Shown here in pieces: positions 1 to 40,180 of a stretch of DNA of 40,180 nt. Positions within the stretch are counted from its first letter, which is position 1. The number at the start of each line of letters is the position of its first letter. Source of the DNA: an uncultured Lachnospiraceae bacterium. Its GTDB lineage: Bacteria; Bacillota; Clostridia; Lachnospirales; Lachnospiraceae. The translations under genes and the position numbers were made by a program. The stretch lies in assembly GCA_946541955.1 (NCBI GenBank), contig CAMNJZ010000009.1:1-40180 (forward strand), written 5' to 3'. The notes beneath the pieces were generated by a model. That model worked only from the letters and a program-made list of their open reading frames with translations, did no database searches and was not told where the DNA came from.

Positions 1-1
1 G

Positions 2-85
2 CAGTACAGCCAGCCGCAGCAGCAGTACAGCCAGCCGCAGTACAGTCAGCCGCAGTACAGTCAGCCGCAGCAGTACGGCCAGCCC
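2..85 (+). repeat. In-frame tandem repeat encoding QYSQP units
   Basis: Copies of a 15-base unit close to cagtacagtcagccg, some with an extra cag, encode the Gln-Tyr-Ser-Gln-Pro linker of the FHA protein. It is coding low-complexity sequence and could vary in length between strains. It extends an unknown distance beyond the left edge. Confidence 0.8.
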
Positions 86-514
86 CAGAGTAATTTCGCA
101 GGCGGCTATACCGGAAATACAAATGGCGGGACGGTGGTCCTGAACAATGTAAGTATATCTGAAGGAACGACCGTTCTGAATCCATCCATGAACAATCTCG
201 GAAAAGCGGCCCCTGTGCTTCAGCCTTATATTGTCCGCTGTAAAACCAATGAAGAAATCCGCATTGCAAAGGATGTCTTCCGAATCGGCAAGGAAAGAAG
301 CTTTGTGGATTATTTCATCATGGATAATCCGACTGTATCCAGAAGCCATGCGGATATTGTAAGGCATAACAATGAATACTTTATCAAAGACAATAATTCT
401 CTGAACCATACCTTCATTGAGGGAAATCAGCTTGAGCCAAATAAAGAGTATCCGCTGAAAACAGGCATGCACTTTGTGCTTTCCAATGAGGAATTCGAGT
501 TTAAGTTACGATAA
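2..514 (+). CDS. FHA-domain protein, 5' end outside window
   Basis: The reading frame is open from base 2, so the gene starts upstream of the window; the GTG at 134 in the track is probably internal. The visible N-terminal part is a low-complexity Gln/Tyr/Ser/Pro linker built on a QYSQP unit. It is followed by a forkhead-associated (FHA) domain with an FRIGKE strand and an SRSHADIV segment, the usual signature that binds phosphothreonine. No membrane segment is visible. The PP2C phosphatase begins 18 bases downstream and the Ser/Thr kinase follows, so this protein is probably a substrate or reader of that pair. What lies upstream (for example a zinc ribbon, as in the protein at 13459) cannot be seen. 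The FHA call is firm; the partner is inferred. Confidence 0.88.
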   Translation, partial: QYSQPQQQYSQPQYSQPQYSQPQQYGQPQSNFAGGYTGNTNGGTVVLNNVSISEGTTVLNPSMNNLGKAAPVLQPYIVRCKTNEEIRIAKDVFRIGKERSFVDYFIMDNPTVSRSHADIVRHNNEYFIKDNNSLNHTFIEGNQLEPNKEYPLKTGMHFVLSNEEFEFKLR

Positions 515-532
515 ATCAGCAAGGGGCAAAGT

Positions 533-1303
533 ATGAGAATAGAGACAGCTTACTCTACAGACATCGGGAAGAAGCAGACAAATCAGGACTCCTGCATGCT
601 CGATACAGCAGAAACCTATTATGGCCCAGTTTCATTGGCGGTCGTTGCTGACGGGATGGGAGGACTGCAGAAAGGAGAACTTGCCAGTGCAGAAGTGGTC
701 CGGGCCTTGGATCAATGGTTCCAGAATGACTTCCCAAACATGATCAGCCACGATATTTCCAGCAGCAGTATCTTTGACAGCTGGAGAACCATTTTAGAAA
801 ATATGAATTCCCGGCTGACCAGGTTTGGGCAGAAATCAGGGGTCAATATCGGGACTACAGTGGCGATCCTTCTTAATATTGCCGACAGATATTATTTTAT
901 GAACGTCGGAGACTCCCGCATATACCTTGTTACGGATGAGGATACACAGATCATTACAAAGGATCATACCCTTGTAATGCATGAAGTAGAACAGGGAAGA
1001 CTCCGTCCTGACCAGGTGGAGACAGATGCCCGCAGAAATGTTCTTTTGCAGTGCATAGGCGCGTCTCCCGTTATTAATCCCTACTACGCAGAAGGAAGAA
1101 TACAAAAAGATTCAGTCTTTGTTTTGTGTTCAGATGGTTTCCGGCATGTGATCAGTACTGGAGAAATCCATGCTGCAATGCGGCCCTGTGTCCAGAATGG
1201 AGAACAGGATATGGAAAGGCATCTGAGAAGTCTGATCGACCTCGATATGCAGCGAGGAGAGAATGACAATATAACGGCAGTTGCTGTTTTGGTCCGCTCG
1301 TAA
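533..1303 (+). CDS. PP2C-family serine/threonine protein phosphatase
   Basis: This is a cytoplasmic metal-dependent phosphatase of the PP2C/PrpC/Stp type, 256 residues, the usual length for a stand-alone catalytic domain. Visible family motifs are NQDS near residue 17, the metal-binding VVADGMGG (D40), GTTVAILL, GDSRIYL, VLCSDGF, and the closing ENDNITAV with the last metal aspartate. There is no signal peptide or membrane segment. The ATG at 533 is preceded by an aaggggc ribosome binding site. It lies 18 bases after the FHA gene and 25 bases before the kinase, the usual kinase/phosphatase pairing. It most likely reverses phosphorylation of the kinase itself, the FHA protein or the cytoplasmic tails of neighbouring membrane proteins; the targets are inferred. 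Confidence 0.95.
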   Translation: MRIETAYSTDIGKKQTNQDSCMLDTAETYYGPVSLAVVADGMGGLQKGELASAEVVRALDQWFQNDFPNMISHDISSSSIFDSWRTILENMNSRLTRFGQKSGVNIGTTVAILLNIADRYYFMNVGDSRIYLVTDEDTQIITKDHTLVMHEVEQGRLRPDQVETDARRNVLLQCIGASPVINPYYAEGRIQKDSVFVLCSDGFRHVISTGEIHAAMRPCVQNGEQDMERHLRSLIDLDMQRGENDNITAVAVLVRS

Positions 1304-1328
1304 AAATGGCAGAAGGGAGCATAACGAT

Positions 1329-3344
1329 ATGGAAAATGTTCATTTATTGCCGCGAGGGACAGTCATTGGCGGCAAATACGAAGTCCTGAGAAAAATCGGC
1401 GAAGGCGGCATGAGTGTTGTCTACCTTGTCATGGATACACACCTCAACAAAAACTGGGCTTTAAAAGAAGTGCGAAGAGATCTGGTCCAGGATTTTGAGG
1501 TGGTCAAACAGGGGCTTGTTGTTGAAACAAATATGCTGAAAAAGCTGAGCCATCCATTTCTTCCCAGAATCGTTGACATTATTGAAACAGAAGGCGTCTT
1601 CTATGTAGTCATGGACTATATAGAAGGCATGACGCTGAAACAGGTCCTGGATGAATATGGTGCACAGCCCCAGGAGAAAGTGATTGAATGGGCCACAGAT
1701 CTTTGTGAGGTCCTCAACTATCTGCATACAAGAAATCCTGCAATCATTTACAGGGATATGAAGCCCGGCAATATAATGCTGAAGCCGGAAGGCGGCATTG
1801 TATTATTTGACTTTGGTATTGCCAGAGAATTTAAGGAAAAAAATGTAGCAGATACGACCTGTCTTGGAACCATCGGATATGCTGCGCCTGAACAGTTCGG
1901 CGGTCAGGGACAGACAACGGAAAGAACAGATATCTACGGCCTGGGAGCAACGCTTTACCACCTGGTGACCGGAATGGATCCCAGTGCACCGCCCTATGAA
2001 ATGGTGCCGATCCGTCAGGTGAATCCTGGCTTATCCTCCGGACTGGAGAAAATAATCCTTAAATGTACCCAGCGCAATCCTAACGACAGATACCAGAGCT
2101 GCGCGGAACTCATGTATGCCTTACAGCATTACAACGAAATGGATGTCGAGTTCCGAAAAAGGCAGAGGAATAAGCTGATTTCCTTCCTTGTCCCTCTATG
2201 CATCAGCCTGATCAGCATTGGCGTCGCAATTTTTTCCTATTTTGGTCTGCAGACGCAGATACGGAACAATTATAACGAGATGCTGAGCATGGCGAACGAT
2301 GCAGCGACCCAGAGCCTGTATGCCGGGGAATATGATGTCAATGTGGTCAACCTCTTTACCGACACCATAGATATTGATCCCAGCATGGAAGATGCATATA
2401 TACGACTGTTGAATTACTGCAACAGGATCGGAGAAACGGAAGCGGGACTCAATGCGGTATGCACAAGGATCGATGCAGGTGTAGGCAATATTGATGAGAA
2501 TTCGAATCTGGTCATGCAGGTTGCAGAGCTGTATTTCGGAGGGAATTCTTATGATGACGATTTTGCCGTTGATTATACACTTGCAGCAAAGTACTTTTCT
2601 TTGGTCGATGAAGCAAAGGAGCCTGGCGTAAGGTACTATTCCGCCCTGGCGAGCGCTCTGGGAAGCTTCAGTGCAAATATCAACTGGAAGGACGTATCCT
2701 CTCTTCTGGACGAGTTCTCATCCTACAATGAGGGACAAACCCTGGATAAGAACCGGGTCAACAATTACATCCTTTCTGCAAATGTCTATACGGCGAACAA
2801 AAGAAACCTTAGCAGTGCAGGCGTTGATCCATATGAAAAGGCGATCGCTTTGCTGCATAAAGCAAATGAAGATGTAGAAATCCTGCTGAAAGATTTAAGG
2901 GCAGATTCCTCAAAATCAGCTGCAGAAGAAATGGAGATGGAAGACATACAGCGTCAGATCATCAGTGATCTTGCATCGAATTACAGTATGGCCTTCACCA
3001 TAGACAGTCCGGTGGGAGATTATGATCAGTCTCTGGAATATTATTCTCAGCTTCTCTCGCTTACAGACAATGCAGATGATGTGCGCAACATATATTTCAG
3101 AATGGCTGATATTTATGTTTCAAAAGGGAATAACGAGCAGACACAGAAGTACTTTGAAGACTTGATCAAGAGATATTCCTCCACTGCTTCTTCCTACCTT
3201 GCTTATGCTTCATGGCTTTATGAACAGGAAGACGCAGATGCAGCTGCAGAAATGTACAAGAGAGCCAGCCAGTGCGCAGATGCAGAAGAGGATTCCAATT
3301 ATCAAAGACTTGGAACGAAACTGAGAAATGCCGGAAAGATATAG
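1329..3344 (+). CDS. Membrane Ser/Thr protein kinase with C-terminal helical-repeat domain
   Basis: The protein has 671 residues. The start is ATG 1329, preceded by agaaggga; the track's TTG at 1281 overlaps the phosphatase gene and is rejected. The Hanks-type kinase domain (about 15-265) has a glycine loop GEGGMSVV at 24, Lys46, Glu66, YRDMKPGN at 141-148, DFG at 161-163 and APE at 186-188, so it should be active. The usual HRD histidine is tyrosine, as in some eukaryotic kinases. A single membrane helix spans about 283-307. The remaining 360 residues, predicted outside the cell, are acidic, helical and TPR-like near the end, in place of the PASTA repeats of PknB/PrkC. It probably phosphorylates the neighbouring FHA protein or the tails of the surface proteins. 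The TPR assignment is by eye. Confidence 0.93.
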   Translation: MENVHLLPRGTVIGGKYEVLRKIGEGGMSVVYLVMDTHLNKNWALKEVRRDLVQDFEVVKQGLVVETNMLKKLSHPFLPRIVDIIETEGVFYVVMDYIEGMTLKQVLDEYGAQPQEKVIEWATDLCEVLNYLHTRNPAIIYRDMKPGNIMLKPEGGIVLFDFGIAREFKEKNVADTTCLGTIGYAAPEQFGGQGQTTERTDIYGLGATLYHLVTGMDPSAPPYEMVPIRQVNPGLSSGLEKIILKCTQRNPNDRYQSCAELMYALQHYNEMDVEFRKRQRNKLISFLVPLCISLISIGVAIFSYFGLQTQIRNNYNEMLSMANDAATQSLYAGEYDVNVVNLFTDTIDIDPSMEDAYIRLLNYCNRIGETEAGLNAVCTRIDAGVGNIDENSNLVMQVAELYFGGNSYDDDFAVDYTLAAKYFSLVDEAKEPGVRYYSALASALGSFSANINWKDVSSLLDEFSSYNEGQTLDKNRVNNYILSANVYTANKRNLSSAGVDPYEKAIALLHKANEDVEILLKDLRADSSKSAAEEMEMEDIQRQIISDLASNYSMAFTIDSPVGDYDQSLEYYSQLLSLTDNADDVRNIYFRMADIYVSKGNNEQTQKYFEDLIKRYSSTASSYLAYASWLYEQEDADAAAEMYKRASQCADAEEDSNYQRLGTKLRNAGKI

Positions 3345-3360
3345 AAGGGAGAGATGACAA

Positions 3361-4038
3361 GTGCCGTATGAAGTGATGATGTATGCTGCACTCGCCTGTG
3401 CTGCTGTATCTTTCACCATTGCTTTGATTTTGTTTATTAATCTTAAGATCCCATCTGTGATCGGTGATTTAACAGGAAGTACTGCCAAAAAAGAAATTGC
3501 CGAAATGCAGAAGGAAGGTCGAATTGGAAGTTCCGGTACCTCAAGGACATCCAAAAACGAAGCGAAAGGCAGAAAGAAAAAACATAAAGAAAAGCCAGCA
3601 AAACACAATGAGCTTTCGGGGAGTACTGCAAAGCTTACGCAGAATGAGACGATGGATCCTGCTCCGGCCTTTGAAGGAACGGAGATCCCTCAGGAGAGAC
3701 CAGTACAAACCGCAGCAGCACAGACCTATTATGAGCCGGTCAATAGGCCCGGACCGGAAATGGATTACCAGACGAATCAGAACAGAAATCAGATGGTATA
3801 TCCGGCTGAGAATAAGGAAATAGCGCCAGCGAACAATACCTATAATACACAAAGACCCGCAGCCGGTAATGCTTCCTACAGAGGCACCATGGCTGGACAG
3901 ACGATTTGGATCAATGGGCCAGGAAGACAGGAAGAACAGGGAACCATCGTCCTGTCATCCGAAGATCAGAAATATCCTTCTCATTTTACATTGCTAAAAC
4001 ATGTAGTAGTTGTTAATACACAGGAACGCATAGACTGA
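3361..4038 (+). CDS. Single-pass membrane protein with disordered linker, function unknown
   Basis: I do not recognise this 225-residue protein. The start is GTG 3361, with ggagag about 7 bases upstream; an ATG at 3354 runs into a stop after five codons. It opens with one hydrophobic helix (about residues 5-28), then a Lys-rich stretch, then a long Gln/Pro/Asn/Thr-rich disordered linker. It ends in a short, more ordered segment containing GTIVLSSE and LLKHVVVV. No catalytic motif is seen. It lies 16 bases after the kinase and 20 bases before the giant surface protein, so it belongs to the same transcript. Its many Ser/Thr residues would suit it as a kinase substrate or as a scaffold between kinase and surface protein, but that is inference. 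Confidence 0.75.
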   Translation: MPYEVMMYAALACAAVSFTIALILFINLKIPSVIGDLTGSTAKKEIAEMQKEGRIGSSGTSRTSKNEAKGRKKKHKEKPAKHNELSGSTAKLTQNETMDPAPAFEGTEIPQERPVQTAAAQTYYEPVNRPGPEMDYQTNQNRNQMVYPAENKEIAPANNTYNTQRPAAGNASYRGTMAGQTIWINGPGRQEEQGTIVLSSEDQKYPSHFTLLKHVVVVNTQERID

Positions 4039-4058
4039 AGTTAAAGGGAGAGCAAGAA

Positions 4059-7000
4059 ATGGTAACCCGAAACAAATGGAGACAGCTCATTGGAATTCTG
4101 TCAGTTATCGTAATAACTGCGACGTCCTTTCCCGCAAATGTCATCGCGGAAGGCGGTACAGAAGAACCGAGCGTAACAGAAGAGACACAAGGTGCTTCTT
4201 CAGAAGAAAAAAAGTCGGACTCTGAAAATACCGGAAATACTGGAAATACAGAGACGCCTGCCTCAGAAGGGAAGCAGGAGAATACAGGGAACACTTCTGA
4301 AAATCAGACTGATAATTCAGAACCCGAAACAAATCAGGGAAATGACAATCCGACGGCAGAGACTGCGACGGCCAAAGTATCGATCAGCTCTGAGTCCGGA
4401 TCTTTTGTGATTGGAAAGACTGCCGATACCAGCAGTATTCGTTTAAAAGCAGCGGTCAGCGAATATGAGGGCAGCTACAACCTGGCATGGACTGGCACGA
4501 ACGGTATTTCTATTCAGGGAGCCGACAAAGAAACCGCAACAGTTACCGGTTCAAAGGCCGGAACAGCAGAAGTAACTGTTAAGGTGACCAGTTCAGACGG
4601 TATGGTACTGGGAACAGATACAGTGGAAGTAAAAGTCTGGACAGACCGTGCTGTATCTTCCCGCGTCTATACCGATACACCGAATAATAATTCCAAGGCA
4701 ACAAAAAAGGCATATGTAGGCGAAAGCCTCCGCTGGGTCATCGAATCTTCCAATGACGAGAATGATGCAGAAAGCAATTATACTTTCCAGTGGATGAAGA
4801 AAGAAAACAATGCGTTTTCTGCAATCAAAAATGCTGTGAAAGAATCCTACAGCCCCAAGGAACCTGGAACCTATAAGGTTGTCGTATCCAGATCTGAAGG
4901 AAATTATTATCATGAATTTTCCTTTGAATCTGAGGAAGTCACAGTCGAAAAGACCCCTGTAACAGTCAGCTGGGAGAGCGCTTCCAGAGAATTTGTGCGT
5001 GGCCTCAAGACATTTAACTATACTGGAAAATCTACGGTTACGGCGAAGGATTCTGTTTCCGGCGCTTCTTATGAAAAGGACAGTCTGTCAGCATCCATTA
5101 ACAATAAGACTTTTGATATCTCCTCCGCGCAGGTGGGGACATATACCATCCATCCTGCAAATGGTCTTGATGCTGAGAAGTATGATATTACAGATCATGG
5201 TGCAGAGGTAAAAATTACCAAAGCGGTTCTTGCAGTTACAGTAAAGCTCTCCGACAAGCAGTTTGATAATACAGAGGAACTGAAGGAAGATACAGAGATC
5301 ACGATTACTTTTGATGTAGATGATCTTTCAAAAGCAAGTCTTTCTGCAGAAACTACGGAACTCGTTCATGAAGATGGGACCCCTGTTACCATTCAGGATT
5401 TCATGATTTCTACCAAGGGACAGGTCGACCAGGATACAGACGCCAAGGTCAGTATCAGGGATGGAATAAAGTTCTTTGTTAAGACGCAAAAAGGCGTAAG
5501 CAGTAATTTTGGCGCAGAAGTTACTCTGTCGGATATTGTTATTAAGAAGAACGAATGGACCTTTGAGCAGGTCGGTGAATTAAAGGAAGCCGATGGTGTT
5601 GTTTACAGGGACTCCGATGGTATTTCCTGGACTAAAACAGGCGATGATGGCGCTTCCGTAGAGATCCTTGCCAAGGACGGGTTTACCTTATCTGATTCCC
5701 TGGAGGGAGATTACAAGGAGTCTGTCCAGATCAGATTCGGAACAGAACATACCTTTACAGTTTATGCGACGGATGCGGATGGCAATATCGGCCAGATTGT
5801 TTATGACGATGTATCCATTGACAACGAGGCACCGGAGGTTGATCTGGAAAAATCAACCTACGAAGTATTTGGACATCAGAACCGCACGAATACATATGCT
5901 GTTTCTGACACAGGCAGCGGCATCAAGGATATCGCTTATAGAATCAGTGAAACAGAAATTGATCCTGCCTATTCTGCAGGCAGTACTGAATGGACCCATG
6001 TACAGGTCCCTGAAAAGGAAGATGGAAAGGTAGAGCTGAAGCTTACAGTTCCGACCTATGGATATGTGTATTTCTATCTGGAGGATCACCTTGGAAATGC
6101 GGAAATCCGTAAGCTCCATATGCTTGTCCTTGAGGATGGAAAACCGGCTGTTTCCATGGAGTTAAAGGCTGAGGAAGTCGACGCTTCTAAAGCTTCGGTT
6201 CAGGTGACCGCAGAGGACAAAGGAAGCAGTGGAAATAATGCTTCCGGCATATCTTATATTGAATTCGCTTTAACAGACAGCGAGGGCAGAGACGTTACAG
6301 ACCAGGCTTCCTTCCTGATGGATGAAAAAGATGGCTACGTTCAGAACGGAACGAGAGTTGGCTTTGAAGAAGCTCCCGCAGATATTCAGTCCCTGAGCAA
6401 ATACACAAAGGCGGAAGCTGGAATGCAGATTTCCGGCAAGGACCTTGAAGGAACATACACACTGACTGTAAAAGCTGTAGATTTTTGCGGAAACGTCAGT
6501 GAGAGTAAAAGCGTAGATCTTGTTTTTGACACAAAGGCCCCTACTGTAACAGTCAGTATGGAGAACGGAAACCAGGTAGGGGATACATGGTATTACAACA
6601 AGAATAACTGCGGCGTAACCCTGATTTTTGAGGATTTGAATCTCTCCGAAGGCGGTACCTTCAGAGCTGTCATAACAGACAGTGCAGATACAGCGATTGA
6701 AAAAGAGATTTCAACAGCCGAACTGGAAGACAGCACGCAGGCAAGCATCAGATTCAGTGCTACAGAAATTGCAGCGCTTGCTGACGGCACGATCAATATT
6801 TCTGTCACTGCTGTTGACGCAAATGCAAACAGTACGAAAGACATCACCGCAATAGGAACCACTGCATCTGGAACAAAGGCTGCTTTTGTGCTGGATACAA
6901 TTGCTCCTCAGATCATCTCTGCGAAGCGCCAGAGTGCTGGTAAGGTGAATGACAAAGACATTAAAAAATTCATTGGTTCCAATAACCTCGCCATGACGCT

Positions 7001-10000
7001 GGTGATCGAGGATGAAAATATTGACAGTAAGCAGTTTAAAGGATCTTCGACCAAGGGAAAAGTTGGCTTTATGGCCACGGCTGAGGGAAACCAGGTGACA
7101 GCTGTCTTTGCCATGACAAAAGGTAAATATGGCTACCTGCTCATAGATGGAACAGACTATGCCGGAAATGTTCTTACAGTCTCTCCTACATATGAACATG
7201 GAAAGTATTCTGTCTGGACAAACACAGAGACCGGTGCAACAACCGACAGCACCTATGAAATCGTAACAGGTGAGCCGGCTGCTCATATTACATATAAGAA
7301 TGGCGTGAATGACCTTGAAAAGAGGTTTGTTTACGGAAAGGATGCATATTTCAATTCTTCTGTCGCAAGTGCCAGCGTGACGCTCAGTAATGTTGAAGCA
7401 GAGGACTATCCTTACTTATCTGCAGCCCTGATCGCGGAAGGCGAAGATCCTGAAACTGCTGAATTCAAAGTGTTTGATTCAGAGTCTATGACTTTCGAAT
7501 TCCCTGCAGATGGAGCCTACTATGTCCTTATTAAAGGCAGTAACCGCGCCATGACGCCTGTTACTGTCCAGGAACAGAATCTGGCGGGCGGAGAAGATCT
7601 CTCAGCAAAGCAGAGCAGCGAAACAAAAGTATATCAGTCTTCCTATAGGCTGATCCGGGATACCAAAGCTCCCAGAGCCGTAATCAATCTGATTCCGGGC
7701 GAGGGAACTGCAAATACGGAAATCAATTCCGAATATGGAGAACGGTATTACTTTAACAAGAGCTTCACTGCAGAACTGACTGTCAGCGACATTCATCTTG
7801 ATGAGGAAGCATCCACTGTACATTTTGTACAGGCATCTGCTGCAGATTATGAAGATGCATCCACAGTTACTTTCGCTTCCATAGATGATTACAGCAGTGA
7901 GATTGCCGGTACCTACAGTGCAGCTGATAATGCGGGCATTTTCAGAACCGAGATTACAACAGACGGTGTATACAGCTTTGCTGTATATGGCGAAGACCTT
8001 GCCGGTAATGCAGTCATTCTCGATTCTGTTCAATATGCTGATGGAAGCATTGCCGTCAACAAAGAAGAATGCAATGACAAGGAAGCCAACAAATCCAACA
8101 TTGTAGTACTTGATACAGTTATTCCGACCGGTAAGATTTTCGTTACTGCCGGAGAGGAGACTGTATATGAAATGACAACGGAAGGACAGGTATCTGTTTT
8201 AAAGCCTTATATCAATGAGAAAAAGGTTACGGTATCGGCTTTAGTAGATGAAAATGAAAAGACACCTGTCTCAATCAGCTTTATGCTGAATGAGAAAAAC
8301 AAACCTGCAGACCTTCCTGAAACAAGCGCTGATTATAAAGTTGGCCAGAGGGTGGATCTTGAGGCTGCCGCCAGCCAGGTATTTACTGTGAGCAATCTTG
8401 TGATCACAGATCTGGCCGGAAACAGTTCAGCCGCAACGCCTGAATCACGAAAGCTCTATCTGGATACAGATATACCGGATGGAGAATATGGAGATGCGAT
8501 TGCACCTCTGATCCAGATCAGTGCCAATAACGCTTCTTCTTACGGGGACGAAGGAACACCGCTGTTTAATGGAGACAGGGATGTCGAATTTAGAATTACA
8601 GTCGTAGATCCCTATGAACCCGACAAGAGTATGGAAGAGGACGCGGCCTTCAGCAGTTCCGGCTTAGCCAGCGTCAGCTGGAAACTGATCAATACAGCAA
8701 GCGGTCAGGAACTGATCCCTTCATCGGACCTGTATAAATTCGATGGTACTTTCTACCCTACAGCGGAAGAGGCGGCCAAGGAAGTTTATACATACTCTGT
8801 GAATGAGAAGGTCGTTGTCAGCAAGGATTCTTATAACTACAATACGCTGAAGCTGGTCGTTGAAGCCTACGACAATGCCGGAAATCATTTTGAACAGGAC
8901 TATGCCTTTGGTATAGATGCCACAGCCCCCGAAGTGACGGTCTCCTATGAGGGCGGCAGCGCTAAGTCAGGAAACTACTTTGACGGAGCGAGAAAAGCGA
9001 CTGTTACGGTTAAGGAAAGAAACTTTGATCCGGATAAACTGAAAGTGGTAGTTACCGGAGATTCTGAGGGCAGCACCGTAGCGGATGCCGGCGTTGTTAC
9101 AGTTCCTGACGAATGGACACCCGCTTCCGGAAACGGACAGGGCAATGGCGATAATGATACCTATACCAAGGAGATCACATTTAATAATAATGGCCATTAT
9201 ACACTGCATGTCTCCAGTGCGGATTATGGTGAGGACACAGCCGAGGACCATGTAGGAAATAAAGGCACCGTAAATTATACGGGCGAGGCACCCACCGACT
9301 TCTATATTGATACGGTTGGTCCGACCATTAAGTTTGTCATGGCCCTGTCAGAAAATGACAAGGATCCAGACGGCAATTATTACTACCGTGCAGATAACTG
9401 CGGCGTACAGGTAATCTTTTCGGATAATGGACGGCTTCTTGGCAGCTCTGACGGATCTGTCGAGAAATATATGATTTCTGTTGACGGAAAAAATGAAAAG
9501 GTCTTTTCTGACTTTGGCACAGGACAATCGTCAATCAAGCTTGGCTACAGTGCAGATGAACTGGCCAAGGACAGACTGATAGAAGACGGTTCCCATACGA
9601 TTACGATCACGGCAGTTGATGCGTCAGGAAACAGAACCACGGAAGTCATGGCTGACAGTAAGGGCGCAAATTTTGCAGGCAGTTCTAATCCGGGACCTAC
9701 AGCACAGTTTATCCTTGATACGGTAAATCCTGCTGTTACAGCTGTCTCTACGGATGCGGCTGATGGAAACAGCAGTAACTTCAGCGACTTAAAAGTCTAT
9801 GAAGATACGAACAGTGCATATTACAACAAAAACATCAGGATCACCCTGGATGTTAAGGATCAGTATGCTTCCAGCACTGCTTTCTCCGGAGCAATAAACA
9901 GCGAGAGCGGTGATGCAGTGAACGCTGCTGTCTCAGATCAGGCGGATGGCGTTGCAGCAGTATACTCCCTGAAAGCCGACAGCGCTTATACAGGTCTGAC

Positions 10001-13000
10001 ACTGACCGGTAAAGACAAAGCCGGCAACCCGCTTGTCCTGGATTCCAGCTATGATCATGAGATGTGTGATTCCCTGAATGCAGACAACGGAACGGTCAAA
10101 GCTGTCTATGACAAGGTTGTTGATTCCAAGAAGCCTGAAGTTAAAATTGAGTATTTGTCGGATGACTATGCCAATATGTATGAAGGCGAGACGGATGGTA
10201 AGGAGAGCGCATATTATAACAGTGACATCACGGTAAAAATGAGCATTTCCGACAACTATGCGCTGGATGGCAAGAAAATAACAGCCGGTCAGGGAGAAGA
10301 GGTTTCCGCCATCAGTATTCCTGATAATACGGCCTCCTTCAGCCTGGATGATGTTGTTATTACAGAGGATGGACGTTATACATTCACATGCAGCGGAACA
10401 GACCGTGCATTAAACAAGACCATCGTTTCTGAAATGATTCCTCAGACGGATGATGCGCCGGAGCAGACTTATCTTGACGGCGAAGAGACCTCGGCATATG
10501 TGAGCCGCTACGAGCTGGTACTGGATAAAACTGCGCCTACATTTGTATTTGATATTAAGACAGATGCAGATGTGAAGAATCTTTCTGCCCAGGGGAACAG
10601 ATACTATTTTAATGCGGGCTATACCGCGACCCTGACGGTAACAGATGTCAACTTCGATCCTGAAAAAGTCGAATTAAAGAAGGGATCGGTCAAGACAGGA
10701 AAGTATAACAGCTCTACAGAAATCGTAGAAACCTTTACCGAATCTGTGACCAGTCAGACAAATGTCTATGTTGACGAGGCAGATACAACAAACGGCGTCT
10801 TCAGATATGTTATTTTCGGCAGTGATAAAGCAGGAAACGCTCTGGTTGCTGAGAATACAAAAAATCTGGACGGAACCGTAAACAGTGCTGTCGATGAAGA
10901 AACAGAAGTGTCCAGAGGATCTCTTGAGAAGGAAGCAGATGCTTCTAATCATATTGTAGTAGATACAGTAGATCCCAAAGGAAAAGTAGAGGTCAGTAAG
11001 TCCGCTTCTTCGGATGTGTATTACAGCATGGATACAGATGAACAGGTATCTTATGCAGAGCCGTACAGAAGTGAAACCGCAGCACATATCCTCTTTACCG
11101 TTGACACTGCCGTTGAGCGGACACCTGTAAAAATCTACTATCAGATCACTTCAAGTACAGATACAGGTGCGCCTTCCGAGTATGCTTCCTCAGAGTATGC
11201 ATACAATGCCTCCGCATCCAAAGAGCAGAAAGGGCAGCAGATTTTCCGGATCAGCAGCTATAAGCTGACTGACCTGGCCGGCAACAGTGTTTCCTGCAGC
11301 TCGAAGAATAAGATCTATCTTGATGTGGAACCTCCTGTAGAAGATCAGCTGGCGCCTACAATCAATGTTTCGGCCACAGCTAGAGAAGAATGCAGAGATG
11401 GAAATGGACAGCCTCTGTTCAACAAAGATGTTCCTATTAGGATTGTAGTGGAGGATAAGCATCAAAACGCCAGCAGTTCCGGTCTGGCTGACATCACGTA
11501 TGAGATGTATATCAATGGTTCTTCTGAACCTGTAAAAGGTGAAACCCAGACCCTTCATGCAGCAGCACAGAAGAAGCATGAATCGGCATATGATGATGCA
11601 GAACTGGACTACAAGCTGGATCGGACGATCACTGTAGACAGTAAGAGCCATAACTATAACAATCTCAGAGTTGTGGTCAAAGCAACGGATAATGCCGGAA
11701 ATGTTTCTTCAAAAGAATACAGATTTGGCATCGATATCACCAAGCCTACAATTTCGGTTGACTATGACAATAACAGTGCCCAGAACGGCAAGTATTTCAA
11801 GGCCAATCGTGTGGCGACGGTTGTCGTTAAGGAAAGAAATTTTGACAGTTCTCTGATCAAGATTACAACTGAAGGCGGAGCTGCCATCAGTGGATGGAAA
11901 CATACAAGAGCAAACGACAGCAATGGCGACGGTGATACCTGGTCATGTACCATAACATATTCAAGAGACGGCAACTATCATCTTACACTGGCAGGCTCTG
12001 ATATGGTTGGATGGCAGGCCGAGAATATTTCTTATAAAGGCACCGCTCCCAGAGACTTTGTTATTGATAAGACAGCACCCAGAGTGGTCGTCAGCTATGA
12101 CAATAACAGTGTCCAGAATGGAAAGTATTATAAGGATTCCAGAACTGCTACAGCGACCGTAACGGATGTGAACTTTAATGGAGCAAATGCTATAAAGATC
12201 AGTGCATCCGGAGGCGGAACAGCCCCTGGTGTCCGTTTCAATGGAAAAACAGCTTCTATGCCGTTTACAAGCGATGGTGTATATAAGATAACCGGAACAG
12301 TAACGGATATGGCAGGAAATGTGTCTAATGTACTGAATGAGGCTGAATTTGTCATTGATAAGACTGCACCGGAGATTTCTCTCTCAGGCGTAAAGGATCT
12401 GTCGGCAAATAATGTTCCTTTGAACATTACCCTGAAAATGGTCGACACAAACTATAATCCGGATGGTTTTGAGCCTGTTCTCAAAGGCACAAATCATGGA
12501 CGTGTTGCGATCAGTGGTGAGCCTAAATATGTTGACGACGGAATTACTTATGTTCTGGAAGAGATAAAGGTAGATGATTACTATGAGCTTGTTTATACTG
12601 CTACGGATCTTGCAGGTAATACAAGTGAAATGAAGGTGTCATTCTCTGAAAACCAGAACGGTACTTCATTTAAGTTTGTTCAGGATGAGTACAATGGAAA
12701 GGCTACAAACAAGACCTTTAATCCGGAGTTTATACTGAGCAATATTGATGAAATAACAATTATGTCAGTCACACTGAACGGTAAGGAAACACCTTATACG
12801 TTCAAAAACAACCATCTCGTGCTGAATACCAAAACAGACACGGATGGAAAATATACTATTACTATCGATACCAAGGATGCGGCCGGAAATCTGACATCCA
12901 TGGATCCTGTTGAGTTCCAGATTGATACGAAAGCGCCTGTCCTTACGGTCGATGGACTGAATGGCAAGGCAAAGTATTATTTTGATGAATTCAACCTGAC

Positions 13001-13346
13001 TTTCTATCACGATAATCCAGACGATATTTTCTCAGTCATCAAAATGAACGGAATTGATCTGGATCAGAGTGAATATACCGTGAATGATGATGGATCTATT
13101 ACGATTCATATTGGACAGTATCAGGATTATGATATTGAAATCCAGGTTTCTGATGCAGCCGGAAATGTCAGTGAATTTGAGAATATCCGGTTCACAATGA
13201 CCAGAAACCCCTTCATCCGCTGGTATACCAATACGCCTCTTTTCTTACTTTCTCTCGTCGTTCTTACGGCCATTATTGTATGGCTGATCCTGCTGTGGAA
13301 GAGAAGAAAAGATGAAGATGAGGAAGAAGAAGGCGCAAGTGCATAA
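4059..13346 (+). CDS. Giant membrane-anchored surface protein with tandem Ig-like modules
   Basis: The protein has 3095 residues; ATG 4059 follows an aaagggagag ribosome binding site. A signal peptide (about 1-30) is followed by a Ser/Thr/Glu/Asn-rich linker (about 31-105), Big-like and MBG-like domains, then a long array of Ig/cadherin-like modules. Module borders carry a D-x-x-x-P signature (FDTKAP, IDTVGP, IDKTAP), at least 17 times, often with YYFN and D-x-NFD motifs inside. Residues 824-1750 and 1751-2669 are two in-register seven-module super-repeats. The C-terminus has one membrane helix (VVLTAIIVWLILLW) and a short tail, KRRKDEDEEEEGASA; no LPXTG sortase signal is present. It probably acts as a long surface stalk or adhesin whose tail faces the cytoplasmic kinase. 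Ligand unknown. Confidence 0.9.
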   Translation: MVTRNKWRQLIGILSVIVITATSFPANVIAEGGTEEPSVTEETQGASSEEKKSDSENTGNTGNTETPASEGKQENTGNTSENQTDNSEPETNQGNDNPTAETATAKVSISSESGSFVIGKTADTSSIRLKAAVSEYEGSYNLAWTGTNGISIQGADKETATVTGSKAGTAEVTVKVTSSDGMVLGTDTVEVKVWTDRAVSSRVYTDTPNNNSKATKKAYVGESLRWVIESSNDENDAESNYTFQWMKKENNAFSAIKNAVKESYSPKEPGTYKVVVSRSEGNYYHEFSFESEEVTVEKTPVTVSWESASREFVRGLKTFNYTGKSTVTAKDSVSGASYEKDSLSASINNKTFDISSAQVGTYTIHPANGLDAEKYDITDHGAEVKITKAVLAVTVKLSDKQFDNTEELKEDTEITITFDVDDLSKASLSAETTELVHEDGTPVTIQDFMISTKGQVDQDTDAKVSIRDGIKFFVKTQKGVSSNFGAEVTLSDIVIKKNEWTFEQVGELKEADGVVYRDSDGISWTKTGDDGASVEILAKDGFTLSDSLEGDYKESVQIRFGTEHTFTVYATDADGNIGQIVYDDVSIDNEAPEVDLEKSTYEVFGHQNRTNTYAVSDTGSGIKDIAYRISETEIDPAYSAGSTEWTHVQVPEKEDGKVELKLTVPTYGYVYFYLEDHLGNAEIRKLHMLVLEDGKPAVSMELKAEEVDASKASVQVTAEDKGSSGNNASGISYIEFALTDSEGRDVTDQASFLMDEKDGYVQNGTRVGFEEAPADIQSLSKYTKAEAGMQISGKDLEGTYTLTVKAVDFCGNVSESKSVDLVFDTKAPTVTVSMENGNQVGDTWYYNKNNCGVTLIFEDLNLSEGGTFRAVITDSADTAIEKEISTAELEDSTQASIRFSATEIAALADGTINISVTAVDANANSTKDITAIGTTASGTKAAFVLDTIAPQIISAKRQSAGKVNDKDIKKFIGSNNLAMTLVIEDENIDSKQFKGSSTKGKVGFMATAEGNQVTAVFAMTKGKYGYLLIDGTDYAGNVLTVSPTYEHGKYSVWTNTETGATTDSTYEIVTGEPAAHITYKNGVNDLEKRFVYGKDAYFNSSVASASVTLSNVEAEDYPYLSAALIAEGEDPETAEFKVFDSESMTFEFPADGAYYVLIKGSNRAMTPVTVQEQNLAGGEDLSAKQSSETKVYQSSYRLIRDTKAPRAVINLIPGEGTANTEINSEYGERYYFNKSFTAELTVSDIHLDEEASTVHFVQASAADYEDASTVTFASIDDYSSEIAGTYSAADNAGIFRTEITTDGVYSFAVYGEDLAGNAVILDSVQYADGSIAVNKEECNDKEANKSNIVVLDTVIPTGKIFVTAGEETVYEMTTEGQVSVLKPYINEKKVTVSALVDENEKTPVSISFMLNEKNKPADLPETSADYKVGQRVDLEAAASQVFTVSNLVITDLAGNSSAATPESRKLYLDTDIPDGEYGDAIAPLIQISANNASSYGDEGTPLFNGDRDVEFRITVVDPYEPDKSMEEDAAFSSSGLASVSWKLINTASGQELIPSSDLYKFDGTFYPTAEEAAKEVYTYSVNEKVVVSKDSYNYNTLKLVVEAYDNAGNHFEQDYAFGIDATAPEVTVSYEGGSAKSGNYFDGARKATVTVKERNFDPDKLKVVVTGDSEGSTVADAGVVTVPDEWTPASGNGQGNGDNDTYTKEITFNNNGHYTLHVSSADYGEDTAEDHVGNKGTVNYTGEAPTDFYIDTVGPTIKFVMALSENDKDPDGNYYYRADNCGVQVIFSDNGRLLGSSDGSVEKYMISVDGKNEKVFSDFGTGQSSIKLGYSADELAKDRLIEDGSHTITITAVDASGNRTTEVMADSKGANFAGSSNPGPTAQFILDTVNPAVTAVSTDAADGNSSNFSDLKVYEDTNSAYYNKNIRITLDVKDQYASSTAFSGAINSESGDAVNAAVSDQADGVAAVYSLKADSAYTGLTLTGKDKAGNPLVLDSSYDHEMCDSLNADNGTVKAVYDKVVDSKKPEVKIEYLSDDYANMYEGETDGKESAYYNSDITVKMSISDNYALDGKKITAGQGEEVSAISIPDNTASFSLDDVVITEDGRYTFTCSGTDRALNKTIVSEMIPQTDDAPEQTYLDGEETSAYVSRYELVLDKTAPTFVFDIKTDADVKNLSAQGNRYYFNAGYTATLTVTDVNFDPEKVELKKGSVKTGKYNSSTEIVETFTESVTSQTNVYVDEADTTNGVFRYVIFGSDKAGNALVAENTKNLDGTVNSAVDEETEVSRGSLEKEADASNHIVVDTVDPKGKVEVSKSASSDVYYSMDTDEQVSYAEPYRSETAAHILFTVDTAVERTPVKIYYQITSSTDTGAPSEYASSEYAYNASASKEQKGQQIFRISSYKLTDLAGNSVSCSSKNKIYLDVEPPVEDQLAPTINVSATAREECRDGNGQPLFNKDVPIRIVVEDKHQNASSSGLADITYEMYINGSSEPVKGETQTLHAAAQKKHESAYDDAELDYKLDRTITVDSKSHNYNNLRVVVKATDNAGNVSSKEYRFGIDITKPTISVDYDNNSAQNGKYFKANRVATVVVKERNFDSSLIKITTEGGAAISGWKHTRANDSNGDGDTWSCTITYSRDGNYHLTLAGSDMVGWQAENISYKGTAPRDFVIDKTAPRVVVSYDNNSVQNGKYYKDSRTATATVTDVNFNGANAIKISASGGGTAPGVRFNGKTASMPFTSDGVYKITGTVTDMAGNVSNVLNEAEFVIDKTAPEISLSGVKDLSANNVPLNITLKMVDTNYNPDGFEPVLKGTNHGRVAISGEPKYVDDGITYVLEEIKVDDYYELVYTATDLAGNTSEMKVSFSENQNGTSFKFVQDEYNGKATNKTFNPEFILSNIDEITIMSVTLNGKETPYTFKNNHLVLNTKTDTDGKYTITIDTKDAAGNLTSMDPVEFQIDTKAPVLTVDGLNGKAKYYFDEFNLTFYHDNPDDIFSVIKMNGIDLDQSEYTVNDDGSITIHIGQYQDYDIEIQVSDAAGNVSEFENIRFTMTRNPFIRWYTNTPLFLLSLVVLTAIIVWLILLWKRRKDEDEEEEGASA
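6528..12065 (+). repeat. Two tandem ~2.8 kb coding super-repeats (seven Ig-like modules each)
   Basis: Repeat 1 begins at the D of FDTKAP (base 6528, residue 824). Repeat 2 begins at the D of IDTVGP (9309, residue 1751) and ends before IDKTAP (12066, residue 2670). The border motifs line up in order: FDTKAP/IDTVGP, LDTIAP/LDTVNP, a degenerate VTGEPA/VDSKKP, RDTKAP/LDKTAP, LDTVIP/VDTVDP, LDTDIP/LDVEPP and IDATAP/IDITKP. The sequence between them also matches, for example GTPLFNGD with GQPLFNKD and VVVSKDSYNYN with ITVDSKSHNYN. Confidence 0.82.
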
Positions 13347-13383
13347 GCAGGTCGCGTTCAGATACAGGTAAAATGTAATAGCT

Positions 13384-13435
13384 AACAGGACAAATGGGGG
13401 ATACCGTTATTTCGATTTCCTTCGTTTGTCCTGTT
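13384..13435 (+). other. 11-base perfect inverted repeat between surface-protein and zinc-ribbon genes
   Basis: AACAGGACAAA (13384-13394) pairs perfectly with TTTGTCCTGTT (13425-13435) across a 30-base loop, just upstream of the zinc-ribbon gene's ribosome binding site. There is no T-run after it, so it is a weak terminator candidate at best. It may be an RNA processing or stability element that sets the level of the downstream gene. Confidence 0.5.
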
Positions 13436-13458
13436 CATTTAGAGGGAGTATATGCTAT

Positions 13459-14598
13459 ATGGTTACTGTCAGGTGCCGGAAATGCGGAAATATTGTGCCA
13501 TCGAGCAGTGTATATTGTTCCTATTGCGGATTTCCTTTGGCCAGCTCTCATCAGAAACCACGGCATGAGACAGCGGTTCTGGACAGAGGGAACAGAGGCC
13601 GCGAAAGCCATGTTCCCCAGACAGAGCAAGGGCAGGAAGGAAGGCAGATTTCGAGGCCTGGCGGCTATTATAAGGAAACGAATGCCGATGGATCTTTGCA
13701 AAGGGCAGGAATCATCCATGATCAGCAGATAAGGAGTCAAGGAGAAATACAATATAAAACTTCACAATATGGAACAGCACAGCCATATGTTTTATATAAT
13801 CAATCCAATTCGCAGGAGAATAGCCGTGCTTCGCATAAACCCGACAGGCCTTCACAGCTTTATGGTACAGAATACTACCCTATGAATACGAAAGGCTATG
13901 AGCCGGCTACTGCCAAACTATATGACAGCAAAGAAGAGGAAATTGCAGAAAAAAGAAGAGAATCCAGAAAAAAGAGAAAGGATTTGCGAAAAGAAGAAAA
14001 GAGACAGGCAAGAAAGGAACTGTCAGACATTGTGGAAGTGACATCCGGAGTGCACAGGTTTCTTGGACAGCTGCTGCTGTTTGTCAGCTGGAATATGCTG
14101 CTGGTACTGTCTGCGGCCTATATTCTCTGGTTTTCCAGCATAATAATGATTGGAGAACTGGATTTCAGCATCGATGTTACCACGAGTCCCATGGGCATGC
14201 ATCTTTTGGGGGTGCTTGCGGTTTTTGCTTTCTCATACCTGGTGGGGAGGCTTTCAGTGAATCTTCTGAAGATCAATGCAGAGATCCCAACCGTTTTCTT
14301 TATTATGCTGAGCGGCTGTATCCATTCCCTGCAGATTACATTGTTTTATCCCTTTTTATCACCAGGGATGGGAGCGGTGATTGCTGCAATAGGAACGGCA
14401 ATTGGCTTATTACTCTTACAGCCCGTATATAAGAAGCCGGGCATGAAACGAATTCTATGGGCCTGCCTGGTTGTGGTCGTTTTATTCGTCATTTTGAGCA
14501 CCATAGCAAGGCCTCAGCTGATCTTCCTTTTTGAAAGACTGGTGGAGAGGTTAGAAATGCTGTTTTCACCGATTGAGCTTTATGGGGAAATGATATAG
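13459..14598 (+). CDS. Zinc-ribbon polytopic membrane protein, function unknown
   Basis: I chose ATG 13459, which follows agaggga; the track's start at 13426 is TTG and lies inside the preceding hairpin. The 379-residue protein begins with a zinc ribbon (CRKC then CSYC within the first 25 residues). It continues with a disordered Tyr/Gln/Ser linker, a highly charged Lys/Arg/Glu helix (EEEIAEKRRESRKKRKDLRK region) and four or five membrane helices. The Tyr/Gln linker resembles that of the FHA protein at the left edge. It is the last same-strand gene of the cluster, 112 bases after the giant protein. A role as a membrane partner of the kinase system is inferred from position only. Confidence 0.75.
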   Translation: MVTVRCRKCGNIVPSSSVYCSYCGFPLASSHQKPRHETAVLDRGNRGRESHVPQTEQGQEGRQISRPGGYYKETNADGSLQRAGIIHDQQIRSQGEIQYKTSQYGTAQPYVLYNQSNSQENSRASHKPDRPSQLYGTEYYPMNTKGYEPATAKLYDSKEEEIAEKRRESRKKRKDLRKEEKRQARKELSDIVEVTSGVHRFLGQLLLFVSWNMLLVLSAAYILWFSSIIMIGELDFSIDVTTSPMGMHLLGVLAVFAFSYLVGRLSVNLLKINAEIPTVFFIMLSGCIHSLQITLFYPFLSPGMGAVIAAIGTAIGLLLLQPVYKKPGMKRILWACLVVVVLFVILSTIARPQLIFLFERLVERLEMLFSPIELYGEMI

Positions 14599-14649
14599 CC
14601 AGTACTTTTTTGTATGATCTGGCAGCAGATTTAAGAAATGTGCTGATTC

Positions 14650-14871
14650 TTAGTGATTCTCAGAATTTTGCAGAGGAAGCTGATTCATAAAATGGGTCTT
14701 GATTAAATCCTCCGTTTCCTGGACTTGATCAAGGATCATTTCGGTAATAATACTTGGATCAAAACTGTCATCGGAAAGATCACAGCACTCCTTATACATT
14801 TTCAGAAGGGTCAACGCCTTGAAGTTCGAATACTCGATCTTTCCAATTACTTTGAGTATTTCAGTATCCAT
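14650..14871 (-). CDS. Small acidic protein, 73 residues, function unknown
   Basis: This short minus-strand frame has a convincing ribosome binding site, aaaggagat, about 12 bases before ATG, which is slightly far. The protein is helical and acidic, without signal peptide or membrane segment, and contains a Cys-Cys pair (KECCDL). I do not recognise a family. It is convergent with the zinc-ribbon gene (51 bases apart) and stands alone on its strand. The ribosome site and protein-like composition argue that it is real; the short length keeps confidence moderate. Confidence 0.55.
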   Translation of the reverse strand: MDTEILKVIGKIEYSNFKALTLLKMYKECCDLSDDSFDPSIITEMILDQVQETEDLIKTHFMNQLPLQNSENH

Positions 14872-15152
14872 ATCTATGATAATCTCCTTTGAATGTTCCT
14901 GACTGTGTTACGGGATATACGCTGCTGTCGTATGCGTGATTATTTGGGGAAAATCCGAACAAAGGATATATAACTATGAAAGTATAAGGAATATTTAGAT
15001 TATAGCAGAAATATATAAAAAGCTAAATGGAAATTGCACCTACAGATAAAACAGGAGACATTTTTCCTATCTTTTATTAAAAAATATTGGGCTTTGGCCA
15101 TAGGACATAATGGGGCTGTCATTGATTCGAAGCATGTGAGAATAAAAATTTT
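14872..15152. other. AT-rich gene-free stretch
   Basis: No gene is supported here. The stretch is AT-rich. It holds the ribosome binding site of the small minus-strand gene at its left end, a small inverted repeat ATACG...CGTAT near 14915-14931, and several TATAAT-like strings on the minus strand that could serve as its promoter. None has a good paired -35 box, so no promoter is called. Confidence 0.5.
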
Positions 15153-15187
15153 TTTATAAAAAAGGACCTGGCCGACGGCCAGGTCCT
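15153..15187 (-). terminator. Rho-independent terminator of the FN3 protein gene
   Basis: On the minus strand, 46 bases after the stop codon, GGACCTGGCC and GGCCAGGTCC form a perfect 10-base stem (extended by one A-T pair) around a 3-base loop, followed directly by a run of six T. This is a textbook intrinsic terminator. Confidence 0.93.
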
Positions 15188-15232
15188 CTGCGTTCCATAT
15201 GAAGTTGTAATGCTAAGCTGTCGGATCCTCTA

Positions 15233-15922
15233 TCAGTCAAGAACCTGAGACAGGATGGTCTTTGTAGGAGCGGAGAAGTATACGGTCTTGCCATCCTTGA
15301 TGTAAGCGAGACCCTTGATGAAGTATGCTTCGCCCTTCTTGAGGCCGGTGATCTTGACAGACTTGGTGTCTGTCTTGAAGGCATCGATATCCTTGGTCTT
15401 GGTGTCTGTCCACTTGAAGCTGGGGCTCCACTCGACCTCATAGCCGTCAGCCTTGGCGTTTTTGCTGAAGCGGACTCTGCAGTAGGTGTTGTCGAGGTTA
15501 GCATCCTTCAGTGTAAGCTTGGGAGTCTCGATGCGATAGAAGAACAGAGCCTTGCTGTATTTGCTCAGGGTGTTGCCCTTAGCGTCGACGCATCTGACCT
15601 TGTAGGTGTAGCCTGTGCCGTTCTTGACCTGCTTGTCAACGATGTAGGTGTTGGTGGTGGTGCGAAGAAGCTTGTAGGAGCCTTCCTCTACCTTGCGGTA
15701 TACGGCATAATACTTGGCGCCGGATACCTTCTTCCACTCGACACGCAGACCGTTCCTGGTGTTCCTGACGGATGTCATGGTGGGTCTGCTGAGGCTGGTG
15801 CTGTCAGCCTGGGACACAACCTTGTTGGTGCTGGTCGCGACCGGTGCAGCCATAGCTGTCAGAGAGCTGCAGGCGATTGCTGCTGCGAGGACCGCAGCGG
15901 TGATGATTTTTCTCAGTTTCAT
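15233..15922 (-). CDS. Secreted protein with two fibronectin type III-like domains
   Basis: The 229-residue protein has a signal peptide (KK...AAVLAAAIACSSLTAMA, cleavage probably near residue 26) and two FN3-like beta domains, about 43-135 and 136-229. Typical FN3 strands are visible: LRVEWKKVSGAKYYAVYRK and a GYTYKVRCVD strand in the first, GYEVEWSPSF and a KITGLKKGEAYFIK strand in the second. There is no catalytic domain, lipobox, membrane anchor or LPXTG, so it is released or held at the wall by binding. The ATG is preceded by a near-perfect aaggaggt. Similar FN3 segments occur as accessory parts of secreted Clostridia enzymes; here they stand alone. It is divergent from the rhamnosidase operon and has its own strong terminator. 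Confidence 0.87.
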   Translation of the reverse strand: MKLRKIITAAVLAAAIACSSLTAMAAPVATSTNKVVSQADSTSLSRPTMTSVRNTRNGLRVEWKKVSGAKYYAVYRKVEEGSYKLLRTTTNTYIVDKQVKNGTGYTYKVRCVDAKGNTLSKYSKALFFYRIETPKLTLKDANLDNTYCRVRFSKNAKADGYEVEWSPSFKWTDTKTKDIDAFKTDTKSVKITGLKKGEAYFIKGLAYIKDGKTVYFSAPTKTILSQVLD

Positions 15923-15990
15923 GATTAAACCTCCTTGCGTATAAGAAATCCTATACTAGAATCATACTCCATTTTCAGCCTTATGGCACA

Positions 15991-16026
15991 GTAAATTTTG
16001 TAAATTTTGTAAATCTTTGGATTTAC
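15991..16026. promoter_or_regulatory. Iteron block with terminal inverted copy (candidate operator)
   Basis: GTAAATTTT occurs twice in tandem (15991-15999, 16000-16008), followed by a third partial copy GTAAATC. This is joined by TTTG to its exact inverted copy GATTTAC (16009-16026). It lies between the divergent FN3 and glycosidase genes, about 70 bases upstream of the FN3 start codon, where a regulator could bind. Confidence 0.55.
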
Positions 16027-16105
16027 AGACCGGGGAGCGGGAGAGTGTATGGAGGGAATCCTTCCTTAATAAAGGGAAACAGGGAAAATTTCATTGCATT
16101 CCTTC

Positions 16106-16133
16106 TTGCGTTTCTGTAATGTGGAAGTATACT
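16106..16133 (+). promoter_or_regulatory. Candidate sigma-A promoter of the glycosidase operon
   Basis: TTGCGT (16106-16111) and TATACT (16128-16133) are separated by 16 bases, 24 bases before the ATG. The -10 matches consensus at five of six positions and the -35 at four of six. It would give a very short leader. Confidence 0.5.
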
Positions 16134-16157
16134 ATTGCCGGAAAAGGAGGATGCATC

Positions 16158-18209
16158 ATGACCAAATCTTACTGGCTCTGGTATCCCGGAGACATGGAAT
16201 TATACTACGCAATGAAACAGAATTTCAGCCGTGTGGAACGGGGCTATGGCTGGCCGGCCTTCTGGAAGAGTGAGGGCTTCCGGAACCGGGTAGTCTTTCG
16301 AAGGACCTATATGCTGGAGGAGGATACGGATTTCATGGTCCGGTCCAGAGATACGGGCTTTGTCATGGTCAATGACATCAAGTATCCCTTCGGCGTGGCC
16401 GTCACAGCGCCGGAAGGAGAGGTAAAGATCTCCATTCACTGTGCCAGGATCGAGGCCTTCCCGGCAGTTTATATCGAGGGCGACACGGTCTGCTCCGATC
16501 CGGGCTGGATGGCAGGCGACTATGACGCTCCTGAAAAGCCCGCGGGCTTTTCCGAATATTTCACAGACCCCTGGCAGGATCCCTCCGTATGGGAGTACTC
16601 CGAGAAGGTCTACAGCCCCGTTTCCATTGAGAAGGTCTTTGTGGAAAAGGACGACAAGGGAAACGTGGTCGAGACCAGGGCGCCGGGCGCCGGCGCGGTA
16701 TCCGGCTATCTCTATACCTTTGAAACAGAGCTGACAGCCGTGCTGGAGGTCCTCAATACAGACGGGACGCCCATCGACATGCTGGACGTCAAGACCATGC
16801 AGGTCTGCTGCGGCGAATCCAGGGAGGAAGCCCTGGACATGCTCCACTGCTATTACAGCTGGCACGTCGATCCCCAGACCGGGCGCTGCCCCAGGTGTGC
16901 GCTCCGCTGCGTATTTATTCCCGGCAGGCCCAGAGAGGTCTACGCCATTCACCAGTATGTGGATATCCCGGTCCGGGCCTATTTAAAGACCGGAGACGGC
17001 CTGCTCAACCGGATCTGGGAGGTGGCGGCCCATACCTTCAGCCTCTGCAGCGGGATCTTCTTTATAGACGGAATCAAGAGGGACAAGTGGATCTGGTCCG
17101 GCGACGCCTACCAGAGCATCCATATCAATCCCTATCTTCTGGCGGATCCTTCCATTGACAGAAGGACCCTGACCGCCCTGCGGGGCAATGACCCCATGAC
17201 GACCCATATCAATACCATCACGGATTATTCCATGCTCTGGCTGATGGGGGTCTGGGACCACTGCAGACTTTACAAGGACCTGGACTATCTGCGGGCCATG
17301 TATCCCAGGATGCAGAGCCTGATGGATTTTTTGAGATCCCAGACCGATGAGGCGGGCTTTTTCACCGGCCGGCCCGGGGACTGGATCTATATCGACTGGG
17401 CCGACCTGGACAAGGAAGGGCCCCTGGGCGCGGAGCAGATGCTCTATGCCTGCTGCTGGAGGGACATGGCCGGAGCCGCAGCCCTTCTTGGCAGGGAGGG
17501 CGACGGCGCCTTCTACGAGGACCAGGCAGCCAGGCTGGAGAAGGCCATCGAAAAGGCCTACTGGGACCCTGAAAAGGGCGCCTATATCGATTCCTTTGTC
17601 AGCGGCAGGCGCCATGTATCCCGCCAGACCAATATCTTTGCCCTGCGCTGCGGCGTGGCCAGAGGGGAAAGGCGGAAGGAGGTCATTGAAAATGTCCTTT
17701 TAAACGACAGCATTCCGCCCATCACGACCCCCTATTTCACCTTCTTTGAGCTGGACGAGCTGGGCCGGGAAGGCAGGACCGACGTCCTCTATGAGCGCAT
17801 GACCGCCTACTGGGGCGGCATGCTGGCCAGGGGCGCCGTGACCTTCTGGGAAGAATTCGATCCTCTGGTCCCTGTCAGCCGGCAGTATGATATGTACGGG
17901 GACCGCTTCGGCAAGAGTCTCTGCCACGCCTGGGGCGCATCGCCCCTGTATCTGATCGGCCGCTATCTGGTGGGCCTGTCCCATACCATGGATGAAGAGG
18001 GGAATACAGGCTTTGTCCTTTCGCCAAGCCTGGACCATCTGGGGAGCCTGGACTGCGCTTTCCCTGTCTGCGGGGGTGAAAAGACGGTCCGGATCCGTCA
18101 TAAAAACGGGATCCTCCGGATCAGCACCGACGCTGAGGGAGGGACCCTTGTCATGGAAGGGGCCAGGATCCCCCTCCATCCCGACCGCGAATATGAAATA
18201 GAGATCTGA
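16158..18209 (+). CDS. GH78-like (alpha-L-rhamnosidase type) six-hairpin glycosidase
   Basis: I chose ATG 16158, 7 bases after AAGGAGG; the track start at 16017 is TTG without a ribosome site. The 683-residue protein has no signal peptide, so it acts in the cytoplasm on imported oligosaccharides. An N-terminal beta region (1-270) precedes an (alpha/alpha)6 barrel and a short C-terminal beta domain, the layout of the rhamnosidase clan. The barrel contains DGIKRDKWIWSGDAYQ (residues 304-319), matching the GH78 signature D-G-x-x-R-E-R-x-x-W-x-GD. In that alignment the usual general-acid Glu is Asp309. Further barrel motifs are DWIYIDWADLDKEG and the closing SLCHAWGASPLYLIGRYLVG. Substrate specificity is uncertain; rhamnose is inferred from the family. 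It heads a four-gene operon. Confidence 0.82.
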   Translation: MTKSYWLWYPGDMELYYAMKQNFSRVERGYGWPAFWKSEGFRNRVVFRRTYMLEEDTDFMVRSRDTGFVMVNDIKYPFGVAVTAPEGEVKISIHCARIEAFPAVYIEGDTVCSDPGWMAGDYDAPEKPAGFSEYFTDPWQDPSVWEYSEKVYSPVSIEKVFVEKDDKGNVVETRAPGAGAVSGYLYTFETELTAVLEVLNTDGTPIDMLDVKTMQVCCGESREEALDMLHCYYSWHVDPQTGRCPRCALRCVFIPGRPREVYAIHQYVDIPVRAYLKTGDGLLNRIWEVAAHTFSLCSGIFFIDGIKRDKWIWSGDAYQSIHINPYLLADPSIDRRTLTALRGNDPMTTHINTITDYSMLWLMGVWDHCRLYKDLDYLRAMYPRMQSLMDFLRSQTDEAGFFTGRPGDWIYIDWADLDKEGPLGAEQMLYACCWRDMAGAAALLGREGDGAFYEDQAARLEKAIEKAYWDPEKGAYIDSFVSGRRHVSRQTNIFALRCGVARGERRKEVIENVLLNDSIPPITTPYFTFFELDELGREGRTDVLYERMTAYWGGMLARGAVTFWEEFDPLVPVSRQYDMYGDRFGKSLCHAWGASPLYLIGRYLVGLSHTMDEEGNTGFVLSPSLDHLGSLDCAFPVCGGEKTVRIRHKNGILRISTDAEGGTLVMEGARIPLHPDREYEIEI

Positions 18210-18228
18210 CTCCAAAAGGAGACTATCC

Positions 18229-19095
18229 ATGCTGCGATCTGACTTTGAGGAAGATGTTTTTCTGGACCTGCTGGACAAAGTCACCGTCATGAGCCGGGAC
18301 AACGGCAGGAAATTTACCGATACAGGGCGTCTGGACGCGATCCGGGACCTGCTCTGGGATACGCCCTACCGCAGGGTCAACGCCCAGGGCCTCTTCCACC
18401 TCTACGCCAGGCATCCCCTGGAGCAAATCCAGGGAAGGATCATTCTGGTCTCTTCCCATGTGGACTGTCAGGTGGGCATCACCCGCTGCTCCTGGAAGCG
18501 GAAGGCCCCGGGCTTTCTTCGGGGGACCTTCGACAATTCCATTACCAATGCGGTCCTGCTCTATCTTATGCGCAGGGGGGCTCTGCCCGAAAACGTGGCC
18601 GTGGCCTTTACAGGCGATGAAGAGGAGGATTCCCATGGCGCCCGCCAGGCCATCCGCTATCTGCGCCGCAGGAACAAGGCTTTTGGGGCCATTATCCTGG
18701 ATGTGACGGAGATGGGCTTTGCCGAGAAGGTCCATATCAGCGTGGAGAACGATTTCTGGACGGATAGAATGGGCAGGCAGATCACAGAGATCCTGGAGGA
18801 TCTGACCGTGAAGGACCAGATCTCCTGGCTCTACGTGCCTGCGGACCCGGAGGGGGTCCCGCCCTATGTGCCCCGGGAGCGGAACCTGGGCCTGGAGGCC
18901 GATGCCGACGAGAGCTGGGCCTATGACGAAAAGGGCGTTCCCTGCTTTGCTCTCTGCCTGCCTGTGGAGGGCAACATGCACCGCAATTCCGGCGTCCTGG
19001 TGGCAAATGAGGCCATCCGGGGCTATACGGCGGCTCTGGCCTGCCTTCTTGAAAGGATCAGGACAGAGGGCATACAAGAAGAAACAATGAGGTAA
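18229..19095 (+). CDS. M42/M28-like zinc aminopeptidase-family protein
   Basis: The 288-residue cytoplasmic protein resembles co-catalytic zinc peptidases of the M28/M42 clan. Candidate metal ligands appear in order: SSHVD, GTFDNSITN, the Glu pair in TGDEEEDSHGA, ILDVTEMGF and a C-terminal GNMHRNSG histidine. The GDEE and DN elements match the family's base and bridging aspartate. It is shorter than typical M42 enzymes (about 340-360 residues) and the lid domain appears reduced. ATG 18229 follows aaaaggag, 19 bases after the glycosidase. Its stop is 2 bases before the next start, indicating translational coupling. The substrate is unknown; an amidohydrolase role is possible. Confidence 0.75.
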   Translation: MLRSDFEEDVFLDLLDKVTVMSRDNGRKFTDTGRLDAIRDLLWDTPYRRVNAQGLFHLYARHPLEQIQGRIILVSSHVDCQVGITRCSWKRKAPGFLRGTFDNSITNAVLLYLMRRGALPENVAVAFTGDEEEDSHGARQAIRYLRRRNKAFGAIILDVTEMGFAEKVHISVENDFWTDRMGRQITEILEDLTVKDQISWLYVPADPEGVPPYVPRERNLGLEADADESWAYDEKGVPCFALCLPVEGNMHRNSGVLVANEAIRGYTAALACLLERIRTEGIQEETMR

Positions 19096-19097
19096 TT

Positions 19098-20582
19098 ATG
19101 CATCAGGTATTTGATTTTAATTCCATGCCGGAGGATTCCAAAGAGCCGGTCTGTACCTATAGGGTCTTTCTCTCTGACGAGAGGAGCGCTGACCCGGAGA
19201 GGCCCATCCTGGTCCTGGACAACCGGACGGGCGAATGGCCCCATCACGCCGGCGGCGTCTTCATGAATCCCGTGAAGCGGACCGCCTTTGTTTTCAGCGA
19301 TACCCAGGCCAGCACGGATATCCTGCGGATCGACGCCCGCTTTACCAGCCTCCTCAAATGGCTGGGAGAGAATCACATCCCGGTCCGTCTTTCCGGCCGC
19401 AACATGCCGGAGGGCTACTGCGTCTATCGGATCCGGGAGGCGGCCTACGGGGGCGCTTCCAAGCTTTCCGCCGAAGACGGCTTCCTCCAGTTCATGATCG
19501 AGCGGCTCTTTGCTTCCGACGCTCCCCAGGGGGATCCGGTCCCCGAGGAGGAAAAGGAGGAGACCGGGGACGACATGAAGCTGACCTCCCTCCAGAGCAT
19601 TACGGACTTTCTGGTCTGCGCCGGCAGGACGCTGCCTGACAACATCCGGCTCTGGGCCAGGCGGAACCTGGCCGTGGCCAATTCTAACGAGGTGACCCAG
19701 GAGGAGAGACGCCACGCCCAGAGGGCCCTGTCCATGATGATGAATATCCAGTGGAAGGCGGATTATTTTCCCTCCATCGACATGGAGGAAGCCAGGAGGA
19801 TCCTGGACTCCCAGCTCTTTGGCCTGGACAAGGTCAAGCAGCGGATCATGGAGACCATCGTCCAGATCAACCGGACCCATACCCTGCCGGCCTACGGCCT
19901 GCTTCTGGTGGGCCCTGCGGGCGTGGGCAAGTCCCAGATCGCCTATGCCGTGGCCCAGATCCTGCAGCTCCCCTGGACTGTCATGGATATGAGCTCCATC
20001 AACGACCCGGAGCAGCTCACCGGCTCCTCCCGGATCTATGCCAACGCCAAGCCCGGCCTGATCATGGAGGCCTTCGCGGCGGCCGGCCAGTCCAGCCTGG
20101 TCTTTATCATCAACGAGCTGGACAAGGCGGCGGCCGGCAAGGGCAGCGGCAATCCCGCCGATGTCCTTCTGACCCTTCTGGACAATCTGGGCTTTACCGA
20201 CAACTACATTGAATGCAATATCCCCACCGGCGGGGTCTATCCCATTGCCACGGCCAACTTCAAGGACCAGATTTCCACCCCCCTTCTGTCCCGTTTTGCC
20301 GTCATTGAGATCCCCGACTATTCGGACGAAGAGAAAAAGACCATCTTCCGCCGTTTCTCCTTCCCCAAGGTCCTGGCCAGGATCGGCATGCGGGAGGAGG
20401 AATGCGTCATTACGGACGAGGCCCTGGAGGCGGTGATCGAGTACTGCAGAGGCACCACGGGCATCCGGGACCTGGAGCAGGCCGCCGAGCACCTGGCCGC
20501 CAACGCCCTCTACCACATCGAGGCCGAGCATGCCGGGCAGGTGGTCTACGACGGGGAAAGAGCCCGAAGAGTTCTGAACTGA
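19098..20582 (+). CDS. Lon-type AAA+ ATPase without protease domain
   Basis: The 494-residue protein has an unrecognised N-terminal region (1-185), a helical linker, and a Lon-like AAA+ module from about residue 230. Visible parts are FGLDKVKQRIMETI, Walker A GPAGVGKS (272-279), a sensor-1-like ATANF, an arginine-finger region LLSRFAVIEIPDY, and a sensor-2-like TGIRDLEQAAEHLA. The Walker B segment reads VFIINELDK, with Asn339 where an Asp is usual and Glu340 kept. The C-terminal serine-lysine peptidase domain of Lon is absent; the protein ends after the AAA+ lid. It may remodel or regulate partners instead of degrading them. It starts 2 bases after the peptidase gene, perhaps supplying that activity in trans, which is speculation. 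The antisense frames here are shadows. Confidence 0.83.
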   Translation: MHQVFDFNSMPEDSKEPVCTYRVFLSDERSADPERPILVLDNRTGEWPHHAGGVFMNPVKRTAFVFSDTQASTDILRIDARFTSLLKWLGENHIPVRLSGRNMPEGYCVYRIREAAYGGASKLSAEDGFLQFMIERLFASDAPQGDPVPEEEKEETGDDMKLTSLQSITDFLVCAGRTLPDNIRLWARRNLAVANSNEVTQEERRHAQRALSMMMNIQWKADYFPSIDMEEARRILDSQLFGLDKVKQRIMETIVQINRTHTLPAYGLLLVGPAGVGKSQIAYAVAQILQLPWTVMDMSSINDPEQLTGSSRIYANAKPGLIMEAFAAAGQSSLVFIINELDKAAAGKGSGNPADVLLTLLDNLGFTDNYIECNIPTGGVYPIATANFKDQISTPLLSRFAVIEIPDYSDEEKKTIFRRFSFPKVLARIGMREEECVITDEALEAVIEYCRGTTGIRDLEQAAEHLAANALYHIEAEHAGQVVYDGERARRVLN

Positions 20583-20600
20583 TTATTTCGGAGAATACCT

Positions 20601-22670
20601 ATGATATCCATGAATCCTGCTCAGCTGGAGGCGGTCCATACAGTGGAAGGGCCCCTCATCATCATCAGCTGCCCGGGGTCCGGCAAGACCACGACCCTGA
20701 TCCACAGGGTCCGCTATTTGACAGAGTGCGGGATCGATCCCGCCTCGATCCTGACAGTGACCTTTACCAATGCGGCGGCGGCCCGGATGAAGTCCTACTA
20801 CCAGAAGGTCTTCGGCCGGGAGGCCCGCGCCCATTTCATGACCATTCATTCCCTCTGCTTTGGGATCCTCCGGGAGGAAGGGCTCTATGGCCCCGGCGAT
20901 ATCCTGAAGGAGGAGGAAAAGCGCCGCTTTCTCTACCAGCATATTTCCCGCATGAGCTGGGTCAACGACCCCTGGGAGCTGACCCAGGCGGTGATGACGC
21001 ATTTTTCCGTTGTGCGCAACAACGACCTGGATCCGGAGACCTATGAACCGGAGGAATGTCCCGGCAGGGTCTTCCGGGACCTGCTCCGCCTTTATGATGA
21101 TTTCCGGGACCAGCAGCATAAGATCGACTTTGACGACATGCTGATCCAGTGCAGGGAGGTCCTCCGGGATCCGGAGATCCTTGCCAGGTGGCAGGACCGC
21201 TTTCGCTATATCCAGTGCGACGAGTACCAGGACACCAACAATCTCCAGAAGGATATCCTCTATCTCCTGGCCGGGGACAGAAAGAACCTCTGCGTGGTGG
21301 GGGACGACGACCAGTCCATCTACATGTTCCGGGGCGCAAGGCCCGAGATCATGCTCCGCTTTGAAGAGGACTTTCCCGGCTGCAAGGTCGTGCATCTGTC
21401 CGTCAATTACAGATCCGGGGCCCGGATCGTGGACAGGGCGGCCCTGGTGATCGCCCATAACAGAGCCCGCTATCAGAAGGAGTTCATCTCCAGCAGAGGA
21501 GAAGAGGGCGTGGAAGGACAGGTGGTCTTTCAGCACTTCGACGGAAGGGCCGAGGAGATGGACTACCTGGTGACCTGCATCCAGGCTGCCATGAAAAAGG
21601 GCCTTGCCCCCCGCCAGATCGCGGTGCTTTTCCGGACGGGCAGACAGGCCCAGCTTCCCGCAGCGGCCCTGATGAAGGCAAATATTCCCGTTTATTCCAC
21701 CGAGGCCTTCCGGTCCATCTATGAGGGCTGGGTCTTTGAAGGAATCCGGACCTACATAACTCTTTCCCTGGGCCAGGCGGGCCCCGGCGGCATGCTCTAT
21801 GTGCTCAACCGTCCCTCCCGCTATCTCAAGGAGGAATACTTCCGAAACTGCCCCTATTCCCTTTCCGCCATGCTCCGGGCGGCCTCCTATCTGAAAAAGG
21901 ACGCCTACTGGAAATATGAGGCGGCCAGGGACTCCCTGACGGCCTGGATGAAGGCCTTTGGGCCTGCGGTCCTTCGGCCCACCGATCCGCCCATCAGGGT
22001 CTTTGAGGCCCTGAAATCGGAGACGGGCGGGATCGGCTATGACGACTACATCCGGTCCTATGCCGAATACAGAAAGCTGGACGCCGAAGCCCTCCTGGGC
22101 GACTTTGCCCAGATGGAGGCGGACGCCAGGACCTTCAAGACCATCCAGGACTGGCTGGACTACGCCATGGATGCAGCGGCCCGGATCAAGGCCTCCGCCA
22201 TACCAAAGAACCCCGAGGGGGTCGCGCTGACCACCATGCACAAGGCCAAGGGCCTGGAGTGGAAGTGCGTCTTTGTGATCGACGTCAACCAGGACCTTGT
22301 CCCCCATAAGAATGCAGAATCCCCGGAGGAGACCGAGGAGGAAAGACGGCTCTTTTATGTGTCCATGACCCGGGCCGCGGATTCCCTCTTTCTTCTGGGG
22401 AGCGGAAAGGAATCCTCCTTTATGCGGGATCTGAAGGAAGACCTGCGCAGGGAGGAAGCCGGCCGCTTTTATCAGGAATACAAAAAGAGTCAGGGAGGGC
22501 CGGTCTATGTCCGCCACAGCGCCTGGGGGATCGGCCTGGTCATGGACCTCTACGAGGGCAAAAAGAGCCTGCGCATGCGGGTGAATTTCGACGGGATGGA
22601 GAAGGTCTTTCCCTTCCCCAGGGCCTTTATGGACGGGCATCTGTCCTGGGCCAGGAGCCTCCTGGATTAA
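20601..22670 (+). CDS. UvrD/PcrA-like superfamily 1 DNA helicase
   Basis: The 689-residue protein shows the SF1A helicase motifs in order: Q motif MNPAQLEAV, Walker A CPGSGKTTT (24-31), Ia VTFTNAAAARMK, TIHSLCFGIL, motif II CDEYQDTN, motif III VVGDDDQSIYMFRGARPE, motif IV SVNYRSG, motif V TTMHKAKGLEWKCVF and motif VI EERRLFYVSMTRA. The C-terminal tail (RHSAWGIGLVMDL and FDGMEKVFPFP) resembles the Tudor-like domain of PcrA that contacts RNA polymerase. It is somewhat shorter than PcrA (about 730 residues) and probably a paralogue rather than the housekeeping copy. ATG 20601 follows cggaga; ATG 20610 is possible. It is the last gene of the operon, 18 bases after the AAA+ gene. DNA unwinding in repair is the family role. 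Confidence 0.9.
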   Translation: MISMNPAQLEAVHTVEGPLIIISCPGSGKTTTLIHRVRYLTECGIDPASILTVTFTNAAAARMKSYYQKVFGREARAHFMTIHSLCFGILREEGLYGPGDILKEEEKRRFLYQHISRMSWVNDPWELTQAVMTHFSVVRNNDLDPETYEPEECPGRVFRDLLRLYDDFRDQQHKIDFDDMLIQCREVLRDPEILARWQDRFRYIQCDEYQDTNNLQKDILYLLAGDRKNLCVVGDDDQSIYMFRGARPEIMLRFEEDFPGCKVVHLSVNYRSGARIVDRAALVIAHNRARYQKEFISSRGEEGVEGQVVFQHFDGRAEEMDYLVTCIQAAMKKGLAPRQIAVLFRTGRQAQLPAAALMKANIPVYSTEAFRSIYEGWVFEGIRTYITLSLGQAGPGGMLYVLNRPSRYLKEEYFRNCPYSLSAMLRAASYLKKDAYWKYEAARDSLTAWMKAFGPAVLRPTDPPIRVFEALKSETGGIGYDDYIRSYAEYRKLDAEALLGDFAQMEADARTFKTIQDWLDYAMDAAARIKASAIPKNPEGVALTTMHKAKGLEWKCVFVIDVNQDLVPHKNAESPEETEEERRLFYVSMTRAADSLFLLGSGKESSFMRDLKEDLRREEAGRFYQEYKKSQGGPVYVRHSAWGIGLVMDLYEGKKSLRMRVNFDGMEKVFPFPRAFMDGHLSWARSLLD

Positions 22671-22791
22671 AAAGAGCCTTTGTCCGAAGGTTTTGGTTTA
22701 ACATAATGCGCCTCCTACCTTTCCGGGAGAGATTGTGTTATTATTATTTATGTTGTAATCATCTGAACAGTGAAGGGACTTTTATATAGAT

Positions 22792-23850
22792 ATGAATACC
22801 AGAAAAGCATCTTTCAGGCAGCCTGTGATCATGCTGATCTTATTTTGCGTTTATACATTCCTTGTGGCCATGGTGGACTTTAAGCCCATCGGGCCCGGCG
22901 GCTCGGAGGTGGGCTTTGCCACGGTAAACCGCTTCTTCCAGCAGCATCTGGCCTACAACGACCTTTTCTATGTCCTGTCCAAGATCCTGGGATATGTCTG
23001 CTTCATTATTCCCGGCATCAACGTGGCGGTGGCCATCCGGGACATTATCCGCAAGAAGAACATCCTCAAGATCGGGCCGGACGTGCTGGGATCCTTCGTC
23101 ATCTACGTGCTTCTGGGCCTTGCCTATATTCTCTTTGAGGTGGTGGTCCTGAACTACAGGCCCATGCTGATGGACGGAGAGCTGGAAGCCTCCTATCCTT
23201 CCTCCCACTCCATGCTGGGCATGACCGTCTATCTGACGGCGGCCCTCCAGCTCAATTTCCGGGACCGCAACAGGGAACGCCGGGTAAGGAACCAGCGGAT
23301 CCTTCTGGCCCTGGGCATCCTGACCGTGCTGACAAGGTTCTTGTCCGGCGTCCACTGGTTTACGGACATCCTGGGCGGCGTTCTGCTGGGCCTGACTCTG
23401 GTAGCCCTCTATGTGCCCCTGGTCAGAGCCATCGGAAAGCTGTTCTATCATGACAAGAAGAAAAAGCCTGTCCGCAGGCCCCAAAACGGAGCCGGAAAGG
23501 GACAGGGACATGGCCAGGGCCATGCCAGAAAGCCCCGCCCCGACCGGGTGGAGGCTGAGAAAGCAAATGCAGCAACTGCAGCAAATGCAGCAAATGCAGC
23601 ATCACCCGCCCCTGTGCAGAAGGAGGAAGAAGCCCTGAAGGCGGCTTCGCCTGCAAAGGAAAAGGGCAAAGAAGCTGCCCGGGCCGAAGAAGAAAAGCTT
23701 GCCGCAGCGCCTGAAGAGAAGGCCAAAGGAGCAGGGCCCGTTCCGGCAGGGAAGGAGCCTGCAGCCGCAGATCCTGCACAGGAAGTAAAAGCGGAAGTGC
23801 AAAAGACAGAAGCTGAAATAACAGAACCTGAAGCAGCAAAAGCAGAATAA
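22792..23850 (+). CDS. PAP2-family membrane phosphatase with Ala-rich tail
   Basis: The protein has 352 residues. The first 220 form a six-helix PAP2 (type 2 phosphatidic acid phosphatase) domain. The three motifs are R123-P124 in VVVLNYRP, PSSH at 136-139, and TRFLSGVHWFTD with R182, H188 and D192. It should dephosphorylate a lipid phosphate or undecaprenyl diphosphate at the outer membrane face. The remaining 130 residues are a charged Ala/Glu/Lys/Pro-rich tail, predicted disordered and probably cytoplasmic; its coding DNA contains 9-base repeats. The ribosome site is weak (gaaggg, about 15 bases away), so the start is less certain. It lies 121 bases after the helicase and is probably a separate unit. 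Confidence 0.87.
   Translation: MNTRKASFRQPVIMLILFCVYTFLVAMVDFKPIGPGGSEVGFATVNRFFQQHLAYNDLFYVLSKILGYVCFIIPGINVAVAIRDIIRKKNILKIGPDVLGSFVIYVLLGLAYILFEVVVLNYRPMLMDGELEASYPSSHSMLGMTVYLTAALQLNFRDRNRERRVRNQRILLALGILTVLTRFLSGVHWFTDILGGVLLGLTLVALYVPLVRAIGKLFYHDKKKKPVRRPQNGAGKGQGHGQGHARKPRPDRVEAEKANAATAANAANAASPAPVQKEEEALKAASPAKEKGKEAARAEEEKLAAAPEEKAKGAGPVPAGKEPAAADPAQEVKAEVQKTEAEITEPEAAKAE
23563..23598 (+). repeat. Four in-frame 9-base repeats (gcaaatgca)
   Basis: Four tandem units, gcaaatgca, gcaactgca, gcaaatgca and gcaaatgca, encode the Ala-Asn-Ala stretch in the tail of the PAP2 protein. Length changes would keep the frame. Confidence 0.8.
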
Positions 23851-23891
23851 AGAGAAGAAAAGCCCGCCCGGTAAGCCGGCAGGCAGATTGG

Positions 23892-23919
23892 AAGCGGGCG
23901 CCGGGAGGCGTCCGCTTTT
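23892..23919 (+). terminator. Rho-independent terminator after the PAP2 gene
   Basis: AAGCGGGCGCC and GGCGTCCGCTT form an 11-base stem with one G-T pair and a GGGA loop, ending in TTTT. It separates the PAP2 gene from the hydrolase, whose ribosome binding site begins about 8 bases later. Confidence 0.75.
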
Positions 23920-23939
23920 GTCACATAGGAGGAGACGCG

Positions 23940-24578
23940 ATGGGACAGAGAGTTTATAAGGTCCTTTGCTATGGAGATTCCAATACCTACGGCTTCGATC
24001 CCCGGATGGGAGCCCCGGAGCAGCTGCCAAAGGATGTCCGATGGACCGGCATCCTGGACGCTTTGCCCGGTTATGAAATCGTCAACCGGGGGCTGAACGG
24101 ACGGGAGATCCCCCACAGCCAGAGTGCCTGCCGGGACCTGGAATATACCCTGGAGAGGCACAGGGACTGCGATATCCTGGTCATCATGCTGGGGACCAAT
24201 GACCTGGCCTGTATGTGGCATCCCTCGGCCGAAAGGGTGGGAAAGAGACTGCGGGACCTCTACAGCCTGGTTCCGGGCCTTCGCTGCTTCAAGGAGGGCG
24301 AAAAAAAGACCCTCCTCCTGTCCCCGCCGCTGCTGGATCTGGCGGATGACAGGGAGGAGGGAGTCCTTCTGGAGGCCTCCAGGGGCCTGGCCGGGGTCTA
24401 CAGGCAGGCGGCCGCCGACCTGGGCCTTTATTTTGCGGATACTGCCCTCTGGCAGATCCATATGACCTTTGACGACGTCCATTTCTCCAGGGCAGGCCAT
24501 GCGGCCTTTGCCGCAAGGATGCAGGAGGTCCTGGCCCGCCTTGTGGTTTCGGAGAGCCCTGCGGAGATCGGCGTTTAA
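23940..24578 (+). CDS. SGNH/GDSL-family hydrolase
   Basis: The 212-residue protein has the SGNH blocks in order: YGDSNTYG with nucleophile Ser14, a block II glycine in NRGLNGRE, block III GTND with Asn87, and block V DDVHFSRAGH carrying Asp178 and His181. It has no signal peptide, so it acts inside the cell, most likely as an esterase that deacetylates sugars or a related acyl substrate. ATG 23940 follows aggaggag. It is preceded by the PAP2 terminator and is convergent with the YesL-like gene: the two stop codons overlap within gtttaag. The substrate is unknown. A role in removing acetyl groups from plant oligosaccharides would fit the neighbouring sugar genes but is inference. Confidence 0.88.
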   Translation: MGQRVYKVLCYGDSNTYGFDPRMGAPEQLPKDVRWTGILDALPGYEIVNRGLNGREIPHSQSACRDLEYTLERHRDCDILVIMLGTNDLACMWHPSAERVGKRLRDLYSLVPGLRCFKEGEKKTLLLSPPLLDLADDREEGVLLEASRGLAGVYRQAAADLGLYFADTALWQIHMTFDDVHFSRAGHAAFAARMQEVLARLVVSESPAEIGV

Positions 24579-25360
24579 GCTTCCTCCTCCAGCGTGGGGG
24601 CTTCGTCTTCCTCCTTTTTCCGGATGCTTTCTTCAATGGCCAGCTCCTGGTTGAGGGGCTCATAGATGATGAGCTCGGACAGGAAGATGGGGAACCAGAG
24701 GCCGATGAAGGGGATCAGGATCACGGTCCAGGGAGCGAAGAGGGCAATGACCAGGACGAAGAGGAGCTTCACCAGGGCGGCGCCCAGGACCCGCCACATG
24801 TATTTGGCAGTAAAGAGGATCCCGTTGCGGATGCTGACGGAGGCCGGCTGGGAGAAAAGGACCAGCTGGGGCCAGAGGAGCATGCTGACGAGGAGAAAGA
24901 CATAGAGGGAAATCACAAAAAAGAGGAGGGTGGTCAGGGTAAAGCTGCCCCCGCCCCAGAACATGATATAAGCCATAAATACATAGACGCCAAACACAAG
25001 GCCTGTCAGAGCACCGGGAAGGAGGGCCTCCTTCCAGTTCTGGGCAAGGCCTTTTTTGTAGCTTCTGCCCCATCTGCCCGGCGAATCCCGAAGGCCCCGC
25101 ATGATCATGTCATAGAGGGCTGCCAGGAAGGGACCGAAGATGAGGCCTCCCAGGATTGAAGCGGGCAGGAGGACCAGCAGGGAGGAGGAGAGGACGGAGA
25201 GGGTCACGCCGGCCAGAAGGGGCAGGCCCCCGATGGAGGTGGCGACGGAGGATTTGAACCAGGTCCCCGCGTAGAAGGAAAGGAGCTGCCGGTAGCGGTA
25301 AAAGCCGGTCATCCGCGTGGACTCATCATAGGAACTGTCATCCGCAAAAAACAAAGCCAT
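24575..25360 (-). CDS. YesL-like (DUF624-type) membrane protein
   Basis: The 261-residue protein has about six hydrophobic helices and a charged Glu/Lys tail. Features that recall the YesL/DUF624 family are an N-terminal FYRYRQLLSFYAGTWFKSS region, GLIFGPFLAALYDMIMRGLRDSPG and WPQLVLFS. Family members sit beside CUT1 sugar importers, as here, but their biochemical role is unknown. The start codon follows aggaggtaatgt; this ribosome site is formed by the last two Arg codons and stop of the preceding lipoprotein gene, so the two are translationally linked. It is the last gene of the operon headed by the LacI regulator and is convergent with the SGNH hydrolase, overlapping it by 4 bases. Confidence 0.78.
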   Translation of the reverse strand: MALFFADDSSYDESTRMTGFYRYRQLLSFYAGTWFKSSVATSIGGLPLLAGVTLSVLSSSLLVLLPASILGGLIFGPFLAALYDMIMRGLRDSPGRWGRSYKKGLAQNWKEALLPGALTGLVFGVYVFMAYIMFWGGGSFTLTTLLFFVISLYVFLLVSMLLWPQLVLFSQPASVSIRNGILFTAKYMWRVLGAALVKLLFVLVIALFAPWTVILIPFIGLWFPIFLSELIIYEPLNQELAIEESIRKKEEDEAPTLEEEA

Positions 25361-25363
25361 ACA

Positions 25364-25993
25364 TTACCTCCTGATCTCACTGTTATAATGGCAGGCCGAA
25401 AGAAAGTCCTCCAGGACCTGGTCCGGGTCTTCGCTGCACAGGTCCCTTTCTGAAAACTCCACGTTGATGGAGTAATTCCCGAAGACGGCAAAGGCGCTGG
25501 CGCCCCGGCTGTAGGGATTGGAATCGGAAAGGACCCTGTAATCCAGGACGGTATAGGTCATATCTGCGACGGTGACCTCCCTTTCCTCCAGGATCTCATA
25601 GGATTCCTTTTCCCGGTCCATCCAGTCCTTTATGGTGGAGGCGGGATCCTCCCCCTTCTTTTCGTCATTTCCGTAGACCAGCATATAGACCTGGGCCTCG
25701 TAGAGGTCCGTTTCCTTCCCTTCTTCATTGGTAAAGGGCTCCGGCTCTCCCATGGACCAGGTGGCGTAGAAGGTATCGCTTCCCGTCAGGACCACCGGAT
25801 TTTCCAGGGGGACCAGGCCGTGGCCCGGATCCTCCACGCCGACGACCCTGCCCAGGATGGTCCAGTCCTCCTGCCAGGCGTTCCCCTGGGTATCGGTACT
25901 GGGATAGGACTGGCAGGCGCAAAGGCCCAGGGAAAGGGAGAGGGCCGCCAGAAGGGCGGGGATCTTCCTGGATCTGACAATTCTTTCTTTCAT
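25364..25993 (-). CDS. Lipoprotein of unknown function
   Basis: The 209-residue protein begins with a basic n-region and hydrophobic stretch ending in LCAC, a lipobox whose Cys27 would be lipidated, so it is anchored on the outer membrane face. The mature part is acidic and mixed alpha/beta, with segments such as VVLTGSDTFYATW and MTYTVLDYRVL; no catalytic motif is recognised. It lies between a single-pass membrane protein (40 bases upstream) and the YesL-like gene (3 bases downstream), all in the LacI-headed operon. An accessory role beside the sugar importer is plausible but unproven. Confidence 0.78.
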   Translation of the reverse strand: MKERIVRSRKIPALLAALSLSLGLCACQSYPSTDTQGNAWQEDWTILGRVVGVEDPGHGLVPLENPVVLTGSDTFYATWSMGEPEPFTNEEGKETDLYEAQVYMLVYGNDEKKGEDPASTIKDWMDREKESYEILEEREVTVADMTYTVLDYRVLSDSNPYSRGASAFAVFGNYSINVEFSERDLCSEDPDQVLEDFLSACHYNSEIRR

Positions 25994-26033
25994 CTTTCTA
26001 TCTCCTTGACCTTATAGAACGGATGTCCCTGCT

Positions 26034-26768
26034 TCAGCTTCCTTTTGTCAGGACCTCCCAGAGGGCGTCACACCCTTCCTTATGCTTTACGGTCTTATCG
26101 GTCCAAAAGCCCCTTCTTGCCAGGAAGAGGGGACGAACCAGGTCATTGCCGGAGCCTTTTAGGGTCTGTCCGGCTGCCTGCTCTTCATAGGTTCCAAGGT
26201 CCATGGCGGCAAGGACAGGGGCGTCCTCCCAGGCTATGGCGTAGAGCCCGTCCTTTTCCCCTTCGGCCGGCAGGGTCCCGTCCGGATGGGCGAGGATCTG
26301 GTAATCCCGCTCAAAGCCCGCCGGGTCCTCCAGCAGGAAGAAATAGGACTCGCAGTCCTCCATATCCGCCATCAGGGCCGCTTCGGTGGCCGTATTGTAG
26401 GAGGCGTTCTCTCTGGCGGCTTCGCCGCCTTCTGTATTCTTTATATACTGGTGCAGGCTGGCGATCACCTGGCCGTCTCCGTTGAGATCCGCGCCGCAGG
26501 CCGCGAAAGCCTCTTCCAGAGCCGTCTGGGTCTGGGCCGGCAGGGGATAGGTCCCCACATAGGCGATCTGATAATCGGGGAAGGTCTTTCCGATGCCCAG
26601 GGTGCCGGCAGCGATCTCCCAGACGATCCAGGCGGCCGCCGCTCCTGCCAGCAGGTGGACTTTATGATAATAGAGCCAGTTCTTTACTTTGGCGCTGCCC
26701 TGGAGGGGCGGCGCTTCTTCTTTGGGCTTTTCGTCCTTTACCTGCCATTTGATATATTCACTTGCCAT
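26034..26768 (-). CDS. Single-pass membrane protein with EF-hand-like loop
   Basis: The 244-residue protein has a cytoplasmic N-terminus of about 37 residues, one membrane helix (about 38-58, HLLAGAAAAWIVWEIAAGTLG) and an extracellular domain. That domain carries DLNGDGQV at residues 94-101, which fits the calcium loop of EF-hands and dockerins (D-x-N-x-D-G-x-V). The remainder is acidic; no enzyme motif is seen. The gene overlaps the end of the LacI gene by 11 bases and its ribosome site (cagggaag) lies inside it, so it is co-transcribed and coupled. It is a recurrent but uncharacterised type beside YesL-like genes as far as I can recall. Calcium binding is inferred. Confidence 0.75.
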   Translation of the reverse strand: MASEYIKWQVKDEKPKEEAPPLQGSAKVKNWLYYHKVHLLAGAAAAWIVWEIAAGTLGIGKTFPDYQIAYVGTYPLPAQTQTALEEAFAACGADLNGDGQVIASLHQYIKNTEGGEAARENASYNTATEAALMADMEDCESYFFLLEDPAGFERDYQILAHPDGTLPAEGEKDGLYAIAWEDAPVLAAMDLGTYEEQAAGQTLKGSGNDLVRPLFLARRGFWTDKTVKHKEGCDALWEVLTKGS

Positions 26769-27813
26769 TGCTTCTTCCCTGTTCCCGGTCTTCGGTCCCG
26801 TAGATATAGTCCAGCTTCACAGCCTCTCTGGTGGTCCCGCCGGCCCGGTAGTGGACGGGAAGGCAGGTCAGGGTGGGAATCTGGCTCTTGTCGGAGGAGA
26901 GCAGGAGGGAGACGGCCGTTTCGGCCATGTCCTGCACCGGCTGGACGATGGAGGAAACGCAGGGCATCAGATAGTCTCCGAACATGTTGGTGCCGTCGAA
27001 GCCGATGACCTGGACCTCCTCGGGGACCCTGATCCCCTGTTCCTTGAGGATCTGGCAGACCACGTAGGCCATCTTGTCCGTATTGCAGAAGATGCCGTCG
27101 AAATCGGGCTTTCCGTCATGGATCCGTTCCCTGATGCTCTGCAGGAAGGGCCGGAAGGCCAGGGAATCGCTGCTGATGAGGGACTCAAAGGGAATGCCGT
27201 TGGACCGGCACCAGGATTCAAAACCGTACTGGCGCTTGTCGGGCTCGCCCGGAACGTCCGGGGCGATATTGAAGAACAGGAGCTTTGTGGCGCCCAGCTC
27301 TATGAGCTTTCTGGCTGCCAGGGTGCCTCCTGAATAGTTGTCGCAGGAAACGCAGGGAACCGCGTCTGAATAGAAGCGGTCGATGCTGACAAAGGGAAGC
27401 CCCGGGTCGATCCGCAGATCCGGATTATAGGTCAGGGCGATGATCCCGTCGACCTTGTTCTCGGTGACCATCTGGATGCATTTCTGCTCCATGTCCAGGC
27501 TGTACTGGGTGATGGCCAGCATCATGCGGTAGCCCCGCTCCAGCAGGGCCTTGTTGATGTAATTGGCCAGATCCCCGAAGAAGGGATGATCGGTCCCGGG
27601 ACAGATGAAGGCAACGGTCCGGGTCTGGTTGGTCTTCAGACCCCTGGCGTAGCGGTTGACCTTGTAGCCCAGCTTTCTGGCGGCTTCCTCTACCTTTATT
27701 TTATAGGACTCACTGACCTGAGCCCCGTTGAATACATTGGATACGGTCCCCAGAGAAACCCCGGCCTCCCTGGCGACATCCTTCATGGTGGGGGTGGAAC
27801 TTTTCTTGTTCAT
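26758..27813 (-). CDS. LacI-family transcriptional regulator
   Basis: The 351-residue protein is of standard LacI length. The N-terminal helix-turn-helix reads TMKDVAREAGVSLGTVSNVFNG, followed by a hinge-like RYARGLKTNQTRTVAFICPG and a periplasmic-binding-like effector domain with DGIIALTYNP, FVSIDRF and VQVIGFDGTNMF. ATG 27813 follows aaggagg. It is divergent from the sugar ABC operon and shares a 300-base control region with LacI-type palindromes, so it most likely represses that operon and itself until a sugar binds. It also heads the leftward four-gene operon ending in the YesL-like gene. A fructan- or sucrose-type effector is inferred from the GH32 gene downstream of the importer. Confidence 0.93.
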   Translation of the reverse strand: MNKKSSTPTMKDVAREAGVSLGTVSNVFNGAQVSESYKIKVEEAARKLGYKVNRYARGLKTNQTRTVAFICPGTDHPFFGDLANYINKALLERGYRMMLAITQYSLDMEQKCIQMVTENKVDGIIALTYNPDLRIDPGLPFVSIDRFYSDAVPCVSCDNYSGGTLAARKLIELGATKLLFFNIAPDVPGEPDKRQYGFESWCRSNGIPFESLISSDSLAFRPFLQSIRERIHDGKPDFDGIFCNTDKMAYVVCQILKEQGIRVPEEVQVIGFDGTNMFGDYLMPCVSSIVQPVQDMAETAVSLLLSSDKSQIPTLTCLPVHYRAGGTTREAVKLDYIYGTEDREQGRSNGK

Positions 27814-27836
27814 GGCGGCCTCCTTATCTGGTATAT

Positions 27837-27865
27837 ATTATAGGTTTGATTTCATGAAAATTCAA
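27837..27865 (-). promoter_or_regulatory. Sigma-A promoter of the LacI-type regulator
   Basis: On the minus strand TTGAAT (27865-27860) and TATAAT (27842-27837) are separated by 17 bases, 24 bases before the ATG. The -10 is perfect consensus. The palindrome TTTCATGAAA fills the spacer (27850-27859), and a second copy lies at 27873-27882, just upstream of the -35 box, which suggests repression at this promoter. Confidence 0.75.
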
Positions 27866-27960
27866 TCTTTTATTTCATGAAACGATACCAGGAAAATTAA
27901 CAAAAACGGATGGTTAAGTTTGTGTAAATCGTGGAAATGGCCTGTTTACAGGAAAAAATG

Positions 27961-27989
27961 TTGACATGAGAAGGTGGGAACCTTACAAT
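27961..27989 (+). promoter_or_regulatory. Consensus sigma-A promoter of the sugar ABC operon
   Basis: TTGACA (27961-27966) and TACAAT (27984-27989) are separated by exactly 17 bases. Transcription should start near 27996, at the left edge of the first LacI-type palindrome, so a bound repressor would block initiation. Confidence 0.85.
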
Positions 27990-27995
27990 TATCTC

Positions 27996-28013
27996 AAATG
28001 AAACGTTTCATTT
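27996..28013. promoter_or_regulatory. LacI-family operator O1 (18-base perfect palindrome)
   Basis: AAATGAAACGTTTCATTT is a perfect palindrome with the central CG typical of LacI-family operators. It overlaps the predicted transcription start. Its centre is 63 bases from that of the second operator. Confidence 0.85.
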
Positions 28014-28022
28014 ATCCTGAAT

Positions 28023-28050
28023 TGCCCAATACAGAGAAGGGCATTTTTTT
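28023..28050 (+). terminator. Weak terminator-like hairpin in importer leader
   Basis: TGCCC (28023-28027) and GGGCA (28039-28043) can pair across an 11-base loop and are followed by seven T. The stem is short and the loop large, so termination would be partial at best. It lies between the two operators, ahead of the coding region, and could act as an attenuator. Confidence 0.35.
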
Positions 28051-28060
28051 AAAAAGTCAA

Positions 28061-28074
28061 ATGAAACGTTTCAT
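28061..28074. promoter_or_regulatory. LacI-family operator O2 (14-base perfect palindrome)
   Basis: ATGAAACGTTTCAT repeats the core of O1 exactly, 63 bases downstream centre to centre and about 40 bases before the first permease start codon. It could block elongation or allow a repression loop with O1. Confidence 0.85.
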
Positions 28075-28113
28075 GTAACTGTTGGAGAGTTTCATATAAA
28101 AAAGGAGAGAGAT

Positions 28114-29046
28114 ATGAAATCAAAAGCAAAAACTGCCGCAGTGACGGTTCCCAAACCGCCGCTGGGCAAGAGGCTGAAGGACAACTGGCAGCTCTATCTG
28201 CTTCTCCTGATTCCGATCATCCTGACCTTCATCTACAAGTACATCCCTATGTACGGCATCCAGATCGCCTTCAGGGATTACAAGGCCAGCCGCGGAATTC
28301 TGGGCAGTAAATGGGTTGGCATGGAATGGTTCGAGCGCTTCTTTACCGCACCGACCTGTGCGCGTATGATCCGCAACACCGTTCTCCTGAGCTTTTTCAG
28401 CCTGCTCTGGAGCTTCCCGGTGCCGATCATTCTGTCCCTGTGCATCAACCAGCTTCGCTTTGCCAAGTACAAGAGGGTTGTCCAGACAGTTCTGTACGCA
28501 CCGCACTTCATTTCGACCATGGTCGTATGTGGTATGATCCGAATTTTCCTGAGCCCTTCAGGCGGTCTGATCAACCTGCTTCTCCACACCAGCATCGATT
28601 TCCTGACAGAATCCTCTGCATTCCGTACGATCTATATCGCGTCCGGAATCTGGCAGGACGCAGGCTGGGGCTGCATCATTTATCTGGCAACGCTTTCCGC
28701 AGTCGATACCAGCCTTTATGAGGCGGCCAAGGTCGACGGCGCATCGGTCTTCCAGAGAATCATGGCCATCGACGTTCCTGCGCTTCTGCCTATGGCGATC
28801 CTGAACCTGATCATGAGCGCAGGCTCTCTGATGAATGTCGGCTTCGAGAAGGTATGGCTTCTGCAGACAGATCTGAACAAGGCCACTTCCGACGTCATTG
28901 CCGTTTATGTCTACCAGCAGGGTATTGAAAACGCCAAGTATTCCTACTCGACGGCAGTCGGTCTTTTCAATACAGCGGTCAACATCATTCTTCTGATCAT
29001 TGTCAACCAGATCGCCAAGCGGGCGTCTGACGTAGACTTTGTATAA
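28114..29046 (+). CDS. Carbohydrate ABC transporter permease, LplB type
   Basis: The 310-residue integral membrane protein has six predicted helices and the MalF-side signature of CUT1 importers. The ATPase-contact EAA loop reads EAAKVDGASVFQRIMAIDVPALLP. The N-terminal LLLIPIILTFIYKYIPMYGIQIAFRDYK is typical of the LplB group, which imports complex oligosaccharides. ATG 28114 follows aaaggagag. It pairs with the second permease 12 bases downstream and the binding lipoprotein. No ATP-binding subunit is encoded nearby, so a shared MsmX-type ATPase is expected. Transcription is likely controlled by the divergent LacI protein. Confidence 0.93.
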   Translation: MKSKAKTAAVTVPKPPLGKRLKDNWQLYLLLLIPIILTFIYKYIPMYGIQIAFRDYKASRGILGSKWVGMEWFERFFTAPTCARMIRNTVLLSFFSLLWSFPVPIILSLCINQLRFAKYKRVVQTVLYAPHFISTMVVCGMIRIFLSPSGGLINLLLHTSIDFLTESSAFRTIYIASGIWQDAGWGCIIYLATLSAVDTSLYEAAKVDGASVFQRIMAIDVPALLPMAILNLIMSAGSLMNVGFEKVWLLQTDLNKATSDVIAVYVYQQGIENAKYSYSTAVGLFNTAVNIILLIIVNQIAKRASDVDFV

Positions 29047-29058
29047 GGAGGTGCAGCT

Positions 29059-29958
29059 ATGGGAAAGAATTCAAAAACATCCGGCTTCTCCGAACGGACC
29101 AGCGACATCGTCCTGGTAGCCATCACCCTGATCGTCATGCTCCTGGTGGCATACCCTCTGTATTATGTCCTGGTGGCATCCTTCTCCAACCCCTATGATG
29201 TGTACGCCGGCAAGACCTTCCTTCTGCCCAGCGGCTTTACCCTGGACGGCTACAAGGCAGTCTTTGCAGACGCCAACATCTTTACCGGTTACCTCAACTC
29301 CATCAAGTACACCATCATCGGCACCATCTTTTCCGTGACCATGCTCTATATCACAGCATACCCTCTGTCCAGAAAAGAGCTGCCCGGCCGTAAGTTCTTC
29401 AGCCTTTTCTTCCTGCTGACCATGTATTTCGGCGGCGGTCTGATCCCCACCTACCTGGTCGTCAAGCAGACAGGTCTGATCAACAACATGTGGGCCCTGT
29501 TCCTGCCCGGCGGCGTGGCAGTCGGCAACATGATCATCGTCAGGAATTATTTCCAGAACTCCATCCCGCAGGAGCTGATCGAGGCTTCCGAGATCGACGG
29601 CTGCTCCAAGCTGCAGACCTTCTGGAACGTGATCATTCCCCTGTCCACTCCCATCATGGCGGTTATGGTGGTCTTCTCCATGGTCGCTTACTGGAACGAC
29701 TGGTTCACGGCTCTGATCTATCTGACCGGCGCTGAGAAGGCGCCCCTGCCCCTGGTCCTGAGAAACGTCCTGATCAAATCCAGCGCTTCCGCAGCCCAGG
29801 CCAGCACGATTTCCGGCGGTTATGCCGAGCTGAACAAGATCACGGAAATGATCAAGTTCTCCTCCATTATCGTCGCCGCAGCTCCCATGCTGATCGTCTA
29901 TCCCTTCGTTCAGAAGTACTTTGAGAAGGGCATGATGGCCGGCGCGGTCAAGGGCTGA
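29059..29958 (+). CDS. Carbohydrate ABC transporter permease, YtcP/AraQ type
   Basis: The 299-residue membrane protein is the MalG-side partner of the upstream permease, with six predicted helices. It contains the EAA loop EASEIDGCSKLQTFWNVIIPLSTPIM, an N-terminal AYPLYYVLVASFSNPYDV and the family's C-terminal KYFEKGMMAGAVKG. ATG 29059 follows taaggaggtg. The group typically works with LplB and a LipO-like lipoprotein, exactly this order. The large antisense frame crossing this gene is a shadow produced by biased codon use. Confidence 0.93.
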   Translation: MGKNSKTSGFSERTSDIVLVAITLIVMLLVAYPLYYVLVASFSNPYDVYAGKTFLLPSGFTLDGYKAVFADANIFTGYLNSIKYTIIGTIFSVTMLYITAYPLSRKELPGRKFFSLFFLLTMYFGGGLIPTYLVVKQTGLINNMWALFLPGGVAVGNMIIVRNYFQNSIPQELIEASEIDGCSKLQTFWNVIIPLSTPIMAVMVVFSMVAYWNDWFTALIYLTGAEKAPLPLVLRNVLIKSSASAAQASTISGGYAELNKITEMIKFSSIIVAAAPMLIVYPFVQKYFEKGMMAGAVKG

Positions 29959-30012
29959 TTTCAGAAAGTTTGTACAGGTGTAATCAACACTTTTAAACAA
30001 AAGGAGGAAAGT

Positions 30013-31674
30013 ATGACAAAATTCAAAAGACTCACAGCGCTGGCACTGACTGGCGTCATGGCCCTTTCTCTGGCGGCCTGCGGCGGATCTTCCGGCGGCA
30101 GCTCCGAGGAAGAGAAGATCGGCAACACCGACCAGACCGAATTCGAGATCATGGGCGGCCAGTCCGCTCTGAGCCCGGGCTACAAGGACAATGAAGTCCT
30201 CAACAAGCTTCAGGAAGAAGCCGGCATCAAGATCACATGGAATACCATGAGCGATTCCCTGGCCGAGCAGGTCAACATCCACATCGCCGGCGGCGAGCTC
30301 CCGGACGCCTTCCAGGGCGTTGGCTTCTCCAACTATGAGCTGGCCAACTACGGCGCAGACGGCACCTTCATCGACCTGACTCCCTACATCACCGAGGAAG
30401 TCATGCCCAACCTGACCAAGATCCTGGATGAGTATCCCAGCATCCGTGCCGCCATTACCATGGACGACGGCAAGATCTACGGCCTTCCCTCCGCTGAGCA
30501 GATGGGTACCGCAGGTATCGGCAAGGAAGAGGATTATTCCATCTTTACCATCCCTCAGTTCTCCATGATCAACAAGGCATGGCTGGACGATCTGGGACTG
30601 GAAGTGCCCACCACCCTGGATGAACTGGAAGTCTGCCTCCAGGCCTTCAAGGACAACGATATGTCCGCCAAGTACTATGGCAACGATCCCGGTTCCACCA
30701 TTCCCATGTCCACAGGCTTTGACCAGTGGTGCTGGGGCCAGAACATCTTCTATGCAGGCTTCGGCTTCACCAACTGGATCAACGACGTCTGCAACGACCT
30801 GGTTCTGCAGCCCGACGGCAAGGTCAACTTCGTATGCGATGACGACGGCTACCGTGCAGCCATGGATTACTTCCATGATTGGTATGCAAAGGGCCTGATG
30901 GATATCGAGACCTTCTCCCAGGATGATACCCAGCTCATGTCCAAGTGCCAGCAGGGCTATGTCGGCGTTTCCACATGGTGGTACATCGAAGAGCTCATGG
31001 GCGAGTATGCAAAAGACTATGTATTCCTTCCTGTTCTTGCAGGTCCCGACGGAACCAAGAACGTGACAGTCCGTACAGGCGGCGGCACCAACTCCGGCCA
31101 GCTTTCCATCACAGAAGCCTGCGAGTCCCCTGCCAATCTGCTGAAGTTCTATGACATGTGGTATGACGGCGAGACCGTTATGCAGCTCCAGTATGGCCCC
31201 ATCGGCGTATTCTTCACCGGTCAGGATGAGAATGGCGTATGGAACTCCATTACCGAAGAAGAAGCCCAGGCGCAGTTCGGCAAGGGTGCCGGCGAGCTCA
31301 AGTCCACCTACGAAGTCGCAGGTCCCAAGCTGATCCTGTCCCACTACTACAACGATACCTTCAAGATGGAAGACAGAGCCGTCGAGAGACTGACAGACCT
31401 CTATGACTACTGGATGCCTCAGGTAGCCGATACCTCCACCTATCCCATCGACTGCGTCTTCACAGCAGACGAGCTGGAGACCATTGACCGTTATAAGACT
31501 GACTTCCAGGATACCGTTGCCGAGAACGAAGGCCTCTGGCTCAAGAACGGCGGCCCCACCGATGAGGAATGGGAAGCTTACAAGCAGAACCTCAACGACA
31601 CCTGCGGTATGGAAGAGCTTCTGAAGGTCTATCAGGATGCTTATGACCGTTATGCGGCTGCCCTTGCAGAATAA
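30013..31674 (+). CDS. Sugar-binding lipoprotein of ABC importer (extracellular solute-binding family 1)
   Basis: The 553-residue protein has a signal sequence with lipobox LAAC (Cys23), a Gly/Ser/Glu linker and a large two-lobed binding protein of the LipO/family 1 type. Visible segments are a conserved early LNKLQEEAGIKITW, IAGGELPDAFQG, DLTPYITEEVMPN and DDGKIYGLPS. Its length fits binding proteins that capture oligosaccharides rather than simple sugars. ATG 30013 follows aaaggagga, 54 bases after the second permease. Strong codon bias and many favoured codons suggest high expression, as expected for a binding protein. The bound sugar is not visible; the GH32 gene downstream suggests beta-fructosides. 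Confidence 0.92.
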   Translation: MTKFKRLTALALTGVMALSLAACGGSSGGSSEEEKIGNTDQTEFEIMGGQSALSPGYKDNEVLNKLQEEAGIKITWNTMSDSLAEQVNIHIAGGELPDAFQGVGFSNYELANYGADGTFIDLTPYITEEVMPNLTKILDEYPSIRAAITMDDGKIYGLPSAEQMGTAGIGKEEDYSIFTIPQFSMINKAWLDDLGLEVPTTLDELEVCLQAFKDNDMSAKYYGNDPGSTIPMSTGFDQWCWGQNIFYAGFGFTNWINDVCNDLVLQPDGKVNFVCDDDGYRAAMDYFHDWYAKGLMDIETFSQDDTQLMSKCQQGYVGVSTWWYIEELMGEYAKDYVFLPVLAGPDGTKNVTVRTGGGTNSGQLSITEACESPANLLKFYDMWYDGETVMQLQYGPIGVFFTGQDENGVWNSITEEEAQAQFGKGAGELKSTYEVAGPKLILSHYYNDTFKMEDRAVERLTDLYDYWMPQVADTSTYPIDCVFTADELETIDRYKTDFQDTVAENEGLWLKNGGPTDEEWEAYKQNLNDTCGMEELLKVYQDAYDRYAAALAE

Positions 31675-31675
31675 A

Positions 31676-31704
31676 TTGACATCATAACAGCCAGGTCGTA
31701 TAAT
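31676..31704 (+). promoter_or_regulatory. Perfect-consensus sigma-A promoter ahead of the GH32 gene
   Basis: TTGACA (31676-31681), a 17-base spacer and TATAAT (31699-31704) match the consensus at every position. It begins 2 bases after the binding-protein stop codon. Its predicted start, near 31711, lies only a few bases before a strong terminator hairpin. No ATGAAACG operator is present. Confidence 0.85.
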
Positions 31705-31715
31705 GTGCATTGACT

Positions 31716-31748
31716 GCCGGAGGCACGGGTACGTGCCTCCGGCTTTTT
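31716..31748 (+). terminator. Strong rho-independent terminator after the binding-protein gene
   Basis: GCCGGAGGCAC and GTGCCTCCGGC form a perfect 11-base stem, extendable by one G-C pair around a GGTA loop, followed by TTTTT. It ends the importer transcript. For RNA begun at the consensus promoter it would form the 5' end structure instead. Confidence 0.92.
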
Positions 31749-31790
31749 CAAAAGAATACTTTATCGAAGGAGCCAATAAGGACAGGAGAC

Positions 31791-33275
31791 ATGATCAGCA
31801 AGAGACTCAGACAGGCAAGAGCCTACGAACAGGAAGCAGAAAAACGAATCAATCCGGAGGACAGACCCTCCTTCCATCTTTCCCCCCGGTGCGGATGGCT
31901 GAATGATCCCAACGGCTTTTCCTACTATAAGGGGCAGTATCATCTCTTTTATCAGTATTATCCTTACAATTCTCATTGGGGACCCATGCACTGGGGCCAC
32001 GCTGTGAGCACAGACCTCCTTCACTGGACCTACCTTCCCTGTGCCATGGCCCCGGATTCCGGCGCCGACATCGGCGGCGTTTTCTCGGGCAGCGCGGTGG
32101 TCCTGGATGACGGGAGGCATCTCCTGATGTATACGGGCGTGGACGATGAGCTCAATACGCCCGGCAGCGACGCCTTCCAGGTCCAGTGTCTGGCTGTGGG
32201 AGACGGAGAAAACTACGACAAATATATGGGCAATCCCGTTCTTTCCGATTCGGATACGCCGGAAGGGTCTGATCCCCACGACTTCAGGGATCCCAAGATC
32301 TGGAGAAGGGACGACGGGACCTACAGGGCCGTGGCAGTCAGCCGGGCGGCCGACGGGACCGGCCAGGCCCTCCTCTTTGAAAGCCCCGACGCCTTCTCCT
32401 GGAAGTTCAAAAAGGTCTTTCTGAAGAACGACGGCGTCTACGGCCTCATGTGGGAGTGCCCGGATTTCTTTACCCTGGACGGCAAGGGAATCCTGATGCT
32501 GAGCCCCATGGACATGCTGCCGGAGGGCTTTGAATTCCACAACGGCAACGGGAATCTCTGCCTGATGGGCGCCTATGACGACAAGGAGGAGACCTTTGCC
32601 CCCGAGAAGGCCCAGGCCATCGATTCGGGCATTGACTTCTACGCCTGCCAGTCCATGCTTGCGCCCGACGGCAGAAGGATCATGATCGGCTGGATGCAGA
32701 ATCCCGACGGCTGCTCCTACCGGGGCGATTCCAAGCCCTGGTACGGCCAGATGACCCTGCCCAGAGAGCTTTTTATTAAGGACGGCAGGCTCTGGCAGCA
32801 GCCCATCCGGGAGCTGGACCAGATCCGGTCCGGCCGCGTTGCCTATGAAAACGTCCATGTGGACGGGGAATGCATGCTGGAAGGCACGGGGGGACGCAGG
32901 ATCGACCTGACGATCCGGATCAGGCCGGAGGATCTGGAGCATCCCTATCACAAGTTCATCCTCCGCTTTGCCATGAACGACAGCTTCTATACCCAGCTTT
33001 CCTTCCGCTTTAAGGAAAATGTCCTCAAGCTGGACCGGAAGTTCTCCGGGACCAGGCGGGCCGTCATCAACCAGAGACGGTGCCTTGTCCGCAGGGACGG
33101 GAAGGAATTAAAGCTCCGGGTCATTCTGGACCGCTACAGCGTGGAGGTCTTTATCAACGACGGCGAGCAGGTCATGACAGCTCTGCTCTATACGGACCAG
33201 GAGGCGGACCAGGTCATGTTCTACTCGGACGGCGCAGCCGTGATCGACGTGGAAAAATACGATCTTGTGGACTGA
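31791..33275 (+). CDS. Intracellular GH32 beta-fructosidase (sucrose/fructan hydrolase)
   Basis: I chose ATG 31791 (MISKRLRQAR), with aaggacaggag just upstream; the track start at 31710 falls within the terminator. The 494-residue protein has the GH32 five-bladed propeller motifs: WLNDPNG with nucleophile Asp39, HWGHAVSTDLLHW, FRDPK with the transition-state Asp, and the acid/base Glu in MWECPDFF. A C-terminal beta-sandwich ends with YSVEVFINDGEQVMTALLY, typical of the family. There is no signal peptide, so it cleaves imported beta-fructosides or a phosphorylated sucrose in the cytoplasm, like SacA/ScrB. The nearby ABC importer, and the lack of a phosphotransferase gene in the window, favour unphosphorylated oligofructose. 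It has its own consensus promoter. Confidence 0.92.
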   Translation: MISKRLRQARAYEQEAEKRINPEDRPSFHLSPRCGWLNDPNGFSYYKGQYHLFYQYYPYNSHWGPMHWGHAVSTDLLHWTYLPCAMAPDSGADIGGVFSGSAVVLDDGRHLLMYTGVDDELNTPGSDAFQVQCLAVGDGENYDKYMGNPVLSDSDTPEGSDPHDFRDPKIWRRDDGTYRAVAVSRAADGTGQALLFESPDAFSWKFKKVFLKNDGVYGLMWECPDFFTLDGKGILMLSPMDMLPEGFEFHNGNGNLCLMGAYDDKEETFAPEKAQAIDSGIDFYACQSMLAPDGRRIMIGWMQNPDGCSYRGDSKPWYGQMTLPRELFIKDGRLWQQPIRELDQIRSGRVAYENVHVDGECMLEGTGGRRIDLTIRIRPEDLEHPYHKFILRFAMNDSFYTQLSFRFKENVLKLDRKFSGTRRAVINQRRCLVRRDGKELKLRVILDRYSVEVFINDGEQVMTALLYTDQEADQVMFYSDGAAVIDVEKYDLVD

Positions 33276-33307
33276 GGACCGTCTTCGGCTTCCCCGGCAG
33301 TTATTAT

Positions 33308-33345
33308 GGGATATGGAAGCAGGGCTTCCATATCCCTTTTCTTTT
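33308..33345 (+). terminator. Rho-independent terminator after the GH32 gene
   Basis: GGGATATGGAAGC and GCTTCCATATCCC form a perfect 13-base stem around a 3-base loop, followed by TTTTCTTTTT. It is the strongest hairpin in the window. Confidence 0.95.
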
Positions 33346-33364
33346 TCCGGGGGAATTTCCGAAA

Positions 33365-33422
33365 AGTAAACTGAATCCGTCCCGGAATATGAATTGAGTT
33401 TACTGGCCAAGACGATTATAAT
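33365..33422 (+). promoter_or_regulatory. Promoter with inverted repeat ahead of the shortened LacI-like gene
   Basis: TTGAGT (33394-33399) and TATAAT (33417-33422) are 17 bases apart. AGTAAACT (33365-33372) and its inverse AGTTTACT (33397-33404) lie 32 bases apart centre to centre, and the second overlaps the -35 box, as an autorepressor site would. A second, extended -10 TGATATAAT occurs at 33440-33448. Confidence 0.6.
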
Positions 33423-33496
33423 TACCATATCCCCTTTGGTGATATAATAGAAGCAGTCAGCATATGCCTGTGCAGACTGCAGGGAGGTATATGCTT

Positions 33497-34021
33497 ATGA
33501 CAACTATGAAACAAATCGCAGAACTGGCTCAGTGCTCCAGGGCAACAGTCTCCCGTGTAATTGCAGGGTCTCCCCTGGTGAAAGAGAATACCCGGGTCCG
33601 GGTCCAGTACTGGCTCGATAAGACAGGCTTTCAGCCCAACCGGGCGGCCCAGGGCCTGATCGGAGGCCGGACGGCCCTGATCGGTCTGTGCCTTCCCAGT
33701 CTGACAGAGGACAATTGTGCGGCCTTTGTAGAGGCCTTTGAAGCGGAGACCAAAAAGAGGGGCTACGACCTCCTGCTGGGCGTATCCGGCAGAGATGAGA
33801 AGAGAGAGCGGGTCTTTCCCGCCATGCTCCTGTCCAGACGGGCGGACGGCTTTGCGGCGGTCGGCGTGGGAATCGGAGAGCAGATCCTGGAGAAAAGCCA
33901 GATCCCCGGTCTCTATCTGGACGCAGCGGATCCGGAGAAGGCAGCGGCCCTGGCGGACAGTCTGATCGACAAAATCCAGAACAGGGGCGAGGAGGATCCT
34001 GCAGAGGATACCTCCCTGTAA
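33497..34021 (+). CDS. Shortened LacI-family regulator (174 residues)
   Basis: I chose ATG 33497, 9 bases after AGGGAGG; ATGs at 33464 and 33491 are less well placed. The N-terminus is a normal LacI helix-turn-helix, MKQIAELAQCSRATVSRVIAGSPLV, with hinge region QPNRAAQGLIGGR. Next comes the first part of the effector domain (TALIGLCLPS through ADGFAAVGVG and IPGLYLDAAD). It then passes straight to a short helix, AAALADSLIDKIQNR, and stops. Full-length relatives have about 330-340 residues, so roughly the second subdomain is missing. No remnant occurs in other frames downstream, so this looks like an internal deletion rather than a recent frameshift. It may still bind DNA, perhaps without ligand response. 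Confidence 0.75.
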   Translation: MTTMKQIAELAQCSRATVSRVIAGSPLVKENTRVRVQYWLDKTGFQPNRAAQGLIGGRTALIGLCLPSLTEDNCAAFVEAFEAETKKRGYDLLLGVSGRDEKRERVFPAMLLSRRADGFAAVGVGIGEQILEKSQIPGLYLDAADPEKAAALADSLIDKIQNRGEEDPAEDTSL

Positions 34022-34034
34022 AGCGAGGCTGGCA

Positions 34035-34595
34035 ATGCGCGGTGAAAAACTCTTTATGAAGTATCAGTTCGACCTCTATACCAGGCTGCTGATTTTTATG
34101 ATGCTTTTTGTCATAGGCGGGATCAGCGGCTGGCTCTATGAGATGGGCTTTTACCGGATCAACTTCGGCTATTTTGTAAAACGGGGCCATGGCTTTGGTC
34201 CATGGCTTCCCATCTATGGCTTCGGCTGCATCCTGATCCTGCTCTGTTCCTATTCCTTCCGAAAGAGTCCGGTCCTGGTCGTTCTGATCTGCGCTCTGGT
34301 GACGGGCCTTCTGGAATTTGCCACGGGCTATGTCCTGTATCACTATCATGGCGGCCTGCGGCTCTGGGACTATAATACCGAGATCTGGAACTGGGGCAAC
34401 ATAGGCGGCTATGTCTGCTTCCGGTCCGTGGCGGTCTTCGCCCTGGCGGGGGCCCTGGTGGTCTACTTTGTATTCCCCTGGATCTGCTTCGTGGCAAAGC
34501 GCTTTCACGGCCCCATCTTCAGCCTTCTCGCCCTGGGTCCTTTTCTGGTCTGCGCAGCAGACATAGTATACGGATATTTTTTAAAAGGACTGTGA
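34035..34595 (+). CDS. CmpB-like (putative ABC transporter permease, PF06541 type) membrane protein
   Basis: The 186-residue protein has about five membrane helices. It matches what I recall of the CmpB/ABC-transporter type IV family: an N-terminal FVIGGISGWLYEMGFY, then KRGHGFGPWLPIYGFGCILI, GLLEFATGYVLY and LRLWDYNTEIWNWGNIGGYVCF. The W-x-Y-E, G-P-x-x-P-I-Y-G-F-G and W-D-Y elements are the signature. Despite the family name, transport has not been demonstrated to my knowledge. ATG 34035 has gagg 6 bases upstream; ATG 34056 is an alternative. It begins 13 bases after the shortened LacI-like gene and is probably co-transcribed with it. Confidence 0.78.
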   Translation: MRGEKLFMKYQFDLYTRLLIFMMLFVIGGISGWLYEMGFYRINFGYFVKRGHGFGPWLPIYGFGCILILLCSYSFRKSPVLVVLICALVTGLLEFATGYVLYHYHGGLRLWDYNTEIWNWGNIGGYVCFRSVAVFALAGALVVYFVFPWICFVAKRFHGPIFSLLALGPFLVCAADIVYGYFLKGL

Positions 34596-34708
34596 GAAAG
34601 CCGAATATATGATAAAATAAGAAAAACGGATAAAAAGCGGCCAGGACGGCCGCAGCAGCAATAGATTTCAGCTGGTAATTAAGAAAAATTCATACGAAGC
34701 CGGTGAAG

Positions 34709-34759
34709 GAGCGCCCGCGGCTTTGGATCCTGCTGCAGGGAATCCCCTGACCGGCGCTC
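34709..34759 (+). other. Nested inverted repeats in leader of the STAS operon
   Basis: GAGCGCC (34709-34715) pairs perfectly with GGCGCTC (34753-34759). Inside, GGATCCTG can pair with CAGG-GA-ATCC. The element ends about 10 bases before the gaggag ribosome site of the first STAS gene, so its folding could affect translation. Confidence 0.45.
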
Positions 34760-34775
34760 GGGAATGTGAGGAGTT

Positions 34776-35075
34776 ATGTTAAATATCAAAAAAACACTGA
34801 GTGAAGGCAGCGCAGAAGTGGTCCTGGAGGGAAGACTGGATACGACCACGGCGCCTGCTCTGGAAAGCGAACTCAAGGCCTTTCTTCCTTCTGTGACAGA
34901 CCTTGTTTTTGACTTTGAAAAGCTGGAGTATATTTCCTCCGCAGGGCTTCGGATTCTGCTTTCCTCACAGAAGACCATGAACAGACAGGGCAGCATGAAG
35001 CTGATTCATGTGGCGCCGGAAATCAATGAGATCTTCGAAGTCACAGGCTTCTCTGATATTCTGACCATCGAATAA
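34776..35075 (+). CDS. STAS-domain anti-sigma factor antagonist (RsbV/SpoIIAA type)
   Basis: The 99-residue protein is a single STAS domain. VVLEGRLDTTTAP and the phosphorylation loop YISSAGLR (Ser55 the likely target) are the family's landmarks. In the unphosphorylated form such proteins bind the anti-sigma kinase and release its partner. ATG 34776 follows gaggag. The kinase-like gene starts 32 bases after its stop and a second STAS gene follows that, forming a compact three-gene unit. No sigma factor or dedicated phosphatase is encoded beside it. Confidence 0.9.
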   Translation: MLNIKKTLSEGSAEVVLEGRLDTTTAPALESELKAFLPSVTDLVFDFEKLEYISSAGLRILLSSQKTMNRQGSMKLIHVAPEINEIFEVTGFSDILTIE

Positions 35076-35107
35076 TAGAGCTGTCAGTGCATCCAGTGGG
35101 GCAGAAG

Positions 35108-35527
35108 ATGAAAAGTTTAGAGATCAAAGCAGTTACCGATAACCTGGATACGGTACTGGACTTTATCAACGAGCAGCTCGAGACCATGGGCTGCACCATG
35201 AAGAACCAGATCCAGATCGACATGGCCGTAGAGGAACTGTTTGTAAACATTGCGCACTATGCTTATAAAGGCGGCGTGGGAAAGGCCAGGATCCTGACAG
35301 GGGAAGACACCGGATCCCGTGAGCCCGGTATCCTCAGGATCACTCTGATCGACTGGGGCGTTCCCTTTAATCCGCTGGAGAAAAAGGACCCTGACATTTC
35401 TCTTTCCGTTGAGGACAGGGAGATAGGCGGTCTTGGGATTTTTATGGCCAAAAAAGTCATGGACCACATGGACTACTCCTACGAGGAAGGCCGGAATATC
35501 CTGACCATGACCAAAAAGGTCTGCTGA
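35108..35527 (+). CDS. Anti-sigma-type ATP-binding kinase (RsbW/SpoIIAB family)
   Basis: I chose ATG 35108 (MKSLEIKAVT), after tgggg, over the GTG at 35087. The 139-residue protein is a GHKL ATPase. The N box reads MAVEELFVNIAHYAY with Glu43 and Asn47, the G1 box LIDWGVPFNPL, and the G2 box GGLGIFMAKKVMD. RsbW-like proteins phosphorylate STAS antagonists on serine and hold a sigma factor or other partner inactive. It sits between two STAS genes, 32 bases after the first and 14 before the second. The regulated partner is not in this window and need not be a sigma factor. Confidence 0.92.
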   Translation: MKSLEIKAVTDNLDTVLDFINEQLETMGCTMKNQIQIDMAVEELFVNIAHYAYKGGVGKARILTGEDTGSREPGILRITLIDWGVPFNPLEKKDPDISLSVEDREIGGLGIFMAKKVMDHMDYSYEEGRNILTMTKKVC

Positions 35528-35541
35528 GAAAGAAGACAGAA

Positions 35542-35841
35542 ATGCTGGTTATCAAGATAGAAAAAGACGGAGATACGCTTACGGTCATGCCCAGGGGGAG
35601 ACTGGATCAGAGCGCGGCGTCCATGCTGGAAGAGGAAATCAGAAAGAATCTGGAAGGCACAGGGCTGCTGGTCCTGGATCTGAAGGATCTTTCCTATCTG
35701 TCTTCGGCCGGCCTTCGGGTCTTTATTGCACTGAAAAAGATCATGGACAGGCAGGGAAAACTGCGTTTTGTCAATGTAGGCGGCGCGGTGGCGGAGGTCT
35801 TCGATCTCACAGGCCTGAGTGTCCTGCTCATGGAAGACTGA
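35542..35841 (+). CDS. Second STAS-domain antagonist (RsbV type)
   Basis: This 99-residue STAS protein has the same length and layout as the one at 34776 but has diverged from it. Landmarks are VMPRGRLDQSAAS and the phospho-loop YLSSAGLR with Ser55. It begins 14 bases after the kinase gene. Having two antagonists for one kinase suggests two inputs, or one regulator and one output protein, in the same partner switch. Confidence 0.9.
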   Translation: MLVIKIEKDGDTLTVMPRGRLDQSAASMLEEEIRKNLEGTGLLVLDLKDLSYLSSAGLRVFIALKKIMDRQGKLRFVNVGGAVAEVFDLTGLSVLLMED

Positions 35842-35983
35842 GCATAAGAAAAATTTATAAGAAGGTCAAAGAGTATAAAAAATAAATAGCGTGGTTTACC
35901 CCCAGTCAACTAATGTGATACCCGAATCCACCTGGTTAGTAGCATTCTTCTGTAGACTCTAGTCTCAAGAGAGGTAAATTAAT

Positions 35984-36328
35984 ATGTTGGATTTTGGAAT
36001 CAGACTGAAAGAGCTCAGGATCAAAAAAGGCCTGACACAGGAACAGCTCAGCGAACTGCTGGGCGTGACAAAATCGGTGGTCTCTTATTATGAGAGCAAT
36101 AAGAGAGCGCCCTCTCCGGAGGTCCTGGTGGCGATCTCCCATATTTTCCATGTCTCTGCGGACTATCTGCTGGATCTGGATGACGGGAATACGATCAACA
36201 TCGGCGGACTGGACCGGAAGGATGCCGAGGTCGTACGCAGACTGGTCGCCTATATGCGGGAAGTCCAGGACGAGGCAGAGGGAAAGAAAAGATTTCCCAA
36301 TAAGGAAGAATCGGATTTATCCGAGTGA
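35984..36328 (+). CDS. XRE-family helix-turn-helix regulator
   Basis: The 114-residue protein has a Cro/CI-type helix-turn-helix at about residues 6-62 (RLKELRIKKGLTQEQLSELL and VTKSVVSYYESNKRAPS), with a YLLDLDD linker after it. An acidic/basic C-terminal helix (AEVVRRLVAYMREVQDEAEG) probably mediates dimerisation. ATG 35984 follows agagaggtaaatt. It stands alone, 142 bases after the STAS unit, and ends at a strong terminator convergent with gatD. Its targets are unknown. Such short single-domain XRE proteins are common chromosomal regulators and need not indicate phage origin. Confidence 0.9.
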   Translation: MLDFGIRLKELRIKKGLTQEQLSELLGVTKSVVSYYESNKRAPSPEVLVAISHIFHVSADYLLDLDDGNTINIGGLDRKDAEVVRRLVAYMREVQDEAEGKKRFPNKEESDLSE

Positions 36329-36353
36329 ACCATGGGTTCCTATGCAGGCAGAG

Positions 36354-36387
36354 GGGCACAGCTTCAGAGGAAGCTGTGCCCTTTCTC
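36354..36387 (+). terminator. Rho-independent terminator after the XRE gene
   Basis: GGGCACAGCTTC and GAAGCTGTGCCC form a perfect 12-base stem with an AGAG loop, followed by TTTCTCT. It lies between the convergent XRE and gatD genes. The T-rich side faces rightward transcription, but the hairpin may also help to end the gatD transcript. Confidence 0.88.
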
Positions 36388-36389
36388 TG

Positions 36390-37118
36390 TCATTTGGGCC
36401 TTGCGGCGGCGTTGGCCCTGGCAGCGTCCTCTGCCGAATCATCCAGGGGGGAGAGGGCGCAGAGGGAAGGATCCCGTCTCTGCAGGGCCGTCAGGATCAG
36501 GAAATCCGCGATCTTCGGATTCTTGGGAAGAAGGGGGCCGTGGAGATAGGTGCCGATGGCGTTCTGGTAGAGGATCCCTTCGGTATGGTCTCTGCCGTTG
36601 TTGCCGCTGCCGCTAAGGACCCTGCCCAGGGGCCGGCCTCCTGTCAGAAAGGTCCTTCCGGAATGGTTCTCAAAGCCGGTGACAGAGCCGAAGGCCTCTG
36701 TCTCAATGGTAATGTTGCCCACAAGGCGCCTGTCCCCCGCCAGGGTCCTGGCAGGAAAGGCGCCGATGCCCCGGATCATCTGGCCGCTTTCCGTTACAAA
36801 GCCCTCTCCAAAGAGCTGGTAGAGGCCGCAGATCATAAGGGCGGGGCATCCCTCCTCCACAAGGGCGCGGAGATAGTCTCCCCGAAGGAGCAGGTCTTCC
36901 TCCACCCGGGCCTGGCCGGAGTCCTGGCCGCCCCCGCCAAAGACCAGGTCCACCCGGTCCGGAAAGGGGTCTCCCATCTCCAGGGGCAGGACCCGGACCG
37001 GGATATCCCGCCATTTGCAGCGGCGAACAAGGGCAAGGACATTGCCGTGGTCTCCGTAGAGATTCATTTCTCTGGGATAAAGATGAAGGATGGTCAGCGG
37101 TTCATTTGCAGGGATCAC
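36390..37118 (-). CDS. gatD: Lipid II isoglutaminyl synthase, glutamine amidotransferase subunit GatD
   Basis: The 242-residue protein is the class I glutaminase partner of MurT. It frees ammonia from glutamine for amidation of the D-Glu residue of lipid II, inside the cell. Key residues align with S. aureus GatD: the nucleophile Cys97 in MICGLYQLFGEGF, His193 in TYLHGPLLPKNP, and an Arg in GDRRLVGNITIE. The LHLYPREMNLYGDHGNV opening is typical. The start is GTG; its GTGA overlaps the TGA stop of murT by 4 bases, so the two are translationally coupled, as expected for a complex. The Ala/Asp-rich C-terminus is unremarkable. Confidence 0.95.
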   Translation of the reverse strand: MIPANEPLTILHLYPREMNLYGDHGNVLALVRRCKWRDIPVRVLPLEMGDPFPDRVDLVFGGGGQDSGQARVEEDLLLRGDYLRALVEEGCPALMICGLYQLFGEGFVTESGQMIRGIGAFPARTLAGDRRLVGNITIETEAFGSVTGFENHSGRTFLTGGRPLGRVLSGSGNNGRDHTEGILYQNAIGTYLHGPLLPKNPKIADFLILTALQRRDPSLCALSPLDDSAEDAARANAAARPK

Positions 37119-38362
37119 AGAAGACTCCTTCCTGTCAGCTGCCTGCGGATCTCCAGCATGGCAGTATAGGTGGCGAAGATCTGACGGGGGCCTGTGCCCT
37201 CCAGAAAGGCCGCCAGGGCCTCTTTCAGATCTGTGTTTACATGTTGGACCGGGACCTGGTCATATTTGAGACGCAGGGCCATTTCCGGGGCCCGGGTGCC
37301 GGAAACGGTATGGACGCCCTCCAGCTTTGAGAAGTCCACGTTCCAGAGCCAGGAGATATCCCTGCCGTCGGCGTCGTAGTCATTGATGACGATCATGACA
37401 GGGTCCTTTCCCCTGCCGAAGGAGAAAAGGCTCTGGCGGAAGGCGGAGGGATTCTTGACCAGAAGGAGGCGGATTCTGGTCTCCCCCACTGTCAGGACCT
37501 CCCCCCTCCCAAAGGCGGAGGTGACCCCGGACAGGGACCGGAGAAGGGCCTCCGGGGAGGCCTCCGGCAGGATCTTTTGGCAGAGGGCCAGGGCGCCGGC
37601 CCCGTTGAAGGCGTTGTAGGCCCCCTCCAGGGAAAGGGTACAGGGAAAGACCCTTTCCCCGATCCGGTAGAGGGCCCTTTCGCCCTCTTCGCTGCTTTCT
37701 GTCTCTTCCAGGATGACGTCTGCAGGAGGCGTCTCGCCGCCCTCCTTTGGCAGGGAGGCGGTCAGGAGGTCCTCGTCGGAGGGAAAGAGGGCCTGCAGGG
37801 CCCCGGAGAGCCCGTAAAAGGAAGACTTTTCTCTGGAGAGGCCTCTGACCAGGGGATCCTCCCGGTTCAGGACCACGGCCTTTTCGGCCGCGCGGGCGGT
37901 CTGTCCCAGAAGGGCCGCCGTATGGTCGAGCTCACAGTAGCGGTCCAGCTGGTCCCGCTGCACGTTGAGGATCAGGGCATAATCGATGGAGGCTGCCTGG
38001 AGGAAGCGGACGCTGTGGGCCTCGTCCAGCTCCAGCACGGCGATATCCGCATCCAGGCGTCCGTCCAGGCGGACCTCCGAAAGCAGGGCGGAGAGGATCC
38101 CGCGGACAAAGTTGCTGCCGGTCCTGTTGGTGAAGACCCGCAGGCCCTGGTCCTGCAGGATCTGTGCCACCATTCTGGTGGTGGTGGTCTTGCCGTTGGT
38201 GCCAAGGACGACCGCCGTGCCAAGGGGGAGGGATGAGAGGACATCCCGCAGAAGACGGGGATCGGTTTTTTCTACGACAAGGCCCGGGAAGGCGGAGCCG
38301 CCGCCGCGCGCTCTGGCGATCTTTAAAAGGAGCCTGCCAAGGACAATACTGGGTCGGATCAT
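37115..38362 (-). CDS. murT: Lipid II isoglutaminyl synthase, Mur-ligase subunit MurT
   Basis: I chose ATG 38362 (MIRPSIVLG), preceded by aaagga; the track start at 38497 would run through the leader hairpin. The 415-residue protein has a Mur ligase core with P-loop LGTNGKTTTTRM, ELDEAHSVRF and ILNVQRDQLDRY, and the C-terminal DUF1727 domain with INDYDADGRDISWLWNVDF. With GatD it amidates the second-position glutamate of the peptidoglycan stem peptide. The insert that carries a four-cysteine zinc ribbon in well-studied MurT proteins has no CxxC pair here: the region after REDPLVRGL is an acidic stretch (ADVILEETESSEEGER). That variation is discussed in the findings. The overall assignment is secure. 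Confidence 0.94.
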   Translation of the reverse strand: MIRPSIVLGRLLLKIARARGGGSAFPGLVVEKTDPRLLRDVLSSLPLGTAVVLGTNGKTTTTRMVAQILQDQGLRVFTNRTGSNFVRGILSALLSEVRLDGRLDADIAVLELDEAHSVRFLQAASIDYALILNVQRDQLDRYCELDHTAALLGQTARAAEKAVVLNREDPLVRGLSREKSSFYGLSGALQALFPSDEDLLTASLPKEGGETPPADVILEETESSEEGERALYRIGERVFPCTLSLEGAYNAFNGAGALALCQKILPEASPEALLRSLSGVTSAFGRGEVLTVGETRIRLLLVKNPSAFRQSLFSFGRGKDPVMIVINDYDADGRDISWLWNVDFSKLEGVHTVSGTRAPEMALRLKYDQVPVQHVNTDLKEALAAFLEGTGPRQIFATYTAMLEIRRQLTGRSLL

Positions 38363-38391
38363 GGAATTCCTTTCTGCTTTCTTACGCACAT

Positions 38392-38443
38392 ATAAAAAAG
38401 GTGACAGAGGCACCGGTTCCTGCCGGGACGCCTTTGTCACCTT
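38392..38443 (-). terminator. Terminator-like hairpin in the murT leader (candidate attenuator)
   Basis: On the minus strand AAGGTGACAAAGGC pairs with GCCTCTGTCACCTT (14 base pairs with one G-T), with a further CCGG/CCGG pairing in the loop, followed by TTTTTT. It lies 36-81 bases before the murT start codon. No gene lies upstream on that strand, so it cannot be ending one in this window. Confidence 0.75.
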
Positions 38444-38457
38444 ATCTGGTTTTATAG

Positions 38458-38485
38458 CATACGCTCTTTTGGGGAAAAAGTAAAT
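38458..38485 (-). promoter_or_regulatory. Candidate murT-gatD promoter
   Basis: On the minus strand TTTACT, a 17-base spacer and TATGCT lie just upstream of the leader hairpin. Each box has about two mismatches to consensus. If used, the transcript would begin a few bases before the hairpin. Confidence 0.4.
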
Positions 38486-38710
38486 CCTGCCTGCCATATA
38501 TTTGGTCCGCTATATTTGGTCTGATGCAGACCGATTTTTGTGAAATCATGCAAAGAGCAGATTTTTTTAAAAACCTTTCTTTTTAAGTTTCACTTAAGGA
38601 TTGTGTTTTAAGCTGTACCTGTCAAAGAGAAAAGGACAGGAGAAAGCACTGGGAAGAAAGCCTTTTGGCAGGCTTCTCCTGCACAGCCTATAGAAAGAGA
38701 GGAAAATACA

Positions 38711-40174
38711 ATGAAGAAAAAATATGCAGCAAAAGTCATTGCAGCGGCAATGGTCATGACGCTTACCATGTCCATGGCAGGATGTGCCATGGCGGCATCC
38801 TCTGCAGGGGATGCAGAGACAAAGACACAGGCCCAGGCGGAGCCCGCACAGGAAGCGGGCACAGATCTGATCGAAACGGCCGCCGGGGAGGAATCCGGCG
38901 CAGCAGCCTCCCTTTCCGATTATTTTACGGACAGGGATCTGGAGCAGACCGCTGACCTGTCCGGCGCCGTTACCTATGCACTGACGGACGGCCAGGACAT
39001 TTCCATCACCAAGGAGGGCGTCTACGTTCTGCAGGGCACCGCCAGGGACGTAACGGTCACCGTGGACGCCGATCAGGAAGCCAAGGTCCAGCTGGTCCTG
39101 GACGGGGCAGATGTGACCAACACGGATTTCCCGGTCATTTATGTAAAGAGCGCCGATAAGGTCTTTGTCACGACGACAGAGTCTGAAAATACCCTTACCG
39201 TCACAGGAAATTTCTCCGCAGACGGAGATACCAATACCGATGCCGTCATCTTCTCCAGGGACGACCTGGTCCTGAACGGGATGGGAAGCCTTAAGGTCAC
39301 CTCTTCGGAAAACGGGATCACCAGCAAGGATGACCTGAAGATCACCGGCGGCAGCCTTACCGTGGAATCCGGAAAGGACGCCCTGGAAGCCAACGACGGG
39401 ATCTATGTGGCGGATGGCAGCATCACCATCAACTCTGCCAAGGACGGTCTCCACGCCGAGAAGGATGACGACACCACAGTGGGACAGATCTATATCGCGG
39501 ACGGCAGCTTTGTGATCCAGGCCCAGGATGACGCCATCCAGGGCACCACGACCGTGACCATCGCAGGCGGCAGCTTTACCCTGCAGGCGGCGGAAGCCGT
39601 GGAGGGCACCTCTGTGGAGATCGCCGGCGGGACCCTGGACATTCAGGCCAGCGACGACGGCATCAACGCCTCCTCCAAATCCACTTCCGTGCCCACCAGG
39701 ATCGTCATTGACGGCGGGACCATCAATATCACCATGGGCAGCGGCGATACGGACGCGGTGGATTCCAACGGAGATCTGTATATAAACGGCGGAACGGTCA
39801 ACATCACAGCCCAGTCGGCCTTTGACTTCGACGGCGAGGGCCAGCTGAACGGCGGGACTGTTACGGTCAACGGCAGCCAGCTGACTCAGCTGACAAACGC
39901 CATGATGGGCGGCGGCAGGATGGGCGGCCAGGGCTTCCGCGGACAGGATGGCAACATGCCTGGCAATATGCCTGGCAATATGCCTGGCAACATGCCTGAA
40001 GACTCCCAGAGCCAGGATGGCAATATGCCTGGCACTGTGCCTGAAGGCTCCCAGGGCCAGGAGGGCACTATGCCTGGCGAGGGCTTCCGGGGCGGCCAGA
40101 GGCCGGGCCGCGGCGGCATGCGGGGCACAGACCAGGCGCAGCAGGAGACCCGGGAAGAGGGCACATGGTTCTGA
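38711..40174 (+). CDS. Cthe_2159-like carbohydrate-binding beta-helix lipoprotein
   Basis: The 487-residue protein starts with a signal sequence and lipobox MAGC (Cys25). A spacer leads into a beta-helix of repeated strands with GG turns: KITGGSLTVES, IYVADGSITINS, IYIADGSFVIQA, VTIAGGSFTLQA, VEIAGGTLDIQA, IVIDGGTINITM and LYINGGTVNITA. This pattern, with DALEANDG and DDGINASS motifs, fits the Cthe_2159/DUF4353 family, whose founding member binds polygalacturonate. The C-terminal 90 residues are Gly/Met/Pro/Gln-rich, with NMPG repeats. No catalytic site is recognised. ATG 38711 follows gagaggaaa. The gene is complete, ending 6 bases before the window edge. Confidence 0.87.
   Translation: MKKKYAAKVIAAAMVMTLTMSMAGCAMAASSAGDAETKTQAQAEPAQEAGTDLIETAAGEESGAAASLSDYFTDRDLEQTADLSGAVTYALTDGQDISITKEGVYVLQGTARDVTVTVDADQEAKVQLVLDGADVTNTDFPVIYVKSADKVFVTTTESENTLTVTGNFSADGDTNTDAVIFSRDDLVLNGMGSLKVTSSENGITSKDDLKITGGSLTVESGKDALEANDGIYVADGSITINSAKDGLHAEKDDDTTVGQIYIADGSFVIQAQDDAIQGTTTVTIAGGSFTLQAAEAVEGTSVEIAGGTLDIQASDDGINASSKSTSVPTRIVIDGGTINITMGSGDTDAVDSNGDLYINGGTVNITAQSAFDFDGEGQLNGGTVTVNGSQLTQLTNAMMGGGRMGGQGFRGQDGNMPGNMPGNMPGNMPEDSQSQDGNMPGTVPEGSQGQEGTMPGEGFRGGQRPGRGGMRGTDQAQQETREEGTWF
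39951..39998 (+). repeat. In-frame 12-base repeats encoding GNMP
   Basis: Four consecutive units of ggcaayatgcct encode Gly-Asn-Met-Pro in the C-terminal tail of the beta-helix lipoprotein. More distant copies follow (for example at 40018 and 40069). Unit number could vary without shifting the frame. Confidence 0.85.
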
Positions 40175-40180
40175 CCGGAC

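What the first reader, a model, noticed from the sequence alone, without database searches (positions are those of the whole stretch)
6528..12065. Seven-module super-repeats of about 920 residues in the giant protein
The D-x-x-x-P module borders recur in the same order in residues 824-1750 and 1751-2669, and the intervening segments match too (GTPLFNGD/GQPLFNKD, VVVSKDSYNYN/ITVDSKSHNYN, VKERNFDPDK/VKERNFDSSL). This points to one duplication of a 2.8 kb block followed by divergence, rather than module-by-module growth.
Basis: seen in the sequence. Interest (0 to 1): 0.6.

Follow-up and report, generated by a model that had tools for sequence, protein, structure and literature searches.

The report
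Doubled seven-domain block in giant protein
A gut bacterium's 3,095-residue surface protein contains two old, diverged copies of the same seven-domain stretch, made by one large duplication that lengthened a membrane-anchored rod sitting beside kinase and phosphatase genes of the kind found in type VII secretion loci.

Summary
Residues 824-1750 and 1751-2669 align end to end (E=4.8e-113; score 955 against 70±12 for shuffles), and profiles built only from single-block relatives put all 14 modules at the matching position (module A3 marginally). Homologues in the genus show the event: single-block relatives carry modules 1-7 once; this protein and three others carry them twice. In the tree the A copies form one clade, the B copies another, and A+B together split from all single blocks (100/100); separate duplications are rejected (p-AU 0.0006). 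So one old block duplication is supported; the membrane-distal A copy has diverged faster. It is not the family's only mode: module 7 was singly duplicated long before, G008 tripled module 1, G029/G010 multiplied module 3, and other genera repeat ~340-490-residue units.

Modules are Ig-like (confident AlphaFold model of the last three). The gene closes a conserved FHA–PP2C–Ser/Thr kinase–small membrane protein operon matching published TseJ-F-D-H/K-I of T7SSe, so the giant is most likely a TseI-type envelope-spanning rod. No EssC or WXG100 was found in this incomplete genome, and the operon looks compositionally foreign. Multi-domain duplication is the usual growth mode of domain-repeat proteins, so novelty is moderate.

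The parts
4059..13346 (+). Giant gene, 3095 aa, TseI-like Ig-module rod with signal peptide and C-terminal membrane helix
   Evidence: translation; Big_13 E 2.7e-17; hydropathy peaks 10-31 and 3055-3083; GGGAGAG-like ribosome site upstream of the ATG
4059..4151 (+). Signal peptide-like N-terminus (residues 1-31)
   Evidence: hydropathy
4152..6527 (+). N-terminal region before the blocks (residues 32-823), not part of the super-repeat
   Evidence: no module-profile match except a weak m6-like stretch at 710-817
6528..9308 (+). Block A (residues 824-1750): modules A1 6528-6896, A2 6897-7265, A3 7266-7658, A4 7659-8111, A5 8112-8465, A6 8466-8918, A7 8919-9308
9309..12065 (+). Block B (residues 1751-2669): modules B1 9309-9719, B2 9720-10121, B3 10122-10523, B4 10524-10961, B5 10962-11324, B6 11325-11735, B7 11736-12065
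12066..12359 (+). Module C1 (residues 2670-2767), ancient single-module duplicate of module 7, present in nearly all relatives
   Evidence: z 21.0 with B7; offset ~103-120 in nearly all homologues; m7 profile second hit
12360..13346 (+). C-terminal Ig-like modules, membrane helix (13221-13307) and acidic cytoplasmic tail
   Evidence: Big_13 2882-2957; hydropathy
2..514 (+). FHA-domain protein, 5' end cut by the contig end; TseJ-like
   Evidence: FHA E 2.2e-14; similar to the DUF6382-FHA protein of L060, 43%, 1e-30
533..1303 (+). PP2C-type phosphatase; TseF-like
   Evidence: PP2C_2 1.7e-13; Stp1 family 1.9e-47, below cut-off
1281..3344 (+). Membrane Ser/Thr kinase with one membrane helix (297-325) and a TPR region beyond it, probably extracellular; TseD/TsjD-like
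   Evidence: Pkinase 4.9e-44, TPR_12 4.3e-08; hydropathy
3361..4038 (+). Small single-helix membrane protein; TseH/TseK-like
   Evidence: hydropathy 4-38; homologues at the same place in L061, G335, G180, G204

Best explanation
The two ~920-residue blocks come from one in-frame tandem duplication of a pre-existing row of seven different Ig-like modules, in the gene lineage leading to this protein and to those of G009, G071 and G077, followed by long divergence with no sign of homogenisation (shown by alignment and tree). Block B kept the ancestral membrane-proximal position and changed more slowly; block A, on the membrane-distal side, diverged faster and has lost modules in two of the four carriers (shown). 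The protein is a secreted, C-terminally membrane-anchored Ig rod of the TseI type: it closes a conserved FHA–PP2C–Ser/Thr kinase–small membrane protein operon and probably crosses the cell wall as part of, or as a sensor for, a T7SSe-like machine controlled by phosphorylation (operon shown; role inferred). The likely effect of the duplication is a longer rod, by about seven modules or roughly 25-30 nm at about 4 nm per Ig module, moving the N-terminal region further from the membrane and freeing the outer copy to vary (inferred).
For: End-to-end alignment; position-wise module matrix and profiles trained without A or B rows; block tree with AU test; single-block relatives with modules 1-7 in order; A has lost modules in G071 (m1, m4-m7 left) and G077 (m5, m6 lost) while B stays whole; A-A identity between G000 and G009 is 32.7% against 41.9% for B-B, and Tajima tests favour faster A with most outgroups; four-fold sites only 34% identical against 26% expected, so the event is old. 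Ig-like fold: AlphaFold model of m6-m7-C1, pLDDT 81.1, matches tandem-Ig proteins including invasin, antigen I/II and SiiE. Operon conserved across families; the same component types are published for T7SSe (PMC11217815); in G303 the operon abuts YukD, EssC, WXG100 and LXG/RHS genes, and in G008 and G077 it lies about 6-7 kb from EssC.
Against: Module 3 alone does not show the pairing clearly. With outgroups G007 and G063 the A/B rate difference is mostly not significant. No EssC or WXG100 gene was found in this genome, and three nearly complete genomes (G335, G344, G353) have the giant without EssC. In the genus, EssC is no commoner in genomes with a giant (5 of 23) than without (8 of 39). 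The rooting, that the doubling came after the split from single-block genes, is by parsimony. The full-block structure model is poor (pLDDT 50), so the Ig fold of modules 1-5 rests on homology and strand pattern.
Confidence: 0.75

Rival explanations
1. Module-by-module growth: the array grew one module at a time and the two blocks look parallel by chance or convergence.
For: Single-module duplications do occur in the family: m7 to C1 almost everywhere, m1 x3 in G008, m3 x5-6 in G029/G010, single-module tandem in G307. Modules 2, 3 and 4 are related to each other.
Against: Six of seven modules match the same position in the other block far better than any neighbour, and single-block relatives have the same seven-module order.
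Confidence: 0.03
2. Two or more independent block duplications, in G000 and in the G009/G071/G077 group.
For: G000's operon differs from its genus in composition and kinase phylogeny, so the genes have partly separate histories.
Against: A copies of both groups form one clade and B copies another; holding A_G000 with B_G000 together costs 42 lnL, p-AU 0.0006.
Confidence: 0.03
3. The doubling is old (before the single-block genes) and the single-block relatives lost block A.
For: A is visibly eroding in G071 and G077; unrooted trees cannot exclude a root on the A branch.
Against: It needs several independent exact losses; A and B join with 100/100 to the exclusion of all single blocks when rooted on the most distant clade.
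Confidence: 0.12
4. Function: not part of a T7SS; a free-standing adhesin or envelope-stress sensor rod read by the neighbouring membrane kinase.
For: Giant (and in G335 and G344 also its kinase) present without EssC in near-complete G335, G344 and G353; fold matches include adhesins; one sub-family keeps only kinase plus giant.
Against: Gene content matches the T7SSe set of PMC11217815 and is physically linked to EssC/YukD/WXG100/LXG genes in G303, and to EssC in G008 and G077.
Confidence: 0.3

Closest known systems
TseI / TsdI, large Ig-domain component of T7SSe / T7SSd (PMC11217815)
   Same: Sec signal peptide, C-terminal membrane helix, Ig-like domains, encoded beside a membrane Ser/Thr kinase, PPM phosphatase, FHA protein and small membrane protein
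   Different: 3095 aa against 1654 aa for O. uli TsdI; doubled seven-module super-repeat; no EssC or WXG100 seen in this incomplete genome; kinase has TPR, as described for TsjD of T7SSj
Multi-domain duplications in domain-repeat proteins (PMC1553488), titin (connectin) super-repeats
   Same: Ordered sets of domains recur as long super-repeats; growth by duplication of several domains at once
   Different: Bacterial, two copies only, about 30% identical, unrelated sequences; titin's super-repeats are recalled from general knowledge, not tested here
SiiE / Big_13 bacterial Ig-like adhesins (PDB 2yn3)
   Same: Profile match E 2.6e-4 and fold match E 1.8e-4; Big_13 above cut-off
   Different: SiiE is a type I-secreted Gram-negative adhesin (own knowledge); here a membrane-anchored protein with a kinase operon
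Periscope proteins (PMC9704523)
   Same: Surface rod whose length changes by repeat gain or loss
   Different: Periscope repeats are nearly identical at coding level and vary within populations; these blocks are ~30% identical

Membership tests
T7SSe TseI | Large protein with Sec signal peptide, several Ig-like domains and C-terminal membrane helix | tested here: met
T7SSe TseI | Encoded with Ser/Thr kinase (D), PPM phosphatase (F) and a small single-helix protein (H/K) | tested here: met
   window 533-4038
T7SSe TseI | DUF6382-FHA protein (J) in the locus | tested here: inconclusive
   FHA domain found, but the gene's 5' end is cut by the contig end; close homologue in L060 has DUF6382
T7SSe TseI | EssC-type ATPase (C) and WXG100 proteins (A, A2) in the locus | tested here: inconclusive
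   Not found in the 85%-complete genome; locus cut at the contig end. YukD (B) was not searched for in this genome. Components beside relatives' operons: G303 EssC, YukD, WXG100; G077 and G008 EssC
T7SSe TseI | Sequence orthology to published TseI/TsdI proteins | not tested
   Published sequences were not fetched
Periscope proteins | Near-identical tandem repeats at coding level | tested here: not met
   31.6% identity A to B, third codon position 36%
Titin-type super-repeat (mode of growth) | Same ordered set of different domains repeated, equivalent positions more alike than neighbours | tested here: met
   six of seven positions clear, module 3 only by profile and collinearity
Big_13 bacterial Ig-like domain | Pfam model above gathering score | tested here: met
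   63.6 bits against 27 for the protein; 22 of 26 blocks match at E<0.01

The most novel reading that the evidence does not exclude
The FHA-phosphatase-kinase-Ig rod cassette is a separable signalling module with an evolvable rod: lineages repeatedly lengthen it by copying whole multi-module segments on the outer side of a conserved membrane-proximal core, it works with or without a T7SS ATPase, and rods are exchanged between operons, so that rod length and outer modules set reach or target choice.
Probability: 0.2. Interest if true: 0.7.

Novelty: new variant of a known kind. Interest (0 to 1): 0.42.

Why it matters
It gives a tree-resolved example of how a bacterial envelope-spanning rod doubles in length in one step, with single-block and double-block relatives both available. 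The family shows super-repeats of different sizes in different lineages around a constant C-terminal core, which makes rod length a testable variable in a poorly studied class of type VII secretion loci.

Tried and rejected
An alignment-based scan of named genomes found no conserved stretch; the single-protein scan found four named relatives. Recent duplication or periscope-type array rejected on identity. Searching the G000 genome with the N-terminal region of G009 found nothing. Separate duplications rejected by AU test. NCBIfam's OmpL47-type hit to the giant (42.8 bits) was taken as a repeat-unit match, not as evidence of a barrel. A kinase-domain-only tree contained one mis-cut row (G044); the full-kinase tree is the one relied on.

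Full report
Observation. The ORF at 4059-13346 (+) encodes 3095 residues with a signal-peptide-like start and a C-terminal membrane helix. Its residues 824-1750 and 1751-2669 form one BLASTP alignment over their whole length (29.5% identity over 987 columns, E=4.8e-113), with a local score of 955 against 70±12 for shuffled sequence. A sliding self-comparison gives one long off-diagonal, 798-1775 against 1712-2691, offset 914-953. With seven modules per block, same-position z-scores are 20.1, 10.9, 5.2, 17.8, 24.4, 30.7 and 23.6; within-block scores do not exceed 6.9. Profiles trained only on single-block and shortened relatives assign every A and B module of this protein to its own position, A3 only narrowly. 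In block A the border between modules 2 and 3 has lost D-x-x-x-P.

History. The genus held in the collection has 62 genomes, 23 with a homologue at E<=1e-10. Nine homologues carry modules 1-7 once and in order; others carry shortened rows such as m1-m4-m5-m6-m7; four (G000, G009, G071, G077) carry two blocks, with G071 and G077 having lost modules from A but not from B. In a 16-row tree A copies are one clade (100/99), B copies another (91/94), and A+B are split from all single blocks (100/100); holding A_G000 with B_G000 together is rejected at p-AU 0.0006. A has longer branches and significantly more unique changes than B in all four species against three of five outgroups; against G007 or G063 the difference is often not significant. 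Four-fold sites shared by the blocks are 34% identical against 26% by chance, so the duplication is old and no recent conversion is visible.

Family-wide pattern. Nearly every homologue has module 7 followed by a second module-7-type domain (C1), an older single-module duplication. Upstream of this conserved core different lineages have grown differently: three module-1 copies in G008, five to six module-3 copies in G029 and G010, units of about 340-390 residues repeated in Hominisplanchenecus murintestinalis (L060) and G335, about 430-490 in G353 and G180, single modules in G307. Published work finds that domain repeats most often expand by several domains at a time (PMC1553488), so the mode is not new.

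What it is. The best Pfam family is Big_13 (63.6 bits, cut-off 27). An AlphaFold model of modules B6-B7-C1 made from window and L059-L062 sequences has mean pLDDT 81.1 and is nearly all beta; its PDB neighbours include tandem-Ig proteins such as antigen I/II C-terminal domains, invasin, ICAM-5 and SiiE. The full-block model was poor. The gene follows, in order, an FHA protein cut by the contig end, a PP2C phosphatase, a membrane Ser/Thr kinase with TPR, and a small membrane protein. Much of this operon recurs in other families of the order. PMC11217815 describes these component types in T7SSe (TseJ, F, D, H/K and the Ig-domain protein TseI) and proposes that the related TsdI spans the envelope. 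In G303 the operon is followed by YukD-like, EssC, WXG100 and LXG/RHS genes; in G077 and G008 EssC lies about 6-7 kb away. The most likely role is therefore a TseI-type rod; this is inference from gene content.

Limits. No EssC or WXG100 was found in this genome, which is 85% complete and whose contig starts inside the FHA gene. EssC is also missing from near-complete G335, G344 and G353, and across the genus EssC is no commoner with the giant (5 of 23) than without (8 of 39). The first 14.6 kb of the window has 45% GC and low GC3 (0.43-0.54), the rest 56% with GC3 0.74-0.79 in the genes sampled, and two other stretches of the genome have about 57%. The kinase falls outside the genus's kinase clade (p-AU 0.0002-0.003), whereas the giant's C-terminal core falls inside the genus clade, though the alternative is not rejected there (p-AU 0.21). 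Horizontal transfer of the operon, exchange of giant genes between operons, or a chimeric contig would all fit. This does not affect the duplication itself but leaves open in which species it happened. The family is probably Lachnospiraceae, judged only from the named relatives.

Noticed in passing
Phage record PV036441.1, 59743-73741 (L088, L100), and three more records: Human-gut 'Ruminococcus phage' (Ca. Heliusvirales) carries an FtsK/SpoIIIE-like gene, a WXG100-like protein, a kinase-like protein, two small proteins and a signal-peptide + Ig + membrane-helix giant (1852 aa) in a row: a T7SSd/e-like set in a phage record.
   Followed up: partly
window 1-15200 against 16000-40180: Sharp composition step: GC 0.45 and GC3 0.43-0.54 in the operon, GC 0.56 and GC3 0.74-0.79 after it; foreign island or chimeric contig.
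   Followed up: partly
window 1281-3344; L031, L049, L032: Kinase and giant trees disagree: G000's kinase groups outside the genus, and G008 has a G009/G077-like kinase but a G077b-like giant, suggesting mosaic operons.
   Followed up: partly
L033, L034, L035, L036, L040, L042, L052, L057: A sub-family of 1250-1750 aa has an N-terminal membrane helix in place of a signal peptide and sits beside a kinase gene only, without PP2C or FHA neighbours in the stretch read.
   Followed up: no
L080 891-2606 and L061 12278-13939: Secreted trypsin-like protease fused to FIVAR and FHA domains, encoded next to the cassette.
   Followed up: no
window 13426-14598: Zinc-ribbon protein with about five membrane helices directly downstream of the giant; not part of the published T7SSe set.
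   Followed up: no
window 15233-15922 (-): Small secreted-looking protein with an fn3 domain and a GH85_C match, at the composition step.
   Followed up: no
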